From an uncultured Gammaproteobacteria bacterium (lineage in GTDB: Bacteria > Pseudomonadota > Gammaproteobacteria > GCA-002705445 > GCA-002716945), in NCBI GenBank assembly GCA_902628335.1, contig CACOMO010000004.1:62001-126000 (forward strand): 64,000 bases of DNA. The letters run 5' to 3'. A program made the position numbers and the translations under genes. The notes under the pieces are model-generated. The model saw only the letters and a list, made by a program, of their open reading frames with translations. It searched no databases and was not told the DNA's origin. This document shows positions 1-64,000 of this stretch, piece after piece (position 1 is the stretch's first letter; every line of letters starts with the position of its first letter).

Positions 1-631
1 AATGATTAGGAAAATCTCCATTCACAGCTTCGTTGATGATCTTATAATTTATATTAAACGACTTACATATATCATTCACCAAAGGGCCAGTTATTCCGTT
101 GCTACAATCTATGACTACTTTAATGTTTGTTTTTATTTTTATATTTTCCTTCAGATGTTCTATGTAACTAGCAGCGATAGTTTTGTCTTGAAAATAAGAA
201 CCTTTTTCATTTCTTTTAATAAAATTCTGGCTCTGAATGAGGTCGTAAAGTTCACTTATATACTCTCCGTAGATGGTTAGTCCATCTATGACCATCTTTA
301 TACCATTATAATTCTTAGGATTATGACTACCTGTAATCATCAAGCCATTTTTTATTTCTAATTCACAAAGTGAAAAATTCATCAGAGGAGTTGGGAGTTC
401 ACCTATATCAATTATTTCAATACCACATTTTACAAGACTATCGATAAGTGATTCAGTAAGCTCTTTACTAGACACTCTTCCATCTCTGCAAATAACAACT
501 GGATCACTGTTCTTTGAGGATATTTTTGTGCCTAACGCCAATCCAATCTGATTAAAAACAAATGAATTTATCTCTTCCGGATATTTGCCTCGAATATCAT
601 AAGCTCGAAATATATCTCTTAAGACAGACAA
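1..631 (-). CDS. algC: Phosphomannomutase/phosphoglucomutase, N-terminal part (runs off the window)
   Basis: The ORF track misses this gene, because it has no stop in the window and starts with TTG. Translating the minus strand from 631 gives about 210 residues beginning SVLRDIFRAYDIRG. It carries the active-site loop TGSHNPKNYNG (Ser at about residue 102, the phosphoserine of the alpha-D-phosphohexomutase family) and the later VIDCSNGITGP and NGDFPNH segments. The enzyme interconverts mannose or glucose 6- and 1-phosphates for envelope sugar synthesis. It follows dut by one base, and coaBC-dut-algC is a familiar gammaproteobacterial order. About half of the protein (the C-terminal domains) lies outside. 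The start could lie a few codons upstream. Confidence 0.9.
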   Translation of the reverse strand, partial: MSVLRDIFRAYDIRGKYPEEINSFVFNQIGLALGTKISSKNSDPVVICRDGRVSSKELTESLIDSLVKCGIEIIDIGELPTPLMNFSLCELEIKNGLMITGSHNPKNYNGIKMVIDGLTIYGEYISELYDLIQSQNFIKRNEKGSYFQDKTIAASYIEHLKENIKIKTNIKVVIDCSNGITGPLVNDICKSFNINYKIINEAVNGDFPNH

Positions 632-632
632 T

Positions 633-1082
633 CTATTTTTTCCCTGAGGAGCCAAAACCTCCCTCACCTCTTACAGTTTTTTTGAATTCCTCTACAATTT
701 CAAGTTCAGGTTGACTGACATTTATAAAAACTAATTGAGCAATTCTATCATATGGTTCAATTGTGTATGTAATTTCAGAACGATTCCAGCATGAAACCAT
801 CAACTCACCCTGATAATCTGAATCAATAAGTCCTAGCAGATTGCCCAGCACTATTCCATGTTTGTGCCCCAGTCCTGATCTAGGCAGAATAATTCCAGCG
901 TGTTTAGAGTCTTTAATGAATATAGAAATACCAGTTTTTATTAGTTCAGTTTTGCCTGCATAGATTGATAGTGGATCTTTTAACGAAGCCCTCAGATCAA
1001 TTCCAGCAGATCCTTTCGTAGCATATTTGGGCAACTCAGGTAAGTTCTTATCAGTGACTTTAATACTAATTCTATCAAGCAT
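633..1082 (-). CDS. dut: Deoxyuridine 5'-triphosphate nucleotidohydrolase
   Basis: Hydrolyses dUTP to dUMP and pyrophosphate, keeping uracil out of DNA and supplying the thymidylate pathway; thyA starts at the other end of the window. All five trimeric dUTPase motifs are visible in 149 residues: AGIDLRA near 27, PRSGLG near 68, [10 protein letters not shown] near 84, YDRIAQLVF near 111 and the flexible [10 protein letters not shown] tail near 138. The length is normal for the family. Its start overlaps the end of coaBC by 8 bases and its stop is one base from algC, so the three genes are probably one transcript. Confidence 0.97.
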
Positions 1083-2301
1083 TTTTTTTTGATCTTTTTC
1101 TTATTACAAAATATTCTTTATGAATCTTTTTTAAAATTCTATATGCTATATCAATTTTTCTTGAAGAATCTATTTCTTCTACGTTCGTATCTTTAGAGAT
1201 AATAGTAACTTTGTTAAAGTCTGATCCAAAGCCAAGATTTTTCTCATAATTAGCTATATTGGCTATAATCATATCTATTTTTTTTGACTGTAATTTTTCT
1301 GTTGCATTTTCCAGAAGATTTTCTGTTTCTGCTGCGAAACCAACCGTGAATATATCTGGATATTGTTGAGCAACCGACTGCAATATATCACTGCCTCTCT
1401 CAAATTCTATAGTAAGTCGATCAGAAGATTTCTTATATTTAGACTTCGAGTATTTGACAGGGCGATAGTCTGAAATTGCTGCAGTAGAAATAAATATTTC
1501 CGCGTTAGCTATCTCTTGATTAACAATTGCCCTCATATCATCTGATGTCTCAACATAAGTTGTCTCAATGCCTTCTAATTTATTTAGAGAAGTTGGCCCT
1601 GAGATAAGATTTACTTCTGCACCTAGTTGTTTTGCAACAAGTGCAATTGCATATCCCATTTTACCAGAACTATAATTACTTATAAATCTAACAGGGTCTA
1701 GAGGCTCTCTCGTCGGTCCAGCTGTAATAAGAAACTTAATACCAGATAAAATCTTCTGTGCTTGAAAATTTTCTAGTTGTTCAATAATGTGTTCTGTTGA
1801 ACACATTCTTCCATAACCTGTGTCTCCACAAGCATGTTTTCCGTAATCGGGTCCGATAATGTTGATGTTATTTTGTTCTAATTTTTCTACGCTCGATTGT
1901 GTAATCTTATTTGTCCACATTTCTGGATTCATAGCTGGAACGATAAATAATTTTTTGTTGTACGCAAGGCAAACAGTAGTCAATAAATCATCTCCAACAC
2001 CATTAGCAATTTTATTCATTAGATTTGCAGTACAGGGAGCTATTACTAAAATATCTGCCCATTTTGCTAAATCTAAGTGTTTAAAATTAGATATTTTGGA
2101 TTTGCTATTTTCATTTATTACTTCGTTGCCCGATAAAGATTCTAGAGTTGTAACTGTAACAAATTTAGCAGAACTTGTGGTCATAATGGCTTTAACATTT
2201 GCTCCACATGATTTAAGTTTGCTTATCAGATCTGCCGCTTTATATGCCGCTATACTGCCAGATATCCCGATAAGTATATTTTTATTTTCTAAAATTTTCA
2301 T
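1075..2301 (-). CDS. coaBC: Bifunctional phosphopantothenoylcysteine decarboxylase / phosphopantothenate-cysteine ligase
   Basis: Catalyses two consecutive steps of coenzyme A synthesis. The N-terminal CoaC flavoprotein half (about 1-185) shows GSIAAYK, the catalytic His in [12 protein letters not shown], the PAMNPEMW flavin/substrate motif near 122 and the active-site Cys in [11 protein letters not shown] near 158. The CoaB half (about 188-408) begins [18 protein letters not shown] and has the ISDYRP and GFAAET segments. The length of 408 residues matches the fused bacterial form. bioF ends 25 bases upstream on the same strand and dut overlaps downstream. Confidence 0.97.
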
Positions 2302-2326
2302 AATCTGGTACGAATTATTGATTATT

Positions 2327-3481
2327 TTATATTGTTTTCAAGAAATACAATAGTCTTTCTATGTCTTTTGTGCTGTGACTAGAGGTGAGACTGATCCTGA
2401 TTAAATCATTATTTTTTGGCACAGTAGGGTATCTTATAGCTTGAATGTAAATGCCTGCTTTTAGCGCAGATTCTTGTATTTTTTTTAAATATCTAGGGTC
2501 GCCTATTACTATTGTTTGAATAGGAGATTCAGATTCCTGTACTTTGATGCTCTCTTTTTTCGCGATCTGTTTAAAAAATTTAATATTTTCAGTTAACTTT
2601 TTGTTGAGTGATTTGTTTTTTTTGATATGTCTGAGGCTTTCAAGTACTGTGCCTGCAAGAGACGCAGGTAATGCCGTAGAATATATATAAGGTTTTGATT
2701 TTTGTATTACTAATTCTATAATATCATTTTTACCAGAAATGAATGATCCAAATACTCCCACAGCTTTACCAAAAGTTCCTATGTAAGCATCAATATTGAT
2801 ATCATTGTTATTATACATTGATAAACTTGAGGGAAAGCTATCAGAATTATCTTGTATAACGCCAAATCCATGAGCGTCATCAACGACTAGAAGAGCATCA
2901 TTCTCACCAGCAATTGCTGATATTTTTTTCAAATCACTAAATTCACCTGTCATACTAAACACTGCGTCAACATATATTATTTTGAGATATTTTTTTATTT
3001 TTTTTATCTTTTGATCTAAATCCGAATAATCTTTATGTTTGAATCGGATTAATTGTGATTTTGTTAATCTTGTTCCTTCGATTATAGAATTATGATTCAT
3101 CTTGTCTTGGAATATCACGACATCCTTATCTGATAATGCGTTTATTAGGCCAACATTCGCCAAATATCCTGAATTCACTACAACCGTTGAATCTAGTTTT
3201 GTCAGTTGAGTTAATTCATCTTCAAGTTCTTTATGTTGAGAAGAATAACCACTTATCAAAGGAGAAGATCCAGACCCTACGCCAAATTTTTTTATTTTTT
3301 TATAAAACACCTCTTTTAAGTATTCACTGTTAGCAAGACCAAGATAATCATTACTTGTGAAATTAAGTACTTTTTTGTTCTCAATAAGCACATATCTATC
3401 TTGAGGTGAATCTACAGCCACCCTCTCTCTGAAGTAACCATTTTTTCTAAGATTAGTTAAAATATTTGAGTAATCAAACAC
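2327..3481 (-). CDS. bioF: 8-amino-7-oxononanoate synthase (biotin synthesis)
   Basis: A PLP-dependent alpha-oxoamine synthase that condenses pimeloyl-ACP/CoA with alanine. The 384-residue protein has the fold-type I pattern: VVDDAHGFG near 200 (cofactor-binding Asp and His) and the Schiff-base lysine in TFGKAVGVFG near 239. Glycine C-acetyltransferase and 5-aminolevulinate synthase are related. The choice of BioF rests on its position 3 bases after bioB on the same strand and on hemL supplying aminolevulinate elsewhere in the window. bioA, bioC and bioH are not next to it. Confidence 0.93.
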   Translation of the reverse strand: MFDYSNILTNLRKNGYFRERVAVDSPQDRYVLIENKKVLNFTSNDYLGLANSEYLKEVFYKKIKKFGVGSGSSPLISGYSSQHKELEDELTQLTKLDSTVVVNSGYLANVGLINALSDKDVVIFQDKMNHNSIIEGTRLTKSQLIRFKHKDYSDLDQKIKKIKKYLKIIYVDAVFSMTGEFSDLKKISAIAGENDALLVVDDAHGFGVIQDNSDSFPSSLSMYNNNDINIDAYIGTFGKAVGVFGSFISGKNDIIELVIQKSKPYIYSTALPASLAGTVLESLRHIKKNKSLNKKLTENIKFFKQIAKKESIKVQESESPIQTIVIGDPRYLKKIQESALKAGIYIQAIRYPTVPKNNDLIRISLTSSHSTKDIERLLYFLKTI

Positions 3482-3484
3482 AAA

Positions 3485-4435
3485 TTATAGAGCCCCGATT
3501 TTGAGTTTTCGCATTAGTTCTTGATCGTGTTGAATCGATGAATTTTTTGTTGTTAAAAGCTCTTCTCCATAAAAAATAGAATTTGCTCCAGCAAAGAAAC
3601 ATAAGGCTTGAGTTTGGTCATTCATAGAATCTCTTCCTGCTGATAATCTTACCATAGAATATGGCATAGCAATTCTTGCAAGAGCAATAATCCTTATAAA
3701 ATCAAAATCATCCACATTTTGATTTTCTGAGAAAGGAGTTCCCTCTACTCTTACCAGTTTATTTATTGGTACTGATTCGGGTTGAACATCCAGATTTGCA
3801 AGTACATGTAATAACTTTATTCTATCTTCATGTTCTTCACCTAATCCTAAAATACCACCGCAACATACTTTGATGTCAGCATCTCTAACATTCTTGATCG
3901 TGTTGAGACGATCTTGATATGTTCTTGTTGTCACAACCTTATTGTAATATTCTTCAGATGTGTCTAGATTATGATTGTAATAATCCAAACCTGCATCTTT
4001 GAGAGTTTGTGCTTGATCACTTGTTAACATACCTAATGTGACACAGCTCTCTAAGCCAAGAGCTTTGACCCCTCTGACCATCCCAACTATTTTATCTAGG
4101 TTGCTGTTGTTGAGGTTTCTCCAAGCAGCTCCCATGCAAAATCTAGACGCTCCATTTTTTTTAGCTTCTTGAGCTTGTTTGAGTACTTCGTTTAAGGATA
4201 ACGTTTTTTCTAATTTTATATTTGTATCATAGCGAATACTTTGAGAGCAATATTTACAATCTTCTGGACAACCACCAGTTTTGACTGACATTAACGTTGA
4301 AATCTGTACTTTGTTAGGATCGTGATATTTTCTATGTATTTGATGGGCTTGCCAAAGAAGATCATTAAATGGCAAATTATATTTTGCTTTCAATTCTTCT
4401 AAAGTCCAATTATTCTTTTGATCCAAATTTTTCAT
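3485..4435 (-). CDS. bioB: Biotin synthase (radical SAM)
   Basis: Inserts sulfur into dethiobiotin. The 316-residue protein carries the radical SAM cluster motif [11 protein letters not shown] (Cys 56, 60 and 63), the following [16 protein letters not shown] strand, and the conserved [10 protein letters not shown] and [13 protein letters not shown] segments of BioB. It lies between ubiA (5 bases upstream) and bioF (3 bases downstream), so it is very likely co-transcribed with both. The length is slightly below that of enterobacterial BioB. Confidence 0.97.
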
Positions 4436-4440
4436 AAATA

Positions 4441-5310
4441 CTAGAGATAATTAAATATTAGACCAAAAGTAACTATTAATCCAAATATATTATTATTTTC
4501 AAAAGCTGATATACATTGATAAGGAATTCTATTACTAGCCAGTATATTTTGGTAGATTATACATAAACAGGACAACAGTATGCAGAAATAGTAAAAAAAT
4601 CCAAAATTATTCAATATGCCTATAAACAAAAATATCCAAACAACTGAAAAATGTAGATACTTGGAAAATTTAATATCATTACTACCAAAAAAAATAGCCG
4701 AAGATTGTACGCCAACTTTCTCATCATCCTTTTTGTCAGCCATGGCGTAGTACGTATCATAGACGATTGCCCAAATAACTGTTAAAAAATATAACAGAAA
4801 GCAATTAAGATTCATATCACCTGTTTCAACAATAAACACCATTGGTATGCTAGATCCAAATGCTAGGCCTAATATAAGCTGAGGTATTTTGAAAAATCTT
4901 TTCATGAGTGGGTATACTAATAATAGAAAAAAAGATAATATCGCGAAAATTAAAATTTCTAAACCCAGCATTAATAATAAAGATAAGCAGACAAGCATTA
5001 AAATTGTAAAAATACTCAATGCTTCTCTATTTGTTACTTTGCTACTTGCTAGAACTCTTGTCTTTGTTCTCTCAACTTTCTTGTCAATATCTTGATCAAA
5101 ATAATCATTTATAATGCATCCTGCAGATCTAGTAGCGATAATGCCGATGGCAAAAATTAACATATAGATCAGACTGGGCTGACCTTCTGTAGATATAAGA
5201 AAAGCCCAAAGAACAGGCCACATCAATAAATAAAAGCCAATTGGTTTGTCTACTCTCATGAGTTCAAGATAAAGCTTTATCTTATTGCGATCTATATTAT
5301 ATTTTCCCAT
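4441..5310 (-). CDS. ubiA: 4-hydroxybenzoate polyprenyltransferase (ubiquinone synthesis)
   Basis: An integral membrane prenyltransferase that attaches the polyprenyl tail to 4-hydroxybenzoate. Both Asp-rich diphosphate-binding motifs are present: NDYFDQDID near 69 and [13 protein letters not shown] in the second half. Hydrophobic segments run throughout. The ORF track extends 20 codons upstream, but the start at 5310 ([10 protein letters not shown]) gives 289 residues, the usual UbiA length, and aligns with LMRVDKPIG near the N-terminus. With this start it overlaps the Fae-like gene by 14 bases. It supplies the ubiquinone later hydroxylated by ubiH, ubiI and coq7 in this window. Confidence 0.95.
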
Positions 5311-5845
5311 CAATACCCATCTGGAAGTATTTGTGAATAATCGAATCTTGATTTTTAAGTAACCAATCAATATCTGGTTTATTTGTCATTGCCTTATGTA
5401 TTGCTGATGACGTGGCTTTTCTGTGAATATCAAACAAAACTTTATGATCTAAATTATCATCTTTCGAAACAGATGGATTGAGCCAAACCGAAACAATGAT
5501 TCCAAGATCGTTAACTCTGTCTTTCGGAATGTCATTATTCTTAATGGAGTCAAGAACACCATTAGCAATAGCAGCTTGAACTGTACCCATTAAAATATTT
5601 GTATATCTATTATCATTAACTGTGACTTTACTTACCATTAGCGTCGGAGGTCTTACCATGATATCTGTATTCATTATAGCTAACACTTTTGAGTGTCCTT
5701 TAGTCTGATTACCCATTAAGTTTGCAAAAGCTGTCCCAAAGGGACCATCCATCTCACCTATGACAACTTCTGGTTCAGCAGCCGTTCCAGGAGGACCACC
5801 CGCGACAAGGGCTTCGCCAACTCTTAAAGTTATTTTTTCACTCAT
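5297..5845 (-). CDS. Fae-like protein (formaldehyde-activating enzyme family), probably a divergent paralogue
   Basis: The 182-residue protein follows the Fae pattern: VGEALV near 9, GTAFANLM, PPTLMVSKVTVND, VQAAIANGVLDSI, NDLGIIVSVWL and HRKATSSAIHKAM. Canonical Fae condenses formaldehyde with tetrahydromethanopterin in methylotrophs. From memory, its N-terminal catalytic motif reads GDGNEVAHIDLIIG; here the equivalent stretch is GTAAEPEVVIG, with Glu or Pro where the histidine should be and about two extra residues. I therefore name the family but not the reaction. It is the first gene of the minus-strand group leading into ubiA and bioB; the gap before it has an A-rich, weak ribosome-binding region. 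Possible roles are formaldehyde binding, sensing or a related condensation. Confidence 0.8.
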   Translation of the reverse strand: MSEKITLRVGEALVAGGPPGTAAEPEVVIGEMDGPFGTAFANLMGNQTKGHSKVLAIMNTDIMVRPPTLMVSKVTVNDNRYTNILMGTVQAAIANGVLDSIKNNDIPKDRVNDLGIIVSVWLNPSVSKDDNLDHKVLFDIHRKATSSAIHKAMTNKPDIDWLLKNQDSIIHKYFQMGIDGKI

Positions 5846-5907
5846 AATTTTTTCCTTTCATATTTTTATGACTATAATATATGTTAAGTAAAAGAAATGA
5901 AAATATA

Positions 5908-6435
5908 ATGATAAGATCTTTCGAAAATAATTATCCAGATATCTCAAAATCTGCTTATATTGATGAGCAATCGACTGTTATAGGGAATGTGAAAATAGGT
6001 GATGATAGTGCAATGTGGCCACAGTCTGTTGCAAGAGGTGATATTAATCCAATCATTATTGGAGCAAGAACAAACATTCAAGACGGGTCAATCATCCATG
6101 TAACACATAAAAGTGATTACTCAGTGGGATTCAGCGTTACTATAGGTGATGATGTTACTGTGGGTCATTCAGTAATAATACATGCATGTCAAATCGGTAA
6201 TCGAGTTTTGGTAGGAATGGGTAGTATCATTTTGGATGGTAGTGAAATACCAAATGAAGTAATGATTGGTGCTGGCTCTTTAATTAGTCCTGGAAAGAAA
6301 CTCGAGAGTGGCTTTCTATATCTAGGCTCACCTGCAAAAAAAGTAAGAGAGCTAAATGATAACGAGAAAAACTTTCTTTTATATTCAGCAAAAAGTTACG
6401 TTGACTTAAAAAATAGACATATCACAAAGATCTAA
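5908..6435 (+). CDS. yrdA: Gamma-carbonic-anhydrase-like hexapeptide-repeat protein
   Basis: A left-handed beta-helix protein of the YrdA/PaaY group of the gamma-carbonic anhydrase superfamily. It has repeating hexapeptide steps (VIGNVKIGDDS, VTIGDDVTVGH, VLVGMGSIIL, VMIGAGSLI) and histidines in IHVTHKS and VGHSVIIHAC that match the zinc ligands. The catalytic role in YrdA proteins is unsettled. The ORF track starts at 5881, but ATG 5908 (MIRSFENNYP) matches where YrdA proteins begin and gives 175 residues. Its 3' end overlaps the convergent aroE by 14 bases; yrdA next to aroE is also the enterobacterial neighbourhood. Confidence 0.88.
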   Translation: MIRSFENNYPDISKSAYIDEQSTVIGNVKIGDDSAMWPQSVARGDINPIIIGARTNIQDGSIIHVTHKSDYSVGFSVTIGDDVTVGHSVIIHACQIGNRVLVGMGSIILDGSEIPNEVMIGAGSLISPGKKLESGFLYLGSPAKKVRELNDNEKNFLLYSAKSYVDLKNRHITKI

Positions 6436-7228
6436 TCTTATCTTCAACAGGATCAGTGTTGGGCAGAAATTTATTCCAAATCTCATATGACAGAGCTGCC
6501 TGATGAACAAGCATGCCAATACCATCCAGAGTTTCTGAGGCACCCATACTCTCTGACCATAATTGAAATTTTGTCTTTTTACGTGAATAGAAAAGATCAT
6601 AACTAATCGCTTCATTTTTGAATATGTCGCTTGGAAAAGGGATTTCTAAATTGCTCATACTTATTGGTGTTGTGTTAATGACTAGATTATAGCTATCATT
6701 TTCTGAGTAGTGAGAAATTCTCTTTTTATCTTTAAAGTTTTTAATAATATCCTCTATCTTACTTTGAGTTCTACTTAATATTGAAATGCCTGTAATATTT
6801 TCAGAGCACAACGAATTTACAATGCTACGGGCTGACCCACCTGCTCCTAAAATAAGGATATTCATATCAGTTACAATTATATTTTTTTTCTTTAAATCAT
6901 TAACGAACCCCTGCCCATCTGTATTAAATGCTTTTATTATTCCTTCATCATACCAGAGGGTATTTGAGCATTGACAGATATCGCTTATCTCATCTTTTGT
7001 ATCAGCAAAGTTATATGCTTGATCTTTAAATGGAATCGTAACATTTGCTCCAACCCCTTTCTTGGAAAAAAAACTTTGAGCATGTGTCTCAAAGTCATTA
7101 CTTTCTGGCTCTATGGCTTTGTACTGTATATTGAGTTTTTGCTCTTTAGCAAACTCTTTGTGAATAAATGGTGATAAGCTGTGACTAATAGGGTTACCAA
7201 AAACTGCAAATTTTTTTATTTCATCCAT
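6422..7228 (-). CDS. aroE: Shikimate dehydrogenase (NADP+)
   Basis: Reduces 3-dehydroshikimate in the aromatic amino acid pathway, which also feeds trpEGDC later in the window. The 268-residue protein shows the substrate pocket NPISHSLSP near 12, catalytic Lys in NVTIPFK near 68, catalytic Asp in FNTDGQGF near 104 and the nucleotide-binding loop GAGGSARS near 129. The start overlaps the end of hemB by 13 bases, so the two are probably co-transcribed. Confidence 0.96.
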   Translation of the reverse strand: MDEIKKFAVFGNPISHSLSPFIHKEFAKEQKLNIQYKAIEPESNDFETHAQSFFSKKGVGANVTIPFKDQAYNFADTKDEISDICQCSNTLWYDEGIIKAFNTDGQGFVNDLKKKNIIVTDMNILILGAGGSARSIVNSLCSENITGISILSRTQSKIEDIIKNFKDKKRISHYSENDSYNLVINTTPISMSNLEIPFPSDIFKNEAISYDLFYSRKKTKFQLWSESMGASETLDGIGMLVHQAALSYEIWNKFLPNTDPVEDKIRSL

Positions 7229-8208
7229 TTTAGTGCTTCTTTAGCATAATACGTGATTATAGCAGTAGCGCCTGCTCTTTTGATACATGCTAATGTCTCC
7301 ATGACAATTTTCTTTTCATTTAACCACCCTTTTTGGGATACTGCTTTCATCATAGAATACTCTCCGCTGACTTGGTAGACAAATATAGGTATATTCAGTT
7401 TTTCTTTTATTCTTTGGACAATGTCTAGATAAGGTAGCCCTGGCTTTATCATAACAAAATCGGCTCCTTCATTTATATCTAGCTCTACTTCTCTTAGAGC
7501 ATCCCCAGTATTTGCATAATCCATTTGATAGCTGTCTTTGCTCTTAGTGCCTAGACTCTTTATCGATCCCACAGCATCCCTAAAAGGCCCATAAAAATTA
7601 GATGAGTATTTTGCGGAATACGCAAGGATCATTGTGTCCACAAATTTATTTCTCTCAAGTATCTCTCGAATTTTCAATACTCTCCCATCCATCATGTCAG
7701 ATGGGGCTATTATGTCTGCACCAGATTTTGCATGACTCAACGCTTGTTTCGTCAGTACTTCGACTGTCTCATCATTTAATATTTTTCCTTTTTTAGAAAG
7801 TATCCCATCTTGACCATGAGTTGTGTATGGATCTAATGCAACATCGCTAATAATAGTACTCTTGGGGACCTTTTTTTTAATCTCACGAATCGCCCTTTGA
7901 ATTAATCCATCATCGTTATATGCTTCGCTTGCTTGATTACTTTTTTTTCTTCTATTAATTTGCGGAAAAAGTGCTACTGCACCAATACCATTTTTTGTCA
8001 AAACTCTAATTTCTTTAACTGCCATATCAATTGAATATCTATTAATACCAGGCATGGATGAAATTTTCTGAATTTTATTTTTACCTTCTGTTATAAAGAT
8101 TGGTTGAATTAAATCGGAACCACAAAGGTTAGTTTCACGTACAAGCTTTCTAATCCCACTAGTGGATCTGAGCCTACGCATTCTAATGTTCGGAAAACTT
8201 TTTTTCAT
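7216..8208 (-). CDS. hemB: Delta-aminolevulinic acid dehydratase (porphobilinogen synthase)
   Basis: Joins two 5-aminolevulinate molecules to porphobilinogen in heme synthesis. The 330-residue protein keeps both active-site lysines, in AYSAKYSSNFYGPF (about 200) and FVMIKPGLPYLD (about 255). The segment that carries the catalytic zinc cysteines in many HemB proteins reads DVALDPYTTHGQDG here. Aspartates replace the cysteines, as in magnesium-type enzymes such as that of Pseudomonas. aroE overlaps downstream, and the thioesterase gene is divergent upstream. hemF and hemL are also in the window. Confidence 0.96.
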   Translation of the reverse strand: MKKSFPNIRMRRLRSTSGIRKLVRETNLCGSDLIQPIFITEGKNKIQKISSMPGINRYSIDMAVKEIRVLTKNGIGAVALFPQINRRKKSNQASEAYNDDGLIQRAIREIKKKVPKSTIISDVALDPYTTHGQDGILSKKGKILNDETVEVLTKQALSHAKSGADIIAPSDMMDGRVLKIREILERNKFVDTMILAYSAKYSSNFYGPFRDAVGSIKSLGTKSKDSYQMDYANTGDALREVELDINEGADFVMIKPGLPYLDIVQRIKEKLNIPIFVYQVSGEYSMMKAVSQKGWLNEKKIVMETLACIKRAGATAIITYYAKEALKWMK

Positions 8209-8283
8209 ATTAAACTCTGATATTTTTTATTTTAAGAGAAGATGGTATATTTATCTATCAAGAATTGTAACATTGGAGGTTTT

Positions 8284-8763
8284 ATGAGCATTTGGCACGA
8301 GGAATTTACTCTCGATCACGTAATTTCACTAAGAAATAACAATATGAACAAACACTTACGTATTGAATTCATAGAACTTGGGGATGATTATATTATTGCA
8401 AGAATGCCAGTTGAGGACATTACAAGACAATCTCGTGGAGTTCTTCATGGTGGAGCCTCCTGTGTTTTGGCGGAATCACTCGGTAGCATAGCATCTAATA
8501 TGTGTATTGATATGAGAAAACAAAAAGCTGTTGGTCTCGAAATCAATGCTAACCATCTTCGCCCTGTAGCGGATGGTTTCGTTACAGGAAAAACAACTGC
8601 AGTCAGTTTAGGTAAGAATGTTCACGTCTGGAACATCGATATACGAAATGATAAGGGTAAGCTAAATTGTGTCTCAAGACTTACAACTGCTATTGTTAAT
8701 TTAAATGATGATGATGCCAAGACCAATAAAGAAATGTTAGAGACTTTACTGAGTAAATCTTAG
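8284..8763 (+). CDS. Hotdog-fold acyl-CoA thioesterase, MenI/YdiI type
   Basis: A 4HBT-family thioesterase of about 159 residues. The active-site helix reads GVLHGGASCVLAESLGS, with the catalytic Glu near 64, followed by GLEINANHLRPV and SRLTTAI; all of these closely follow YdiI/MenI. YdiI hydrolyses 1,4-dihydroxy-2-naphthoyl-CoA and other aryl or acyl-CoA esters. No menaquinone gene is visible here, so the substrate is open. The ORF track starts at 8242, but GGAGG at 8275-8279 is placed for ATG 8284 (MSIWHEEFTL), which also aligns with YdiI. The 3' end overlaps hemF by 4 bases, tail to tail. Confidence 0.87.
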   Translation: MSIWHEEFTLDHVISLRNNNMNKHLRIEFIELGDDYIIARMPVEDITRQSRGVLHGGASCVLAESLGSIASNMCIDMRKQKAVGLEINANHLRPVADGFVTGKTTAVSLGKNVHVWNIDIRNDKGKLNCVSRLTTAIVNLNDDDAKTNKEMLETLLSKS

Positions 8764-9626
8764 ATATATTTTTTAAGTTCAACCTCATATTTTTTGAAGA
8801 CTTGATCTTTGTTCGATGACCATCTCACATTTGGTGGGAGAGACATTAAAATGGATTCTGCTCTACCACCCGATTGAAGACCAAAAACAGTTCCACGGTC
8901 ATACAACAAGTTAAATTCAACATACCTACCTCTTCTGAAGAGCTGGAAGTCTTTTTGTTTTTTATCATACCTTCGTTTATGACGATTCTTGATAATTTCA
9001 GTATAGCTCTCTAAATATGTATTCATGACCTTCGAAAGATAAGTGAAGTATTCTTCTTTAGATAGTTCATTAAGATTATCAAAAAATATTCCGCCCACAC
9101 CTCTTTTCTCTCTCCTATGTTTAAGATAGAAATATTCATCACAATCTTTTTTAAATTTTTTATAAAGTTTTCTGTCAAGCGTATCTGTTATTTTTTTTGC
9201 ATTATCGTGCCAAAATTTTATATCCTCCGGGAATGGGAAATACGGAGTAAGATCGAATCCGCCGCCAACCCACCAGGATTTATCTCCAAGTTCAAAATAT
9301 CTAATATTTAAATGTGAACATGGAACAAATGGATTTTCTGGATGAATAACAATTGACACTCCTGTAGCAGAGAAACTCCTCTTAGTTGATGATATTTTTT
9401 TAGATAATGCAGAACCTGGAATAATTTTTCCTGAAATGCCCGAAAAATTTACTGCACCTTTCTCTATTATCTTGCCGCTTGATAATTCTACACTATGACC
9501 ACCACCCTTCTCTTTGTACTTCCATTTTGTCCTGTTCGTTTTGACCATTTTATCAAGATTCCTAAATGTTCTTATTGCTTTAGAATGAAGTCCTTTAAAC
9601 AGTTTCTCTGCGTCCTCGTAACCCAT
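8760..9626 (-). CDS. hemF: Oxygen-dependent coproporphyrinogen III oxidase
   Basis: Decarboxylates coproporphyrinogen III to protoporphyrinogen IX using O2, which implies aerobic heme synthesis. Recognisable segments are GGGHSVEL, the long NPFVPCSHLNIRYFEL strand, WWVGGGFDLTPYFP, RGVGGIFFDNL and RRGRYVEFNLLYDRGTVFGL near the C-terminus. The ORF track begins with TTG at 9632; AGGAG just upstream is spaced correctly for ATG 9626, giving 288 residues. It lies 2 bases after the tsaC stop, within a topA-tsaC-hemF transcript. Confidence 0.97.
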   Translation of the reverse strand: MGYEDAEKLFKGLHSKAIRTFRNLDKMVKTNRTKWKYKEKGGGHSVELSSGKIIEKGAVNFSGISGKIIPGSALSKKISSTKRSFSATGVSIVIHPENPFVPCSHLNIRYFELGDKSWWVGGGFDLTPYFPFPEDIKFWHDNAKKITDTLDRKLYKKFKKDCDEYFYLKHRREKRGVGGIFFDNLNELSKEEYFTYLSKVMNTYLESYTEIIKNRHKRRYDKKQKDFQLFRRGRYVEFNLLYDRGTVFGLQSGGRAESILMSLPPNVRWSSNKDQVFKKYEVELKKYI

Positions 9627-9628
9627 GA

Positions 9629-10180
9629 TCAACTCCTAACTATCTTTCCTGTCTCAAAGTCTTTTATCACACTTGGTTTCAACTCCTGACCTATGTTTCC
9701 CTCAACGATAAAATCAATCTCACCTTCAAAAATATTTTTAATCTTTGAAATTTCTTTTATCGGTTCATTCATGCTCTTATTTGCACTAGTAGATATAATT
9801 GGTTTGTTAAAATTTTTGCAGATACTTATAACATCTCTATGTGCTGATACTCTTATTGCTATTTTCTTGGATTCTTTTTCATACAGCCACTCTGGGCACT
9901 CAGCTGAAGCTGGAAGTAACCATGTTGTATGCCCTGGCCATGTTTGCATAACTGTTTTTGTTAAGGATTGATTATCTACAAGTTTAACTATTTGTGTTAG
10001 ATGCGAAGCAATTAAAATCATAGGTTTAGTGTTAGGTCTATTTTTAATTTTGAATATCTTTTGGACTGCATCATAATTGTATGGGTCACAGCCTATTCCA
10101 TAAATGCTCTCAGTAGGATACGCTATTATTTTACCTGTTTCTAGATATTTCACAGACTCTAGAGGGCTGCCCACTCTCAT
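9629..10180 (-). CDS. tsaC: Threonylcarbamoyl-AMP synthase (tRNA t6A modification)
   Basis: Makes threonylcarbamoyl-AMP from threonine, bicarbonate and ATP for the t6A37 modification of ANN-reading tRNAs. The 183-residue YrdC-domain protein shows YPTESIYGIGCDP near 21, IFKIKNRPNTKPM, PGHTTWLLPA and STSANKSMNEP. It has the short TsaC length without a Sua5 extension. Its start overlaps the end of topA by 4 bases (ATGA), and hemF follows directly. The topA-tsaC-hemF-aroE neighbourhood is known from other gammaproteobacteria. Confidence 0.94.
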   Translation of the reverse strand: MRVGSPLESVKYLETGKIIAYPTESIYGIGCDPYNYDAVQKIFKIKNRPNTKPMILIASHLTQIVKLVDNQSLTKTVMQTWPGHTTWLLPASAECPEWLYEKESKKIAIRVSAHRDVISICKNFNKPIISTSANKSMNEPIKEISKIKNIFEGEIDFIVEGNIGQELKPSVIKDFETGKIVRS

Positions 10181-12498
10181 TTTCTTCGTGCTCTAAATCG
10201 TCCTCGACCTTTTCTTTTGGGCGCATTTTTTATCATATCGATGCAAACGCTCTCAATAAGAGTCTTTGGGTCTACATCTTTGGGTACTCTAGCATTAACT
10301 TTTCCGTTTGTTACATATGGGCCGTATGGACCATTTAGTACTTTTATTCCAGATTCTTCGAAAATATTGATCTCTTTGTTGGCATCAATTTCTCTTTTCT
10401 CTTTAATCATTTCTATTGCTTCATTTTCGGTGATTTCAAATATATTTTTTTCCTTAACTGAAACGTTTGTTTTTTTACAGTTCACATAAGGCCCAAATGG
10501 TCCAATATTGATTAGGATGTCTGTACCATCAAAGGTACCTATCTTGCGAGGAAGTTCAAAAAGCATAAGAGCGTCGTCAAGTGTGATAGCATCAATATTT
10601 TTTTTCTGGTGTGGCATCAAGGCTGCCCATTTAGGCTTCTCTTCATCCTCTTTTGTTCCCATCTGTATCGTCGGGCCATACTTTGTAAGTCTTACTGTGA
10701 TTGGTCTTTTAGTTTTGGGATGAAAGCCTAAGTTTTTTAATTCTCTTTGTTCAGAGATATCTACTGTTTCTAGTTTATTTTCTAAATTAGATCTGAATGG
10801 TTCATAAGTACTCTTTATGCAGCTTATTGCATCTTTATCACCGTTTGCTATTTCGTCAAGATTGTCCTCAAGTCGTGCGGTAAATTCAAAATCAACCAGA
10901 TCTTTGCTGAAATGTTTCGTTAGAGTATCACAAACAACTCTAGCAAGTGCCGTTGGTTGGAAATTACTTTTCTCAGGATCTACATAATTACTCTCTAATA
11001 TCTTGGATATTATAGTTACGTAAGTAGATGGCCTACCTATGCCTAATTCCTCTAAAGCTTGAATAAGACTTGCTTGGTTGTATCTGGGTGGAGGTTGTGT
11101 AAATTTTTGCTCTAGGTTTATCGATTTTATATCCAATTCATCACCAGTCTTAATATCCTCTAGAATTCTTTTATTGATTTTATCTTTTTCATCAGTGTCA
11201 GATAAATCATAAATCTCTTTGAAACCATTTTCTTTTAAAAATGATCCAGAATATCTAAACTCATATTCATTACTCAAATCAAACTCTAGTGTAACTTGAT
11301 TATACACCGCATCAGTCATTTGTGATGCTACAGTTCTCTTCCATATCAGATCGTAAAGTTTATATTCTTGTTCCTCAAGGTATTGCTTGACCTTTTCAGG
11401 AGTATTGTTAATTGATGTTGGTCTGATGGCCTCATGTGCCTCTTGTGCATTTTTTACTTTTTTGGAATATTTTCGTTCATCTTGAGATTTAAATTGAGGA
11501 TAATTCTTACTCAGATAATCATCGATATCATTTAGACAATCTTTAGATAAAGTTGTTGAGTCAGTTCTCATGTATGATATGAGTCCTACAACATTATCAC
11601 CACCCAGTTGTAGGCCTTGATATAGTCTTTGTGCAATACTGGAGGTCTGTCTTACAGAGAAACCTAGTGAAGAATATGCAGTTTGTTGTAATGATGCGGT
11701 TGTAAATGGTGCCTTTGGCTTCATTCTTCTATCAGAGGTTTTTGTATTTTTTACAATTATTTTTTTTTGTTTTGACAGAGATTTTTTTATACCTTCTGCC
11801 ATTGTTTGATTTTCTATGTTTGTAATATTTTTTTGTTTAACTTTCTTGCCGTTTATAGATACTAAATCTAAATCGATACAATTTTTATTTTTGCATGCAT
11901 TCAGTGCTACTAACCAATATTCAGTCGGATTATAGTTATCAATTTCTCTCTCTCGTTCGACTATCAACCTCAACGCCGGACTTTGAACCCTACCTCCTCT
12001 AGCAAGTCTACTTACTTTTTTCCAAAGAAATTCTGAAATATCGTATCCCATTAGATAATCAAGGGTTCTTCTGGCAACATAAGCATTCCATAGATCATCT
12101 GAAATTTCTCTTGGATTCTGTATGGCCTCAGAAACTGCTGTTTTGGTTATCTCATTAAAAGCAACTCTATAAGTTTTTTTTCCTTTAAGAATCTTTGCTT
12201 TGTCGAGAATTTCATATATGTGTTTTGATATAGCTTCACCTTCTCTATCCGGATCTGTTGCAAAGTAGACATTTTCAGCTTTTTTTGATGCTTCCTTGAT
12301 ATCTTTCATGACGTCTTTTTTATCTTTTGATATTTTCCAAACAGGTTCGTAATTATTCTCCACATCAATTCCCTTACGTGAGCTTGCCATGAGATCTCTA
12401 ACATGACCAACTGACGCAAGTACTTTAAAGTCTTTACCAAGAAACTTCTCAATAGATTTCACTTTTGTTGGCGATTCTACTATTAACAAATTTTTCAT
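10177..12498 (-). CDS. topA: DNA topoisomerase I
   Basis: A type IA topoisomerase that relaxes negative supercoils. The order is Toprim domain (about 1-120, with TDPDREGE near 82), the topoisomerase core with the catalytic tyrosine in SYMRTDST (Tyr309), then a C-terminal region with two GPxGPYV repeats (GPFGPYVNCKK, GPYGPYVTNGK) and a basic tail. At 773 residues it is shorter than the E. coli enzyme, and the C-terminus has no CxxC zinc-ribbon pairs. This Toprim-C-repeat layout is one I associate more with alphaproteobacteria. tsaC overlaps downstream; def is divergent. Confidence 0.97.
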   Translation of the reverse strand: MKNLLIVESPTKVKSIEKFLGKDFKVLASVGHVRDLMASSRKGIDVENNYEPVWKISKDKKDVMKDIKEASKKAENVYFATDPDREGEAISKHIYEILDKAKILKGKKTYRVAFNEITKTAVSEAIQNPREISDDLWNAYVARRTLDYLMGYDISEFLWKKVSRLARGGRVQSPALRLIVEREREIDNYNPTEYWLVALNACKNKNCIDLDLVSINGKKVKQKNITNIENQTMAEGIKKSLSKQKKIIVKNTKTSDRRMKPKAPFTTASLQQTAYSSLGFSVRQTSSIAQRLYQGLQLGGDNVVGLISYMRTDSTTLSKDCLNDIDDYLSKNYPQFKSQDERKYSKKVKNAQEAHEAIRPTSINNTPEKVKQYLEEQEYKLYDLIWKRTVASQMTDAVYNQVTLEFDLSNEYEFRYSGSFLKENGFKEIYDLSDTDEKDKINKRILEDIKTGDELDIKSINLEQKFTQPPPRYNQASLIQALEELGIGRPSTYVTIISKILESNYVDPEKSNFQPTALARVVCDTLTKHFSKDLVDFEFTARLEDNLDEIANGDKDAISCIKSTYEPFRSNLENKLETVDISEQRELKNLGFHPKTKRPITVRLTKYGPTIQMGTKEDEEKPKWAALMPHQKKNIDAITLDDALMLFELPRKIGTFDGTDILINIGPFGPYVNCKKTNVSVKEKNIFEITENEAIEMIKEKREIDANKEINIFEESGIKVLNGPYGPYVTNGKVNARVPKDVDPKTLIESVCIDMIKNAPKRKGRGRFRARRK

Positions 12499-12583
12499 TA
12501 TATGTTTGCTATTAAATATATATTTTTTTACTTTATACTATTAAAATGATTACCATTACAATAGATTTTTGATTTTTTTACTA

Positions 12584-13120
12584 ATGAGTACATTTGAAAT
12601 ATTGCACTTCCCTGATTCTAGGCTACGCCAAATTGCTGAAGAAATAACGGTTTTTGATGAAGAATTAGCGACTTTAGCAAATAAAATGCTATCGACAATG
12701 TATGAGTCCAAAGGCATTGGATTAGCTGCGATTCAGGTAAATGTAAAGAAGCGGCTCGTGGTTATTGACGTAAGTGAATCTAGAGATGAGCCGTTGTTTC
12801 TGATTAATCCTGAGATATATGAAAAAAGCAATAAAATCCAATCAGAGGAAGGCTGCTTATCTGTGCCTGGATTTTACGACAAGGTAGAAAGATACAACAA
12901 TATCAAATACAAGAGCATGGATTTCAAAGGTAACTGCAAAGACTATGAAGCTGAGGGTTTATTGGCGGTTTGTATACAGCATGAAATAGATCATTTGAAT
13001 GGGAAACTTTTTGTAGATTATCTCTCTGATTTGAAGAGAGAACGTATAGCAAAAAAAATTCAAAAACTTAGCGCGCAAGGTAAGCTGCCATCTAGAAAAG
13101 ATGTTCCTTACTCAATATAA
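12584..13120 (+). CDS. def: Peptide deformylase
   Basis: Removes the formyl group from nascent proteins and works opposite fmt, the next gene. All three metal-site motifs are visible in 178 residues: GIGLAAIQV near 44, EGCLSVPG near 89 (Cys ligand) and QHEIDHLNG near 132 (two His ligands and catalytic Glu). The ORF track opens with TTG at 12569; ATG 12584 (MSTFEILHFP) fits the family start. No clear Shine-Dalgarno site precedes it. It starts the plus-strand group def-fmt-trkA-trkH, divergent from topA. Confidence 0.96.
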   Translation: MSTFEILHFPDSRLRQIAEEITVFDEELATLANKMLSTMYESKGIGLAAIQVNVKKRLVVIDVSESRDEPLFLINPEIYEKSNKIQSEEGCLSVPGFYDKVERYNNIKYKSMDFKGNCKDYEAEGLLAVCIQHEIDHLNGKLFVDYLSDLKRERIAKKIQKLSAQGKLPSRKDVPYSI

Positions 13121-13134
13121 AAGAGGAATTGAAA

Positions 13135-14070
13135 TTGAAAATTATCTATTTCGGTAGTCCTGATTATTCATTAATAGTTTTTAAGAGACTCTTAGAAAGT
13201 TCACATGATATAGTAGCAGTAGTTACCCAAGATGCAAAAAGAGGTCGCAGAAACAAGCAAGAGAAGACACCAGTTGGTTTATTCAGTGAATTAAATTCTA
13301 TCGATACGTTCTATCCAAGCGATCTTAATGATGAAGATTTCCATAGAAAATTATATGAGTATGAACCAGACCTGATTATTGTGTATTCATATGGGAAAAT
13401 ATTACCTAAGAAAATCCTTGATATTCCAAAGTTAGACTCAGTAAACATTCATTGTTCAATTTTACCAAGATGGAGAGGAGCATCACCGATTCAAAGGGCA
13501 ATTCAAAATGATGATAGAATAACTGGTGTATCTTTTTTTTCTATGCAAGCTGAATTGGACACTGGAGAGATCTTATACTCTCACACTATAGATCTAGATG
13601 ATTTTCATAATACTAAATCCTTACAAGTCGAATTATCAAATATTGCAGGTAATGTTATTATTGATGTAATAAAAAATTTATCCAGTAATAGTAAAATAGT
13701 TACACAGAAAGAATCTGAAGCTACCTATGCAAAAAAAATTACTAAAGACGAAGCAAAAATATCATGGGGAGATCCATGCAGAGAAATATTCTGTAAAGTT
13801 CGAGCATTTATTGAATGGCCTGTAGCTGAAGCAAAAATATTAGATGAAATTATAAAGATCTACGATATTGATTATGAAATATGCGAACATAATAGTAATG
13901 TTGGTGAGATTATAGGGTTAAGTGCTAATAATTTATCTATCAGGGCGAGTGATGGAGTAATAAAAATTCACAAATTGCAACTTCCTGGAGGTAAACCAAT
14001 TACCGCCAATGATCTAAATAACTCTAATTCTGCTTTCAGTAAAAATATCAAGAGAAATTCAAAAAAATAA
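13135..14070 (+). CDS. fmt: Methionyl-tRNA formyltransferase
   Basis: Formylates initiator Met-tRNA using 10-formyltetrahydrofolate. The N-terminal formyltransferase domain has FGSPDYS, the catalytic stretch NIHCSILPRWRGASPIQ and the downstream LDTGEIL with the catalytic Asp. The C-terminal OB-like domain includes IRAFIEWPVAEAK-type sequence and LQLPGGKP. Two in-frame TTG codons (13129 and 13135) could start it. AGAGGA at 13122-13127 is too close to the first, so I prefer 13135, giving 311 residues. In many gammaproteobacteria rsmB follows; here trkA does. Confidence 0.95.
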   Translation: MKIIYFGSPDYSLIVFKRLLESSHDIVAVVTQDAKRGRRNKQEKTPVGLFSELNSIDTFYPSDLNDEDFHRKLYEYEPDLIIVYSYGKILPKKILDIPKLDSVNIHCSILPRWRGASPIQRAIQNDDRITGVSFFSMQAELDTGEILYSHTIDLDDFHNTKSLQVELSNIAGNVIIDVIKNLSSNSKIVTQKESEATYAKKITKDEAKISWGDPCREIFCKVRAFIEWPVAEAKILDEIIKIYDIDYEICEHNSNVGEIIGLSANNLSIRASDGVIKIHKLQLPGGKPITANDLNNSNSAFSKNIKRNSKK

Positions 14071-14141
14071 AGTACTTTTGGTCTTAATTTCTATCTTGTT
14101 TGGTGTAGAATAAAGTCAAATGTTTTTAAACATAACTTAAC

Positions 14142-15512
14142 ATGAAAAAAATTATAGTCTTCGGTGGCGGACAAGTCGGCTCCTCAGTCGCTAAGATATT
14201 ATCTGATGATGGCAATGATATCACGCTTGTAGACGTAGATAAGACTGTTCTCGAAAACTTAAAAGAACAAATAGACATAAAAACAATTCATGGGCTGGCC
14301 TCACACCCATCTATCCAGAGACTTGCTGATGCAGATAATTCAGACATGGTTATAGCTGTGACGGGCAATGATGAGGTGAATATGGCAGCCTGTCATGTAG
14401 CAAAAAACATATTTAATGTCCCTAAAAGAATTGCACGATTAAGAGCTAACGAATATTTGAATAATGAGGATGGCTTCCAAAAGACATTCTTCTCTATAAA
14501 TGACGTCATAAGTCCAAACATTTTAGTTACTGACTATGTTAAAAATATCATAGATCATCCTGGAGCATTTCAAGCTTTTAAATTTGCCTCAGGAAAAGTC
14601 CATGTAATTGCAGCAACAGTGTTATCTAATGGCCCACTTGCTAGAAAAAGATTATCTGAATTTAGAGAGCACCTGCCAAATGTAGATGTGAAAGTTGTCG
14701 CTATATTTCGTGAGAAGAAATATTTGATTCCAGATGATGACACTTTTATCATGCCGGATGATGATGTTCTTTTTATAGCCACTGAGGAAAATATGCGCTT
14801 TATGAGTGAGCTAAGAAAAATAACAGATGAGCCCCATAATGTAATGATAGCAGGTGGAGGCAGAGTAGGATCAGCTTTAGCTAAAAAATTAGAAGATACA
14901 TATAATCTTAAACTTATTGAGAAAGACAGATTGGTGGCTAAGAACATTTCAGAGAATCTCTCCTCAACAGTCGTTTTAAATAATGATATTGCAGACGAGA
15001 CGATGTTGAAAAATGAAAATATTAATGATGTTGATTATTTTTGTGCAGTGACTAGTGATGATCAAGCAAACATATTGTCCGCAAAACTTGCTAAAGACAT
15101 GGGAGCCGGAAAGACCATAGCTATAGTAAATAAATCATCATATAGGAATTTAGTCTCAAAAGAAATAGATGTAGTTGTCTCACCAGAGGATGTCACAATA
15201 GGATCACTATTAGCATCAGTTAGAACAAGTGATATTGTTAGTGTAAATAGAATTGGTGATGTGGATGGTGAAGTTATGGAAATCATTGCTCATGGTGATA
15301 AGAAAACTTCTAACCTTGTAGGGAATAAAATATCGCATCTTGAATTACCTAAATCTATTATAATCGGTGCTGTAGTAAGGGATAATAATGTGATACTAGC
15401 TAATGAAGATATAGAAATCCGAGACGAAGATCACATAATTATTTTTGCTTTTGATAAGAAAGAACTCCCAACTATTGAAAAACTTTTCCAGGTAAACGTA
15501 GGCTTTTTTTAA
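14142..15512 (+). CDS. trkA: Trk potassium uptake regulatory subunit
   Basis: The cytoplasmic NAD(H)-binding regulator of the Trk potassium channel. The 456-residue protein is a tandem of two RCK units: Rossmann loop FGGGQVGSSVA near 7 and again AGGGRVGSALA near 237, each followed by an RCK-C lobe (for example RDNNVILANEDIEIRDEDHI at the end). This is the usual TrkA length. The gene ends 3 bases before trkH, so regulator and pore are co-expressed. A 71-base gap separates it from fmt, where rsmB would be expected. Confidence 0.96.
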   Translation: MKKIIVFGGGQVGSSVAKILSDDGNDITLVDVDKTVLENLKEQIDIKTIHGLASHPSIQRLADADNSDMVIAVTGNDEVNMAACHVAKNIFNVPKRIARLRANEYLNNEDGFQKTFFSINDVISPNILVTDYVKNIIDHPGAFQAFKFASGKVHVIAATVLSNGPLARKRLSEFREHLPNVDVKVVAIFREKKYLIPDDDTFIMPDDDVLFIATEENMRFMSELRKITDEPHNVMIAGGGRVGSALAKKLEDTYNLKLIEKDRLVAKNISENLSSTVVLNNDIADETMLKNENINDVDYFCAVTSDDQANILSAKLAKDMGAGKTIAIVNKSSYRNLVSKEIDVVVSPEDVTIGSLLASVRTSDIVSVNRIGDVDGEVMEIIAHGDKKTSNLVGNKISHLELPKSIIIGAVVRDNNVILANEDIEIRDEDHIIIFAFDKKELPTIEKLFQVNVGFF

Positions 15513-15515
15513 AAA

Positions 15516-16964
15516 ATGAATTACGCGTTAATACAAAAAACTTTAGGTATGATGACATTAGTTTTTGCGACCATTCTCTTTATCCCATTTATTACCTCAA
15601 TATCTTATAATGATGGAAACATTTTATCTTTTATTTATTCTTTTATCATAATCTTTGCTATTGGGAGCCTTTTGTTTTTTCCTAATATGAAGAATAGTTT
15701 TAATTCAAATATGAAAATTAAAGAGGGGTTTCTTATAGTCGTTCTATTTTGGTTTCTGCTGAGTTTTTTTGGGAGCTTTCCTTTTATGTTTGATAATAAT
15801 TTATCCATGAGTTTTACAGATGCTTTCTTTGAGTCTGTTTCTGGGTGGACTACTACCGGCGCAACAATCATTACTAATTTGGACGATCTTTCGCCCTCGA
15901 TCTTAATTTATCGTCAGCTTTTGCAATGGTTAGGTGGTATGGGGATTGTTGTCTTGGCACTTGCTGTTTTACCTATGTTGGGTGTTGGTGGTATGCAACT
16001 ATATAAAGCAGAGTCTGGTGGACCAATAAAAGATAATAAAATTTCTCCTAGAATAGCTGAAACTGCCCAGAATCTCTGGAAGGTCTATCTTGGCTTAACC
16101 ATTATATGTGCTGGAGCATACTACGTTGCTGGTATGAGCTTATTTGATGCTGTTGCACACAGTTTTTCAACGATTGCAATTGGTGGTTTCTCAACTCATA
16201 GTCAGAGTATCGCATATTTCAATAGCATGAAAATAGAAATTGTTTGCATGATATTTATGTTTTTATCTGCATTAAATTTTATACTGCATTTTCACTCGTT
16301 AAAAAGTCGAAGTTTAAAAATATACTTTAAGGATGTTGAATTTAGATTATATCTGCTATTAATTATATCATCATCAATTCTATTACTTATCTACTCATCT
16401 TTGATGTATGGGAATCAAATCTCTAGTATGAGCATCCTATTTCAGGTGGTCTCATTTATTACTACCTCTGGTTTCATTTCAACTTCTTATGAAACTTGGC
16501 CAGTATCCATTATTAGTGTACTTATTTTTTTAAGTTTTTTGGGTGCGTGTGCTGGGTCTACTGGTGGTGGTATTAAAATTATTAGAGTTCTATTTATTAT
16601 TAAAGAGCTTAAAAGAGGATTAATAAAAATTATTCATCCAACCGCTGAAGTACCGATTAAGATTAATGACCATGCGATTAGTGAGAACGTCTCAATTAAT
16701 ATCTTATTATTTTTTATTTTCTACTTGATATCATATGTTTTTCTATCATTAGCACTTTTATTTACGGGACTTGACGCAACAACAGCATTCTCATCTATAG
16801 CAGCATGCTTAAATAATTTAGGCCCAGGGGCAGGAAGTGTTATAGATAATTATAGCTCTGTTAACACAATATCCAAATACATTCTCTCATTTACAATGTT
16901 ACTTGGCAGACTTGAGATCTACACGTTACTCATTATAATGACCCCGTACTTTTGGAAATACTAG
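15516..16964 (+). CDS. trkH: Trk potassium uptake channel membrane subunit
   Basis: The potassium-translocating membrane subunit of the SKT family (482 residues). Repeated membrane-pore-membrane units are visible, with the first selectivity-filter loop in SVSGWTTTGATI near 110 and later filter-like turns FSTIAIGGFSTH, ITTSGFIST and SIAACLNNLGPG. LLQWLGGMGIVVLA and GACAGSTGGGIKIIRV are family hallmarks. The downstream lipid acyltransferase starts 6 bases after its stop, so the transcript probably continues. Confidence 0.96.
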   Translation: MNYALIQKTLGMMTLVFATILFIPFITSISYNDGNILSFIYSFIIIFAIGSLLFFPNMKNSFNSNMKIKEGFLIVVLFWFLLSFFGSFPFMFDNNLSMSFTDAFFESVSGWTTTGATIITNLDDLSPSILIYRQLLQWLGGMGIVVLALAVLPMLGVGGMQLYKAESGGPIKDNKISPRIAETAQNLWKVYLGLTIICAGAYYVAGMSLFDAVAHSFSTIAIGGFSTHSQSIAYFNSMKIEIVCMIFMFLSALNFILHFHSLKSRSLKIYFKDVEFRLYLLLIISSSILLLIYSSLMYGNQISSMSILFQVVSFITTSGFISTSYETWPVSIISVLIFLSFLGACAGSTGGGIKIIRVLFIIKELKRGLIKIIHPTAEVPIKINDHAISENVSINILLFFIFYLISYVFLSLALLFTGLDATTAFSSIAACLNNLGPGAGSVIDNYSSVNTISKYILSFTMLLGRLEIYTLLIIMTPYFWKY

Positions 16965-16970
16965 ATTCAT

Positions 16971-17948
16971 ATGAGTAAAGACAAACCATTTTGTTCTATT
17001 AACAATATGCTTGATATAAAGTCCTCCGAGGCAGAGAGATTTACAACGGATTATCTTTACCCCCGTTATTGGCTAACGTGGATAGTACTAATTTTATCTT
17101 TTTTTATTAATATTATGCCAGACTCATTCCGAATTCTTTTTGGGAGTAAAGTAGGAGATTTACTTTATAGAACCAATGCGAAAAGAAGGCGTATTGCCAA
17201 AAGTAATTTGTCTTTGTGTTTCAAAAACAAATCTGAAAAAGAAATAAATGTTATCACTAGAGAATATTTTCGTAATTTAGGTAGATCATTTCTTGATATG
17301 TCTATTTTATGGTGGCGCAGTAGTGATTCACTTAGGAAATCTTGTCATATAGAAAATATCAATTTACTCCAAAATTCTCTTGATAAGGGGAAAGGAGTTA
17401 TTCTCTTAGCTGTTCACTCAACATCACTAGATTTTGGAGGAAGGTCTATATCTAATTATCCAGTTATTAGCATGTATAAGCCTTTTAGAAATAAGTTTAT
17501 CAATTGGTTAATAGGAAGGTCTCGATGTAAAAATGATGATAATGCAGTCATATTTTCTAGAGATAATTTCCCATTTAAAACTTTAGTAAAGATTCTAAAA
17601 AAACCTAATATTTTTTACTACATTGGAGATGAAGATCTTAGTTTGAGAGAGTCAGAGTTTGCTAATTTCTTTGATGACAGGAAAGCAACATTATTAACAA
17701 TAAGAAAGATTGCTCAGCTTACAGATTGTACGATTATACCATGTATAAACATCTATGATAAAACCACTGGGAAGTACGTTACATACTTGGATGAGCCAGT
17801 AACAGATTTTCCGTCAGACTCCCCTAGTAAAGATGCTCGCACAATCAATCTGTGTTTTGAGAGATCAATATCAAGAAAAGTTGATCAATATATGTGGAGT
17901 TTGAGAATCTTTCAAAATAGAGAGAAAGGAAAAAATTATCCATACTAA
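16971..17948 (+). CDS. Lipid A biosynthesis lauroyl/palmitoleoyl acyltransferase (LpxL/LpxP family)
   Basis: An inner-membrane acyltransferase that adds a secondary acyl chain to lipid A, indicating a lipopolysaccharide outer membrane. The sequence shows YPRYWLTW near 30, one N-terminal membrane segment, RRRIAKSNLSLCF, the HX4D catalytic pair in VHSTSLDFGG (His149, Asp154) and the C-terminal VDQYMWSLRIFQNR. An internal ATG at 17007 (MLDIKSSEAE) could be the true start, closer to the LpxL length. I cannot separate LpxL, LpxM and LpxP by specificity. It follows trkH closely. Confidence 0.88.
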   Translation: MSKDKPFCSINNMLDIKSSEAERFTTDYLYPRYWLTWIVLILSFFINIMPDSFRILFGSKVGDLLYRTNAKRRRIAKSNLSLCFKNKSEKEINVITREYFRNLGRSFLDMSILWWRSSDSLRKSCHIENINLLQNSLDKGKGVILLAVHSTSLDFGGRSISNYPVISMYKPFRNKFINWLIGRSRCKNDDNAVIFSRDNFPFKTLVKILKKPNIFYYIGDEDLSLRESEFANFFDDRKATLLTIRKIAQLTDCTIIPCINIYDKTTGKYVTYLDEPVTDFPSDSPSKDARTINLCFERSISRKVDQYMWSLRIFQNREKGKNYPY

Positions 17949-18005
17949 AGAAATATTTATTACTACGATCTATTTTTTGTATTTATAATAGCTTAAAATA
18001 TACTC

Positions 18006-18947
18006 GTGGAACTATTTGACCCAATTAAACCTTTCTCCGAATTTTCTTTTGATACTGGTGATGGCCATGCACTATATGTTGAAATCTCTGGTAATAAAAA
18101 TGGAATTCCTGTAATTTTCCTTCACGGTGGGCCTGGAGCAGGGAGTAATGAAATCTACAGGAGATACTTTAATCCTAAAAAATACAAAATAATTTTATTT
18201 GATCAACGTGGTTGTGGGAAATCCACTCCATTTGGTTCATGTGATAATAATACCACTGATCACTTGATTGATGACATAAAAAAGATTCTTCATCATCTAA
18301 GTATTCCAGAGGTAATAATTTATGGTGGTTCATGGGGATCAACATTGGCATTACTGTTCGCTCAAAAGTATCCTGAAACAGTTAAATCACTGGTCCTTAG
18401 AGGAATATTCCTTTGTCGTGAATTAGATATACAATGGTTTTACCAAAAAGGAGCAGATTCAATATTTCCTGATTACTGGAGACTATTTGTTAAAGACATT
18501 CCTCAAGAAGAGATGTGTGACATGTTGACTGCCTTTCACAAACGAATTCACTCCGAAGAATTAGAGGTATCTAATCAATTTTGTAAGCAGTGGTCCATTT
18601 GGGAAGGTCATTGTTCAACGTTACTACCTACTAAAAAAGTTGTAGAACAATTTGATAAATGTGCAGTATCACTTGCTAAAATTGAGACTCATTTTTTCAA
18701 AAATAACTGTTTTATAGAAGAGAATCAGATAATTAAAAATATAGACAGGATTAAACACATCAAATGTTTTATAGTGCATGGTCGGTATGATATTGTGTGT
18801 CCATTTAATCAGGCCTTCGATTTGCACAATTGTTACGATAATTCTGAACTGAATATAATAAATGATGCTGGACATTCACTCCTAGAACCTGGCATCACTA
18901 GAAAGATTCTTGAAATTTTTGAGGAGCCGTCTAATTTTGATCATTAG
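18006..18947 (+). CDS. pip: Proline iminopeptidase
   Basis: A cytoplasmic alpha/beta-hydrolase of peptidase family S33 that removes N-terminal proline. The 313-residue protein shows the oxyanion stretch LHGGPGAG near 39, FDQRGCGKS near 65, the nucleophile elbow GGSWGS (Ser109), the acid in VHGRYDIVCP and the histidine in DAGHS. It starts with GTG and has no obvious ribosome-binding site. The last bases overlap the proposed TTG start of the lipoprotein hydrolase. Confidence 0.92.
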   Translation: MELFDPIKPFSEFSFDTGDGHALYVEISGNKNGIPVIFLHGGPGAGSNEIYRRYFNPKKYKIILFDQRGCGKSTPFGSCDNNTTDHLIDDIKKILHHLSIPEVIIYGGSWGSTLALLFAQKYPETVKSLVLRGIFLCRELDIQWFYQKGADSIFPDYWRLFVKDIPQEEMCDMLTAFHKRIHSEELEVSNQFCKQWSIWEGHCSTLLPTKKVVEQFDKCAVSLAKIETHFFKNNCFIEENQIIKNIDRIKHIKCFIVHGRYDIVCPFNQAFDLHNCYDNSELNIINDAGHSLLEPGITRKILEIFEEPSNFDH

Positions 18948-19683
18948 GTTTATTTTGTTGTCATTTTTTTTATACTCTTGCACAAAAGAAATCGTTCCAA
19001 ACTATTTAAGAGAATCAAATATCAATGAACAGTTTGTTCAAGAACAGTTTGACTCAGACATTATAAATATTCGACTAGATGACAATAAAACTTTCGTAAT
19101 GCTACAAAATGTCGAGAGTACTAACACGGCACCTATACTCTTGCTTCATGGAAGAGGTCTTTATCCCAATGAACCACTCGTGATGAATCCAATTAGAGAA
19201 GGCTTAGAGTCTGAATATAATATATTCTCTATACAGCTTCCTGTATTGGATAAAGGTGCTACATATTATGATTATAAAAAAATATTTACCTATTCAAACG
19301 AGAGAATATTAAAAGTATTAGAAAAAATATATTCTGAACACGGTAAAGTTATTATCATAGCGCATAGTTGTGGCGCGCATATGTTGGGCTCATATTTAGA
19401 TAGCAAAGGAAGTTTATATCTTGATTCAGTTGTTCTTTTAGGAGCAGGAGCAGTAGATAAAGATCAAACAGCAGATTTTTTTGACTACAGCTCATTAGGC
19501 ATAAAATTATTAAATGTCTACGGAGAGTTTGATCATAATTCTGTTGTTCAGCACAATAGCTATCTCATGTCTTTAGAGTCAGAGAATATTACTCACATTA
19601 TGATTAGTGATGCTGATCATTATTATAGGGATCAAAGTGAATCTGTTCTATTAATTCTAAAAAAATGGCTTATATCACGCTAA
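18937..19683 (+). CDS. Unassigned lipoprotein with alpha/beta-hydrolase features
   Basis: I do not recognise a named family. Starting from TTG 18937, the protein begins with a short lipoprotein signal: one Arg, a hydrophobic run and FLYSC, with the lipidation Cys at about residue 15. GAGGAG lies 11 bases upstream of that codon. The body looks like an alpha/beta hydrolase: LLLHGRGLYP near the oxyanion position, a nucleophile-like AHSCGAHMLG, VYGEFDH for the acid and DADHYY for the histidine. DUF3530-type hydrolases are a possible match. It is probably anchored in the envelope. It overlaps pip by about 11 bases and hisB follows 17 bases later. Confidence 0.7.
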   Translation: MIIRFILLSFFLYSCTKEIVPNYLRESNINEQFVQEQFDSDIINIRLDDNKTFVMLQNVESTNTAPILLLHGRGLYPNEPLVMNPIREGLESEYNIFSIQLPVLDKGATYYDYKKIFTYSNERILKVLEKIYSEHGKVIIIAHSCGAHMLGSYLDSKGSLYLDSVVLLGAGAVDKDQTADFFDYSSLGIKLLNVYGEFDHNSVVQHNSYLMSLESENITHIMISDADHYYRDQSESVLLILKKWLISR

Positions 19684-19700
19684 TATGTTATAGATAGCAT

Positions 19701-20294
19701 ATGAAAAATCGTGAAGCTAATGTTGAGAGGAATACTAAAGAAACTCAAATCGTTGCTAGTGTGGATCTAGATGGAAATGGCGTTGCAGACCTCAAGGCCG
19801 ATCTTCCTTTTCTCGAGCACATGTTAGAACAAGTTGCAAGACATGGAATGATGGATCTCAAGATTCATGCTAGAGGTGATCTTCAAATTGATGCTCACCA
19901 CACAGTTGAGGATATAGGCATCGTTCTCGGTCAAGTGATTGATAAGGCATTAGGTGAAAAACTTGGAATAAATAGGTTTGGTTCTTCTTATGTTCCATTA
20001 GATGAATCTTTGTCGAGAGTAGTTTTAGACTTCTCTGGGAGGCCGGGTTTACAGTACAATGTATCTTACCCGAGATCACGAGTCGGTGAATTTGATGTAG
20101 ATTTGCTTCAGGAATTTTTCCACGGTTTCGTAAATCATGCGAAGGCTACAGTCCATATTGACAATCTAAGGGGTGCTAATTCACACCATATTGCTGAAAC
20201 AATTTTCAAGGCGTTTGGAAAGGCGTTAAAGGTTGCAGTAGCACTTGACCCAAGAAACTTAAATAAAATACCATCAACGAAAGAAAAGCTTTAA
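19701..20294 (+). CDS. hisB: Imidazoleglycerol-phosphate dehydratase
   Basis: Dehydrates imidazole glycerol phosphate in histidine synthesis. The 197-residue protein is the monofunctional form, without the phosphatase domain of enterobacterial HisB. Metal-binding motifs are [13 protein letters not shown] near 37, [10 protein letters not shown] near 72 and [16 protein letters not shown] near 165. It overlaps hisH by one base and leads a compact hisB-H-A-F-E run. Confidence 0.97.
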
Positions 20295-20917
20295 TGTCAA
20301 AAATTTCTGTTATTGATTATGGCATGGGTAATATTCACAGTGTAGCTAAAGCACTTCAAAAAGTATGTGGGAAAGAACACAAAGTGGTGATATCAAACTC
20401 AATCAAGGAAATTAAATCAAGTGATAAAATAGTATTTCCAGGACAAGGTGCTGCTAGGCTATGTATGGATAACTTACGAAATAAATTTAATTTGGTTGAA
20501 TTTAGAGAATTAATCTCTCAAAAGCCTTTTCTTGGAATTTGTATGGGTTTACAGATTCTAATGACATTTAGCGAGGAGGATAATACTGAGTGCCTTGATA
20601 TATTCAATGGACGTGTTGAACAAATACAATCATCAAATGGCCAGATCAAATTACCTCACATGGGTTGGAGTAAGGTAAACTTTACAAAAGATCATTCTTT
20701 GAGGGATCAAATTGGAAATGATTCATTTTTTTACTTTGTGCATAGCTATTATGTTTCTACTCCATCGCGTGAAGATATTATGTCTTTTACAGAATATGGT
20801 TGTAAATTTATATCCTCATTACAGAAAGATAATATATTAGCCGTTCAATTTCATCCTGAAAAAAGTTCCACAGCTGGCCTGAAATTATTAAGTAACTTTA
20901 TTAACTGGAGGGTATGA
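20294..20917 (+). CDS. hisH: Imidazole glycerol phosphate synthase, glutaminase subunit
   Basis: A class I glutamine amidotransferase that feeds ammonia to HisF. The 207-residue protein has DYGMGNIHSV near 7, the nucleophile elbow FLGICMGLQIL (Cys near 83) and the His/Glu pair in VQFHPEKS near 190. hisA begins on the base after its stop, so translation of the two is likely coupled. Confidence 0.97.
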   Translation: MSKISVIDYGMGNIHSVAKALQKVCGKEHKVVISNSIKEIKSSDKIVFPGQGAARLCMDNLRNKFNLVEFRELISQKPFLGICMGLQILMTFSEEDNTECLDIFNGRVEQIQSSNGQIKLPHMGWSKVNFTKDHSLRDQIGNDSFFYFVHSYYVSTPSREDIMSFTEYGCKFISSLQKDNILAVQFHPEKSSTAGLKLLSNFINWRV

Positions 20918-21646
20918 ATGAAAATATTGCCCGCTATTGATATTTTAGATGGATCTTGTGTTAGGTTAAATAAAGGGGATTACAGTCAAGTAACCAAATA
21001 CTCAGACGATCCTCTGTCTGTGGCTTCACAGTGGCATCAAGTTGGTATAAGAACAATTCATATTGTTGATTTAGATGGTGCAAGAGCAGGCAAACCTGCT
21101 AACTTCAGAGTTATTAAGAAAATAAGGGAAGCTTTTGATGATTTTTATATACAGGTAGGAGGAGGTATTAGAACAATAGAATCTATATCCGCGTATGTAA
21201 AGTCAGGGATAGACAAGGTTATAATTGGAACAAAAGCTCTTTCGTCACCAAGTTTTCTAGAATCAATACCAAAAAACTTAAAGGAAAAAGTCATTATTGA
21301 TATTGCAATGAATAACAGTTTTTTGGCAACTGATGGCTGGGTTGAAAAATCAAATGTTAAGATTACTGACTTTATCGAGTTTCTTGAAAATAATGAAATT
21401 AGAGAACTTGTAGTTACTGACATTAATAAAGATGGAATGTTGTCAGGTATTAACATAGAGATGTATAATCATATTTCATCAATGACAAATATACCGATAA
21501 TTGTATCTGGTGGAATAACAACATTAGAGGATGTAAAAAAAATAATTTCAATTAGAGCAAAAGGTCTAAGTGGTATAATCATAGGTAAAGCGATTTACGA
21601 AAATAAAATCAGTATATCTGATCTAGTTAAACTGGAGATCCTATAG
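20918..21646 (+). CDS. hisA: ProFAR isomerase
   Basis: A (beta-alpha)8 isomerase that opens the ribosyl ring of ProFAR. It begins [18 protein letters not shown], with the N-terminal catalytic Asp in PAID, and has the C-terminal Asp in [11 protein letters not shown] plus the two phosphate-binding loops QVGGGIRT and [10 protein letters not shown]. It is 242 residues long. The stop TAG overlaps the hisF GTG start by one base. Confidence 0.96.
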
Positions 21647-22407
21647 TGTCATATACAAAGAGAATTATTCCGTGCTTAGATATAGATGATGGAAGGGTTG
21701 TTAAAGGAGTAAATTTTGTTGATATAAAAGATGCAGGAGATCCTGTTGAAGTTGCAAAAAAATATGATTTAATGGGAGCTGACGAATTAGTTTTTCTTGA
21801 TATCACTGCAACTCATCAAGATAGAAAAACAATAGTAAACACAGTTGAAAATGTTGCGAATGAAGTATTTATCCCTCTCACAGTTGGTGGAGGAGTTTCT
21901 GGATATAATGATGTTTTAACTTTACTAAAAGCTGGAGCAGATAAGGTAGCAATCAATAGTGCTGCTGTCGAAAATCCTGATCTGATTAATGAGGTAACTT
22001 CAAAAATTGGTAGCCAATGTATTGTTGCTGCAATTGATGCAAAATTTACATCTGACGGTATTTGGAAAGTTTTTACTCATGGTGGGAGAAAAGAGACAGG
22101 TATTGATGCACTAGAATGGGCCAAGGAACTCAATGATAGAGGTGCCGGTGAGTTACTGATCACCAGTATGGATCGTGATGGTACTAAAGATGGTTTTGAT
22201 AACAATTTATTAAAAGCTATTTCATCAGAAGTAACTATTCCTGTAATAGCTTCTGGAGGCGCAGGAACACTGAAACATATGTTAGATGCTGTAAAATTAG
22301 GTATGGCAGATGCTGTCTTGGCTGCTAGTATTTTCCATTATGAGATATTCTCTATTGAAGAAGTAAAGGAATACTTAAAAAATGAGGGGGTCTCCGTACG
22401 TATCTAG
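21646..22407 (+). CDS. hisF: Imidazole glycerol phosphate synthase, cyclase subunit
   Basis: The partner of HisH; it closes the imidazole ring and releases AICAR, which the purine pathway (purC is in this window) reuses. The 253-residue protein starts with GTG. It shows [16 protein letters not shown] near 5, [16 protein letters not shown], the second catalytic Asp in [11 protein letters not shown] near 182 and ASGGAGTL. It is a paralogue of the preceding hisA. A 22-base gap separates it from hisE; a hisI gene might be expected here but none is present. Confidence 0.97.
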
Positions 22408-22429
22408 CTATTTATGATACTCTTAAGTA

Positions 22430-22762
22430 ATGAACAGCAAATCATATAGAAATATACTTGAGGACTTATTTCTAGTTTTGGAGGACAGAAAAGTAAATCC
22501 TACTAAGAACTCTTATGTCACCAGTTTATATGAAGATGGCAATAATAAAATCAATGAAAAAATACTTGAAGAGGCACAAGAATATATAGAAGCTATAAAA
22601 AACAGCAAAAAAGACTCTATTATTCATGAAGCTGCTGATTTATGGTTCCATACTTTAGTATCATTGGCTTTGAATGACCTTACGCCGAATGATATCCTAG
22701 AAGAGTTAGAAAGACGTTTTGGTCGATCCGGGATAGAGGAAAAAGCATCAAGAGAAAAATGA
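22430..22762 (+). CDS. hisE: Phosphoribosyl-ATP pyrophosphohydrolase
   Basis: Removes pyrophosphate from PR-ATP, the second step of histidine synthesis. The 110-residue protein carries the MazG-like helix motifs KILEEAQEYIEAI near 44 and HEAADLWFHTLV near 66, followed by the ILEELERRFGRSG tail. It is a stand-alone HisE with no fused HisI. hisE followed by tatABC is a common proteobacterial order, seen here with only 8 bases before tatA. Confidence 0.95.
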   Translation: MNSKSYRNILEDLFLVLEDRKVNPTKNSYVTSLYEDGNNKINEKILEEAQEYIEAIKNSKKDSIIHEAADLWFHTLVSLALNDLTPNDILEELERRFGRSGIEEKASREK

Positions 22763-22770
22763 GGTAAAAT

Positions 22771-22962
22771 ATGTTAAGCGGAATATCACCATGGTCAATA
22801 TTACTAATACTTATCATAGTAGTATTGTTATTTGGTACAAAAAAATTGAGGAATGTCGGCTCTGATTTAGGTTCGGCAATCAAAAGTTTTAAAAAATCAT
22901 CAAGGGAAGAGACGCCAGACGATAAAGTCGTTACTAATAAATCATCAAAAGAAGATAAATAA
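22771..22962 (+). CDS. tatA: Twin-arginine translocase subunit TatA
   Basis: The 63-residue protein is one N-terminal membrane helix ([15 protein letters not shown]), the conserved [22 protein letters not shown] amphipathic segment and a charged tail. This is the TatA/E pattern: many copies form the passage for folded proteins. It is followed 5 bases later by tatB. A role in exporting cofactor-bound periplasmic enzymes is known for the family. Confidence 0.95.
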
Positions 22963-22967
22963 GTCTC

Positions 22968-23228
22968 ATGTTTGATATTGGGTTTTGGGAATTATTCTTA
23001 ATATTCATGCTACTACTATTTGTAGTTGGTCCTGAAAAATTACCAATTGTTGCAGGTTTTTTAGGCAAATGGTTTGGGAAGTTACAAAGATATTTTTTTG
23101 AACTTAAAGACTCTATTCAGCAAGAGACATCCGATACTACAGGTGAGATTAACAAAATTGTTAATGACCAGAAATCACAGATAGAAGATCTCCAAGAAAA
23201 AATAAAAAAAGCTAATAAGGAAGATTGA
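22968..23228 (+). CDS. tatB: Twin-arginine translocase subunit TatB
   Basis: The 86-residue protein has the TatB N-terminus FDIGFWELFLIFMLLLFVVGPEKLP, with the conserved Glu in the membrane helix and the GPEKLP hinge, then an amphipathic and charged coiled tail. With TatC it forms the receptor for twin-arginine signal peptides. It is shorter than enterobacterial TatB. Its stop overlaps the ORF-track start of tatC, but the likely tatC ATG is 2 bases downstream. Confidence 0.94.
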   Translation: MFDIGFWELFLIFMLLLFVVGPEKLPIVAGFLGKWFGKLQRYFFELKDSIQQETSDTTGEINKIVNDQKSQIEDLQEKIKKANKED

Positions 23229-23230
23229 TT

Positions 23231-24052
23231 ATGTCAGATAAAACTGAGTCTCAAAACTCCTACCAATCACTAGTCCCACATTTTCAAGAATTAAAAATGA
23301 GATTATCAAGATCTCTTATATTTGTTTTAATCATTTTTATTATTCTCTTTCCTTTCTCAAATGATATTTATAATCAACTTGCAGATCCTCTAATGCGTAA
23401 TTTACCCGAGAATAGTTCCATGATTGCAATAGACGTCGCATCCCCATTCTTTATTCCTTTTAAATTAGTAATGATTATATCTATTTTTATATCCATCCCA
23501 TTTCTTCTATATCATCTATGGATGTTTATCGCTCCAGGTCTTTATAAAAAAGAAAAAAAACTTGTCTTACCTATACTTATATCAAGTAGTATACTGTTTT
23601 ATCTTGGTGCTGCTTTCGCATATTTTGTTGTATTTCCACTCCTTTTTTCATTTTTTATCAGCATAGCACCAGATGGTATATCGGTTATGACTGATATTAG
23701 TAGGTATCTTGATTTTGTAATCACACTATTTTTTGCTTTCGGCTTTGCATTTGAAGTCCCTATCATTACAATTCTTTTGATTGTTACTAATGTAAGTACT
23801 GTACAAAGCCTTAAGAGAAAAAGACCATATGTTATAGTTGGCGCATTTATTGTGGGAATGCTACTAACACCACCAGATGTAGTTTCACAGACATTATTGG
23901 CTGTTCCAATATGGATTTTGTATGAATTAGGTATTCTATTTTCAGTAATTATAAGTAAAAATAGGAAGATGTCTGATGATGTACTTCATGATCAAATAGA
24001 TAATGTAAATAATGCAAATACAAAAAGTAAATCTGGGGTAGATAATGACTAG
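23231..24052 (+). CDS. tatC: Twin-arginine translocase subunit TatC
   Basis: The polytopic receptor subunit of the Tat system (273 residues from ATG 23231). It shows the N-terminal HFQELKMRLSRSL motif, the WMFIAPGLYKKEKK loop, FAFGFAFEVPI and GMLLTPPDVVSQ, all TatC signatures, with about six membrane segments. An in-frame TTG at 23225 is possible but less likely. The last 8 bases overlap the phosphoglycerate mutase gene. Confidence 0.97.
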   Translation: MSDKTESQNSYQSLVPHFQELKMRLSRSLIFVLIIFIILFPFSNDIYNQLADPLMRNLPENSSMIAIDVASPFFIPFKLVMIISIFISIPFLLYHLWMFIAPGLYKKEKKLVLPILISSSILFYLGAAFAYFVVFPLLFSFFISIAPDGISVMTDISRYLDFVITLFFAFGFAFEVPIITILLIVTNVSTVQSLKRKRPYVIVGAFIVGMLLTPPDVVSQTLLAVPIWILYELGILFSVIISKNRKMSDDVLHDQIDNVNNANTKSKSGVDND

Positions 24053-24581
24053 ATCACTGTGGTTTGTTAGACATGCGCAATCTGAATACAATAAAAAAAA
24101 GCTTTTTACAGGTTGGCATGATCCATCGCTAACTGATCATGGCGTCGCTATGGCTAAAGAGCTTAAAAAAGAAGTAGATAGCGTGATGTTCTCACATGTA
24201 TTTTCTTCTCCACTTCAGAGGGCTTATCAGACTGCTAAAATCTTAGTAGATGAAAAAAGAATTGTTATTGATGATCGCATCAAAGAGAGAAGTTATGGTG
24301 ATTGGTCGGCTAAAAATAAAGATCAAGTAAAAGATATCGAGGGGGAGAATAATTATAGAGCTGCCAGGCGAGGTTGGCACACTAGCCCACCAAATGGTGA
24401 GAGTCTTAAGGATGTTGGTGATCGTGTTAAGTCTTTTCTGCAAGAATTACCCAAAGAGGGCAATATCCTAATTGTCTCACATGGTAATACTATTAGAGCA
24501 ATATCTGTACTTTTTGGTATCAATACAACAGAATCTGTATCTGATTACGAAATCAAAGTTGGCACTGTCTTAAAAGTATAA
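24045..24581 (+). CDS. gpmA: Short phosphoglycerate mutase / histidine phosphatase family protein
   Basis: A cofactor-dependent PGM-type protein of 178 residues. It has the phosphohistidine motif VRHAQSEYN near 8, KLFTGWHDPSLTDHG near 20, IKERSYGDWSAKN near 82, PNGESLKDVGDRV and SHGNTIRAI, all placed as in GpmA. It is much shorter than the roughly 250-residue E. coli enzyme, as in compact alphaproteobacterial forms. Interconversion of 3- and 2-phosphoglycerate would link the glycerate kinase product and the gap-pgk-pyk genes here, but a general phosphatase role is not excluded. It overlaps tatC by 8 bases. Confidence 0.8.
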   Translation: MTRSLWFVRHAQSEYNKKKLFTGWHDPSLTDHGVAMAKELKKEVDSVMFSHVFSSPLQRAYQTAKILVDEKRIVIDDRIKERSYGDWSAKNKDQVKDIEGENNYRAARRGWHTSPPNGESLKDVGDRVKSFLQELPKEGNILIVSHGNTIRAISVLFGINTTESVSDYEIKVGTVLKV

Positions 24582-24601
24582 AGCCAGCATCCCTGCTGGC
24601 T
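24582..24601. terminator. GC-rich inverted repeat after gpmA
   Basis: AGCCAGC and GCTGGCT flank a six-base loop directly after the gpmA stop. On the plus strand no T-run follows (CTACGAAGG comes next), so it would be a poor intrinsic terminator for gpmA. On the minus strand the hairpin is followed by TTTATACTTTT, which looks more like an intrinsic terminator for leftward transcription. It lies in the 24582-24769 gap, which also holds AAGGAGGT (anti-Shine-Dalgarno on the other strand) and no convincing coding sequence. Confidence 0.5.
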
Positions 24602-24769
24602 CTACGAAGGAGGTATATAAGTATATTATTATATAGTTATTAGTTTGTAAAGATAAAAATATGACTATTTTACCCACATCATTACCCACAACTACTGAAT
24701 TTCCCCATTTTGTTTAGTATTTAGTGCAAATTTAAGTATTTGTCATGCAATCCTGTATCATTAATGTGC

Positions 24770-25240
24770 ATGATAAAAAATATAATACGCAAGTTATTGA
24801 GTGCCGTTATCCCTGCTTTTTTTGCTATGCTAACTATTAGTCTTCTGGCTTATATCATATCGTTGAATATACTATCAATGATTATGGTAGTATCTTTCGG
24901 AGCTACAATGGTACTAATGTTTGGCTATCCAAAAAGCCCCTTCGCACATCCTAAGAATATACTCTTCGGACACTCTGTTACAACAATTGCTGGTATTGTT
25001 ATGTGTAGTTTGTTACAGGGCCCAACTTTCTTTTTATTAGGTTTGTCTGTTGGCTTTGGAATTTATCTAATGATGATCTTTAATGTTGTTCATCCTCCTG
25101 CAGGTGGTAACCCAATAGCTGTTGTATTAGCTAACCACACTTATGATTACTTATTACAATCAATCGTATTAGGCGCAATAATCATCATACTACTGGGATA
25201 TTTTATCCATAACCTAATACTAGACAATAAATATCCATAA
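24770..25240 (+). CDS. HPP-family integral membrane protein
   Basis: A roughly 156-residue protein with four or so hydrophobic segments and the family signature NVVHPPAGGNPIAVVLAN. HPP proteins are membrane proteins, some fused to CBS domains, and a chloroplast homologue has been linked to nitrite transport; the bacterial substrate is not known to me. No CBS domain is present here. The ORF track begins with TTG at 24740; ATG 24764 and 24770 are better candidates, though none has a clear ribosome-binding site. It is convergent with the tRNA-msrA-rpoD unit. Confidence 0.8.
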   Translation: MIKNIIRKLLSAVIPAFFAMLTISLLAYIISLNILSMIMVVSFGATMVLMFGYPKSPFAHPKNILFGHSVTTIAGIVMCSLLQGPTFFLLGLSVGFGIYLMMIFNVVHPPAGGNPIAVVLANHTYDYLLQSIVLGAIIIILLGYFIHNLILDNKYP

Positions 25241-25269
25241 ATAATAAGGAGAGGAAAACTAATAGATAA

Positions 25270-25343
25270 TGGGCCCGGGAGGACTCGAACCTCCGACCAA
25301 TGGATTATGAGTCCACTGCTCTAACCAACTGAGCTACAGGCCC
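25270..25343 (-). tRNA. tRNA with CAU anticodon, probably tRNA-Ile2 (lysidine type)
   Basis: The minus-strand sequence folds as a complete cloverleaf: acceptor GGGCCTG/CGGGCCC, D stem GCTC/GAGC, anticodon stem GTGGA/TCCAT with loop CTCATAA (anticodon CAT), and T arm GGAGG-TTCGAGT-CCTCC. The discriminator base is A and CCA is not encoded. CAU can be elongator Met, initiator Met or Ile2. The C1-G72 mismatch of the initiator is absent. The position next to rpoD matches the Ile2 gene (ileX) of E. coli, so I favour Ile2 over elongator Met. It lies 3 bases after msrA and is probably processed from the rpoD-msrA transcript. Confidence 0.93.
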
Positions 25344-25346
25344 AAA

Positions 25347-25814
25347 CTAGAAAAAGCTACTCTGCTTCTTCTTTCTAATATACTTTTGATGGTACTCTTC
25401 TGCAATCCAAAAAGAACTAGCTTCTTCGATGGTTGTAACAATGGAATTATTAAATTTTGTCTCGTTAAGTTGCTTGATTTTGTTCTCGCTAGATAAGCGT
25501 TGGAAGTCATTTAGAAAAAAGATTGTTGATCTATATTGTGTGCCAAAATCTGGACCTTGACGATTAAGTGTAGTCGGGTCATGAATCTTAAAAAAGATAT
25601 CCAGAAGTTCGTCATATGTTATTTCATCACTACTGTAGTGGACTCTCACTGCTTCCGCGTGATAAGTATCTCCAGCACAAACATCTCTGTATGTAGGATT
25701 CTCTGTATTACCGCCAATGTAGCCTACTTCAGTTTCTTTAACACCTTTTGTGGATAGAAATTTTTCTTCTATTCCCCAAAAACAACCAGCTGCGAAGATT
25801 GCAATGTCAGTCAT
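25347..25814 (-). CDS. msrA: Peptide-methionine (S)-S-oxide reductase
   Basis: Repairs oxidised methionine. The 155-residue protein has the catalytic [10 protein letters not shown] near 8, [29 protein letters not shown], the [19 protein letters not shown] block and the C-terminal AEEYHQKY. Its start overlaps the rpoD stop by 8 bases, an unusual partner for the main sigma factor, and a tRNA gene follows 3 bases after its stop. Confidence 0.96.
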
Positions 25815-27708
25815 TATCTAAAAAACTTTTCAGATTATGTGCTCTAGAGGGGTGTCTGAGTTTTCTTAGTGCTTTAGCTTCAATCTGTCTAATTCTCTCT
25901 CTAGTAACATCAAATTGCTTACCAACTTCCTCTAAGGTATGGTCAGTATTCATATCAATCCCAAATCTCATACGTAGTACTTTTGCTTCTCTTGGAGTTA
26001 GGCTTGATAGTATGTCGCGTGTTGAATCAGATAAGCCACTATTGATTGTCTCATCCAGTGGTTTCTCAGCGTTCTCATCTTCTATAAAATCTCCTAGATG
26101 CGAATCCTCGTCATCACCTACTGGTGATTCCATAGAAATAGGTTCTTTTGCAATCTTCAAAACACGTCTTACTTTATCTTCTGGCATCTCCATATGTACT
26201 GACAGCTCTTCTGGGGTAGCTTCTTTGCCATTTTCTTGTAATAGTTTTCGTTGAATTCTATTTAACTTGTTAATTGTCTCAATCATGTGCACAGGTATTC
26301 TGATAGTCCTTGCTTGATCTGCAATAGATCGTGTAATTGCTTGTCGTATCCACCAAGTTGCATATGTAGAGAACTTGTAACCTCTTCTATACTCAAACTT
26401 GTCAACCGCTTTCATTAAGCCTATATTTCCCTCTTGGATAAGATCTAAAAACTGTAAGCCTCTATTGGTATATTTTTTTGCTATTGATATCACTAATCTT
26501 AAATTCGCCTCTACCATCTCCTTCTTAGCATTTCTCTCTTTGAGCTCACCGCTACGTCTCTCTTTATTAATTTTCTTGATCTCTGCAATTGTTATATCTT
26601 GATCGTCTTCTATTGATTTAAGTTTTTTTTGATATTTTGTAATTTGACTTTTCGCAAGTTCTAAATCAGCTTTGTTTAATTTAGATTTCTTGATATATCC
26701 ATCTATGAAAGTCATGTCATCAACACCATCTTTTAAATACGTTATCAATTCTTTTTTAGGGATATTCAGTGTTCCCATACATATTTTGACAATCTCTTTT
26801 TCATATCTTGTAATCACTGAGGTTATCTTTTCGATTCTCTGTGTTAACTTCTCTTTAAACAAACTCGTAAATTTGAAGTTAGATATCTTGCTTTTTAATT
26901 CCTCAAAAGCTTTTTTATATTTTTTATTATTTTTCTTTTTAAAAGTACAATACTCTAAATAAAGACCATTAATCTCATTTACAGATCTGATAACAAGTTC
27001 TTTATCAATGGATGAGTCAATCACTTCTTCATCAGAATCATCATCAACATCACTAACATCCTCTATGTCCGTTGTGTCGGCCTTCGCATCATTTTTGATA
27101 TCGTCATCTTTAATTACTTGAGCGTTGTTAGGTATCTGATCACTTTTAAATTCCTCTTCATTGTCATTTTTTATATCCAGTATATAATCTGCAACTAGTG
27201 AGTCTATTTCGTCTTCGTCCTCTATATTCTCAAATACTTCTGTGAAAAACGCTGCTGATTCTGGAAAGCATTGAATCGCTTGATAGACCAGTTTTTGCCC
27301 CTCTTCAATTTTTTTTGCTATTATGATTTCACCAGCTCTGTTGAGAAGCTCAACAGTGCCCATTTCCCTCATATACATTCTCACTGGATCAGATGTTCGC
27401 CCAAATTCTTCATCCAAAGTTGAGAGAACTTCCACAGCCTCGTCGACAGTTAAATCACTATCCTCATCGTCTGATATTTCGTCATCATTTAAGATCGGCT
27501 CCTCGTTTGCTTCTTTAGAGGAGTCTACTACTTTGATCTTAAGGTCGGTTATTATTTTGGTGACTTGATCGATCTGGTCTTGTTCAAACTGATTATTTGG
27601 AAGAAGATCGTTTATATCAGAAACAGTTAAAAATCCCTGCTTCCTGCCCTTTTCAATAAGCTCCTCAATCTTATTCTGTTTTGATTTCGATAAATTTGAA
27701 TTGGTCAT
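25807..27708 (-). CDS. rpoD: RNA polymerase primary sigma factor (sigma-70)
   Basis: The housekeeping sigma factor, 633 residues. Visible regions in order: region 1.1 ([25 protein letters not shown]), region 1.2 ([16 protein letters not shown]), a long acidic and then lysine-rich non-conserved insert as in proteobacterial RpoD, region 2 ([21 protein letters not shown] through [14 protein letters not shown]), region 3, and region 4 ([33 protein letters not shown]). rpsU and dnaG, often upstream in gammaproteobacteria, are absent; a thioredoxin-fold gene is divergent instead. Confidence 0.98.
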
Positions 27709-27736
27709 AAGATACTATGTTAATCAAAAATGATGT

Positions 27737-27766
27737 ATTATATCATCAACACCTATATTAAAACAA
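27737..27766 (-). promoter_or_regulatory. Predicted sigma-70 promoter for rpoD-msrA-tRNA
   Basis: On the minus strand TTGTTT (27766-27761), an 18-base spacer and a consensus TATAAT (27742-27737) lie about 30 bases upstream of the rpoD ATG. The -10 is perfect and the -35 keeps TTG only. This is by eye and AT-rich background makes chance matches possible. Confidence 0.45.
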
Positions 27767-27821
27767 TTAATGATAATGTATATATGATAATCGAGCAAGT
27801 GGGGTTATTCAATTATTTGAG

Positions 27822-28376
27822 ATGGTAGAGTTAACCACTCCAGTGTGTAATTTTGGTGAAAAGCCTCATGATTTTGATCTACTAGGCGTAGATGGTAACT
27901 ACTGGTCATTGGATAAGTGCATGGGCAGAAATGGCTTATTGGTAATGTTTATTTGCAACCACTGCCCATATGTGTTGGCAATTTTAGAAAAATTAGTCGT
28001 GGAAACTGATGTGCTTTCAATGAAGGGTATGAATTCTGTTGCAATTATGCCTAACGACACTGCATCATATCCCGACGATTCTTTTGAAAACATGAAAATA
28101 ATTTCAAAGAAATTTGGGTTTGGTTTTCCATATTTGTTTGATGAATCTCAATCGGTAACACAAAAGTTTGGGGCGATATGTACTCCTGATTTTTTTGGTT
28201 ATAATGTCGAGCGTGAGCTTCAGTATCGTGGAAGATTTGATGATAGAGGTGCGAAAAAAAATAATAATCCTAATCAAAGTGATCTCTTTAAAGCGATGTT
28301 CGCTATAACAAGAACAAAAAAAGGGCCAGAACTTCAGCATCCTAGTGTTGGTTGCTCTATTAAGTGGAGAAAATGA
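27822..28376 (+). CDS. Thioredoxin-fold (redoxin/AhpC-TSA type) protein
   Basis: A 184-residue protein with the peroxiredoxin-like opening DFDLLGVDGNYWSLDKC, a CNHCPYV active-site pair (a CxxC) near 50, SYPDDSFENMK, and the cis-proline region TPDFFGYN. It ends HPSVGCSIKW, as in a widespread family annotated as thioredoxin family or alkyl hydroperoxide reductase-like proteins. It lacks a signal peptide, so it is probably cytoplasmic. Its reductant and substrate are unknown. tkt begins 3 bases later. Confidence 0.82.
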   Translation: MVELTTPVCNFGEKPHDFDLLGVDGNYWSLDKCMGRNGLLVMFICNHCPYVLAILEKLVVETDVLSMKGMNSVAIMPNDTASYPDDSFENMKIISKKFGFGFPYLFDESQSVTQKFGAICTPDFFGYNVERELQYRGRFDDRGAKKNNNPNQSDLFKAMFAITRTKKGPELQHPSVGCSIKWRK

Positions 28377-28379
28377 TTA

Positions 28380-30380
28380 ATGAAATCAATTGAATTTTCA
28401 AACGCAATAAGGTTTCTAAGTGTTGATGCCGTAGAGAGAGCTCAATCAGGTCATCCTGGTGCTCCGATGGGCATGGCAGATATTGCATATGTGTTATGGA
28501 AAAAATTTTTGAAACATAACCCTACTAACCCAGATTGGCTCAACCGAGACCGTTTTGTTTTATCTAATGGTCATGGATCCATGCTATTATATTCACTGCT
28601 TCATCTAACAGGATATAGAGTTTCCATTAATGATCTAAAAAATTTTCGACAACTTAACTCAATCACACCAGGTCATCCGGAGTGTGATATTACACCTGGC
28701 GTAGAGACAACTACCGGTCCACTTGGTCAAGGTCTAGCAAATGGTGTAGGTATGGCAATAGCAGAAAAATCCCTCAGTCGAGAGTTTAATAAACCCAATT
28801 TAAAAATTATAGATCATTGGACATATGTTTTCGCTGGCGACGGTTGTTTAATGGAAGGTGTTTCTCATGAATCTTGCTCCTTAGCTGGAACACTTGGTTT
28901 AAACAAACTAATTCTATTTTACGATATGAACAGAATTTCAATAGATGGAGACACTTCTCTTGCATATACTGAAGACGTAAAAAAACGTTTCCAATCCTAT
29001 GATTGGAATGTAATTGATAATATTGATGGTCACAATTTTAAATCTATTGAAAAATCCATACGTGATGCAAAGAGAGAGAAGTTACGACCAACTTTAATAT
29101 GTATGAGAACCAAGATAGGCTATGGCTCACCCAACAAGGAGGGTACAAGTTCCGTTCATGGCGCACCACTTGGCCCTGATGAAACAAGATTAACCAGAGA
29201 GGCCCTTAACTGGCCATATAAGCCATTTGAGATACCAAAAAAAATATATGATAAATGGGATTGTAAGTCATCTGGTAAAAAATTTGAGACACAGTGGAAC
29301 AAATTGCTCAAAAAATATAAAAAATTATACCCAAGTTTATATAAAGAATTGATGAGACGAAGAACATGTAAGATAAATAAAAGAGTCTCGACTGTACTGA
29401 AAAACTTAAGTTCGAAACATACAAAACCTCTTGCGACCAGAAAATGTTCGCAAATTGCTTTGGAGTCTATAGGTAAATTCTTACCAGAATTAATTGGCGG
29501 CTCTGCTGATCTCAAGGAATCTAATTTAACTTTTTGGTCAGGGTCGAAGGCCATTAATAAGAAGGATTTTACCGGAAAATATATCCACTACGGTGTTCGG
29601 GAGTTTGCAATGTCGGCAATCAACAACGGAATTTCACTACATGGTTGCTTTAAAGTGTATGCGAGTACTTTTCTTATTTTTTCTGAATATGCGAAGAATG
29701 CGATTAGAATGTCATCTTTGATGCATTTACCTGTTATTTATATATTTACGCATGACTCTGTCGGTCTAGGGGAGGACGGGCCAACACATCAATCCGTCGA
29801 ACAGCTCAACTCGTTACGTTTAATCCCAAAGATGAATGTATGGAGGCCAGCGGATCTGCATGAAACCGCAATAGCATGGGAATCTGCATTAGGCCAAGAT
29901 AACTCTCCTACATCAATAGTTTTGTCAAGACAGGGGCTCCCACAAGTAGAAAGATCAGCCAATCAAAAATTGCTTGTCCGAAAAGGTGGTTATATAGTTC
30001 ATGATTCAAAAAAAAGAGCTCAAGCGATAATTATCTCTAGTGGCTCTGAATTGAACATTTGCATAAATGCAGCTAGTAAGCTTAAAGAGGAGAATATCCA
30101 TGTAAGAGTAGTCTCTATGCCATGCATAGAATTATTCTTATCTCAACCAAAGTCATATCGTCAAAATGTATTGCCTGATATTGATAATATAATGGCCGTT
30201 GAAGCTGGTGTAGGCGATTGTTGGGATAAATTCGTCGGAAAGCATGGTGCTAAAGTAGTCATGAATTCATTCGGACTCTCTGCTCCTGGTGGTCAAGTAC
30301 TCAAACACTTTGGATTTTCTGAAAAGAATATCATCAAACAACTGAAGAATTTAATTAAAAAAAACAGGAAGAGAAAATGA
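28380..30380 (+). CDS. tkt: Transketolase
   Basis: A thiamine-diphosphate enzyme that moves two-carbon units in the pentose phosphate pathway; rpe and rpiA of the same pathway are elsewhere in the window. The 666-residue protein has the full domain order: [19 protein letters not shown] near 22, [11 protein letters not shown], the diphosphate/metal motif [12 protein letters not shown] near 156, [17 protein letters not shown] with the catalytic Glu, and [15 protein letters not shown]. It overlaps gap by 4 bases and leads tkt-gap-pgk-pyk-fba. Confidence 0.97.
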
Positions 30381-31384
30381 GTATAAAAGTTGCAATTAAT
30401 GGGTTCGGAAGAATTGGTAGAAATATTCTTAGGGCTAAATATGAATCATCTGAATATGATGGCATAGATATAGTAGCTATAAATGATTTAGGTGACAGCA
30501 GTATTAATGCACACCTGCTTGAATATGATACAGCACATGGAAAATTCAAGATGGATATAAATTCAAGTGAGGACGAGATTGTCATCAATAAAAAAGATAA
30601 AATTAGAGTACTGAGTGAGAGGAATCCTGAAAATCTCCCATGGGGTGATTTAGACGTTGACGTAGTTCATGAGTGCACTGGATTTTTTGCATCGAAAGAA
30701 GCCTCTTTGGCACACATTAAATCAGGAGCTAAGAGAGTAATAATTTCAGCGCCTGCAAAAAATGTCGATGCAACAGTAGTATATGGTGTGAATCATCACA
30801 CATTAAATAATAAGCATATAGTCATATCTAATGCATCATGCACGACTAATTGTTTGGCGACTCTCATTAAAAATGTACATGATGAGTTAACAATTACCAA
30901 TGGACTCATGACAACAATTCATGCTTATACAAACGATCAGGTTTTGACAGATGTTTATCATACAGATTTAAGGAGAGCTAGATCAGCAACGCAATCAATG
31001 ATTCCTACTAAAACTGGAGCAGCATCTGCAGTTGGCCTTGTTTTACCTGAGCTTAATGGAAAACTCGATGGGTTTGCAATTCGGGTTCCTACAATAAATG
31101 TCTCAATCGTAGATCTTTGTTTTAATACAGAAAAAAAATCAACTATTGACGAAATAAATCTTATTATTAAAAAAGCATCAGAGTCTAATTTAAAAAATAT
31201 ACTTGGATATAATTCTAAACCATTAGTATCGATTGATTTTAATCATTCATCTTATTCATCTGTTTATGATGAGAGTTTAACGAGAATGATGGATGACAAA
31301 TTCTTTAAGATATGTGCTTGGTATGATAATGAATGGGGATTCTCAAACAGAATGCTTGATGTTACGAAAACTTTGTTGAAATAA
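30377..31384 (+). CDS. gap: Glyceraldehyde-3-phosphate dehydrogenase, type I
   Basis: Oxidises glyceraldehyde 3-phosphate in glycolysis or the reverse in gluconeogenesis. The 335-residue protein begins [14 protein letters not shown] and has the catalytic [11 protein letters not shown] (Cys near 154), the His in THAYTNDQ and the C-terminal [12 protein letters not shown]. It overlaps tkt by 4 bases and pgk by 1 base. I see ND near the first beta strand (AINDLGD), typical of the NAD-preferring form. It is not the archaeal or GapN type. Confidence 0.97.
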
Positions 31385-32535
31385 TGACAAAACTTATTCA
31401 ATGGCAAGAAATAGGAAACTCAAGAGTTATACTACGTTTAGATCTTAATGTACCACTAAAAGACAACACCGTAGAAAGTGATTTTAGAATATCTAAATCG
31501 TTACCAGTAATAACAGAGCTTCTGAGTAGAAATAATCAATTAATAATTCTCTCGCACCTCGGTAGACCATCTGTTGAAAAACCAGAGCCTTCACTGAGCC
31601 TACGTGTAGTCTGTGAACACTTGTCAAAAATGCTTCATGAACCTATTAAATTTGTAGACCAAATCACAGATCAAATAACGTTTGGCGAGTATAAAATCAT
31701 TATGTTTGAGAATATGAGATTTTTTAAAGGAGAAGTTGACAATGATCCTGAGCTGGCAAAAGTAATATCAAGTCATGGTGACTTTTTTGTCTTCGATGCT
31801 TTTGGTGTATCTCATAGACAAGAATCAAGTACGACTGGTTTGATGAATTTTTTGGATTATGCAGCAGGACCTCTTATTCAATCTGAGGTAAGTGCTGCTA
31901 AAAATATTCTTGAAGATCCAAAAAAACCTTTGTGTACAATAATATCAGGAGCAAAGATTTCTACAAAAATTTCACTCATAGAAACTTTCTCTAACAAAGC
32001 AGATTATTTAATTTTAGGAGGAGGATTATTAAATACATATCTTCATTGTAAAGAGTTTGAAGTGGGAAATTCTCTGATAGAGAGAGATTTACAACAAGAG
32101 GTTGTAGACTTCTTTGAGAGTGATAACGCTAAGAAAATTATCATGCCTATAGATTTGGTATGTTCCTCAGATGTCACACTTGATAACCCTAAAATAAAAA
32201 ATATTTCTATGTTACAATCTAGTGATAAAGTTCTTGATATAGGCACTAGATCTATTGAAAGATATGCAGATATTATAAAAAAATGTTCTACAGTTTTCTG
32301 GAACGGACCTTTAGGTTATGTCGAGAAAAAACCTTATGATAAAGGCACAGAGTCAATAATCAACGTTCTTGCAGATTCAAATTGTTTCTCGGTGATTGGC
32401 GGTGGTGATACAGTTTCAGTTATTGAAAACATGGGAGTTGAGGATAAGATCTCGTATATTTCTACCGGAGGAGGAGCACTATTGAAGTATATTGAGGGTA
32501 AAGATCTGACAGTAATTAAAAAACTAGGATTATAA
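31384..32535 (+). CDS. pgk: Phosphoglycerate kinase
   Basis: Interconverts 1,3-bisphosphoglycerate and 3-phosphoglycerate. The 383-residue protein shows RLDLNVPLKDN near 18, LSHLGRPS near 57, the ENMRFFKGE loop, DAFGVSHRQESST, SGAKISTKISLIETF and the C-terminal IGGGDTVSVIENMGVEDKISYISTGGGA. The length is normal. It sits between gap (1 base overlap) and pyk, which starts on the base after its stop. Confidence 0.97.
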   Translation: MTKLIQWQEIGNSRVILRLDLNVPLKDNTVESDFRISKSLPVITELLSRNNQLIILSHLGRPSVEKPEPSLSLRVVCEHLSKMLHEPIKFVDQITDQITFGEYKIIMFENMRFFKGEVDNDPELAKVISSHGDFFVFDAFGVSHRQESSTTGLMNFLDYAAGPLIQSEVSAAKNILEDPKKPLCTIISGAKISTKISLIETFSNKADYLILGGGLLNTYLHCKEFEVGNSLIERDLQQEVVDFFESDNAKKIIMPIDLVCSSDVTLDNPKIKNISMLQSSDKVLDIGTRSIERYADIIKKCSTVFWNGPLGYVEKKPYDKGTESIINVLADSNCFSVIGGGDTVSVIENMGVEDKISYISTGGGALLKYIEGKDLTVIKKLGL

Positions 32536-33972
32536 ATGAGAAAAAGAACAAAAATCATCGCAACTATTGGACCATCATCATCTAGCTCTTCAAAGTTAAA
32601 TAAAATGATTTTAGAGGGCGTAGATGTGTTTAGAATTAACATGTCACATTCGTCAATAATGCAAACAAGGAGCATCGTTGAGCAACTAAAAATCGAGTCT
32701 GTCAGATTGAAAAGACCCGTAGCTACTATGATTGATCTGCAAGGACAAAAAATAAGAATTAGAGATTTCGGAAAAAACAGACAAATTCTTCTCAGAACTG
32801 GTGAGGAGTTTATCCTAGACTGCTCATTGACAGAGGGCAGAGGTACGAATAAATACGTAGGCGTAACATATAAAGATCTTTACAAGCATGTAGATATAGG
32901 CGATGAAATACTACTAAGTGACGCAATAATTAAGTTAGAAGTGATAAAGGTGAATAAAAAAAAGATCCATACGAATGTCTTGAGAGGAGGAAAACTGAAG
33001 CCACACCAAGGTTTAAATAAAAAAGGCGGGGGACTTACTTTAAGGGGGATAACCTCGAAGGATAAAAATGACTTAAAGGAACTTCTCAAACTCGATATAG
33101 ATTATGTTGCAGTCTCTTTTGTGAGAGATGAAAAAGATATTAAAGAAGTAAGAAAAATAATTGGAAAAAAACCTATTGGTATCATTGCTAAAATTGAGAG
33201 AGCTGAGGCTATTTCAAAAATTGATGAGATAGCTGAGGCAAGTGATGGAATACTGGTAGCTCGGGGTGACCTTGGCGTAGAGATAGGTGTCGAGCAACTA
33301 CCAGCTGTTCAAGATAAAATAATTCGAAAAAGTATATCATTTGAAAAAATTGCTATTGTAGCGACTCAAATGATGGAATCTATGATAACAAATAGGGTAC
33401 CAACGAGAGCAGAGGTATTTGATGTAGCGAATGCTGTTACTTCAGGTGTTGATGCAATAATGTTATCTGCTGAGACTGCTATTGGTCGTTATCCTGTAGA
33501 TGTAGTTCAAGAGGCATGTAGGATTTGTGAAGTTGCCGAAAAAACAAATAGAAAAATTCTTAAAGTAGATAGAAAAGAGAATAAATTTGTTAGCGTAGAC
33601 CAGGTTATTGCATTATCAGCTGTGTATGCTGCTGATAATAGTTGTATTAAAGCAATTGCTTGTCTCACAGAAACAGGCTCTACACCAAAGTGGATGTCTA
33701 GGGTGCAATCTAATATTCCAATATATGCTATGACAAAAAGTGACGTAGCCAGTAGAAAAATTTGTCTATTAAAGGGAGTTTACTCTATGAAAATTGATGA
33801 AGTAGAATATGATCATGCAAAAGCTAATAAACAAGTAGTTAACTTGATGTTAGAAAAGGGAGCAGTCAAAAAAGGTGATTTTGTGATCATAACTAAAGGT
33901 GATCTTATGGGCACAAGCGGAAGCACTAATGCACTCAAAATTGTGGAGGTTGGGAACTTAGTTGAGGTATAA
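32536..33972 (+). CDS. pyk: Pyruvate kinase
   Basis: Makes pyruvate and ATP from phosphoenolpyruvate. The 478-residue protein has TKIIATIGPSSSS near 5, VFRINMSHSS, MIDLQGQKIRI, the catalytic IIAKIERAEAI (Lys near 220), the ARGDLGVEIG metal/substrate loop and ATQMMESMITNRVPTRAEV. A C-terminal allosteric-type domain is present. It ends GDLMGTSGSTNALKIVEV. fba follows after 12 bases with AGGAG. Confidence 0.97.
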   Translation: MRKRTKIIATIGPSSSSSSKLNKMILEGVDVFRINMSHSSIMQTRSIVEQLKIESVRLKRPVATMIDLQGQKIRIRDFGKNRQILLRTGEEFILDCSLTEGRGTNKYVGVTYKDLYKHVDIGDEILLSDAIIKLEVIKVNKKKIHTNVLRGGKLKPHQGLNKKGGGLTLRGITSKDKNDLKELLKLDIDYVAVSFVRDEKDIKEVRKIIGKKPIGIIAKIERAEAISKIDEIAEASDGILVARGDLGVEIGVEQLPAVQDKIIRKSISFEKIAIVATQMMESMITNRVPTRAEVFDVANAVTSGVDAIMLSAETAIGRYPVDVVQEACRICEVAEKTNRKILKVDRKENKFVSVDQVIALSAVYAADNSCIKAIACLTETGSTPKWMSRVQSNIPIYAMTKSDVASRKICLLKGVYSMKIDEVEYDHAKANKQVVNLMLEKGAVKKGDFVIITKGDLMGTSGSTNALKIVEVGNLVEV

Positions 33973-33984
33973 TTAGGAGTAATT

Positions 33985-34986
33985 ATGAATAATAAAATTT
34001 TAGAGAACACAGTAAAGAAGATGATGGAAGAACCTAAAGGACTCCTTGCTATGGATGAGAGTTCTCCAACATGTGCCAAAAGATTTGCATCTGTAGATGT
34101 AGAGGATAGTGAAAATAATAGACGTAGATATCGAGAGTTGTTAGTAACTACGCCAGATTTGAACAAATTCATAAGTGGTGCAATTCTGTACGATGAGACC
34201 TTCAATCAAAAAATGAGTAATGGAAAATACTTCAGAGACTACTTAACTACAATAGACATTTTACCAGGGATCAAAGTAGATACTGGAGCTAAAGATTTTT
34301 CAAATCATAAAGATGAAAAAATAACTGAAGGACTGGATGGGCTGAGGGATAGATTGATTGACTATGCTTCAAAAGGAGCTAAATTCTGTAAATGGAGAGC
34401 AGTTATAACAATAGGAGATGGCATACCTTCTAATGCTTGTATCTTGTCAAATTGTAATGCGCTCGCAAGGTATGCATCATTATGTCAAGAGAGTGATCTT
34501 GTCCCTATTGTGGAACCTGAAGTATTAATAAATGGAGAACATGATATTCATAAGTGTAATGATGTAACAAAGATGTCACTAGATACGCTGTTTGAACAAC
34601 TTGATATCCATAATGTATTTTTAGGTGGTACTGTACTAAAGCCTAGTATGGTCATCTCAGGAGATAAAAATATTAATCGTGCTGATGCTCCAACAGTTGC
34701 TGATATGACAGTAAAAAGATTACTAGATTCATGCCCTGCTAATCTGGGCGGCGTTGCTTTTCTGTCTGGTGGACAATCTGATGATGAGGCAACATCTCAC
34801 TTGAACATAATGAATACCTCAAATAAAAACCTTCCATGGAGAGTAACTTTTTCTTACGCCCGAGCGATACAACAATCTGCTTTGAATCACTGGAAAGGTA
34901 AAGATAGTAATATGGTTGGTGCACAAGAAATCATCGCATTAAGGGCAAAAGCTTGTTCAGATGCATCTGTGGGATTGCTATCTTAA
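33985..34986 (+). CDS. Fructose-bisphosphate aldolase, class I
   Basis: A Schiff-base (metal-independent) aldolase of the type common in eukaryotes. The 333-residue protein has GLLAMDESSPTCAKRF near 20, GAILYDETF, GIKVDTGAK, CKWRAVI, the EPEVL acid and the Schiff-base lysine in GTVLKPSMV near 216, then FLSGGQSDDEA. In most gammaproteobacterial gap-pgk clusters the aldolase is the unrelated class II, zinc-dependent enzyme, so this is a non-homologous replacement. The product is the same: dihydroxyacetone phosphate and glyceraldehyde 3-phosphate. Its 3' end overlaps the convergent bioD by 9 bases. Confidence 0.95.
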   Translation: MNNKILENTVKKMMEEPKGLLAMDESSPTCAKRFASVDVEDSENNRRRYRELLVTTPDLNKFISGAILYDETFNQKMSNGKYFRDYLTTIDILPGIKVDTGAKDFSNHKDEKITEGLDGLRDRLIDYASKGAKFCKWRAVITIGDGIPSNACILSNCNALARYASLCQESDLVPIVEPEVLINGEHDIHKCNDVTKMSLDTLFEQLDIHNVFLGGTVLKPSMVISGDKNINRADAPTVADMTVKRLLDSCPANLGGVAFLSGGQSDDEATSHLNIMNTSNKNLPWRVTFSYARAIQQSALNHWKGKDSNMVGAQEIIALRAKACSDASVGLLS

Positions 34987-35649
34987 CAAAGTTAAATTTA
35001 GTAATTTTTTTATAGCTCTCTTGGAAGGTCTCCCCTTTATAATTTGTATTATGGGTATATTTGTAAAACTACCTAACTCTTTTGCATTATTCATACCATC
35101 AGGTTGTTTAACATTAACTCTATTTAGCACAATTGCTCTCAACTTGATTTTATATTTTGCAAAAGTATTAATACTGAGTATAACGTTATTAATGACCCCA
35201 ATTTCGTCCCTTGCGACTAGAATCGAATCCATTTTTATTTTTTTTGCAAAATCAATATTTAAACCATCAGATGATAATGGTGAGCAAAGACCCCCTGCAC
35301 CCTCAATTATAATGTAATCATGTTCGTTTAATAAGCTAAGTTTCTCACAGTAGTCATCGAGTGTTATTTTTCTCTTTGCGAGTCTAATTGCTCTATTAGG
35401 TGAAATAGGTGGCACAAATCTATACGGGTTAATTAAATCCAGAGATAAGACTTTATCAAGTATCCTATAAAAACGTTTTGAGTCGTTTGGCTGAAGCTTA
35501 CTATTTTTCTTGGTACAGCCAGTCTCAATAGGTTTAAAGGCTGCGACAGATATGCTTGACTCCACTAAATATTTTAACATCTCACATGCCACGAACGTCT
35601 TACCTACCTCAGTGTTAGTCCCCGTTATGAACAATTTTCTACTATTCAT
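34978..35649 (-). CDS. bioD: Dethiobiotin synthetase
   Basis: Closes the ureido ring of dethiobiotin, the substrate of BioB in this window. The 223-residue P-loop protein has GTNTEVGKT near 10, AAFKPIETGC near 36, IIIEGAGGLCSPL near 112 and ARDEIGVINN. It is separated from bioB and bioF by about 30 kb. It overlaps purC by 8 bases on the same strand. Confidence 0.95.
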   Translation of the reverse strand: MNSRKLFITGTNTEVGKTFVACEMLKYLVESSISVAAFKPIETGCTKKNSKLQPNDSKRFYRILDKVLSLDLINPYRFVPPISPNRAIRLAKRKITLDDYCEKLSLLNEHDYIIIEGAGGLCSPLSSDGLNIDFAKKIKMDSILVARDEIGVINNVILSINTFAKYKIKLRAIVLNRVNVKQPDGMNNAKELGSFTNIPIIQIIKGRPSKRAIKKLLNLTLLR

Positions 35650-36487
35650 ACTTTTTCGTTATTAAATCATATGCAACCTGATACTTATTCATTAATTTGT
35701 TTTTAACCTCTAAGGGGATCTTAATTTGATTCTTATTCCAATTATTGTCTCGAAGGTAGTTCCTAAAATATTGTTTATCGAATGCATCTAAATCATAATT
35801 CCCATTTGAATCCAGCTTGAGAAATCTTGAGCAGTCTGGTGTAAAAATCTCATCTATCAGTATTAACTCTCTATTGTGATTAAGACCGAATTCAAACTTA
35901 GTATCTGCAATAATTATTCCTCTATCTTTGCTGTACCTATATGCAAAATTATAGAGATCAAGACTGGCTTTAATTATTTTATTTGTAATTACTTCTCCGA
36001 CTAGATCCTTCATCTTAGAAATACTAATATTTTCATCTTTGTTTCCTTTCGTAGAGGGAGTAAATATTGGTTCCGAGAACTTATCGTACTCATTTAGTTT
36101 ATGAGTTATCTCTACACCGTTAATAGAACCATTTTCTTGATAGGTTTTCCATGCAGACCCGGCTATATGACCTCTAACTATAGCTTCCACAGGTATTACT
36201 TTCGTTTTTTCAACTATCATAGATCTAGAAATTAAACTTGGGTCTACCTCAGGCTTTTTGTCCACATAATGATTCTTTATAATCTTTTTTGTGAGTTTAA
36301 ACCAGAATATTGACATACTATTAAGAAGAGATCCTTTACCAAGGACCTCTTCTTGAAAAACAAAATCAAATGCTGATATTCTATCAGATGTTACAATCAA
36401 TAGATGTTTTTGACCATATTCATAGATATCTCTTATTTTTCCGCTATATAATTTTTTATAACCGTCTATGTTAAGGTCATTAGGCAT
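35642..36487 (-). CDS. purC: SAICAR synthetase (purine synthesis)
   Basis: Joins aspartate to CAIR in purine synthesis. The 281-residue protein has YSGKIRDIYEYG near 14, LIVTSDRISAFDFVF near 29, IPVEAIVRGHIAGSAW near 98, the STKGNKDENIS loop and IIIADTKFEFG near 190, with the late LIDEIFTPDCSRF. It is the longer PurC form, not the roughly 237-residue enterobacterial one. It starts within the stop codon of the pseudoazurin gene and overlaps bioD at its end. Confidence 0.96.
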   Translation of the reverse strand: MPNDLNIDGYKKLYSGKIRDIYEYGQKHLLIVTSDRISAFDFVFQEEVLGKGSLLNSMSIFWFKLTKKIIKNHYVDKKPEVDPSLISRSMIVEKTKVIPVEAIVRGHIAGSAWKTYQENGSINGVEITHKLNEYDKFSEPIFTPSTKGNKDENISISKMKDLVGEVITNKIIKASLDLYNFAYRYSKDRGIIIADTKFEFGLNHNRELILIDEIFTPDCSRFLKLDSNGNYDLDAFDKQYFRNYLRDNNWNKNQIKIPLEVKNKLMNKYQVAYDLITKKYE

Positions 36488-36936
36488 TATTTAACTTGAG
36501 ATAAGTAGTCAGTCAATCTCGTTTTATTCATAGCAAATTTTGATTCAGCATTTTTTGCCGCAGCTTTAACGTCTGAGAGATTAACACTTGGATCTCCAAC
36601 TATAATGAATCCTGCCATACCTAAAATATAATGAGGTGTGCATTTATATCCATAGACACCTTCTTTTTCAAATTTAACAACAATTTCTTCATTAATACCG
36701 CCATTCCATGAGCTAGCACCGCTAGGTATCATCTCATCAATAGAAGCAGCGTTATGACCAGGATTTGTTGCAACCCATTTCACTGTATCACCAGGATTAA
36801 CTTTAAGTACAGGCGGCTCGAAGACCATAGATTGTCCCTTCAAATTGCTGAGCATTTTCACTTGATGTTCTGCTGAAAGAACATTATTTGACAATACAAC
36901 GCATATACACAAGACAAGAAATTTAAATTTATTCAT
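36487..36936 (-). CDS. Pseudoazurin (type 1 blue copper protein)
   Basis: A periplasmic electron carrier. From ATG 36936 the protein is 149 residues, with a signal peptide (MNKFKFLVLCICVVLSNNVLSA) and then MLSNLKGQSMVFEPPVLKVNPGDTV-type pseudoazurin sequence. The type 1 copper ligands are visible: His in NPGHNAAS, then Cys, His and Met in YKCTPHYILGMAG. The ORF track extends 63 codons upstream, which is unlikely, because GGAG lies correctly before ATG 36936. Pseudoazurins pass electrons to nitrite or nitrous oxide reductases or from amine/alcohol oxidation systems in various bacteria; no partner is visible here. It is divergent from rpe. Confidence 0.9.
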   Translation of the reverse strand: MNKFKFLVLCICVVLSNNVLSAEHQVKMLSNLKGQSMVFEPPVLKVNPGDTVKWVATNPGHNAASIDEMIPSGASSWNGGINEEIVVKFEKEGVYGYKCTPHYILGMAGFIIVGDPSVNLSDVKAAAKNAESKFAMNKTRLTDYLSQVK

Positions 36937-37030
36937 ATTATACTCCATTAATAATACATATATAGTATCATGAAACTTTAAAGAAAATACTCCTTGTGAT
37001 AGATAGATATAGGATATGAATAAAGAACAG

Positions 37031-37702
37031 ATGAGAGATTTTAAAATAGCCCCATCAATATTGTCAGCAGATTTTTCTAGGTTAGGTGAGGATGTTAAAG
37101 CAGTAATAGATGCTGGAGCAGACATTGTGCATTTTGATGTTATGGATAATCATTATGTTCCTAATCTTACGATAGGGCCTCTCGTTTGCTCTGCTCTAAG
37201 GACTTTTGGAATAAAAGAAATCATTGATGTTCATCTCATGATAAAACCTGTTGATAGGATAATCCCTGATTTTGCTGATGCTGGCGCTGATTATATTACA
37301 TTTCATCCAGAAGCATCAGATCATGTTGATAGGACTATTAATTTAATCAGAGAGAGTGGATGTAAACCTGGTTTAGTATTAAATCCAGCTAGTTCGCTGA
37401 CTCATCTTGATAATTGTCTAGACAGTATTGATATGATTTTACTCATGTCAGTCAACCCGGGCTTTGGTGGTCAGAAATTCATAGATAGCACGCTCAATAA
37501 GATATCTAGGGTCCGCTCACTTATAGATGATTCAGGAAATGATATTAGATTAGAAGTTGATGGTGGAATTAATATTGACAACATTGCAGAGGTAGCAAGG
37601 GCTGGAGCAGATACGTTTGTTGCTGGTTCCGCAATATTTAATTCAGAAGACTATGCAAAGACTATCAAATCTATGAGAGATCAGCTTCAATCAATTAAGT
37701 AA
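37031..37702 (+). CDS. rpe: Ribulose-phosphate 3-epimerase
   Basis: Interconverts ribulose 5-phosphate and xylulose 5-phosphate. The (beta-alpha)8 protein shows [34 protein letters not shown] with metal-binding His and Asp, [17 protein letters not shown] and [11 protein letters not shown] 37016 has AGGA only one base away. ATG 37031 ([10 protein letters not shown]) matches the known start better and gives 223 residues. In Pseudomonas gph lies between rpe and trpE; here trpE follows after 8 bases. Confidence 0.96.
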
Positions 37703-37710
37703 GAATACCG

Positions 37711-39177
37711 ATGGATAGAGAGAGATTCCTTAAGACTGTCAGCGAGGGTTATGATTTAATACCCATTTCTAAGTGTATAGAGAATCCTTCTGTCAATCCA
37801 ATTGATTTGTATGAGTCTTTTTCAAATAAGCCACAATCATATCTTTTTGAATCACTAGAGGGTGGTAGAAAATGGAGTAGATACACAATTATTGGGCTAC
37901 CTAGTTCCGAATCTATAGATGTTCAAGATAATATTATTACTATAAGTACAAAAGAAAAAAAACAACGTGAGAAATCCTCTGATCCAATAAAGTGGATTGA
38001 TGATTATTATAAGAAATTCAAGGTCTATAGTGACACAACTCTTCCCGAATTTCAGGGTGGATTAGTAGGTTATTTTGGCTTTGATTCAATCAAATATTTT
38101 GAACCAAAAATCGTACCATCAAAACAAATTGATGATCTAAATACACCAGATATACGTCTAATCATATCTAAAGAAATTTTAATATTTGACAAATTAAATA
38201 ATAAAATATTTATTATTGTCTACTCAGATAAAAATATTGCTAGTTATGAGAATGCTGTAGATAAAATTTCAAATATAGATGCACTGATCTCTGAGTTTAA
38301 AGCAAAAAAAAATGATGACCTTTATCCTAAACATACAGATATGAGAGTTAGTTATCATATGACCAAATCTAAATTTATAAAATCTGTAGACTCAATTAAA
38401 TCCTACATTTTAAATGGCGATGTGATGCAAGTCGTGCTATCTCAAAGAATGACTATTCCATTTAACAATGATGCTCTAGCCTTTTATAAGCAACTTAGGA
38501 GCTTAAACCCCTCCCCGTACATGTACTATCTGAATTTAGATGGCTTCAGCATAATAGGTTCTTCCCCTGAAATACTAGTTAGACTTGAAAATCAGAATCT
38601 CACTGTGAGACCGATTGCAGGTACAAGGCCTAGAGGGTCAGACGAAGGAGAAGATAGTTTACTAGAGTATGATTTAAAAAAAGATCCAAAAGAAATAGCA
38701 GAACACTTAATGCTCATTGATCTTGGTAGAAATGATATCGGACGAGTTTCAGAGGTAGGAACTGTGAGACTTACTGACAGAATGATTATAGAAAAATACT
38801 CTCATGTAATGCACATGGTATCGAATGTCGTCTCAAAATTGAAATCCAACTTAGGATTAATGGATGTTTTAAGAGCAACATTTCCTGCTGGGACTGTATC
38901 AGGAGCACCCAAAATAAGGGCGCTAGAAATTATCTACGAGTTAGAGTCAGTTAAAAGAGGAATTTATGCAGGCGCTATTGGGTATCTTGGCTGGAATGGT
39001 AACATGGATACAGCAATTGCTATCAGAACTTGTATAATTAAAGATTCATTATTAAATATTCAGTGTGGAGCAGGTATTGTTTTTGACTCTGTTCCAGAAA
39101 AGGAGTGGGAAGAGACAATTAATAAAGGTATGGCTATAATTCAAGCATACAAAAATCTCTGTGGAGAAGTTAAGTGA
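37711..39177 (+). CDS. trpE: Anthranilate synthase component I
   Basis: Converts chorismate to anthranilate with ammonia from TrpG. The 488-residue protein has the tryptophan feedback pocket FESLEGGRKWSRYTIIG near 46 and the chorismate-binding core VLSQRMTIPF, IGSSPEILVRLE, RPIAGTRPRG, HLMLIDLGRNDIGRVS, FPAGTVSGAPK and QCGAGIVFDSVPEKEWEET. The stop overlaps the GTG start of trpG by 4 bases. I see no leader peptide or attenuator in the 8 bases after rpe. Confidence 0.97.
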   Translation: MDRERFLKTVSEGYDLIPISKCIENPSVNPIDLYESFSNKPQSYLFESLEGGRKWSRYTIIGLPSSESIDVQDNIITISTKEKKQREKSSDPIKWIDDYYKKFKVYSDTTLPEFQGGLVGYFGFDSIKYFEPKIVPSKQIDDLNTPDIRLIISKEILIFDKLNNKIFIIVYSDKNIASYENAVDKISNIDALISEFKAKKNDDLYPKHTDMRVSYHMTKSKFIKSVDSIKSYILNGDVMQVVLSQRMTIPFNNDALAFYKQLRSLNPSPYMYYLNLDGFSIIGSSPEILVRLENQNLTVRPIAGTRPRGSDEGEDSLLEYDLKKDPKEIAEHLMLIDLGRNDIGRVSEVGTVRLTDRMIIEKYSHVMHMVSNVVSKLKSNLGLMDVLRATFPAGTVSGAPKIRALEIIYELESVKRGIYAGAIGYLGWNGNMDTAIAIRTCIIKDSLLNIQCGAGIVFDSVPEKEWEETINKGMAIIQAYKNLCGEVK

Positions 39178-39746
39178 TATTAATGATTGATAATTATGAC
39201 TCATTCACGTACAACATTGTACAGTATCTGGGTGAACTTGGTTCTGAGCCGGTAGTATATAGAAATGATAAGATAACTATTAGTGAGATTGAGCAATTGA
39301 ACCCAGAAAAAATTATCATTTCACCAGGACCTTGCACACCAAATGAAGCAGGCATATCTGTTAAAGTCATTGAAAATTTTCACAAGAATATTCCAATTTT
39401 AGGAGTCTGTCTCGGCCATCAAAGCATAGGACAAGCATTTGGAGGTGAGATTATTAAAGCAAAAAAAATTATGCACGGGAAAGTATCCATGATTGAGCAT
39501 AATCAGTTGAATATTTTTGATGGTATAGAGAATCCGTTTCAAGCTACAAGATATCACTCTTTGGTTATATCAAAGGATAGCCTGCCGGAAATGTTGGAGA
39601 TTACAGCTAATACTAATATAAACGAGGACAATGAAATAATGGCGGTCAAACATCGTGAATACCCAGTTTTTGGGATCCAGTTCCATCCTGAATCGATATT
39701 AACAAATGTAGGAAAAGATATTCTTAATAATTTTCTGAAAATATAA
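39174..39746 (+). CDS. trpG: Anthranilate synthase component II (glutaminase)
   Basis: The glutamine amidotransferase partner of TrpE (190 residues, GTG start). It shows MIDNYDSFTYNIVQYL near 4, SPGPCTPNEAG, the nucleophile elbow ILGVCLGHQSIG (Cys near 81) and FGIQFHPESILT with the His/Glu pair. The same family includes PabA, so it may also serve para-aminobenzoate synthesis. It overlaps trpD by one base. Confidence 0.96.
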   Translation: MILMIDNYDSFTYNIVQYLGELGSEPVVYRNDKITISEIEQLNPEKIIISPGPCTPNEAGISVKVIENFHKNIPILGVCLGHQSIGQAFGGEIIKAKKIMHGKVSMIEHNQLNIFDGIENPFQATRYHSLVISKDSLPEMLEITANTNINEDNEIMAVKHREYPVFGIQFHPESILTNVGKDILNNFLKI

Positions 39747-40777
39747 TGCCGTATAGAGAAATACTAGATAAATTGAATAAAAATATAACTCTAACAAGTC
39801 ATGAGTGCACAATACTCTGCAACTCAATTTTAAACAATGAGGTTCCTAAGGATGAGCTTGTGGGTTTACTTATCAGTCTCAATAAGAATGGCTTTGGATC
39901 TGATGAATTATCTGGTTTTGCTCAGTCAATGAGAAACTTTTCAGTTAAAGTTGAAACCAATCATATGGTAATAGATAATTGCGGCACAGGCGGAGATGGA
40001 TCATCGACGTTCAATATATCTACAGCTTCATCACTTTTAGCAGCATGTTGTGGTGTTAGAGTTGCAAAACATGGAAATAAGTCTATAACTAGTAAATCAG
40101 GAAGTGCAGACGTACTTTCAGAATTAGGAATCAATATAAATTTGAGTAGTGAGGCTCTTAGTGACTCACTTGAAAAAAATAATTTTGCTTTCATGTTTGC
40201 ACCACTCCATCACATGGCTATGAAATATGTTGCAGAAGCAAGAAAAATCATTGCTCCTGAGAGAACAATTTTTAATCTCCTTGGGCCATTAACGAATCCT
40301 GCTGGTGCTACAAGGCAAATGATTGGTGTTTATAGTCAGAATGTCATGCGCGATGTTGCGGATGCGCTTATAAAATTAGGTACAGAGAAAGCATTGGTCG
40401 TTCACTCTGATGACGGTCTTGATGAGGTGAGCTTGTTTAAGAAAACAAAAATACTTAATATTGAGAGAAATAACATTACAGAAGAATATTTTGACCCCAG
40501 TGTATATTACAAATACACTAATTTTTCTATCAGTGATCTCAGAGTAGATTCACCGAAAGAGAGCGCAAAAATTATTTTAGCGATAGCACAAAATAAAAAG
40601 AAGAATATTTTTAGACATATTGTCTCAGTAAACTCTGCATTCATTCTTCTGTTGGCTGATATAACTAAAGATTTTGCATCGGCATTGGAGATATGTGAAG
40701 ACAGAATAGATGATGGAACAATGTTAGAAAAAATTCAACAACTTCGTGAGTTCACAAATAAAACTGAAAATGCTTAA
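39746..40777 (+). CDS. trpD: Anthranilate phosphoribosyltransferase
   Basis: Transfers a phosphoribosyl group to anthranilate. The 343-residue protein has DNCGTGGDGSSTFNISTASS near 76 (PRPP-binding glycine loop), VAKHGNKSITSKSGSADVLSELG near 107, FAPLHHMAMK and TIFNLLGPLTNPA. The likely start of trpC lies inside its last 8 bases. Confidence 0.97.
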   Translation: MPYREILDKLNKNITLTSHECTILCNSILNNEVPKDELVGLLISLNKNGFGSDELSGFAQSMRNFSVKVETNHMVIDNCGTGGDGSSTFNISTASSLLAACCGVRVAKHGNKSITSKSGSADVLSELGININLSSEALSDSLEKNNFAFMFAPLHHMAMKYVAEARKIIAPERTIFNLLGPLTNPAGATRQMIGVYSQNVMRDVADALIKLGTEKALVVHSDDGLDEVSLFKKTKILNIERNNITEEYFDPSVYYKYTNFSISDLRVDSPKESAKIILAIAQNKKKNIFRHIVSVNSAFILLLADITKDFASALEICEDRIDDGTMLEKIQQLREFTNKTENA

Positions 40778-41558
40778 AGAAATAATTGAAAATAAAAGAA
40801 AAGAAATAAAGTTACTCAAACGTTATAATGATACTATCATAGAAAAAATTATCACTGAAAATAAACCTAGAGGTTTTCTCAATGCTTTAAAAAGCAGAAA
40901 AGATTTGGGCCAGACTGCAATCATTACTGAGATAAAAAGATATTCGCCAAGTAGAGGAAAATTAGACATGGAGCTAGATGCTGTTGACGTTGCTAGTCAG
41001 TATGAAGAATATGGCGCGGCATGTATTTCTGTTCTAACAGATCGTAAGTATTTTAAAGGAGATCTAAAAGACCTACATGAGGTAAAAAAATCCTCAAATC
41101 TTCCTATTTTGAGAAAAGATTTTATAATTGATGAATTGCAACTTGTTGAATCGAAAATTGCTGGTGCAGACTGTATTCTACTAATTTTAGCTTGCCTTAA
41201 TCGAGATAAATATCAGTCACTACTGGCCTTTTGTAAAACTTTAGAGATGGATGCTTTGGTAGAAGTACATAACGAGGAGGAGCTCGAAATAGCGTTAGAA
41301 TCTAGTGCTGATTTAATTGGAATAAATAATAGAAATCTAAAGACCTTTAATGTCACAATTGATACATCAATAGATCTCGCAAAACTAGTAGACAAAGAAA
41401 AAACTTTTCTTGTGAGTGAGAGCGGCATATCTGACAGAGAGACAATATTACGACTTCAAAACTGTGGAATTAACGGTTTTCTGATAGGAGAGAGTCTGAT
41501 AACATCAAAAAACATCGCTGAGCACTTAAAGAAACTTCTTGGAGATAATAATGAATAA
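40770..41558 (+). CDS. trpC: Indole-3-glycerol phosphate synthase
   Basis: A (beta-alpha)8 enzyme that forms the indole ring. Segments seen are IITEIKRYSPSRG near 52, ISVLTDRKYFKGDL, ILRKDFIIDELQL near 112, IGINNRNLKTF and VSESGISDRE. The ORF track starts at 40746; ATG 40770 (MLKEIIENKRKEI) gives 262 residues, the normal length, and it overlaps trpD by 8 bases. It is the monofunctional form without TrpF. trpF, trpB and trpA are not in the window. Confidence 0.96.
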   Translation: MLKEIIENKRKEIKLLKRYNDTIIEKIITENKPRGFLNALKSRKDLGQTAIITEIKRYSPSRGKLDMELDAVDVASQYEEYGAACISVLTDRKYFKGDLKDLHEVKKSSNLPILRKDFIIDELQLVESKIAGADCILLILACLNRDKYQSLLAFCKTLEMDALVEVHNEEELEIALESSADLIGINNRNLKTFNVTIDTSIDLAKLVDKEKTFLVSESGISDRETILRLQNCGINGFLIGESLITSKNIAEHLKKLLGDNNE

Positions 41559-41931
41559 TACTCTTGGTATTAGACACCTCGCTCTCAAAGTGAAAAACTT
41601 CAAAGAGTGTCTGTACTTCTACAATGTTATTCTAAAAATGGAAATAGACTGGCAGCCTGATGATGAAAATGTCTATCTAACAAACGGAAATGATAATCTT
41701 GCGTTGCATTTTGACAACACGATTGATATTTCAGGTCAATGTAGACTAGATCATCTTGGTATTCTCCTCCAAAAAAAAGAGGATGTTGATTCATGGCATA
41801 ATTATATATGTGAAAATAAAGTAAAAATTTTTAAACCTGTAAATGATCATAGAGATGGCTCTCGAAGTTTTTATTGCTATGATCCAGATGGTAATATTGT
41901 CCAATTAATATGGCACCCTAAAATTTCATAA
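41551..41931 (+). CDS. VOC-superfamily protein (glyoxalase/dioxygenase fold)
   Basis: A 126-residue vicinal oxygen chelate protein with two paired beta-alpha-beta-beta-beta motifs: IRHLALKVKNFKECLYFYN near 6, LDHLGILLQ near 67 and the C-terminal FYCYDPDGNIVQLIWHP. The usual metal-ligand positions hold His, His and Gln or Glu; the last looks like Gln (IVQL), so metal binding is uncertain. The substrate is unknown. GGAG lies before ATG 41551. It sits inside the trpC-speD run (8-base overlap with trpC, 1-base with speD), where Pseudomonas has unrelated genes. Confidence 0.78.
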   Translation: MNNTLGIRHLALKVKNFKECLYFYNVILKMEIDWQPDDENVYLTNGNDNLALHFDNTIDISGQCRLDHLGILLQKKEDVDSWHNYICENKVKIFKPVNDHRDGSRSFYCYDPDGNIVQLIWHPKIS

Positions 41932-42659
41932 TGTTAGAGAAGATGATATCAAATTTGAGCACGACTCTTATTGTAAACTCTTATGAGTGTTTTCCCGTCC
42001 AGACAAAAAAAAATGAAAATTTATCACATAAACTAATTAGAGAAAAATATGATGCAACTGATTTGATTTTGATATCAAGATTGATATCGCGCCTAATTGG
42101 TACTGAAATTATTGGTGAGTCAAAATTTAATTTTGAACCTTTCGGTGACAGTGGATCATTTTTAGTTAAAGCTAAAGAGTGTCTTAGTAATTCAGGTGTT
42201 ACCCATTTAAAAGAGAGCCATATTTCTTTTCATACATACATAGAAGATATAAATACTGAATTCTTGATAGTGAGATTAGAGTATCATATTTGTTCATGTT
42301 CTGATTATAATGTCTTCGACTCAATCAAAGCAATATTACCTAATTCATTAAAATCTGAAACAATACCGACACCTGATTTGATTACTTTAGATTATATTAG
42401 ACGCGGTGCAAAATTTAATAGTTCATCAAATCATATTAATTTTGATTATCATAATGCAAAACATATTTGTGAAAAAACAGATTATAAATTAATTAATGAT
42501 ACTAATTTGACACATATTAATGGTACACGACAATTATTATGTGGATTAAATAATGCTGACGTTTTGAATAAACTTAAAAATTTTAGTTATGACGTTTCGC
42601 AGAATGATGTTGAATTCTTTATGAGTTTCCTACAAAAAACTTATTGTACTTACAGTTAA
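41931..42659 (+). CDS. speD: S-adenosylmethionine decarboxylase (SpeD-like)
   Basis: A pyruvoyl-dependent enzyme that makes decarboxylated AdoMet for spermidine. The 242-residue sequence follows E. coli-type SpeD loosely: GTEIIGESKFNFEPFGDSGS near 57, the self-cleavage and pyruvoyl serine stretch LKESHISFHTYIED near 94, a conserved Cys in HICSCSDYNVFD, and ITLDYIRRGAKF near 146. It is more divergent than its neighbours. The location before coq7 supports the call, because speD-coq7 adjacency also occurs in Pseudomonas. It starts on the last base of the VOC gene and is convergent with coq7. Confidence 0.85.
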   Translation: MLEKMISNLSTTLIVNSYECFPVQTKKNENLSHKLIREKYDATDLILISRLISRLIGTEIIGESKFNFEPFGDSGSFLVKAKECLSNSGVTHLKESHISFHTYIEDINTEFLIVRLEYHICSCSDYNVFDSIKAILPNSLKSETIPTPDLITLDYIRRGAKFNSSSNHINFDYHNAKHICEKTDYKLINDTNLTHINGTRQLLCGLNNADVLNKLKNFSYDVSQNDVEFFMSFLQKTYCTYS

Positions 42660-42676
42660 AAATATATCACTTCAGC

Positions 42677-43309
42677 TCATATATAATATGTTATTTTTTT
42701 CATCACTCTAGAGAGCAAGTTCATCGATTCTTTAGCTGCATCAGGGATATCTTCCGAACCCATTTCTACAGCTGTTTTTTCATGCTTTGCTTCGTCCTCT
42801 TTTATATAACCCAACATTTCTCTGCTCCTAAGATCGGATGCTGGGAGTTTCTGGATTGAGTCATCTAGATGATGAGATACTTGTCTCTCTGTTTCCTTTA
42901 TGAAGCCTGCACCATACTTTGTTTGAACTAGCCCAGCGAATGCTCCGAGAGTGAATGATGACAAATACCACAATCCATTAAAAATACTCGCTTTAGCTCC
43001 TAGTTCATCCAATCTACCATGACATATTTTAAGATGCTCTCTTTCCTCCTGACACATCTTATAAAGTTGTTTTTTTGTATCAGTATCATTAGTGAATGCT
43101 GCTTGACCTCTGTATAAGCCTTGAGCACATACTTCTCCCATATGATTTACTCTCATTATCCTCTCGGATTGTATGTTATCTGATTTACTCAGGATTTCGT
43201 CATTTTGTGAAAATTCTTCAGATTTCTTTGATACAGTTTTATCATTGACCGTTTCTAGCCCATACTCAATTTCCCTTATAATACTGTCTAGTTTCGTAAA
43301 ATTTCTCAT
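42677..43309 (-). CDS. coq7: 3-demethoxyubiquinol 3-hydroxylase (diiron)
   Basis: Hydroxylates demethoxyubiquinol in late ubiquinone synthesis. From ATG 43309 (MRNFTKLDSII) the protein is 210 residues. The carboxylate-bridged diiron ligands are visible: MRVNHMGEVCAQ, the EEREHL ExxH motif, FIKETERQVSHHL and EDEAKHEKTA. It ends LLSRVMKKITYYI like Pseudomonas Coq7. The ORF-track start at 43375 would add 22 unsupported residues. ubiA, ubiH and ubiI are in the same window. Confidence 0.93.
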   Translation of the reverse strand: MRNFTKLDSIIREIEYGLETVNDKTVSKKSEEFSQNDEILSKSDNIQSERIMRVNHMGEVCAQGLYRGQAAFTNDTDTKKQLYKMCQEEREHLKICHGRLDELGAKASIFNGLWYLSSFTLGAFAGLVQTKYGAGFIKETERQVSHHLDDSIQKLPASDLRSREMLGYIKEDEAKHEKTAVEMGSEDIPDAAKESMNLLSRVMKKITYYI

Positions 43310-43361
43310 GTGATTATTACAACATTTAATGCTTGTTTTATAAATATATTTTATAAATTTC

Positions 43362-43390
43362 TTGTGTATAAACACTTATATGCGTAAAAT
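43362..43390 (+). promoter_or_regulatory. Predicted promoter for rplM-rpsI
   Basis: TTGTGT (43362-43367), a 17-base spacer and TAAAAT (43385-43390) lie just upstream of rplM. The implied leader is only about 8 bases and no Shine-Dalgarno site is seen, so translation may start on a nearly leaderless transcript. Eye-based call in AT-rich sequence. Confidence 0.4.
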
Positions 43391-43404
43391 CATGAATACT
43401 TAAA

Positions 43405-43824
43405 ATGAGCAAAGAAACAATAAATAGCAAAGAATGGTTTATTATAGATGCACAAGAGGCAGTTTTGGGCAGATTGGCATCTAAGGTCGCCTCAATACTC
43501 AAAGGTAAGCATAAACCGACATACCAGCCGCATCAGGATAATGGGGATTATATTGTCGTTATCAATGCGAAGAATGTAAATGTCACTGGGAATAAGCTTA
43601 ATGATAAAATCTATTACAAACATACTGGCTACATTGGTAACATGAAAAAAACTCCATTGTCTGTTGCTCTTGAGAAAGATGCCTCATTTGTTATAAAAAA
43701 TGCTGTCAAAGGCATGCTCCCCAAAAATCCACTTGGAAGAGAGATGATTAAAAAACTCAAAATCTACAATGATGCTGATCATAATCATCATGCTCAGAAA
43801 CCTATAAAACTAGAGGTTAAGTGA
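43405..43824 (+). CDS. rplM: Ribosomal protein L13
   Basis: Large-subunit ribosomal protein, 139 residues. It shows WFIIDAQEAVLGRLASKVASILKGKHKP, the GDYIVVINAKNVNVTGNK segment, KIYYKHTGYIG and MLPKNPLGREMIKKLKIY. It is followed directly by rpsI with a one-base overlap, the usual rplM-rpsI pair. It is divergent from coq7. Confidence 0.98.
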   Translation: MSKETINSKEWFIIDAQEAVLGRLASKVASILKGKHKPTYQPHQDNGDYIVVINAKNVNVTGNKLNDKIYYKHTGYIGNMKKTPLSVALEKDASFVIKNAVKGMLPKNPLGREMIKKLKIYNDADHNHHAQKPIKLEVK

Positions 43825-44210
43825 TGCATAAATCGTATGGCACAGGTCGGAGAAAAACATCAAGTGCTAGAGTCTATCTCCATGAAGGTACAGGTGTAAT
43901 CAGAATTAATTCTCGTGATCTTGATGATTTCATTAGTTCAAAAACTCTTAAATCATATCTAATTTCGCCACTTGAAAAGTCACAGCTCTTACAGAAAGTA
44001 GATCTTAATATTATAGTAAATGGAGGCGGGCAAAGTGGTCAAATTGGAGCAATAGTACATGGATTAACTCGTGCACTTATCAAATACCAAGGTGGTTTAC
44101 TCCCCGTGTTAAGAAGAGAGGGATTTGTTACTCGTGATGCTAGGAAAGTTGAGCGCAAGAAAGTAGGTTTGAGAAAAGCAAGGAAAGCTACACAATTTTC
44201 TAAACGATAA
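43824..44210 (+). CDS. rpsI: Ribosomal protein S9
   Basis: Small-subunit ribosomal protein, 128 residues. It begins KSYGTGRRKTSSARVYL, has GGGQSGQIGAIVHGLTRALI in the middle and ends with the basic tail RKKVGLRKARKATQFSKR that reaches the P site. The ORF track uses GTG 43821; the next codon, ATG 43824, overlapping the rplM stop, is the more likely start. It is convergent with rpiA, with no gap. Confidence 0.98.
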   Translation: MHKSYGTGRRKTSSARVYLHEGTGVIRINSRDLDDFISSKTLKSYLISPLEKSQLLQKVDLNIIVNGGGQSGQIGAIVHGLTRALIKYQGGLLPVLRREGFVTRDARKVERKKVGLRKARKATQFSKR

Positions 44211-44864
44211 TCAAATGTTTTTCACATTTATGCCATCAGAAATCAGTAGCACATCAGCAGGCTTTTGACTAAACAATCCATTCGTAACAACCCCAGGCAT
44301 ATTATTTAACTCTCTTTCTAGTACAATAGGTTCATTTATATCCATTCCGTGCACATCTAATATAATATTTTTGTTGTCGGTAATAAAATTCTCTCTTAAT
44401 ACAGGTCTTGCTCCTTTTTTGATCATTTCCAAAGCTATTTTGCTCTGAGCCATGGATATCACTTCTATTGGTAGTGGAAACTTACCTAATTTACTAACAA
44501 ATTTACTATCATCAATAATGCAAATAAACTTCTCCGAGCAAGATGCCACAATTTTTTCTCTCGTTAATGCACCACCTCCACCTTTGATGAGTTGCTTTTG
44601 CTTGTTAGCTTCATCTGCTCCATCAATATAGATGGGTATAGTCCCTACTTCTCTTAATTCAATCACTCGAAACCCATTCTGATCAAGAAGTTGTGATGTT
44701 TTATCGGAAGAGGATACACATGCATCTATCTTTGATCTTATCTTGTTTAAGTGGCTGATAAATATCTCTACAGTGCTACCAGATCCTATTCCAAGAACTT
44801 GCCCAGTGTCTATATAATCCAGAACTGCCTCTGCAACCATCTGTTTTTTATCGTTTTGATGCAT
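44211..44864 (-). CDS. rpiA: Ribose-5-phosphate isomerase A
   Basis: Interconverts ribose 5-phosphate and ribulose 5-phosphate, joining rpe and tkt as the third non-oxidative pentose phosphate gene here. From ATG 44864 (MHQNDKKQMVAEAV) it is 217 residues, the normal length; the 20 extra residues of the track ORF are not supported. Motifs are LGIGSGSTVEIF, YIDGADEAN with catalytic Asp, LIKGGGGALTREKI, KLGKFPLPIEV and PGVVTNGLFS. It is divergent from ilvA, as in Pseudomonas. Confidence 0.96.
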   Translation of the reverse strand: MHQNDKKQMVAEAVLDYIDTGQVLGIGSGSTVEIFISHLNKIRSKIDACVSSSDKTSQLLDQNGFRVIELREVGTIPIYIDGADEANKQKQLIKGGGGALTREKIVASCSEKFICIIDDSKFVSKLGKFPLPIEVISMAQSKIALEMIKKGARPVLRENFITDNKNIILDVHGMDINEPIVLERELNNMPGVVTNGLFSQKPADVLLISDGINVKNI

Positions 44865-44924
44865 GTAATTTGCTCTTATATGCGTTAGTATATTCCAATA
44901 TTGTACACTATAACCAGCTAACAT

Positions 44925-46451
44925 ATGTCTGAAAGGAAAATTAAATCAATAATCTCAAAGATCGATCAAACCTCAGTTTATGATGTTGCTATTAATACGC
45001 CTTTGAAGAAGGCTAAAATTTTATCAAAAAAACTTAATAATAAGATATTTATTAAACGCGAAGATTTACAACCTGTATTTTCTTTTAAACTTAGAGGTGC
45101 TTATTGCAAAATTAAGCAACTAACTAAATTAGGTAATTTACGTAAGATAATTACAGCCTCTGCCGGTAATCATGCCCAAGGTGTTGCTCTTTCTGCGTCA
45201 AAACTAGGAATTAAATCACTGATTGTAATGCCAACTACTACTCCTAAGATAAAGATTAATTCTGTCAAGAATCTTGGTGCAGAGGTTATCTTACATGGGG
45301 ATGCTTACGATGACGCATATGAATATGCAATTAGGAAATCAGAAAAAGAAGGCATTGAGTTCATTCATCCTTATGACGATATCGATGTCATTGCTGGACA
45401 AGGAACAATTGCTAGAGAATTGCTCCAGCAAAGTGATTCACAAATCGATTATATATTTATACCTGTCGGCGGCGGCGGTCTATTAGCTGGTATTGCAGCT
45501 TATTTCAAAAAAAATAGTCCGAAAACTAAAATTGTAACTGTGGAACCAGAGGATTCCAATTGTTTCCAACAGGCTTTTAGGGACAATAAGCGTACAAAAC
45601 TCAAATCAATAGGCATTTTTGCAGATGGTGTAGCTGTGAGGCAAATTGGCAAAATACCATTTGAGATTTCTCGAGATATTGTAGACTCTACGATACTTGT
45701 AAACACTGATGAGATATGCTCCGGCATCAAGGATCTTTATGATGAGACGAGAACTGTAGCTGAGCCCGCAGGAGCTCTCTCCATAGCTGGGATCAAGAAA
45801 TTTATCAAACTTAAGAAACTATCAAAAAAGAATATTGTAGGTATCTTTTGTGGCGCAAATATGAATTTTGATAGGTTACGTCATGTATCTGAGAGATCGG
45901 AGCTCGGTGAGTTGAATGAGATGTTAGTAGGGGTAACGATACCAGAAAAACCTGGTAGTTTTAAGAAGTTCTGTTTATTAATTGGTAAACGTTCTATTAC
46001 GGAGTTCAACTATAGATATTCTGATGCAAAAAAAGCACATGTTTTTGCAGGCATAAAGTTGTCAAATGGCATTAAGGAGAAGAATTCTGTACTTAAAAGA
46101 CTAAGAGAGAGTGATTACAAAGTAGTAGATTTCTCGGATAATGAGATGGCAAAACTTCATGTTAGATATATGGTTGGTGGAATCTCAAAATCTGACCATA
46201 CTGAGTACATATTTAGATTTGTCTTCCCAGAAAAGCCGGGTGAATTATATAATTTTCTGGATACTATCGGTAGTGAGTGGAATATTAGTCTTTTTCACTA
46301 TAGAAATCATGGTGCTGACTTTGGAAGAGTTCTTATTGGTTTTCAAGCCTCTGATTCTGATAAAAAACTACTCGTGAAACACTTAAATTCGCTTAATTAT
46401 GAGTTTTTTGAGGAAACCTATAACAAAGCTTATAATTTATTTTTAAGCTAA
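44925..46451 (+). CDS. ilvA: Threonine ammonia-lyase (deaminase), biosynthetic
   Basis: Converts threonine to 2-oxobutanoate for isoleucine. The 508-residue protein has the PLP lysine in VFSFKLRGAY near 51, ASAGNHAQGVALSA near 75, the glycine loop IPVGGGGLLAGIA near 179 and VEPAGALSIAG-like sequence. It then has two C-terminal ACT-like regulatory domains (about 325-400 and 415-508; each contains an EKPG turn), indicating isoleucine feedback control. A strong hairpin follows its stop. Confidence 0.96.
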   Translation: MSERKIKSIISKIDQTSVYDVAINTPLKKAKILSKKLNNKIFIKREDLQPVFSFKLRGAYCKIKQLTKLGNLRKIITASAGNHAQGVALSASKLGIKSLIVMPTTTPKIKINSVKNLGAEVILHGDAYDDAYEYAIRKSEKEGIEFIHPYDDIDVIAGQGTIARELLQQSDSQIDYIFIPVGGGGLLAGIAAYFKKNSPKTKIVTVEPEDSNCFQQAFRDNKRTKLKSIGIFADGVAVRQIGKIPFEISRDIVDSTILVNTDEICSGIKDLYDETRTVAEPAGALSIAGIKKFIKLKKLSKKNIVGIFCGANMNFDRLRHVSERSELGELNEMLVGVTIPEKPGSFKKFCLLIGKRSITEFNYRYSDAKKAHVFAGIKLSNGIKEKNSVLKRLRESDYKVVDFSDNEMAKLHVRYMVGGISKSDHTEYIFRFVFPEKPGELYNFLDTIGSEWNISLFHYRNHGADFGRVLIGFQASDSDKKLLVKHLNSLNYEFFEETYNKAYNLFLS

Positions 46452-46453
46452 AA

Positions 46454-46475
46454 AAAGGCCCTATATAGGGCCTTT
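46454..46475. terminator. Bidirectional intrinsic terminator between ilvA and the histone-like gene
   Basis: AAAGGCCCTATATAGGGCCTTT is a perfect palindrome directly after the ilvA stop, with an A-run before it and a T-run at its end. It suits termination of the convergent ilvA (plus) and histone-like gene (minus). It is the clearest terminator in the window. Confidence 0.85.
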
Positions 46476-46497
46476 CGTTAGTATTATATTATTGTTA

Positions 46498-46782
46498 TTA
46501 TCTACGTCTTTTTGTTTTACGTTTAGCTTTCTTTCTTGTAGCTTTCTTTTTCTTCTTAGCTACTTTCTTTTTAGCTTTACGTTTAGCTTTTTTCTTAGTA
46601 GTTTTTTTCTTAGCTACTTTCTTTTTAGCTTTACGTTTAGTTTTTTTCTTAGCTGCTTTCTTCTTAGCTGCTTTCCTACGAGTAGTTGTTACTTTTTTCT
46701 TAGCAACTTTTCTCTTCGTAGCTTTACGTTTAGTCACTTTTGTTTTACGTTTAGCAACTTTTGCTTTTTTTCTTGCTACCAT
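46498..46782 (-). CDS. Lysine-rich histone H1-like DNA-binding protein
   Basis: The 94-residue protein is almost only Lys, Arg, Ala, Val and Thr, in KRKAKKKVAKKK-type repeats, with no acidic residue and no folded domain. It resembles the C-terminal tails of eukaryotic histone H1, AlgP/AlgR3 of Pseudomonas and bacterial HC1-like proteins, which bind DNA non-specifically. A 34-base DNA unit occurs twice (46553-46586 and 46607-46640). A ribosome-binding site (GGAGG on the minus strand, TTTTCCTCC on plus) precedes the start. A nucleoid-compaction role is inferred; repeat number may vary between strains. The plus-strand ORF over it is a shadow. Confidence 0.85.
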   Translation of the reverse strand: MVARKKAKVAKRKTKVTKRKATKRKVAKKKVTTTRRKAAKKKAAKKKTKRKAKKKVAKKKTTKKKAKRKAKKKVAKKKKKATRKKAKRKTKRRR

Positions 46783-46960
46783 ACTGTTTTCCTCCGCAGT
46801 TTTGGTGGTTAATTTGAGTTTATTTAGTTAAATATAAAAAAACAAGTTTTTTTTTGTTGTTTTTATAAAAAAATGTTTTTTTTCTATATTTTTTTTGCAT
46901 AAGAGGGTATTTAGAAGAAAATATTTTCTATTTTTAACTTATTGAGTTGTTTTTCACAAC
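46783..46960. other. T/A-homopolymer-rich gap upstream of the histone-like gene
   Basis: This 178-base gap has many runs of seven to nine T or A bases, for example around 46851-46902. It contains no ORF of note and no tRNA. It probably holds the promoter of the histone-like gene on the minus strand, but I cannot place -35 and -10 sites with confidence in such sequence. At its right end a hairpin lies at the EVE gene stop. Confidence 0.6.
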
Positions 46961-46962
46961 TC
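46944..46962 (-). terminator. Weak hairpin at the end of the EVE gene
   Basis: On the minus strand GAGTTGT and ACAACTC form a seven-pair stem with a five-base loop (GAAAA) that overlaps the last base(s) of the EVE stop codon. The sequence after it is A-rich, not U-rich, so termination is uncertain. Confidence 0.4.
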
Positions 46963-47416
46963 ACCTTTCAAGTTTTAATATAAAATTCCAATCTTTTTTA
47001 TCAATTTTTGTGATAGAAAGTCTATTTCCTCTTTGAACAACTCTCATTTTAGATAATTCTTTATAACTTTTTAGCTCGGTTAATGTGATTACATTCTTGA
47101 GCTTTCTTTTATACTTAACATCTACCATTAACCAAGTTGGATTATCTTTTTTACTTTTAGGATCGTAGTACTTTGCTTTCCTATCAAATGCCGTATGATC
47201 TGGATATGCTTCAGAATTAATCTCCATAAGACCATAAATACCAGGAACATCACAATTAGAGTGATAAAAAAATGCTTGATCACCTTTTTTCATCTCATCT
47301 CTGATCATATTTCTAACTTGGTAGTTCCTTATGCCGTCCCATGGCTCGGTTTTGTCTCTTTTAAGATCATCAATACTATAATCATCAGGCTCGTTCTTCA
47401 TAAGCCAGTAATTCAT
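46961..47416 (-). CDS. EVE-domain protein (THYN1-like)
   Basis: A single EVE domain of 151 residues: MNYWLMKNEPDDYSIDDL, WDGIRNYQVRNMIRD, GDQAFFYHSNCDVPGIYG and a WLMVDVKYKRKL strand. EVE belongs to the PUA-like fold and is thought to bind modified nucleotides in DNA or RNA; its bacterial role is not settled. It ends a minus-strand group with zapA (its ATG directly after the zapA stop region), a placement also seen near the zapA-ygfB-pepP cluster elsewhere. It is a normal stand-alone form, not part of a restriction system here. Confidence 0.87.
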   Translation of the reverse strand: MNYWLMKNEPDDYSIDDLKRDKTEPWDGIRNYQVRNMIRDEMKKGDQAFFYHSNCDVPGIYGLMEINSEAYPDHTAFDRKAKYYDPKSKKDNPTWLMVDVKYKRKLKNVITLTELKSYKELSKMRVVQRGNRLSITKIDKKDWNFILKLER

Positions 47417-47703
47417 TATTTTAATTCCTCTAAATTTAGAGAGTTTTGTAATGACTCAATATCTTTCGACAGATTTTCATAATCTTTAAATTCATCTTCT
47501 CTTTTAAGAAAGTCACTGACGATATTTAATGCGGCTATTATAGCTATCTTTTCTCTGGGCAATGTAGGACTACTTTTTTTTAATTCACTCATCTTTATGT
47601 CCAAATACGCTGCTGATCTATTAAGAAGTTCTACTTCTAATTCACTACATTTAATCTTAAAGTCTTGGTCACTAATCGTGACAGTAATGAAATCATCTGT
47701 CAT
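47416..47703 (-). CDS. zapA: Cell division protein ZapA
   Basis: Bundles FtsZ filaments at the division ring. The 95-residue protein has the beta-strand head (FITVTISDQDFKIKC), LNRSAAYLDIKMSELKK, the conserved REKIAIIAALNIVSDFL and a C-terminal coiled coil. It sits between the small coiled-coil gene upstream and EVE downstream on the minus strand, next to UPF0149-pepP on the other strand, as in other gammaproteobacteria. Confidence 0.9.
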   Translation of the reverse strand: MTDDFITVTISDQDFKIKCSELEVELLNRSAAYLDIKMSELKKSSPTLPREKIAIIAALNIVSDFLKREDEFKDYENLSKDIESLQNSLNLEELK

Positions 47704-47916
47704 TTATGTAACCTCACTATTTTTTATTCTTTCAAGTATAGAATTAACTTTATCTTTAATCGCTTCATTTTTTCTAATTAATTCAGCTTTTTGAGATACT
47801 AGGCTTGACTGTTGAACTTTGAGAAGATCATTCTCACGTTTTATTTTAACATATATCTCTTTAAGTTGATCGATTGACTCTCTAAGATCAGCAATTTGGT
47901 CATTAAGCTTGTTCAT
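47704..47916 (-). CDS. Small coiled-coil protein (TIGR02449/ZapB-like)
   Basis: The 70-residue protein is one long coiled coil: LNDQIADLRESIDQLKEIYVKIKRENDLLKVQQ. It lies directly upstream of zapA (the zapA ATG follows its stop). In many gammaproteobacteria a gene of this size and shape accompanies zapA and is annotated as TIGR02449 or ZapB-like. A role in division is inferred from that context only. Confidence 0.75.
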   Translation of the reverse strand: MNKLNDQIADLRESIDQLKEIYVKIKRENDLLKVQQSSLVSQKAELIRKNEAIKDKVNSILERIKNSEVT

Positions 47917-48003
47917 CGTATTTTTTTAAGTATTCTATCTTGCTATTATATTGATTATACATATATTTAGCTAAACAAAGACAACTATTATAATAATTTT
48001 ACT

Positions 48004-48516
48004 ATGAATTTTAATGAATTTATTAATAAGAATGATATTCCTTTTAATAATGACGAAGTGCAAGGATATCTTACAGGACTTATCGTGTGTGACATCGGAG
48101 AGAACTTTAAACGCGAATTTCTAAAATTCATAGGTAAAGATCTTTATGAATCACTTTCCGAGAGACAAACATTAGATATATCTATAGCTCAAACAATCAA
48201 AAGTCTAATCAACAATAGTGTGTCTTTATCTTTTGATGAGCATGAAAATCTACAAATTCAACTAGAGGGTATGGCACACTGGGTAACATATTTTATAATG
48301 GCAATAAATATTTCTGTAGATAAGAAATACATAAAAAACTCACTTCTTATTCAAGAATTATTATTTGATTTCCAAGAGATCAGCAAATCATATGATAATT
48401 ATTTTATTGATAATGAAGTGGATGATAGAGAACATTATGATACTATCAAGGAATATATCTTGAGTTCAATTTATTCTATTTACAATTTTGTCAGAGAGAA
48501 TGATGGTAAAAAGTAA
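48004..48516 (+). CDS. UPF0149 family protein (YgfB-like)
   Basis: A 170-residue helical protein with NNDEVQGYLTGLIVCD near 16, LQIQLEGMAHWVTYFIMAIN near 82 and LLFDFQEISKSYD, matching YgfB/YecA-like UPF0149 members, though divergently. A YgfB protein in Pseudomonas is known to affect AlpA-dependent gene control, but a general function is unknown. It overlaps pepP and is divergent from the zapA group, the classic neighbourhood. Confidence 0.8.
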   Translation: MNFNEFINKNDIPFNNDEVQGYLTGLIVCDIGENFKREFLKFIGKDLYESLSERQTLDISIAQTIKSLINNSVSLSFDEHENLQIQLEGMAHWVTYFIMAINISVDKKYIKNSLLIQELLFDFQEISKSYDNYFIDNEVDDREHYDTIKEYILSSIYSIYNFVRENDGKK

Positions 48517-49816
48517 TATCTATAAGAAGAGAAGGTCTTTGATTTTCAAATCATTTGAAGATCAAGCGACTGCCATATTAGTTTCCGCAAATGAGCAATT
48601 GAGATCCAATGATGTTCCATACCCGTATCGACAGAATAACAACTTTTATTACGTTACGGGATTTGATGAACCTAATGCGATATTACTAGTTCATAAAACA
48701 GATAAAAATAAAATTATCGAACATTTTTTTATTAAAAAACCCAATGCATATGATGAGGTTTGGACAGGAAATCTGCCGTCGAAACAATATGTAAAAAAAA
48801 CCTATGATTTCACAAAAGTAGATTATGTTGATGACTTACAGAAATATCTAACTGAATATCTAGCTCGATCAAATGTTGTCTATCACTCTCTTGATAAAGA
48901 CTCTGATATTATTGAGAGTTTTGAAAAAAGTATAGAAGTAATTAAGAAAAAATATCGTTCAGGAGTAGTAGCCCCCACAAAAAATATTTGCATAGACTCT
49001 ATAATTCAAGATCATAGATTAATAAAAGATAAACACGAGATAACCGCAATTAAAAAATCTGCAACTGCTTCTTCTAAGGTACACTTGAGCTTAATGAGAA
49101 AATGTTCGTTATTTAAAAGCGAGAAAGACATTCAATTTTATTTATCACATCAATTTAATCTACGTGGTGGAGTAGAGGCTTATCCATCAATAGTAGCATC
49201 AGGCAAGAATGCTTGTATTTTGCATTATACAAAAAATAATTCTAAGTTGAATACTCGAGATTTACTGCTTGTTGACGCCGCATGTGAAATTGATAACTAT
49301 ACATCAGATATTACTAGAACAATACCCTTAAGTGGAAAATTTTCTCAACCACAAAAAGATATTTATAATATAGTTCTAGAAGCACAACTCAAAGCTATCA
49401 AAAAATGCATACCGGGTAACACACTTGCTGACGTTCATAACGAGGCTGTTAAGTGGATTACGAAAGGTCTAATTAAAATCAATCTTATTCAAGCTGATTT
49501 GAAAGACGCAATTCGCAATGACCTGTACAAAAAATTTTACATGCATGGAACTGGACATTGGCTAGGAATGGATGTTCATGACCCATGCAGATATAAAGAT
49601 GGAACAAAGCTTGTAAAACTCTCCCCTGGTATGATTTTCACCGTCGAACCTGGCATTTATATCAGGCCTGTTAAAGATGTACCTATTGAGTACCATAATA
49701 TAGGCATAAGAATTGAGGATGATGTTTTGATAACCAAAAAAGGTTTTGAGGTTTTAACTAGCTCTACTCCCAAAACAATTAAAGAGATAGAAACTACTAT
49801 GGCATCAGTAAAATGA
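48503..49816 (+). CDS. pepP: Xaa-Pro aminopeptidase P
   Basis: Removes N-terminal residues before proline. About 437 residues: an N-terminal creatinase-like domain (FKSFEDQATAILVSA, RQNNNFYYVTGFDEPNAILL) and a C-terminal pita-bread domain with the two-metal site in LLLVDAACEIDNYTSDITRTIPLSG, MHGTGHWLGMDVHD, FTVEPGIY and GIRIEDDVLIT. The ORF track starts with TTG 48488; two adjacent ATG codons at 48500 and 48503 after AGAGAGA are better. It overlaps UPF0149 by about 14 bases and ubiH by 4. Confidence 0.95.
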   Translation: MVKSNIYKKRRSLIFKSFEDQATAILVSANEQLRSNDVPYPYRQNNNFYYVTGFDEPNAILLVHKTDKNKIIEHFFIKKPNAYDEVWTGNLPSKQYVKKTYDFTKVDYVDDLQKYLTEYLARSNVVYHSLDKDSDIIESFEKSIEVIKKKYRSGVVAPTKNICIDSIIQDHRLIKDKHEITAIKKSATASSKVHLSLMRKCSLFKSEKDIQFYLSHQFNLRGGVEAYPSIVASGKNACILHYTKNNSKLNTRDLLLVDAACEIDNYTSDITRTIPLSGKFSQPQKDIYNIVLEAQLKAIKKCIPGNTLADVHNEAVKWITKGLIKINLIQADLKDAIRNDLYKKFYMHGTGHWLGMDVHDPCRYKDGTKLVKLSPGMIFTVEPGIYIRPVKDVPIEYHNIGIRIEDDVLITKKGFEVLTSSTPKTIKEIETTMASVK

Positions 49817-50982
49817 AAACCGAGAGTTACGATTTCACCATAAGTGGAGCTGGTCTCGTTGGGAGCATATTAGCTCTAGCATTGGACAAAATTGGTTATA
49901 GGGTATGCTTAATTGAGAAATCCAATTTAAAAAATAACGCGGATAAATTTGGCAATTTTTATCCTCTATCTTTGAACTATAGATCAAAAATTATTTTAGA
50001 TGATCTTGGCTTATGGGACATGATACACGAAATATCTTATCCAATAGATAAGCTCACAATACTTTACAGAAATAATCTATCAAAAATAAGATTCACTTCG
50101 AAAGAGTTTGATTTAGATAATTTAGGATACGTGGTAGATAGACTTAAATTACTAGAAATATATAAAAAGTCCTTAGATAAACAATTTACTGGTGTTTTAA
50201 AACTTAATACTGAGATTAGAAGTGTAGAGAGACACGATGATAACCTAACTTTGAAATTAAATTCTCAAGATTTAAACTCAAAATATCTAGTAGTTTCAGA
50301 TGGGATTGATTCCAATCTTAGTAAATTAGTTTCTCATAACGCTCAAAAAATCAATTACAATCAAATTTCGTTCATGATGAACTGCAAAGGGAGCTTCAAG
50401 GAAAACCATGCAATTCAGTTTTTTAACAAGTCAGGTATTTTCGCCTTTATACCTTATACCAACTCGTCTGCGAGTTTGATTCTTACGCTTAATAAAGGCC
50501 AGGAGAGTAAATATTTTATCGATAACGAGCCAATTTATAACCAAATTGCAGATACTTTTTCACAATATATTACCGATATCGAAGGTATAAAATCAGTGAC
50601 TAGTTATGATTTGTCAACACATCGAATGGATACAATCTACAGTGATAGGATAATGCTATTTGGTAATAGCTTACAACTAATCCATCCAGTTGGAGCGCAA
50701 GGTTATAATTTTAGTTTGAGATGTATTGAATATATGGTTGATCATTTTAGAGACTCAGATGAGATTAATCTTGATATCAATAGCTTTATCCAAACTGTAC
50801 GCAGAGATCGTACAAAGACGATATCAAATGTTGATATCGCTCTGAAGTTTTTAAATAATGACCATGTATTATCTTCTCTCATTTCAAAAGTTGCGTTTAA
50901 TTTGATTAAAAACAACTCTTCACTCAAGACGACTTTGTTAGAGAATGTTATTGGACTTAACAACTACGCTTTTAGGAAATAG
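49813..50982 (+). CDS. ubiH: Ubiquinone biosynthesis FAD-dependent hydroxylase UbiH
   Basis: A flavin monooxygenase that hydroxylates the ubiquinone ring. The 389-residue protein has the FAD loop ISGAGLVGSILALAL near 10, a DG-like motif VVSDGIDSNLSKLV and the second FAD motif GNSLQLIHPVGAQGYNFSLRC near 280. Assignment as UbiH follows from the pepP-ubiH-ubiI order; the pair cannot be told apart by motif alone. It overlaps pepP by 4 bases. Confidence 0.88.
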   Translation: MKTESYDFTISGAGLVGSILALALDKIGYRVCLIEKSNLKNNADKFGNFYPLSLNYRSKIILDDLGLWDMIHEISYPIDKLTILYRNNLSKIRFTSKEFDLDNLGYVVDRLKLLEIYKKSLDKQFTGVLKLNTEIRSVERHDDNLTLKLNSQDLNSKYLVVSDGIDSNLSKLVSHNAQKINYNQISFMMNCKGSFKENHAIQFFNKSGIFAFIPYTNSSASLILTLNKGQESKYFIDNEPIYNQIADTFSQYITDIEGIKSVTSYDLSTHRMDTIYSDRIMLFGNSLQLIHPVGAQGYNFSLRCIEYMVDHFRDSDEINLDINSFIQTVRRDRTKTISNVDIALKFLNNDHVLSSLISKVAFNLIKNNSSLKTTLLENVIGLNNYAFRK

Positions 50983-50990
50983 TTATCGAG

Positions 50991-52115
50991 ATGTCTCAGA
51001 AAATATATATAGTTGGTGATGGGATAGTCGGAAGAATGACTGCAATTACAATGCATGATATGGGTTTTAATGTCACTATTTTTAATGATAAACAGATACA
51101 TAAGAAAAGTGATCGATATTTCTCAATAAATCTTTTATCAAAATCTTTTTTTGAAGAATACAATATCTGGTCATCAATTCTTGCAAAAGGAGTTAATTCA
51201 TACAGGAAAATTGTTACTTGGGATAACTTACAATCTGAGGAAGTAATATTCGAATCAAAAAATATAAATCAACATAACCTTGCCTATGTTATTTCAGAAT
51301 CTAACATTATGTCAGCAATAGATTATGAGATAGAAAAAAGAAACTCCATAAAATTTGAGAACATAACTACCTTAAATAAAAATCTGGATAAAAGTGACTA
51401 TGTTATAAACACAACAAATAAAAAAAATCTTAAAATCGAGTCTAAAAAAAGTCATCAAATTAATTATGCTCAAAAGGCTGTTGTTATGAATATCGATATT
51501 GATAATTCAGGAAAAATAGCTTATCAAAAATTTCTCGATGGACAGATATTAGGACTGATTCCAATTTCAACAAAAACATACAACCTAATATGGTCAATAG
51601 ATGAGAGAAAAATAGATGATTTGATAAGTGGAACTAAAAAAGAGATGCTAAATATTCTTAATACTGAATTAGAAGAAAAGACTGGAACAATAAGTGATTG
51701 CTCAACTTATAATTTATTCCCATTGTCAGGATACTTAGTCGAGGATTGTTTTAATGATAAAATAATACATATCGGTAGTTCTCTACATAGCATTCATCCA
51801 TTAGCTGGGTTGGGTTTAAATATGGGCCTACAGGATCTCTTTTGTTTAACATCAAAAATTAGAAAAAACTCTAATCAAATCGACAAATTATTATTATACG
51901 AATTCCAATATTTTTCTAATTCTTTAAATAAGAGGACATACTATGGTATAAATTTTCTAAAAAAATTTTACTGCGATTATACGTTACCAAATTTAAGAGA
52001 GGCCATGTTAAAAACTTTTAACTTTAACGCCAGTCTTAAAAATTCAGTGATTAGATTTGCTACCGGATTAAAAACAAAAGATAAAATCAATAAAGAAGTA
52101 CGAAGACCGCTGTAA
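50991..52115 (+). CDS. Second ubiquinone-type FAD hydroxylase (UbiI/VisC-like)
   Basis: A 374-residue paralogue of the preceding protein. The FAD loop reads IVGDGIVGRMTA (Asp where UbiH has Ala) and the second motif IGSSLHSIHPLAGLGLNMGLQDL has Ser in place of the usual Asp. The DG motif in the middle is not obvious. UbiI hydroxylates C5 of the ring in E. coli and is encoded next to ubiH, which is the basis for the call. The divergence and reduced motifs leave room for altered activity. Its end overlaps the convergent TauE gene by 29 bases. Confidence 0.78.
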   Translation: MSQKIYIVGDGIVGRMTAITMHDMGFNVTIFNDKQIHKKSDRYFSINLLSKSFFEEYNIWSSILAKGVNSYRKIVTWDNLQSEEVIFESKNINQHNLAYVISESNIMSAIDYEIEKRNSIKFENITTLNKNLDKSDYVINTTNKKNLKIESKKSHQINYAQKAVVMNIDIDNSGKIAYQKFLDGQILGLIPISTKTYNLIWSIDERKIDDLISGTKKEMLNILNTELEEKTGTISDCSTYNLFPLSGYLVEDCFNDKIIHIGSSLHSIHPLAGLGLNMGLQDLFCLTSKIRKNSNQIDKLLLYEFQYFSNSLNKRTYYGINFLKKFYCDYTLPNLREAMLKTFNFNASLKNSVIRFATGLKTKDKINKEVRRPL

Positions 52116-52872
52116 TAAGAATAAGATAAGAGAAAATCAATTTTATTTTCTTAACATCAGTATTATTGGTTAATGAAGCTCCATAATATGACGATATCAT
52201 TGAAGATATTGATACCAGAACAAATGCATCAACCACTATTAATCTCAAAATATCATAGTACGTATTAATAAAGTAACTATTAAAAAACCAAGATATTAAA
52301 AGCCCTAGAAAGGATAATGAAAAACCACATGCAGCAGCGGTTGCAATACATTTTCTTATTTCTATACCATGATAGTTGAAGTATGGAGTAGTCATCGTCC
52401 CGCCCCCAATACCAAGAAAACTACTTACCATGCCTATAAAAACAGAGACTATGTTAACATTTGAGAGATTTTTTATCCTCTGATTAGATAAATCGTTTTT
52501 TTTGCGCATCATGTAAACACCAATTAGTATTAGTAAAAGACCATAAATCATTTTTACATATACTGATGGAATGGTTGATATCAATATCAAGCCAAGCGTA
52601 GAGCCTAATACAATACCAGGCAAGGTCTGATAGAACGTTTTCCAAACTACTAATTTATTCTTTGTATGTTTTATGAGTGCAGATAAACTCGATAGTACTA
52701 CGCATGTTAGTGATGTTACAATAGCGCTCTGAATAGTTAATTCAACGTTCACATTGAAATAGTTAAAAATAATAAACAGAGAGGGAACAAATATAATTCC
52801 ACCACCTAAGCCTAAGAATCCTCCAATGAACCCCCCGACTAGTCCGATGATAACGTATGATACATACAACAT
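52087..52872 (-). CDS. TauE/SafE-family membrane exporter
   Basis: A 261-residue polytopic membrane protein with the family's repeated glycine-rich helices, GGFIGGFLGLGGGIIFVPSLF near 13 and GMVSSFLGIGGGTMTTPYF near 147. TauE/SafE proteins export sulfite, sulfoacetate or related organic acids; I cannot infer the substrate. In Pseudomonas a TauE gene precedes lgt-thyA; here lgt-thyA lies about 10 kb away, as if a block containing the serine-cycle genes had been placed between them. Confidence 0.88.
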   Translation of the reverse strand: MLYVSYVIIGLVGGFIGGFLGLGGGIIFVPSLFIIFNYFNVNVELTIQSAIVTSLTCVVLSSLSALIKHTKNKLVVWKTFYQTLPGIVLGSTLGLILISTIPSVYVKMIYGLLLILIGVYMMRKKNDLSNQRIKNLSNVNIVSVFIGMVSSFLGIGGGTMTTPYFNYHGIEIRKCIATAAACGFSLSFLGLLISWFFNSYFINTYYDILRLIVVDAFVLVSISSMISSYYGASLTNNTDVKKIKLIFSYLILITAVFVLLY

Positions 52873-52980
52873 ATACTCGCTATAAAAACATATATTCGGG
52901 TTTAAAAAAAGTAGAATTATGGCATACTATATGGTTAACAATAAATAAAACAATTTTAAACTTTTAGAAGGGAAAACGTA

Positions 52981-54162
52981 ATGTCAGGATATCATTTTTT
53001 ATTTGTACCAGGACCATCGAATGTACCGGCAGCAGTTCAACAAGCAATTCACTGCCCGATGGAAGATCATAGAAATCCAACCATACCAGATTTAATTCAA
53101 CCAATCACAGAAGATCTTAAAAAAATTCTTTTAACAAAAGATGGGAAAGTAGTCTTTTTCCCCTCATCTGGGACGGGATGCTGGGAAGCAGCACTTCAAA
53201 GCACACTTAATGTTGGAGATAAAGTACTGGGTGCTAGCTTCGGTCAGTTCAGTATGCTTTGGCTTGATATGTGTAAAAGACTAAAATTTGAACCTATAAC
53301 GATGGAAGAAGAATGGGGAACAGGTGCAAATCCGGAGAGTTATCATAAGCATTTGTCTGAAGATAAAAATCATGAAATTAAAGCAGTTCTTGTTTGTCAA
53401 AATGAGACCGCGACTGGGGTAAGAAGTGATGTTGCCGCAATAAGAAAAATTCTCGATGACCTCAATCACCCGGCATTATTAATGGTTGACGGTGTGAGCT
53501 CTGTTGCAAGTTATGAATTTAAGATGGACGAATGGGGCGTTGACTGTATTGTTAGTGGTTCACAAAAAGGTTTTATGTTACCAGCAGGCTTAGGTATTCT
53601 CGGCGTAAGTCAAAAAGCAATTCAAGCTATGAAAGATTCAGAGTATCCTACATGTTATTTTGATGTTGCAGATATGATTGAAAAGTTAGACGGTGGCTAT
53701 TTGCCATATACTCCACCTGTAAATCTATTGCGTGGTTTTAGAGTTGCAATAGATCTTATTTTTGAAGAAGGTTTAGAGAATATATGGAAAAGACACTATC
53801 GATTGGCTGAGGGTACAAGAAAAGCTATCACTGAAGGTTGGGGATTAAACTTGTGCGCTAAAGAGCAGAAATGGCAATCAGATACTGTCTCGGCAATTGT
53901 AGTACCAGAAGGAGCAGACGCGGTGCCTGTAATTAGTACTGCATTTCATAAGTACAATCTTGCACTGGGAGCAGGACTGGCTAAAGTTGCTGGTAAAGTT
54001 TTTAGAATCGGTCACTTAGGTGATTTGAACGAATGTATGTTATTTGGAGCCATATCTGGTGCAGAAATGGCCATGATAGATAATGGTATAAAAGTAGAGC
54101 CTGGTAGTGGAGCTGCAGCTGCATCTAAGTACTGGACGGAAAACCCTTCAGGAGGCAAATAA
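52981..54162 (+). CDS. sgaA: Serine-glyoxylate aminotransferase
   Basis: A PLP-dependent class V aminotransferase that converts serine and glyoxylate to hydroxypyruvate and glycine. The 393-residue protein has FVPGPSNVPAAVQQAI near 8, PSSGTGCWEAAL near 61, MVDGVSSVAS near 163 and the Schiff-base lysine in SGSQKGFMLPAGLG near 196, and ends in the family's RIGHLGDLNECML. Alanine-glyoxylate aminotransferases are related, but the downstream hydroxypyruvate reductase and glycerate kinase favour the serine-cycle role. AGAAGGG gives a good ribosome-binding site, and the gene leads the cassette with a one-base overlap to hprA. Confidence 0.92.
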   Translation: MSGYHFLFVPGPSNVPAAVQQAIHCPMEDHRNPTIPDLIQPITEDLKKILLTKDGKVVFFPSSGTGCWEAALQSTLNVGDKVLGASFGQFSMLWLDMCKRLKFEPITMEEEWGTGANPESYHKHLSEDKNHEIKAVLVCQNETATGVRSDVAAIRKILDDLNHPALLMVDGVSSVASYEFKMDEWGVDCIVSGSQKGFMLPAGLGILGVSQKAIQAMKDSEYPTCYFDVADMIEKLDGGYLPYTPPVNLLRGFRVAIDLIFEEGLENIWKRHYRLAEGTRKAITEGWGLNLCAKEQKWQSDTVSAIVVPEGADAVPVISTAFHKYNLALGAGLAKVAGKVFRIGHLGDLNECMLFGAISGAEMAMIDNGIKVEPGSGAAAASKYWTENPSGGK

Positions 54163-55133
54163 TGTCAAAACCATCAGCAATTGTCACTCGTAGGTGGCCA
54201 GATGAATGTGAGAGTAGATTAAAACAATTATTTGATGTAACTCTCAATGAGTCTGACGAACCATTCACTACAGACCAGTTAAAGTCTGCACTACAGAGTT
54301 GTGATGTTCTTATGCCAACTGTTACGGATAAGATCACTGCTGATGTCCTCAGTGTTGAGAACAGAAAAGCTAATATGATTGGTAACTTTGGTGTTGGTTT
54401 TAATCACATAGATATTGAGAAGGCAAAGGAATTAGGAATAACAGTTTCTAATACTCCAACTGTTTTAACTGATTGCACTGCAGATATAGCTATGTCTCTT
54501 ATTTTAATGGTTGCAAGACGAGTTGGAGAAGGCGAGAGAGAACTGCGTGCAAATAATTGGACAGGATGGAGACCTACTCACCTTCTAGGAACTAAAGTAA
54601 CTGGAAAAAAACTTGGTGTTATTGGTTTTGGTAGAATTGGACAGGCAGTCGCTCAGCGCGCACATCATGGTTTCAACATGGAAATATTGTTTTGGGATCC
54701 ATTTGATATTTCGTCCGATGTAATAAACAATCTTAACGCCAAGAAATTAGATACTATTGAGGATATTTGTAAGGAATCTGATTTTGTATCAATAAATTGC
54801 CCAGCAACGAAAGAAACATTGCATTTAATGAATGCTGAGAGGTTTAAACTTATGAAAAAATCAGCATTTGTTATCAACACGGCAAGAGGAGATATAATTG
54901 ATGAAAAGGCGTTAGTGGATGCGCTAAACAATAATGAGATAGCTGGTGCAGGGTTAGATGTTTTTGAGACTGAGCCAAATTTACCAGATGAACTAAAAAC
55001 ACTTGAGAACGTTGTTTCATTCCCACACTTAGGTAGTGCATCAATAGAAACACGTATCGCCATGGGTAACATGGCAATAGATAATAGCGTAGCATTCTTC
55101 GAGAATAAAGATCTTCCAAATAAAGTTGTTTGA
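54162..55133 (+). CDS. hprA: Hydroxypyruvate/glyoxylate reductase (D-2-hydroxyacid dehydrogenase)
   Basis: An NAD(P)H-dependent D-2-hydroxyacid dehydrogenase that reduces hydroxypyruvate to glycerate. The 323-residue protein has GNFGVGFNHIDIEKA near 75, the Rossmann loop LGVIGFGRIGQAVAQRA near 146, the catalytic Arg in NTARGDIIDEKAL, Glu in DVFETEPNLP and the catalytic His in FPHLGSASIETR. This matches the GyaR/GhrB-like branch. Substrate choice is inferred from its place between sgaA and the glycerate kinase. Stop and next start are separated by 5 bases. Confidence 0.9.
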   Translation: MSKPSAIVTRRWPDECESRLKQLFDVTLNESDEPFTTDQLKSALQSCDVLMPTVTDKITADVLSVENRKANMIGNFGVGFNHIDIEKAKELGITVSNTPTVLTDCTADIAMSLILMVARRVGEGERELRANNWTGWRPTHLLGTKVTGKKLGVIGFGRIGQAVAQRAHHGFNMEILFWDPFDISSDVINNLNAKKLDTIEDICKESDFVSINCPATKETLHLMNAERFKLMKKSAFVINTARGDIIDEKALVDALNNNEIAGAGLDVFETEPNLPDELKTLENVVSFPHLGSASIETRIAMGNMAIDNSVAFFENKDLPNKVV

Positions 55134-55138
55134 CAATA

Positions 55139-56437
55139 ATGTCGCTTAGAGAAAATGCGCTAAACATCTATACCTCTTGTCTTGAAAAACTAGAGCCAAG
55201 AAAACGTGTTTACGATTACTTGTTAAGCTTAAAAACAAGTATAGTTGGTTGCGATAAAATATTTCCAGTAGCTTTTGGTAAAGCAGCATTTTCAATGATG
55301 GACGGTTTAATAAATTATTTAAAGTCCACAAATTCAACAGACAAGATACATAATCTACCAATTGTAATATCGAATTCTAAGAGTGTACCAGATTATCCAA
55401 TTTCCGAATTCATTACTGCTCACCCGACGCCTGATGAAAATAGTGTCCTTGCAGCAAAAACAGTGTTGCAATACACATCTGAAATGAATGCACATGATCT
55501 ATCGATTAATCTGATCAGCGGTGGGGGTTCATCTCTCCTATGTCTCCCACATGACGATATATCGCTCAATGATAAAGTATTAGTAAATAATCTTCTGCTC
55601 AAATGTGGCGCCAGTATAAATGAAATAAATACAATCAGAAAACATCTGTCTAAAATTAAAGGTGGACGTCTATCTGAGCATGTTTATCCTTCTAAGTCGA
55701 TTTCATTAATCATCTCAGATGTGATTAATGATGATGTAAGCACAATAGCGAGTGGCCCAACGTCAATTGATCACACTACGTATAGTGATGCTATTGATAT
55801 CATTCATCGTTACAAAATCGAGAGAGAGATCCCAGAGAATGTAATAGATCTTCTGAGAAGAGGTAAAAGTGGTCAAGTGTCTGAGAGCCCTAAAAATCTC
55901 GATAATACTGATAATCATATAATCTGTAGTAATAAAATATTTAGAAAAGAATTAATTGAGGCAGCAAATAATTCAGGTTTTAATTCGTTTCTAATTGATA
56001 GAGATATTAATGGAGTTGCGAGCGATGAAGCAGTTAGATTGATTGATGATTATAACAGTATCATAAGTAATAGTTCGTCTAGAAGAATTGCAATTGTATC
56101 AGGTGGTGAAACGGTAGTAGATATTAAGGGCTCGGGTAAAGGTGGAAGAAATCAAGAACTAGGATTGTCATTCTTACACAGACTAAATGGCGAATTACTA
56201 AATAGGAATTGGTTGTTTCTCTCAGTCGGTACAGATGGAATTGATGGTCCAACGGACGCTGCAGGAGCAATCATCAGCTCAGATATGATTGATAAGTATG
56301 CGGCACTAGCTTCAAACATAGACAAATATCTAGACAATAATGATTCGTATAACTGCTTAAATCAACTTGATTCACTTTACATTACTGGACCATCCGGGAC
56401 AAATGTTGCAGACATCCAGATTTTGTTAGTTGATTAA
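55139..56437 (+). CDS. gckA: Glycerate 2-kinase, MOFRL family
   Basis: Phosphorylates D-glycerate, in this family normally to 2-phosphoglycerate. The 432-residue protein has the N-terminal DUF4147 region (VAFGKAAFSMMDG near 44, THPTPDENS-like TAHPTPDENS, LISGGGSSLLCLP near 129, IRKHLSKIKGGRLSE near 164) and the C-terminal MOFRL domain (SGGETVVDIKGSGKGGRNQELGL near 323, GTDGIDGPTDAAGA). The ORF track uses TTG 55130; ATG 55139 is more likely. The cassette sgaA-hprA-gckA is complete and tightly packed. It ends 4 bases into the convergent hemL. Confidence 0.93.
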   Translation: MSLRENALNIYTSCLEKLEPRKRVYDYLLSLKTSIVGCDKIFPVAFGKAAFSMMDGLINYLKSTNSTDKIHNLPIVISNSKSVPDYPISEFITAHPTPDENSVLAAKTVLQYTSEMNAHDLSINLISGGGSSLLCLPHDDISLNDKVLVNNLLLKCGASINEINTIRKHLSKIKGGRLSEHVYPSKSISLIISDVINDDVSTIASGPTSIDHTTYSDAIDIIHRYKIEREIPENVIDLLRRGKSGQVSESPKNLDNTDNHIICSNKIFRKELIEAANNSGFNSFLIDRDINGVASDEAVRLIDDYNSIISNSSSRRIAIVSGGETVVDIKGSGKGGRNQELGLSFLHRLNGELLNRNWLFLSVGTDGIDGPTDAAGAIISSDMIDKYAALASNIDKYLDNNDSYNCLNQLDSLYITGPSGTNVADIQILLVD

Positions 56438-57723
56438 AACTTATTTTTCTTAACCCAGTCCTCGATTATATTCAGCGTTTTATTTATATCATTTATTTTG
56501 TGTGCTGATGAGATGAAACCAGCTTCAAATGCGGATGGGGCAAAGTAAATTCCTCTAGTCAACATTTGTCTAAAAAATTTTTTAAAAATACTAATATTTT
56601 TCTTTGTTATATCTTTATAATTACTAGGCTTATCTTTTGAGAAGTATATACCAAACATACCACCTTCACTATCTGCACTCATATTTACTCTGTGAGAGTC
56701 TGATATTAAATTAATTGAGTTAGTGAAGTACCTTGACAGTTTTGAGAGACTGCTGAAATACGTTTTCTTCGATATGATATCTAGTGTTCCTATACCAGCA
56801 GCCATAGCTACAGGATTTCCTGATAAGGTGCCTGCTTGATAGACATTCCCAGCAGGGCTAAGACAATTCATTATTTCTGATTTTCCTCCAAATGCACCTA
56901 CTGGGAAGCCACCCCCTAAAACTTTTCCAAGCGTAGTAATGTCAGGTTTGATTTTATATAAATTTTGAGCCCCAGCTAGGGAGACCCTGAAACCAGTCAT
57001 TACTTCATCAAAAATTAATAAAATTTTGTTCTCAGAACATAGGCCCCTTAATTCCTTAAGAAAAAATTTGTCACTTCTTATGAAATTCATGTTGCCTGCT
57101 ATCGGCTCAATTATTATACATGCAAATTTATTTTTCCTAATAGCTGCTTTTACCGCTTGAATATCGTTGTACGGAACGGACATCGTCTCGCTAGCGAACG
57201 ACTTTGGTACTCCTTTTGAGTCAGGTGATCCTAGAGTAGAGGCACCTGATCCTGCTTTAATCAAGAAAGAATCTGCATGACCATGGTAGCACCCATTAAA
57301 TTTAAGTATTTTTGTCCTTCCTGTGTAACCTCTTGCAAGTCTTATCGCACTCATTGTTGCTTCTGTTCCAGAGTTGACCATTCTCACTTTTGATATTGAT
57401 GGGTAGATCTCAGTTATTTTCTTGGCAATTACTACTTCTTTTTTACATGGTATTCCGTATGTAATACCCTCTCTAATTGTTTGACTTATGATTTTTACAA
57501 TTCTTGAATCACAGTGACCAAGAATTTGTGCTCCCCAAGAGCCAATATAGTCAATATATCTATTCCCATCTTCATCTGTTAAGTATGCTCCTTTGGCTTT
57601 TTTCACGAAAAATGGTTCACCTCCGACTGAGGAGAATGACCTAACTGGAGAGTTTACACCACCCGGCAGAAGTCTTTTTGCATGTTTGAATATTTCTCTA
57701 GATTTCTTCATTTTTAAATTCAT
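56434..57723 (-). CDS. hemL: Glutamate-1-semialdehyde 2,1-aminomutase
   Basis: Forms 5-aminolevulinate by the C5 route, feeding hemB. The 429-residue class III aminotransferase has LLPGGVNSPVRSF near 18, VNSGTEATMSAIRLARGYTGR near 116, CYHGHADSFL, DEVMTGFRVSLAGAQ and the PLP lysine in TTLGKVLGGGFPVGAFGG near 265. ATG 57711 is a possible alternative start. It overlaps thiE by about 26 bases and they share a strand, an order also found in Pseudomonas. Confidence 0.97.
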   Translation of the reverse strand: MNLKMKKSREIFKHAKRLLPGGVNSPVRSFSSVGGEPFFVKKAKGAYLTDEDGNRYIDYIGSWGAQILGHCDSRIVKIISQTIREGITYGIPCKKEVVIAKKITEIYPSISKVRMVNSGTEATMSAIRLARGYTGRTKILKFNGCYHGHADSFLIKAGSGASTLGSPDSKGVPKSFASETMSVPYNDIQAVKAAIRKNKFACIIIEPIAGNMNFIRSDKFFLKELRGLCSENKILLIFDEVMTGFRVSLAGAQNLYKIKPDITTLGKVLGGGFPVGAFGGKSEIMNCLSPAGNVYQAGTLSGNPVAMAAGIGTLDIISKKTYFSSLSKLSRYFTNSINLISDSHRVNMSADSEGGMFGIYFSKDKPSNYKDITKKNISIFKKFFRQMLTRGIYFAPSAFEAGFISSAHKINDINKTLNIIEDWVKKNKF

Positions 57724-58336
57724 TTAATAACAGATTTATAGATTCGATAGAATTCATTTGATTGAAGATTCCATCAATAAGTGCAATCATGTCTGGTTTT
57801 AAGATGACTTGCTCTCTTATATTCTGTAAATTTATTCCACCGATGACACATATTGGGATATCAAGAAATTCTTTCGCCTTTTTTATAGTATTCTTGTTAC
57901 AGAGAGTGTAGTTCACTTTGTTATTCGTTTTATACATCGACCCGAAAGAAACATAGGATGCTTTATTTTCTTCACAATACCTAGCATTACCCAATGAATC
58001 ATAACATGAAATCCCAATAATTCGATCTCCGCCAAGTTTATTTCTTATATTTTTAATCTTATCGACATCGAAACCAATATGTATGCCAATATCATCGTAT
58101 TTTACGACTTCATCATCATAGTCATTTAATATTAGTTTGACATTATTCAGCTGACATTCTCTGTAGAGTAAGTCAGTAATTCTATTCCGTCTTGAGTAAG
58201 ATAAAAACTTTGGTCTGAATTGAAATACACTAATATCTGTATTGATAACTCGTAAGCAATCTTCAACAAAGATCTTGTCTGAGACAAATTCATTTGGTGT
58301 AATTGGATAAATTCCTTTTAAATATTTTTCGTACAT
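57698..58336 (-). CDS. thiE: Thiamine-phosphate synthase
   Basis: Joins the pyrimidine and thiazole halves of thiamine. The 212-residue TIM-barrel protein has VFQFRPKFLS near 37, GIHIGFDVD near 84, GISCYDSLGNA near 108, YVSFGSMYKT and CVIGGINLQNI near 163. It is more divergent than HemL. No TPP riboswitch is visible in the short gap upstream (58337-58400). Thiamine diphosphate is used by transketolase in this window. Confidence 0.88.
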   Translation of the reverse strand: MYEKYLKGIYPITPNEFVSDKIFVEDCLRVINTDISVFQFRPKFLSYSRRNRITDLLYRECQLNNVKLILNDYDDEVVKYDDIGIHIGFDVDKIKNIRNKLGGDRIIGISCYDSLGNARYCEENKASYVSFGSMYKTNNKVNYTLCNKNTIKKAKEFLDIPICVIGGINLQNIREQVILKPDMIALIDGIFNQMNSIESINLLLNEFKNEEI

Positions 58337-58400
58337 TTAAATAATATATAGCAAAAATATATGCTTTATCATAGAATTATGCAAACTGTAATCAATAAAT

Positions 58401-58568
58401 ATGAAAAAATATCTTTGTTTAATATGCGGTCTCATTTACGATGAGGAACTCGGTTGGCCTGATGATGGTATTGAGCCAGGGACTAAATGGGAAGATGTAC
58501 CAGCTACATGGGTTTGTCCTGATTGTGGTGCAACAAAAGATGATTTTGATATGATTGAAGTAACGTAA
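58401..58568 (+). CDS. Rubredoxin
   Basis: Too short for the ORF track. ATG 58401 opens a 55-residue protein with both iron knuckles: [15 protein letters not shown] (CxxCGxxY) and [13 protein letters not shown] (CPxCG), plus the family's [15 protein letters not shown] linker. Rubredoxins carry single electrons at low potential; the partner is unknown. It is divergent from thiE and 11 bases before the MATE gene. Confidence 0.95.
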
Positions 58569-58579
58569 TTTAACGAGAT

Positions 58580-59872
58580 TTGAACAAGTTTGATTATAAA
58601 GTTCTACGAATAGCGTTTCCGCTAATACTTTCAAATATCACTATACCTTTAGTAGGATTTGTGGATAACATGATGATGGGCTTCCTAGGCTCTACAATAT
58701 TTATCGGTGCGATAGGTATTGGAAGTATTATTATTAGTTATTTAATATTTAGTTTTGGTTTTATGAAATCAATCACGACAGGCTTTGTTTCACAAAGCAC
58801 TGGATCAAGAGATTACAAATCTCTCTTCAAGTCAATTTATCAGCTATTATTTATCACCATACTTATATCTTTTTTAATATTATTTTTTAGAGAAAAAATT
58901 ATACATTACTCACTTGGTCTTGTGGATAGCTCTCTAGATGTTTTAAGCAACAGTCGTATTTATTTAGAAATCCGTATTTGGTCTATACCTGCTATTTTCG
59001 TCAGAGACATATTAATCGGATATTACATTGGTTCTCAAAAAACACTTTTCGCTATGGCTATAAGTATAATAATCAATTTAATAAATATTATCTTAGATAT
59101 ATTCTTTATTTACTTTTTAAATTACTCAATAGAAGGCGCAGCCTATGCATCACTTATTGCAGAGTATTCGATATTAATTTTTATCGTTTATGCAGTTCTG
59201 ACTGAGAAAAATTTTCAAAAAATATCAATATCAGAATTACTTGACATAAAATCACTAAGAATGAAGCTTAGAGTTAACTTAGATATGTTCATAAGATCAA
59301 TAATACTAATGACATGTTTTGCCTACTTTATACTAGAGAGTGCGAGCTACGGAGATTCGATTCTTGCAGCAAATACCATCCTACTAAATTTCTTCTTCAT
59401 ATTTTCACATGGTATTGATGGATTTGCTCATGCATCCGAAGTGTTGGTGGGAGATTCTGTAGGTAAGAAAAATAGGAAACTTCTTATAAGTTCTATTTAC
59501 ACCACAGGTAAATTTTCATTAATACTAGCATTTCTATTTATAGCTTTTTTTGTATTATTTGGTGATTATATTGTAAGCGTTATATCTGATTTAACTTTGC
59601 TGAGACAAATAGTAAATGAATATATCGTTTGGCTGCTCGCAATTTTTCTTTTCGCCACAGTAGCCTTCTGGTTAGATGGAGTGTTTATCGGTCTACTTGA
59701 GACAACCCTCCTTAGAAATATCATGATAGCTTCCGGTGGCCTGTTCTTTATTACCCAGACATTAATGATTGATGCAAGTAATCATTATCTATGGCTTTGT
59801 TTTCTCATTTTTTTCTCACTTCGGAGCATATTTCTAGGATATTCGCTCATAGCTAAACTTAAAAACTATTAA
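58580..59872 (+). CDS. MATE-family efflux transporter (DinF-like)
   Basis: A 430-residue membrane protein with about 12 hydrophobic segments and the MATE N-terminal pattern IAFPLILSNITIPLVGFVDNMMMGFLG. Later segments FSFGFMKSITTGFVSQSTG and HGIDGFAHASEVLVGDSVGKKN match the DinF subfamily, in which the second half starts with the FAHASEVLVG-like stretch. MATE proteins exchange sodium or protons for drugs or metabolites; substrate unknown. It starts with TTG and a weak ribosome-binding site. Confidence 0.88.
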   Translation: MNKFDYKVLRIAFPLILSNITIPLVGFVDNMMMGFLGSTIFIGAIGIGSIIISYLIFSFGFMKSITTGFVSQSTGSRDYKSLFKSIYQLLFITILISFLILFFREKIIHYSLGLVDSSLDVLSNSRIYLEIRIWSIPAIFVRDILIGYYIGSQKTLFAMAISIIINLINIILDIFFIYFLNYSIEGAAYASLIAEYSILIFIVYAVLTEKNFQKISISELLDIKSLRMKLRVNLDMFIRSIILMTCFAYFILESASYGDSILAANTILLNFFFIFSHGIDGFAHASEVLVGDSVGKKNRKLLISSIYTTGKFSLILAFLFIAFFVLFGDYIVSVISDLTLLRQIVNEYIVWLLAIFLFATVAFWLDGVFIGLLETTLLRNIMIASGGLFFITQTLMIDASNHYLWLCFLIFFSLRSIFLGYSLIAKLKNY

Positions 59873-59920
59873 AATAGCCAAAAAATAACAGATTAATATT
59901 CTTTTAGTTTTAGAAATTTA

Positions 59921-59929
59921 TGGTATATT
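59921..59929 (+). promoter_or_regulatory. Extended -10 promoter candidate for the ferredoxin gene
   Basis: TGGTATATT fits an extended -10 element (TGn followed by TATATT) about 28 bases upstream of ATG 59958. No good -35 is needed for this type. AAGGAG at 59946-59951 then gives a strong ribosome-binding site, so this gene looks independently and well expressed. Confidence 0.4.
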
Positions 59930-59957
59930 GGAATCTTATTCAGCCAAGGAGAAAGGA

Positions 59958-60299
59958 ATGGTATTTGGATTATTCAAGAAAAAGGAGCCAGTCAAGGTTA
60001 CCATTAAAAGTACAGGCGACGAATTTATGTGTGAGCCCGGTGAACTATTAATGAAAGCTGCTCTTAAAGCTAAGATTGCATGGCCTCTGTCGTGCAAAGT
60101 AGGAAGTTGCGGATCATGCAGAGCTACAATTTTGGAAGGAGAGGGAAAATATCCTCCAAGTCCTGCGGACCCTGTTATGCTTCTTTATAAAGAAGAAATA
60201 GATAGTGGTATGGTAATAGCTTGCCAATGGACGCCAACCACTGATATTGTTGTCGATGTTGAGGTCGGAAAAGAAGGTGACAAAAGAGGAATGATTTAA
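59958..60299 (+). CDS. Plant-type [2Fe-2S] ferredoxin
   Basis: From ATG 59958 (MVFGLFKKKEP) a 113-residue protein with the chloroplast-type cluster site: SCKVGSCGSC near 46 (three Cys) and the fourth Cys in MVIACQWTPT. A short basic N-terminal segment precedes the fold. Related domains occur as the electron-transfer part of oxygenase reductases. No oxygenase or reductase gene is adjacent, and the partner is unknown. The ORF track start at 59928 is unsupported; AAGGAG is placed for 59958. It is convergent with plsC. Confidence 0.9.
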   Translation: MVFGLFKKKEPVKVTIKSTGDEFMCEPGELLMKAALKAKIAWPLSCKVGSCGSCRATILEGEGKYPPSPADPVMLLYKEEIDSGMVIACQWTPTTDIVVDVEVGKEGDKRGMI

Positions 60300-60309
60300 C
60301 TCTTTATCT

Positions 60310-61080
60310 TCACTTACTTAGATTTACACTCGTAATTTCATCCCTAGAATTTTTCACTAAATCAAAGCTTTGTCTTGCTAAATCGTATGGTTGTTGATTA
60401 CATCTTATTGTCTCATGAAATTTAACTAAAACAGTAGTCCTAAATCTTGACATACATTTAATTGAGATATTTAGCAATGTTTGACTTTTATCTGCCCAAC
60501 ATATACTGAGGTCGTTAGCGTTATCTCTTGGATAGTCAATTGGATAATGTATTAAAACAGGTTGAGTTTTCTTATTGTCACCAATTATTGATTCAAGAAG
60601 TTTACTGTGGAATTTTTTTATCTGCTTTCCATCACCAATTCTCCCTTCAGGAAAGATGACAATTTTCTTGTTAAGTTCTATGTAGTCTCTCATTTTCTTA
60701 ATAACACTATCATTGTCTCTTATATCACCTCTTCTTATAAATATAGTTCCTGTTTTTGAGGATAAATGACCTATAACTGGCCAACTCCTTATTTCAGATT
60801 TTGCGATAAAATTTACAGGTATTAGTGACTGCAAAATTATAATATCAAAAAGTGTCACATGGTTTGAAATAAATGTATTAACAGAATTATCAAGATTACC
60901 TATTCTGATAATATTAAAGCCAAATAAGAAAGATAGAATTTTCATCCAAATATGACTAATTTTGTGATGAACAGGTTTTAATTTAAGATTATCTGCAGGA
61001 AAGAATATAAGTATAGTCAGTCCTAACACAATGTGTATAACAATTAGGGGTAGTCTAATTAAAATCAGAAATAAACCCAC
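60310..61080 (-). CDS. plsC: 1-acyl-sn-glycerol-3-phosphate acyltransferase
   Basis: Adds the second acyl chain to lysophosphatidate in membrane lipid synthesis. The 256-residue protein has N-terminal membrane segments, the HX4D catalytic motif in ISNHVTLFDIIIL near 91, TIFIRRGD, and the substrate motif IFPEGRIGDGK near 157. Other LPLAT acyltransferases (for example of ornithine lipids) remain possible. Its ATG overlaps the stop of the DUF255 gene by one base. Confidence 0.85.
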   Translation of the reverse strand: MGLFLILIRLPLIVIHIVLGLTILIFFPADNLKLKPVHHKISHIWMKILSFLFGFNIIRIGNLDNSVNTFISNHVTLFDIIILQSLIPVNFIAKSEIRSWPVIGHLSSKTGTIFIRRGDIRDNDSVIKKMRDYIELNKKIVIFPEGRIGDGKQIKKFHSKLLESIIGDNKKTQPVLIHYPIDYPRDNANDLSICWADKSQTLLNISIKCMSRFRTTVLVKFHETIRCNQQPYDLARQSFDLVKNSRDEITSVNLSK

Positions 61081-63074
61081 TAATACCTCATTTTAGATGA
61101 CAATTGGTCAAGATCAATAATTGGCTCAGAACACACAAAATTTTCACATATGTAAGCAGTAAATTCCCCTTTACTTATTTTGCTGTCAATATTTTCTATT
61201 CCAGTCTTGAGATTTTTATCAATAATAAAAACTTGGTCTTGTACTCCAGCAATACTCAATATTTTGTCTTTAATATATTTTATTTTAGAATTATCACATC
61301 TAATGAAAATCGTCTTTCTGGGATTATATTCTGGGATAGATGCAATCATATTACAATGAGAATCGTATGATCTGTTGAGTGATGTGGTTGATGAATTGAA
61401 AGTCTCTTCTGCTAATTCCTTAAAGTGAATTTTACCAGTGATATCAAAAATCTTGTGCAAGACGTCAATCATAACACTATTACCAGATGGCATTGATTCA
61501 TCCGTATATAGCTTAGGCCTATAAATGAGGTCCTGATTAAGAATTGATGAAAAGAAGAAACCACCATGCTCTTTATCTAGAAAATTTTGCTCACATGTAT
61601 CAATTAACTTCATCAGAAATAAATATGTCTCTGGATCCCATTGTAGTTTTAGAAACTCTATACAAACATTTGATAAAAATGCGTAGTCATCCAAGTAAGC
61701 GTGAAATTCAGGTTGTTCATGAAAACACGCATACAATTTATCACCATCCCAAAGTTTATCTTTTATGAACGCAAATGATTTTGATGCTGATTCATAATAT
61801 TTTATTTCATTTGTGATTTTATACGTATCCAGCAGACCTTTGATCATAAGACAGTTCCATGAGGTTAAGATTTTCTTATCAGTACCTGGGGGTACTCTAG
61901 TATTTCTTTCTTTTTTTAATTTATCTAAAATGCTATCAATTACAATAGCATTACTATTAAACTCTTCTATATTTTTTTGTGTGATGTGCAGGTGAAAATT
62001 ATCCTCAAAATTTGGTTTCTCATAAACTACATATACTTTTTTAAAAATTCTCAATTCCTCTTCCGTAAGTAGCTTGTTAAGTTCTCTGTCAGACCAGACA
62101 TAATATTTTCCTTCTTTGCCATCTGAATCCGCATCAATAGTAGAGCTAAAACCACCATTAGCATTTTGCATGTCTGACATTGCCCAGTCGCAGGTCTCAA
62201 TAGCTTTTTTTAAATATATTGGATCACCGAAAACTCTGAAAGCGTCACACATAATGGATACCAGAGGACCATTATCATAGAGCATTTTCTCGAAGTGTGG
62301 GATCATCCAGAGCTCATCTACTGAATATCGAAAAAAGCCTCCACCTACTTGGTCATAGATCCCTGAGTAACACATTCTATCGATGGATAGTTTTAAAAGA
62401 TCAGATGATTCCGAATCAAGTTTTTTATGATTATCTAAGAGTAGTTTAAGATTTGTACACCTAGGAAATTTAGGCGCAGATCCAAAACCACCATGAACTT
62501 TATCAAATGATGAGATAAGCGAGTCTATGGTCCGTTGACTGATATTTTCTTCTGCTAACTTTTCGTTTGTATTGTTGAGATTATCAAATATATTTTGAAT
62601 CTGAACATTTTGAGTTTTAATATCGTGTTGTTTATTATGAAAAAAATCAGATACTCTCTCTAATATTTGTTTAAAAGCAGGTAGTCCATAGCGTTCTTCA
62701 GGCGGGAAATATGTTCCTGCAAAAAAAGGGAATTTATCATCGGTCATGAATACTGTCAGTGGCCATCCACCTGATTTACCTGTAATAATTGTTTGCGCCA
62801 TTTGATATATCTTATCTAAATCCGGCCTTTCCTCTTTATCAAGTTTAATATTGATGAAATTCTTATTCATCAATTCAGCCGTTTCTTTATTTTCAAATGA
62901 TTCATGAGCCATAACATGACACCAGTGACAAGCCGAATATCCAACTGATAGTAAAATCGGCTTACCTTCTTTTCTAGCAATATCAAAAGCCTCCTCACCC
63001 CAAGGATACCAATCAACAGGATTTTCAGCATGCTGTTGTAGATAGGCACTCTTTTCATTTCCCAATTTATTCAT
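61080..63074 (-). CDS. DUF255 thioredoxin-domain protein (YyaL/SPATA20-like)
   Basis: A 664-residue protein with an N-terminal thioredoxin-like domain ([13 protein letters not shown] near 17, [18 protein letters not shown] near 43 with Cxx[14 protein letters not shown] near 100) and a long (alpha/alpha)6-like C-terminal part ([47 protein letters not shown]). Homologues from bacteria to humans are near full length here, but the enzymatic role is unknown. It shares a transcript with plsC, and is divergent from lgt. Confidence 0.92.
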
Positions 63075-63082
63075 ATAACATT

Positions 63083-63112
63083 TTGATCTACTTTATTATA
63101 GGCTATTATAAT
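63083..63112 (+). promoter_or_regulatory. Predicted sigma-70 promoter for lgt-thyA
   Basis: TTGATC (63083-63088), an 18-base spacer and a consensus TATAAT (63107-63112) stand upstream of lgt, whose ATG is at 63139. The -35 matches TTGA. No Shine-Dalgarno site is evident before lgt. Confidence 0.5.
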
Positions 63113-63138
63113 ACAACTATAGTTCAATATTATCATAA

Positions 63139-63930
63139 ATGATTTATACACATGATATCGATCCGATTATCGTCTCTATAGGGCCAGTAGAGTTATACTG
63201 GTATGGAGCAATGTATGCCATCTCATTTCTGATAATCGACTACATGATGAAAGCAAATCATTTTAATTTTAATAAATATAATTTATCAAAGATTCAAATA
63301 GATAAAGTACTTTTAGTATCTTTAGTTGCACTACTAATAGGTGGAAGACTTGGATATGTAATTTTTTATAACCTCGATTATTATCTATTGTCTCCTATCA
63401 AAACATTGTTCATTTGGGAGGGAGGGATGTCTTTTCACGGTGCATTATTAGGTGTCATCATTGCTACTTACAGTCTGCGAAAATCTCTTAAGATTAATTT
63501 CCTACAACTTACAGATTTCATGGTTCTTTATGTACCGATTGGTCTATTCTTTGGCAGAATAGGAAACTTCATCAATTCAGAATTATATGGGATACCTACT
63601 TATTCATCTTGGGGAGTGATTTTTCCTCTCTTAGATAATATACCTAGACACCCATCAATGTTATATGAAGCCTTTCTTGAGGGCGTTGTCTTGTTTACTA
63701 TCTTATTATTATTATCTCGTAAACATTTTACTACACCTGGATTCTTAACATCCATTTTCCTTATATTTTATAGTATATTTAGATTTATGATTGAATTTGT
63801 AAGAGTTCCAGATAGCCATATTGGTTATATTATGAGTGACTGGCTAACACTTGGACAATTGTTATCGGTACCAATGACATTCTTTGGCATACTACTTCTG
63901 ATCAAAATAAAAAGGAGTCAAGTAACGTGA
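63139..63930 (+). CDS. lgt: Prolipoprotein diacylglyceryl transferase
   Basis: Attaches diacylglycerol to lipobox cysteines, for example on the lipoprotein hydrolase at 18937. The 263-residue membrane protein has LYWYGAMYAISFLI near 19, LIGGRLGYVIFYN near 70, IWEGGMSFHGALLG near 95 and the signature GLFFGRIGNFINSELYG near 135, with RHPSMLYEAFLEG after it. thyA starts inside its stop codon. Confidence 0.97.
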   Translation: MIYTHDIDPIIVSIGPVELYWYGAMYAISFLIIDYMMKANHFNFNKYNLSKIQIDKVLLVSLVALLIGGRLGYVIFYNLDYYLLSPIKTLFIWEGGMSFHGALLGVIIATYSLRKSLKINFLQLTDFMVLYVPIGLFFGRIGNFINSELYGIPTYSSWGVIFPLLDNIPRHPSMLYEAFLEGVVLFTILLLLSRKHFTTPGFLTSIFLIFYSIFRFMIEFVRVPDSHIGYIMSDWLTLGQLLSVPMTFFGILLLIKIKRSQVT

Positions 63931-64000
63931 GACAGTACCTAGACTTGCTTGAAAAAATCATAGTAGAAGGAGATCATAAAAATGATAGAACAGGAACTGG
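63927..64000 (+). CDS. thyA: Thymidylate synthase, N-terminal fragment (runs off the window)
   Basis: A GTG at 63927 overlaps the lgt TGA stop and opens a frame reading RQYLDLLEKIIVEGDHKNDRTGTG, which matches the ThyA N-terminus with its folate/phosphate-binding RTGTG. AAAGGAG lies upstream. lgt-thyA adjacency is common in proteobacteria. Only 24 or so codons are in the window. It would use the dUMP made by dut. Confidence 0.93.
   Translation, partial: MRQYLDLLEKIIVEGDHKNDRTGT

Follow-up and report, generated by a model that had tools for sequence, protein, structure and literature searches.

A Fae paralogue of the Fae2/Fae3 type with an invariant glutamate in place of the general-acid histidine in an uncultured gammaproteobacterium

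Results

A complete Fae-family gene overlaps a ubiA-like gene

The window (the whole stretch of DNA that was analysed, 64,000 nucleotides in length) contains a complete open reading frame on its minus strand, with an ATG at 5845 and a TAA at 5297, that encodes a paralogue of formaldehyde-activating enzyme (Fae). The features of the window that are used below are as follows; the functions of the UbiA-like, carbonic-anhydrase-like, and serine-cycle-like genes were read from sequence.

5297 to 5845, minus strand: Fae2/Fae3-type paralogue of Fae that lacks the catalytic His (called type A below), 182 amino acids; intact reading frame, assigned by Pfam, comparison with Methylobacterium extorquens Fae, AlphaFold2, and Foldseek
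5768 to 5776, minus strand: codons for Glu24-Pro25-Glu26, which by alignment stand in place of the canonical His-Ile-Asp
5846 to 5880, minus strand: short intergenic region, common to the divergent gene, with a putative AGGA-type ribosome-binding site directly upstream of the ATG of the Fae paralogue
4441 to 5310, minus strand: downstream gene for a UbiA-like prenyltransferase
5881 to 6435, plus strand: divergent gamma-carbonic-anhydrase-like gene
52981 to 56437, plus strand: serine-cycle-like genes, metabolic context only
52981 to 54162, plus strand: serine-glyoxylate aminotransferase
54162 to 55133, plus strand: 2-hydroxyacid/hydroxypyruvate reductase
55130 to 56437, plus strand: glycerate kinase

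The ubiA-like gene probably starts with an ATG at 5310, before the Fae paralogue has ended (overlap at 5297-5310), so the two genes may be co-transcribed in the window's lineage. The same overlap suggests translational coupling of the ubiA-like gene to the Fae paralogue in the window's family. The order gamma-carbonic-anhydrase-like gene, type A, ubiA was kept only in that family.

The sequence-only reading had assigned the 182-residue protein to the Fae family, and this was borne out by the intact reading frame, located on the minus strand, and by a match to the Pfam Fae model (PF08714) that covered positions 1-158 of 159 (1.4e-58; 197.9 bits versus a cut-off of 27). The comparison with M. 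extorquens Fae (1y5y) gave 1.5e-18. The protein also passed TIGR03126, the NCBI equivalog model for Fae, with 130.3 bits against a cut-off of 118.05; the canonical Fae of the same genome scored 232.4 bits, and automatic annotation would name both Fae genes of this genome as one enzyme. The hexulose-phosphate synthase domain of the bifunctional Fae-Hps protein, which has the Fae domain in common, was absent from the window protein (NF009833, 104.3 bits versus a cut-off of 274). An AlphaFold2 model based on an alignment of 66 relatives, from which one plasmid-collection sequence had been left out, showed a mean pLDDT of 95 and a pTM of 0.91. The closest solved structures found by Foldseek were those of M. 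extorquens Fae (1y60/1y5y), with TM scores by query of 0.81-0.86, rmsd values of 1.6-1.8 Å, and 28-30% identity; TM scores to 1y60/1y5y reached 0.86/0.94, and the predicted structure thus has the Fae fold.

Glutamate occupies the position of the general-acid histidine

We take the His of the canonical A-H-I-D motif to be the general acid of Fae, and Asp, Leu, Lys, Thr, and Gln residues to line its site for the pterin tetrahydromethanopterin (H4MPT). In the window protein this motif reads A-E-P-E, within G-T-A-A-E-P-E-V-V-I-G, such that Glu24 (codon GAA, window positions 5776-5774) aligns to the catalytic His and Glu26 to the following Asp. The loss of the His in this stretch had been noticed at the outset and was confirmed by the alignment; no shifted catalytic His was found in the type A loop, as the His columns lie at residues 51, 134, 141, 150, and 171 of the window protein. 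The accompanying claim that the loop is about two residues longer held against M. extorquens Fae and failed against the canonical Fae of the same genome, relative to which the loop is one residue shorter (GESLVVTEGGDNEIAH). Because the difference in length depends on the reference, it is not diagnostic. The window protein has Lys73, Thr75, and Gln90 at the presumed pterin-site positions, and Lys73 and Gln90 were invariant across 66 sequences.

Two histidine-less subfamilies lie beside canonical Fae

Close relatives of the window protein were present at 44 loci in public genomes (62-96% identity), belonging to small marine gammaproteobacteria, Methylococcales, Methylophilales MAGs, Methylocella tundrae, and marine alphaproteobacteria. 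When Fae sequences from further genomes were added, three groups were obtained: canonical Fae, type A (with the window protein), and type B. Type A spanned alpha-, beta-, and gammaproteobacterial methylotrophs. FastTree placed 80/80 canonical sequences together with a support of 1.0 and joined types A and B with a support of 0.986, and IQ-TREE analysis of 66 sequences separated A plus B from canonical Fae on a long branch (UFBoot 99), with values of 83 for type A and 97 for type B. The window protein lay outside the canonical clade in both trees, so the grouping inside it that the sequence-only reading had named as evidence against a variant Fae was not seen. The protein is a member of a large, highly conserved Fae2/Fae3-type subfamily and no singular variant, a point absent from that reading.

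In the tree set, the position of the catalytic His was occupied by Glu in 64/64 type A, by Met in 20/20 type B, and by His in 80/80 canonical sequences; the following Asp, present in 80/80 canonical sequences, was Glu in 64/64 type A and 20/20 type B. Since all 64 distinct type A sequences carry Glu at the first of these positions, chance or sequencing error behind the missing His was excluded. Glu24-Pro25-Glu26 was invariant in type A, which also had three His residues not seen in canonical Fae, His51, His134, and His141, that were invariant or nearly so. No sequence of type A or B lacked the presumed pterin-site Lys and Gln; the Thr was likewise retained, or replaced by Ser in a few.

Type A shares with canonical Fae (Fae1; M. 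extorquens AM1, 1Y5Y/1Y60; TIGR03126) the fold, a full-length alignment, the presumed pterin-site Lys/Thr/Gln, and the conserved C-terminal His171. It differs in the two replacements by Glu, in about 30 further positions that are fixed differently (many of them around the presumed site), in a longer WLNPSV..LDHK region, in forming a separate clade, and in the location of its gene outside the H4MPT cluster; within one genome, the two proteins were about 31% identical. Type B, marked by TDAMPE, is a sister clade that resembles type A in the change of Asp to Glu and in the presence of Lys/Thr/Gln, whereas it has Met at the His position and is 38-46% identical to the window protein. A type B gene follows fhcBADC on an Azoarcus plasmid (L225 5989-6519), and another follows a gene for a methyl-accepting chemotaxis protein on an Azospirillum plasmid (L222 6986-7519); these neighbourhoods may hint at sensing by type B.

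The host genome carries a canonical fae in an H4MPT cluster

The genome of the window, a 0.91-Mb MAG of 86% completeness, contains exactly two Fae genes. The second, a canonical fae of the kind that the sequence-only reading had proposed to look for elsewhere in the genome, was indeed present (contig C1) and clusters with mch, a homologue of beta-RFAP synthase, fhcB, fhcA, fhcD, and fhcC; nearby are an mtdB-like open reading frame with no NCBIfam match and a gene for methanethiol oxidase (mtoX). The place next to mch and fhc is thus occupied by the canonical copy and not by type A. MtoX adjoining the H4MPT cluster (L004 11890-13254; G000:C1, near 59890-61254) scored 715 bits against a cut-off of 650. 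Neither the window's genome nor the relatives searched had a PQQ methanol dehydrogenase above the model cut-off, and methanethiol is therefore a plausible source of formaldehyde in this organism, which may be a C1-sulfur methylotroph that combines a serine cycle with a genome of about 1 Mb.

Type A is under strong constraint

Among 19 genomes with both proteins (171 pairs), the mean between-genome identity was 78.3% for type A and 72.3% for canonical Fae, with type A the more conserved in 140/171 pairs. The dN/dS of type A among close relatives was 0.015-0.05. Two Fae matches were detected in all 11 window-family genomes of at least 90% completeness, and type A was kept in streamlined genomes of about 1 Mb. 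The pair of type A and canonical Fae recurred in an order of alphaproteobacteria with small genomes, including MAG MED657, which has been assigned to TMED127/Methylaequorales (PMC12542740). This strong conservation and the retention in streamlined genomes indicate that type A is not decaying, and it probably does a real job. The absence of the catalytic His is the sole point in favor of a functionless decaying duplicate or an assembly or reading artefact; the low dN/dS, an identity no lower than that of canonical Fae, and the occurrence of Glu in 64/64 sequences across many lineages and assemblies speak so strongly against such an origin that we dismiss it, and decay to a pseudogene is refuted by the dN/dS values and the pairwise conservation.

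Carriers of type A use methane, methanol, methylamine, and probably methanethiol; what they share is the H4MPT pathway. Among 369 gammaproteobacteria sampled across the class, Fae was found in 49 and Mch above the cut-off in 48, these being the same set except for one 75%-complete MAG. Three genomes (G405, G539, and G040) had a His-less Fae without Mch; in the order of G405, genomes with a single Fae type missed either one, as expected from incomplete single-cell and metagenome assemblies, so the missing Mch need not mean a function independent of H4MPT. In two alphaproteobacterial genomes, type A was present and both Mch and canonical Fae were missing, and the patchy occurrence of Fae in their order suggests incomplete assemblies. 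In G714, a 1.5-Mb Methylophilales MAG that may be incomplete, types A and B were present and canonical Fae was not detected. This MAG resembles a Methylophilaceae isolate that has Fae2 and lacks true Fae (PMC4109929).

Type A could be a redundant, still active Fae in which Glu24 does the job of the His. Such a function would fit the presence of most presumed pterin-site residues, the score above the equivalog cut-off, and the MAG and isolate just described, although the MAG without canonical Fae may be incomplete. Against redundancy, both forms are retained in streamlined genomes, and the two proteins are widely diverged within a genome. Furthermore, complementation of an M. extorquens fae1 mutant failed with fae3 of M. 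alcaliphilum, a likely relative of type A; M. alcaliphilum itself showed no growth defect when fae3 was deleted (PMC11748545). We regard a redundant Fae as improbable.

Type A is linked to N-methylglutamate genes in two lineages

Outside the window's family, type A mostly stood alone, and no regulator or receptor gene was conserved beside it. An assignment of function from neighbours was rejected, as no common theme was found: radical SAM, deaminase, symporter, GAPDH-like, phosphate-binding protein, and globin genes varied by lineage. A radical-SAM gene (L036 1440-2342 and homologues) recurred beside type A, in divergent orientation, at several Methylococcales loci, and a radical-SAM neighbour was seen at nine loci (L027, L033, L035, L036, L038, L040, L094, L096, and L143). 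A bacterial-like globin gene adjoins type A on a Methylobacterium plasmid (L221 7634-8041) and at L148, L153, and L154, the last three of which represent one gammaproteobacterial family (genomes G034, G191, and G393).

Type A heads an N-methylglutamate cluster (mgdABCD-gmaS-mgsAB) in two Methylophilales MAGs (L034 8001-16053, located in G714, and the same region of L037), where it is directly upstream of the N-methylglutamate dehydrogenase genes, after which come a gmaS-like gene and mgsAB. The large subunit of N-methylglutamate dehydrogenase bears a folate-binding GCV_T domain. On the Methylobacterium plasmid, type A comes directly after mgsABC-gmaS and before the globin gene. GMAS was as frequent in gammaproteobacterial genomes with type A (7/22) as in genomes with Fae and without type A (8/26; Fisher p = 1), and none above the cut-off was found in the window's family. 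A methylamine-specific function was rejected: despite the operon linkage in two lineages, there was no genome-wide association with GMAS, and the window's family is without it. In M. universalis, fae3 was up 11.7-fold on methylamine and its deletion produced no growth phenotype; the authors proposed a shuttling of C1 units between the two carriers, tetrahydrofolate (H4F) and H4MPT (PMC5023235).

These observations bear on the possibility that type A is a re-tooled enzyme, in which Glu24, with Glu26, would provide acid-base catalysis for some other C1 reaction of a reduced pterin. It might, for instance, free formaldehyde from another C1 carrier or take it up from there, and so connect methylene-tetrahydrofolate with H4MPT. 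An invariant Glu-Pro-Glu and the linkage to N-methylglutamate operons, with the folate-binding domain encoded next to type A in the two MAGs, favor this possibility, as do the new His51, His134, and His141, the dense fixed differences around the site, the gene order on the plasmid, and the induction and proposed shuttling in M. universalis. The equal frequency of type A with and without GMAS, the lack of GMAS in the window's family, and the unaffected growth of the M. universalis mutant weigh against it, and we consider such re-tooling rather unlikely. We also regard as rather unlikely a more far-reaching proposal, namely that type A would be an H4MPT-dependent enzyme in its own right that relies on Glu-based catalysis, possibly involving the new conserved His residues, for a novel C1 step such as formaldehyde-level transfer between H4F and H4MPT, needed even in ocean methylotrophs of about 1 Mb.

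Discussion

The window protein is almost certainly a Fae2/Fae3-type paralogue of Fae, with Fae3 the likelier of the two, in which the Fae fold and most of the presumed H4MPT site are combined with an invariant Glu that replaces the general-acid His. Type A may correspond to Fae3 and type B to Fae2; the linkage to N-methylglutamate operons and the distribution in Methylophilaceae give indirect support for the assignment of type A. Like the Fae2/Fae3-type homologues described previously (PMC11748545, PMC5023235, PMC4109929), type A is a second or third paralogue beside canonical Fae and is usually stand-alone; its position in N-methylglutamate operons of Methylophilales MAGs is consistent with Fae3 in Methylophilaceae. 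Fae-like groups 2-4 have been described as proteins of unknown function (PMC11748545), and sensing or regulatory roles have been proposed for Fae2/Fae3-type homologues (PMC3728764, PMC11748545). No discussion of the loss of the His in these homologues was found in the literature searched.

Type A appears not to be the main Fae, because its catalytic His is missing, the canonical gene is the one in the H4MPT cluster, and complementation by a likely relative failed. The sequence-only reading had suggested formaldehyde binding or sensing, or a different acceptor, as possible roles. The retained Lys/Thr/Gln, along with the occurrence of type A in lineages with the H4MPT pathway, argue that its acceptor would still be H4MPT-like, and the rebuilt active site most likely continues to bind this pterin. 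Our tentative interpretation, to which we assign a probability of about 0.4 (0.42), is that type A may be a pterin-binding accessory C1 protein that buffers or senses rather than performing bulk condensation. The protein would still bind H4MPT or methylene-H4MPT, with Lys73, Thr75, and Gln90 holding the pterin, and would lack normal Fae activity; the bulk condensation of formaldehyde with H4MPT would be left to the separate canonical Fae, and type A would bind formaldehyde or buffer or report the state of the formaldehyde/methylene-H4MPT pool. We slightly prefer this buffering or sensing role over a different C1 catalysis by Glu24 because no growth phenotype was observed in two organisms. Two points stand against an accessory role: the invariant Glu24-Pro25-Glu26 and the approximately 30 fixed differences could equally fit a different catalytic function, and type A has no conserved regulator or receptor neighbour outside the window's family.

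Canonical Fae is the enzyme by which methylotrophs capture formaldehyde, a toxic compound, and fae is used as a marker of methylotrophy. Standard models give His-less proteins the name formaldehyde-activating enzyme (EC 4.2.1.147), which creates an annotation trap. The protein class itself is already known. What appears to be new, as far as the literature searched shows, are the fixed replacements of the His in both subfamilies and the constraint on type A together with its retention in streamlined genomes. What Fae2/Fae3-type proteins do has been a question for about 20 years, and these proteins are now split into two His-less subfamilies with a fixed Glu or Met at the catalytic position. Of the two, type A is constrained no less strongly than true Fae and persists in streamlined marine methylotrophs.
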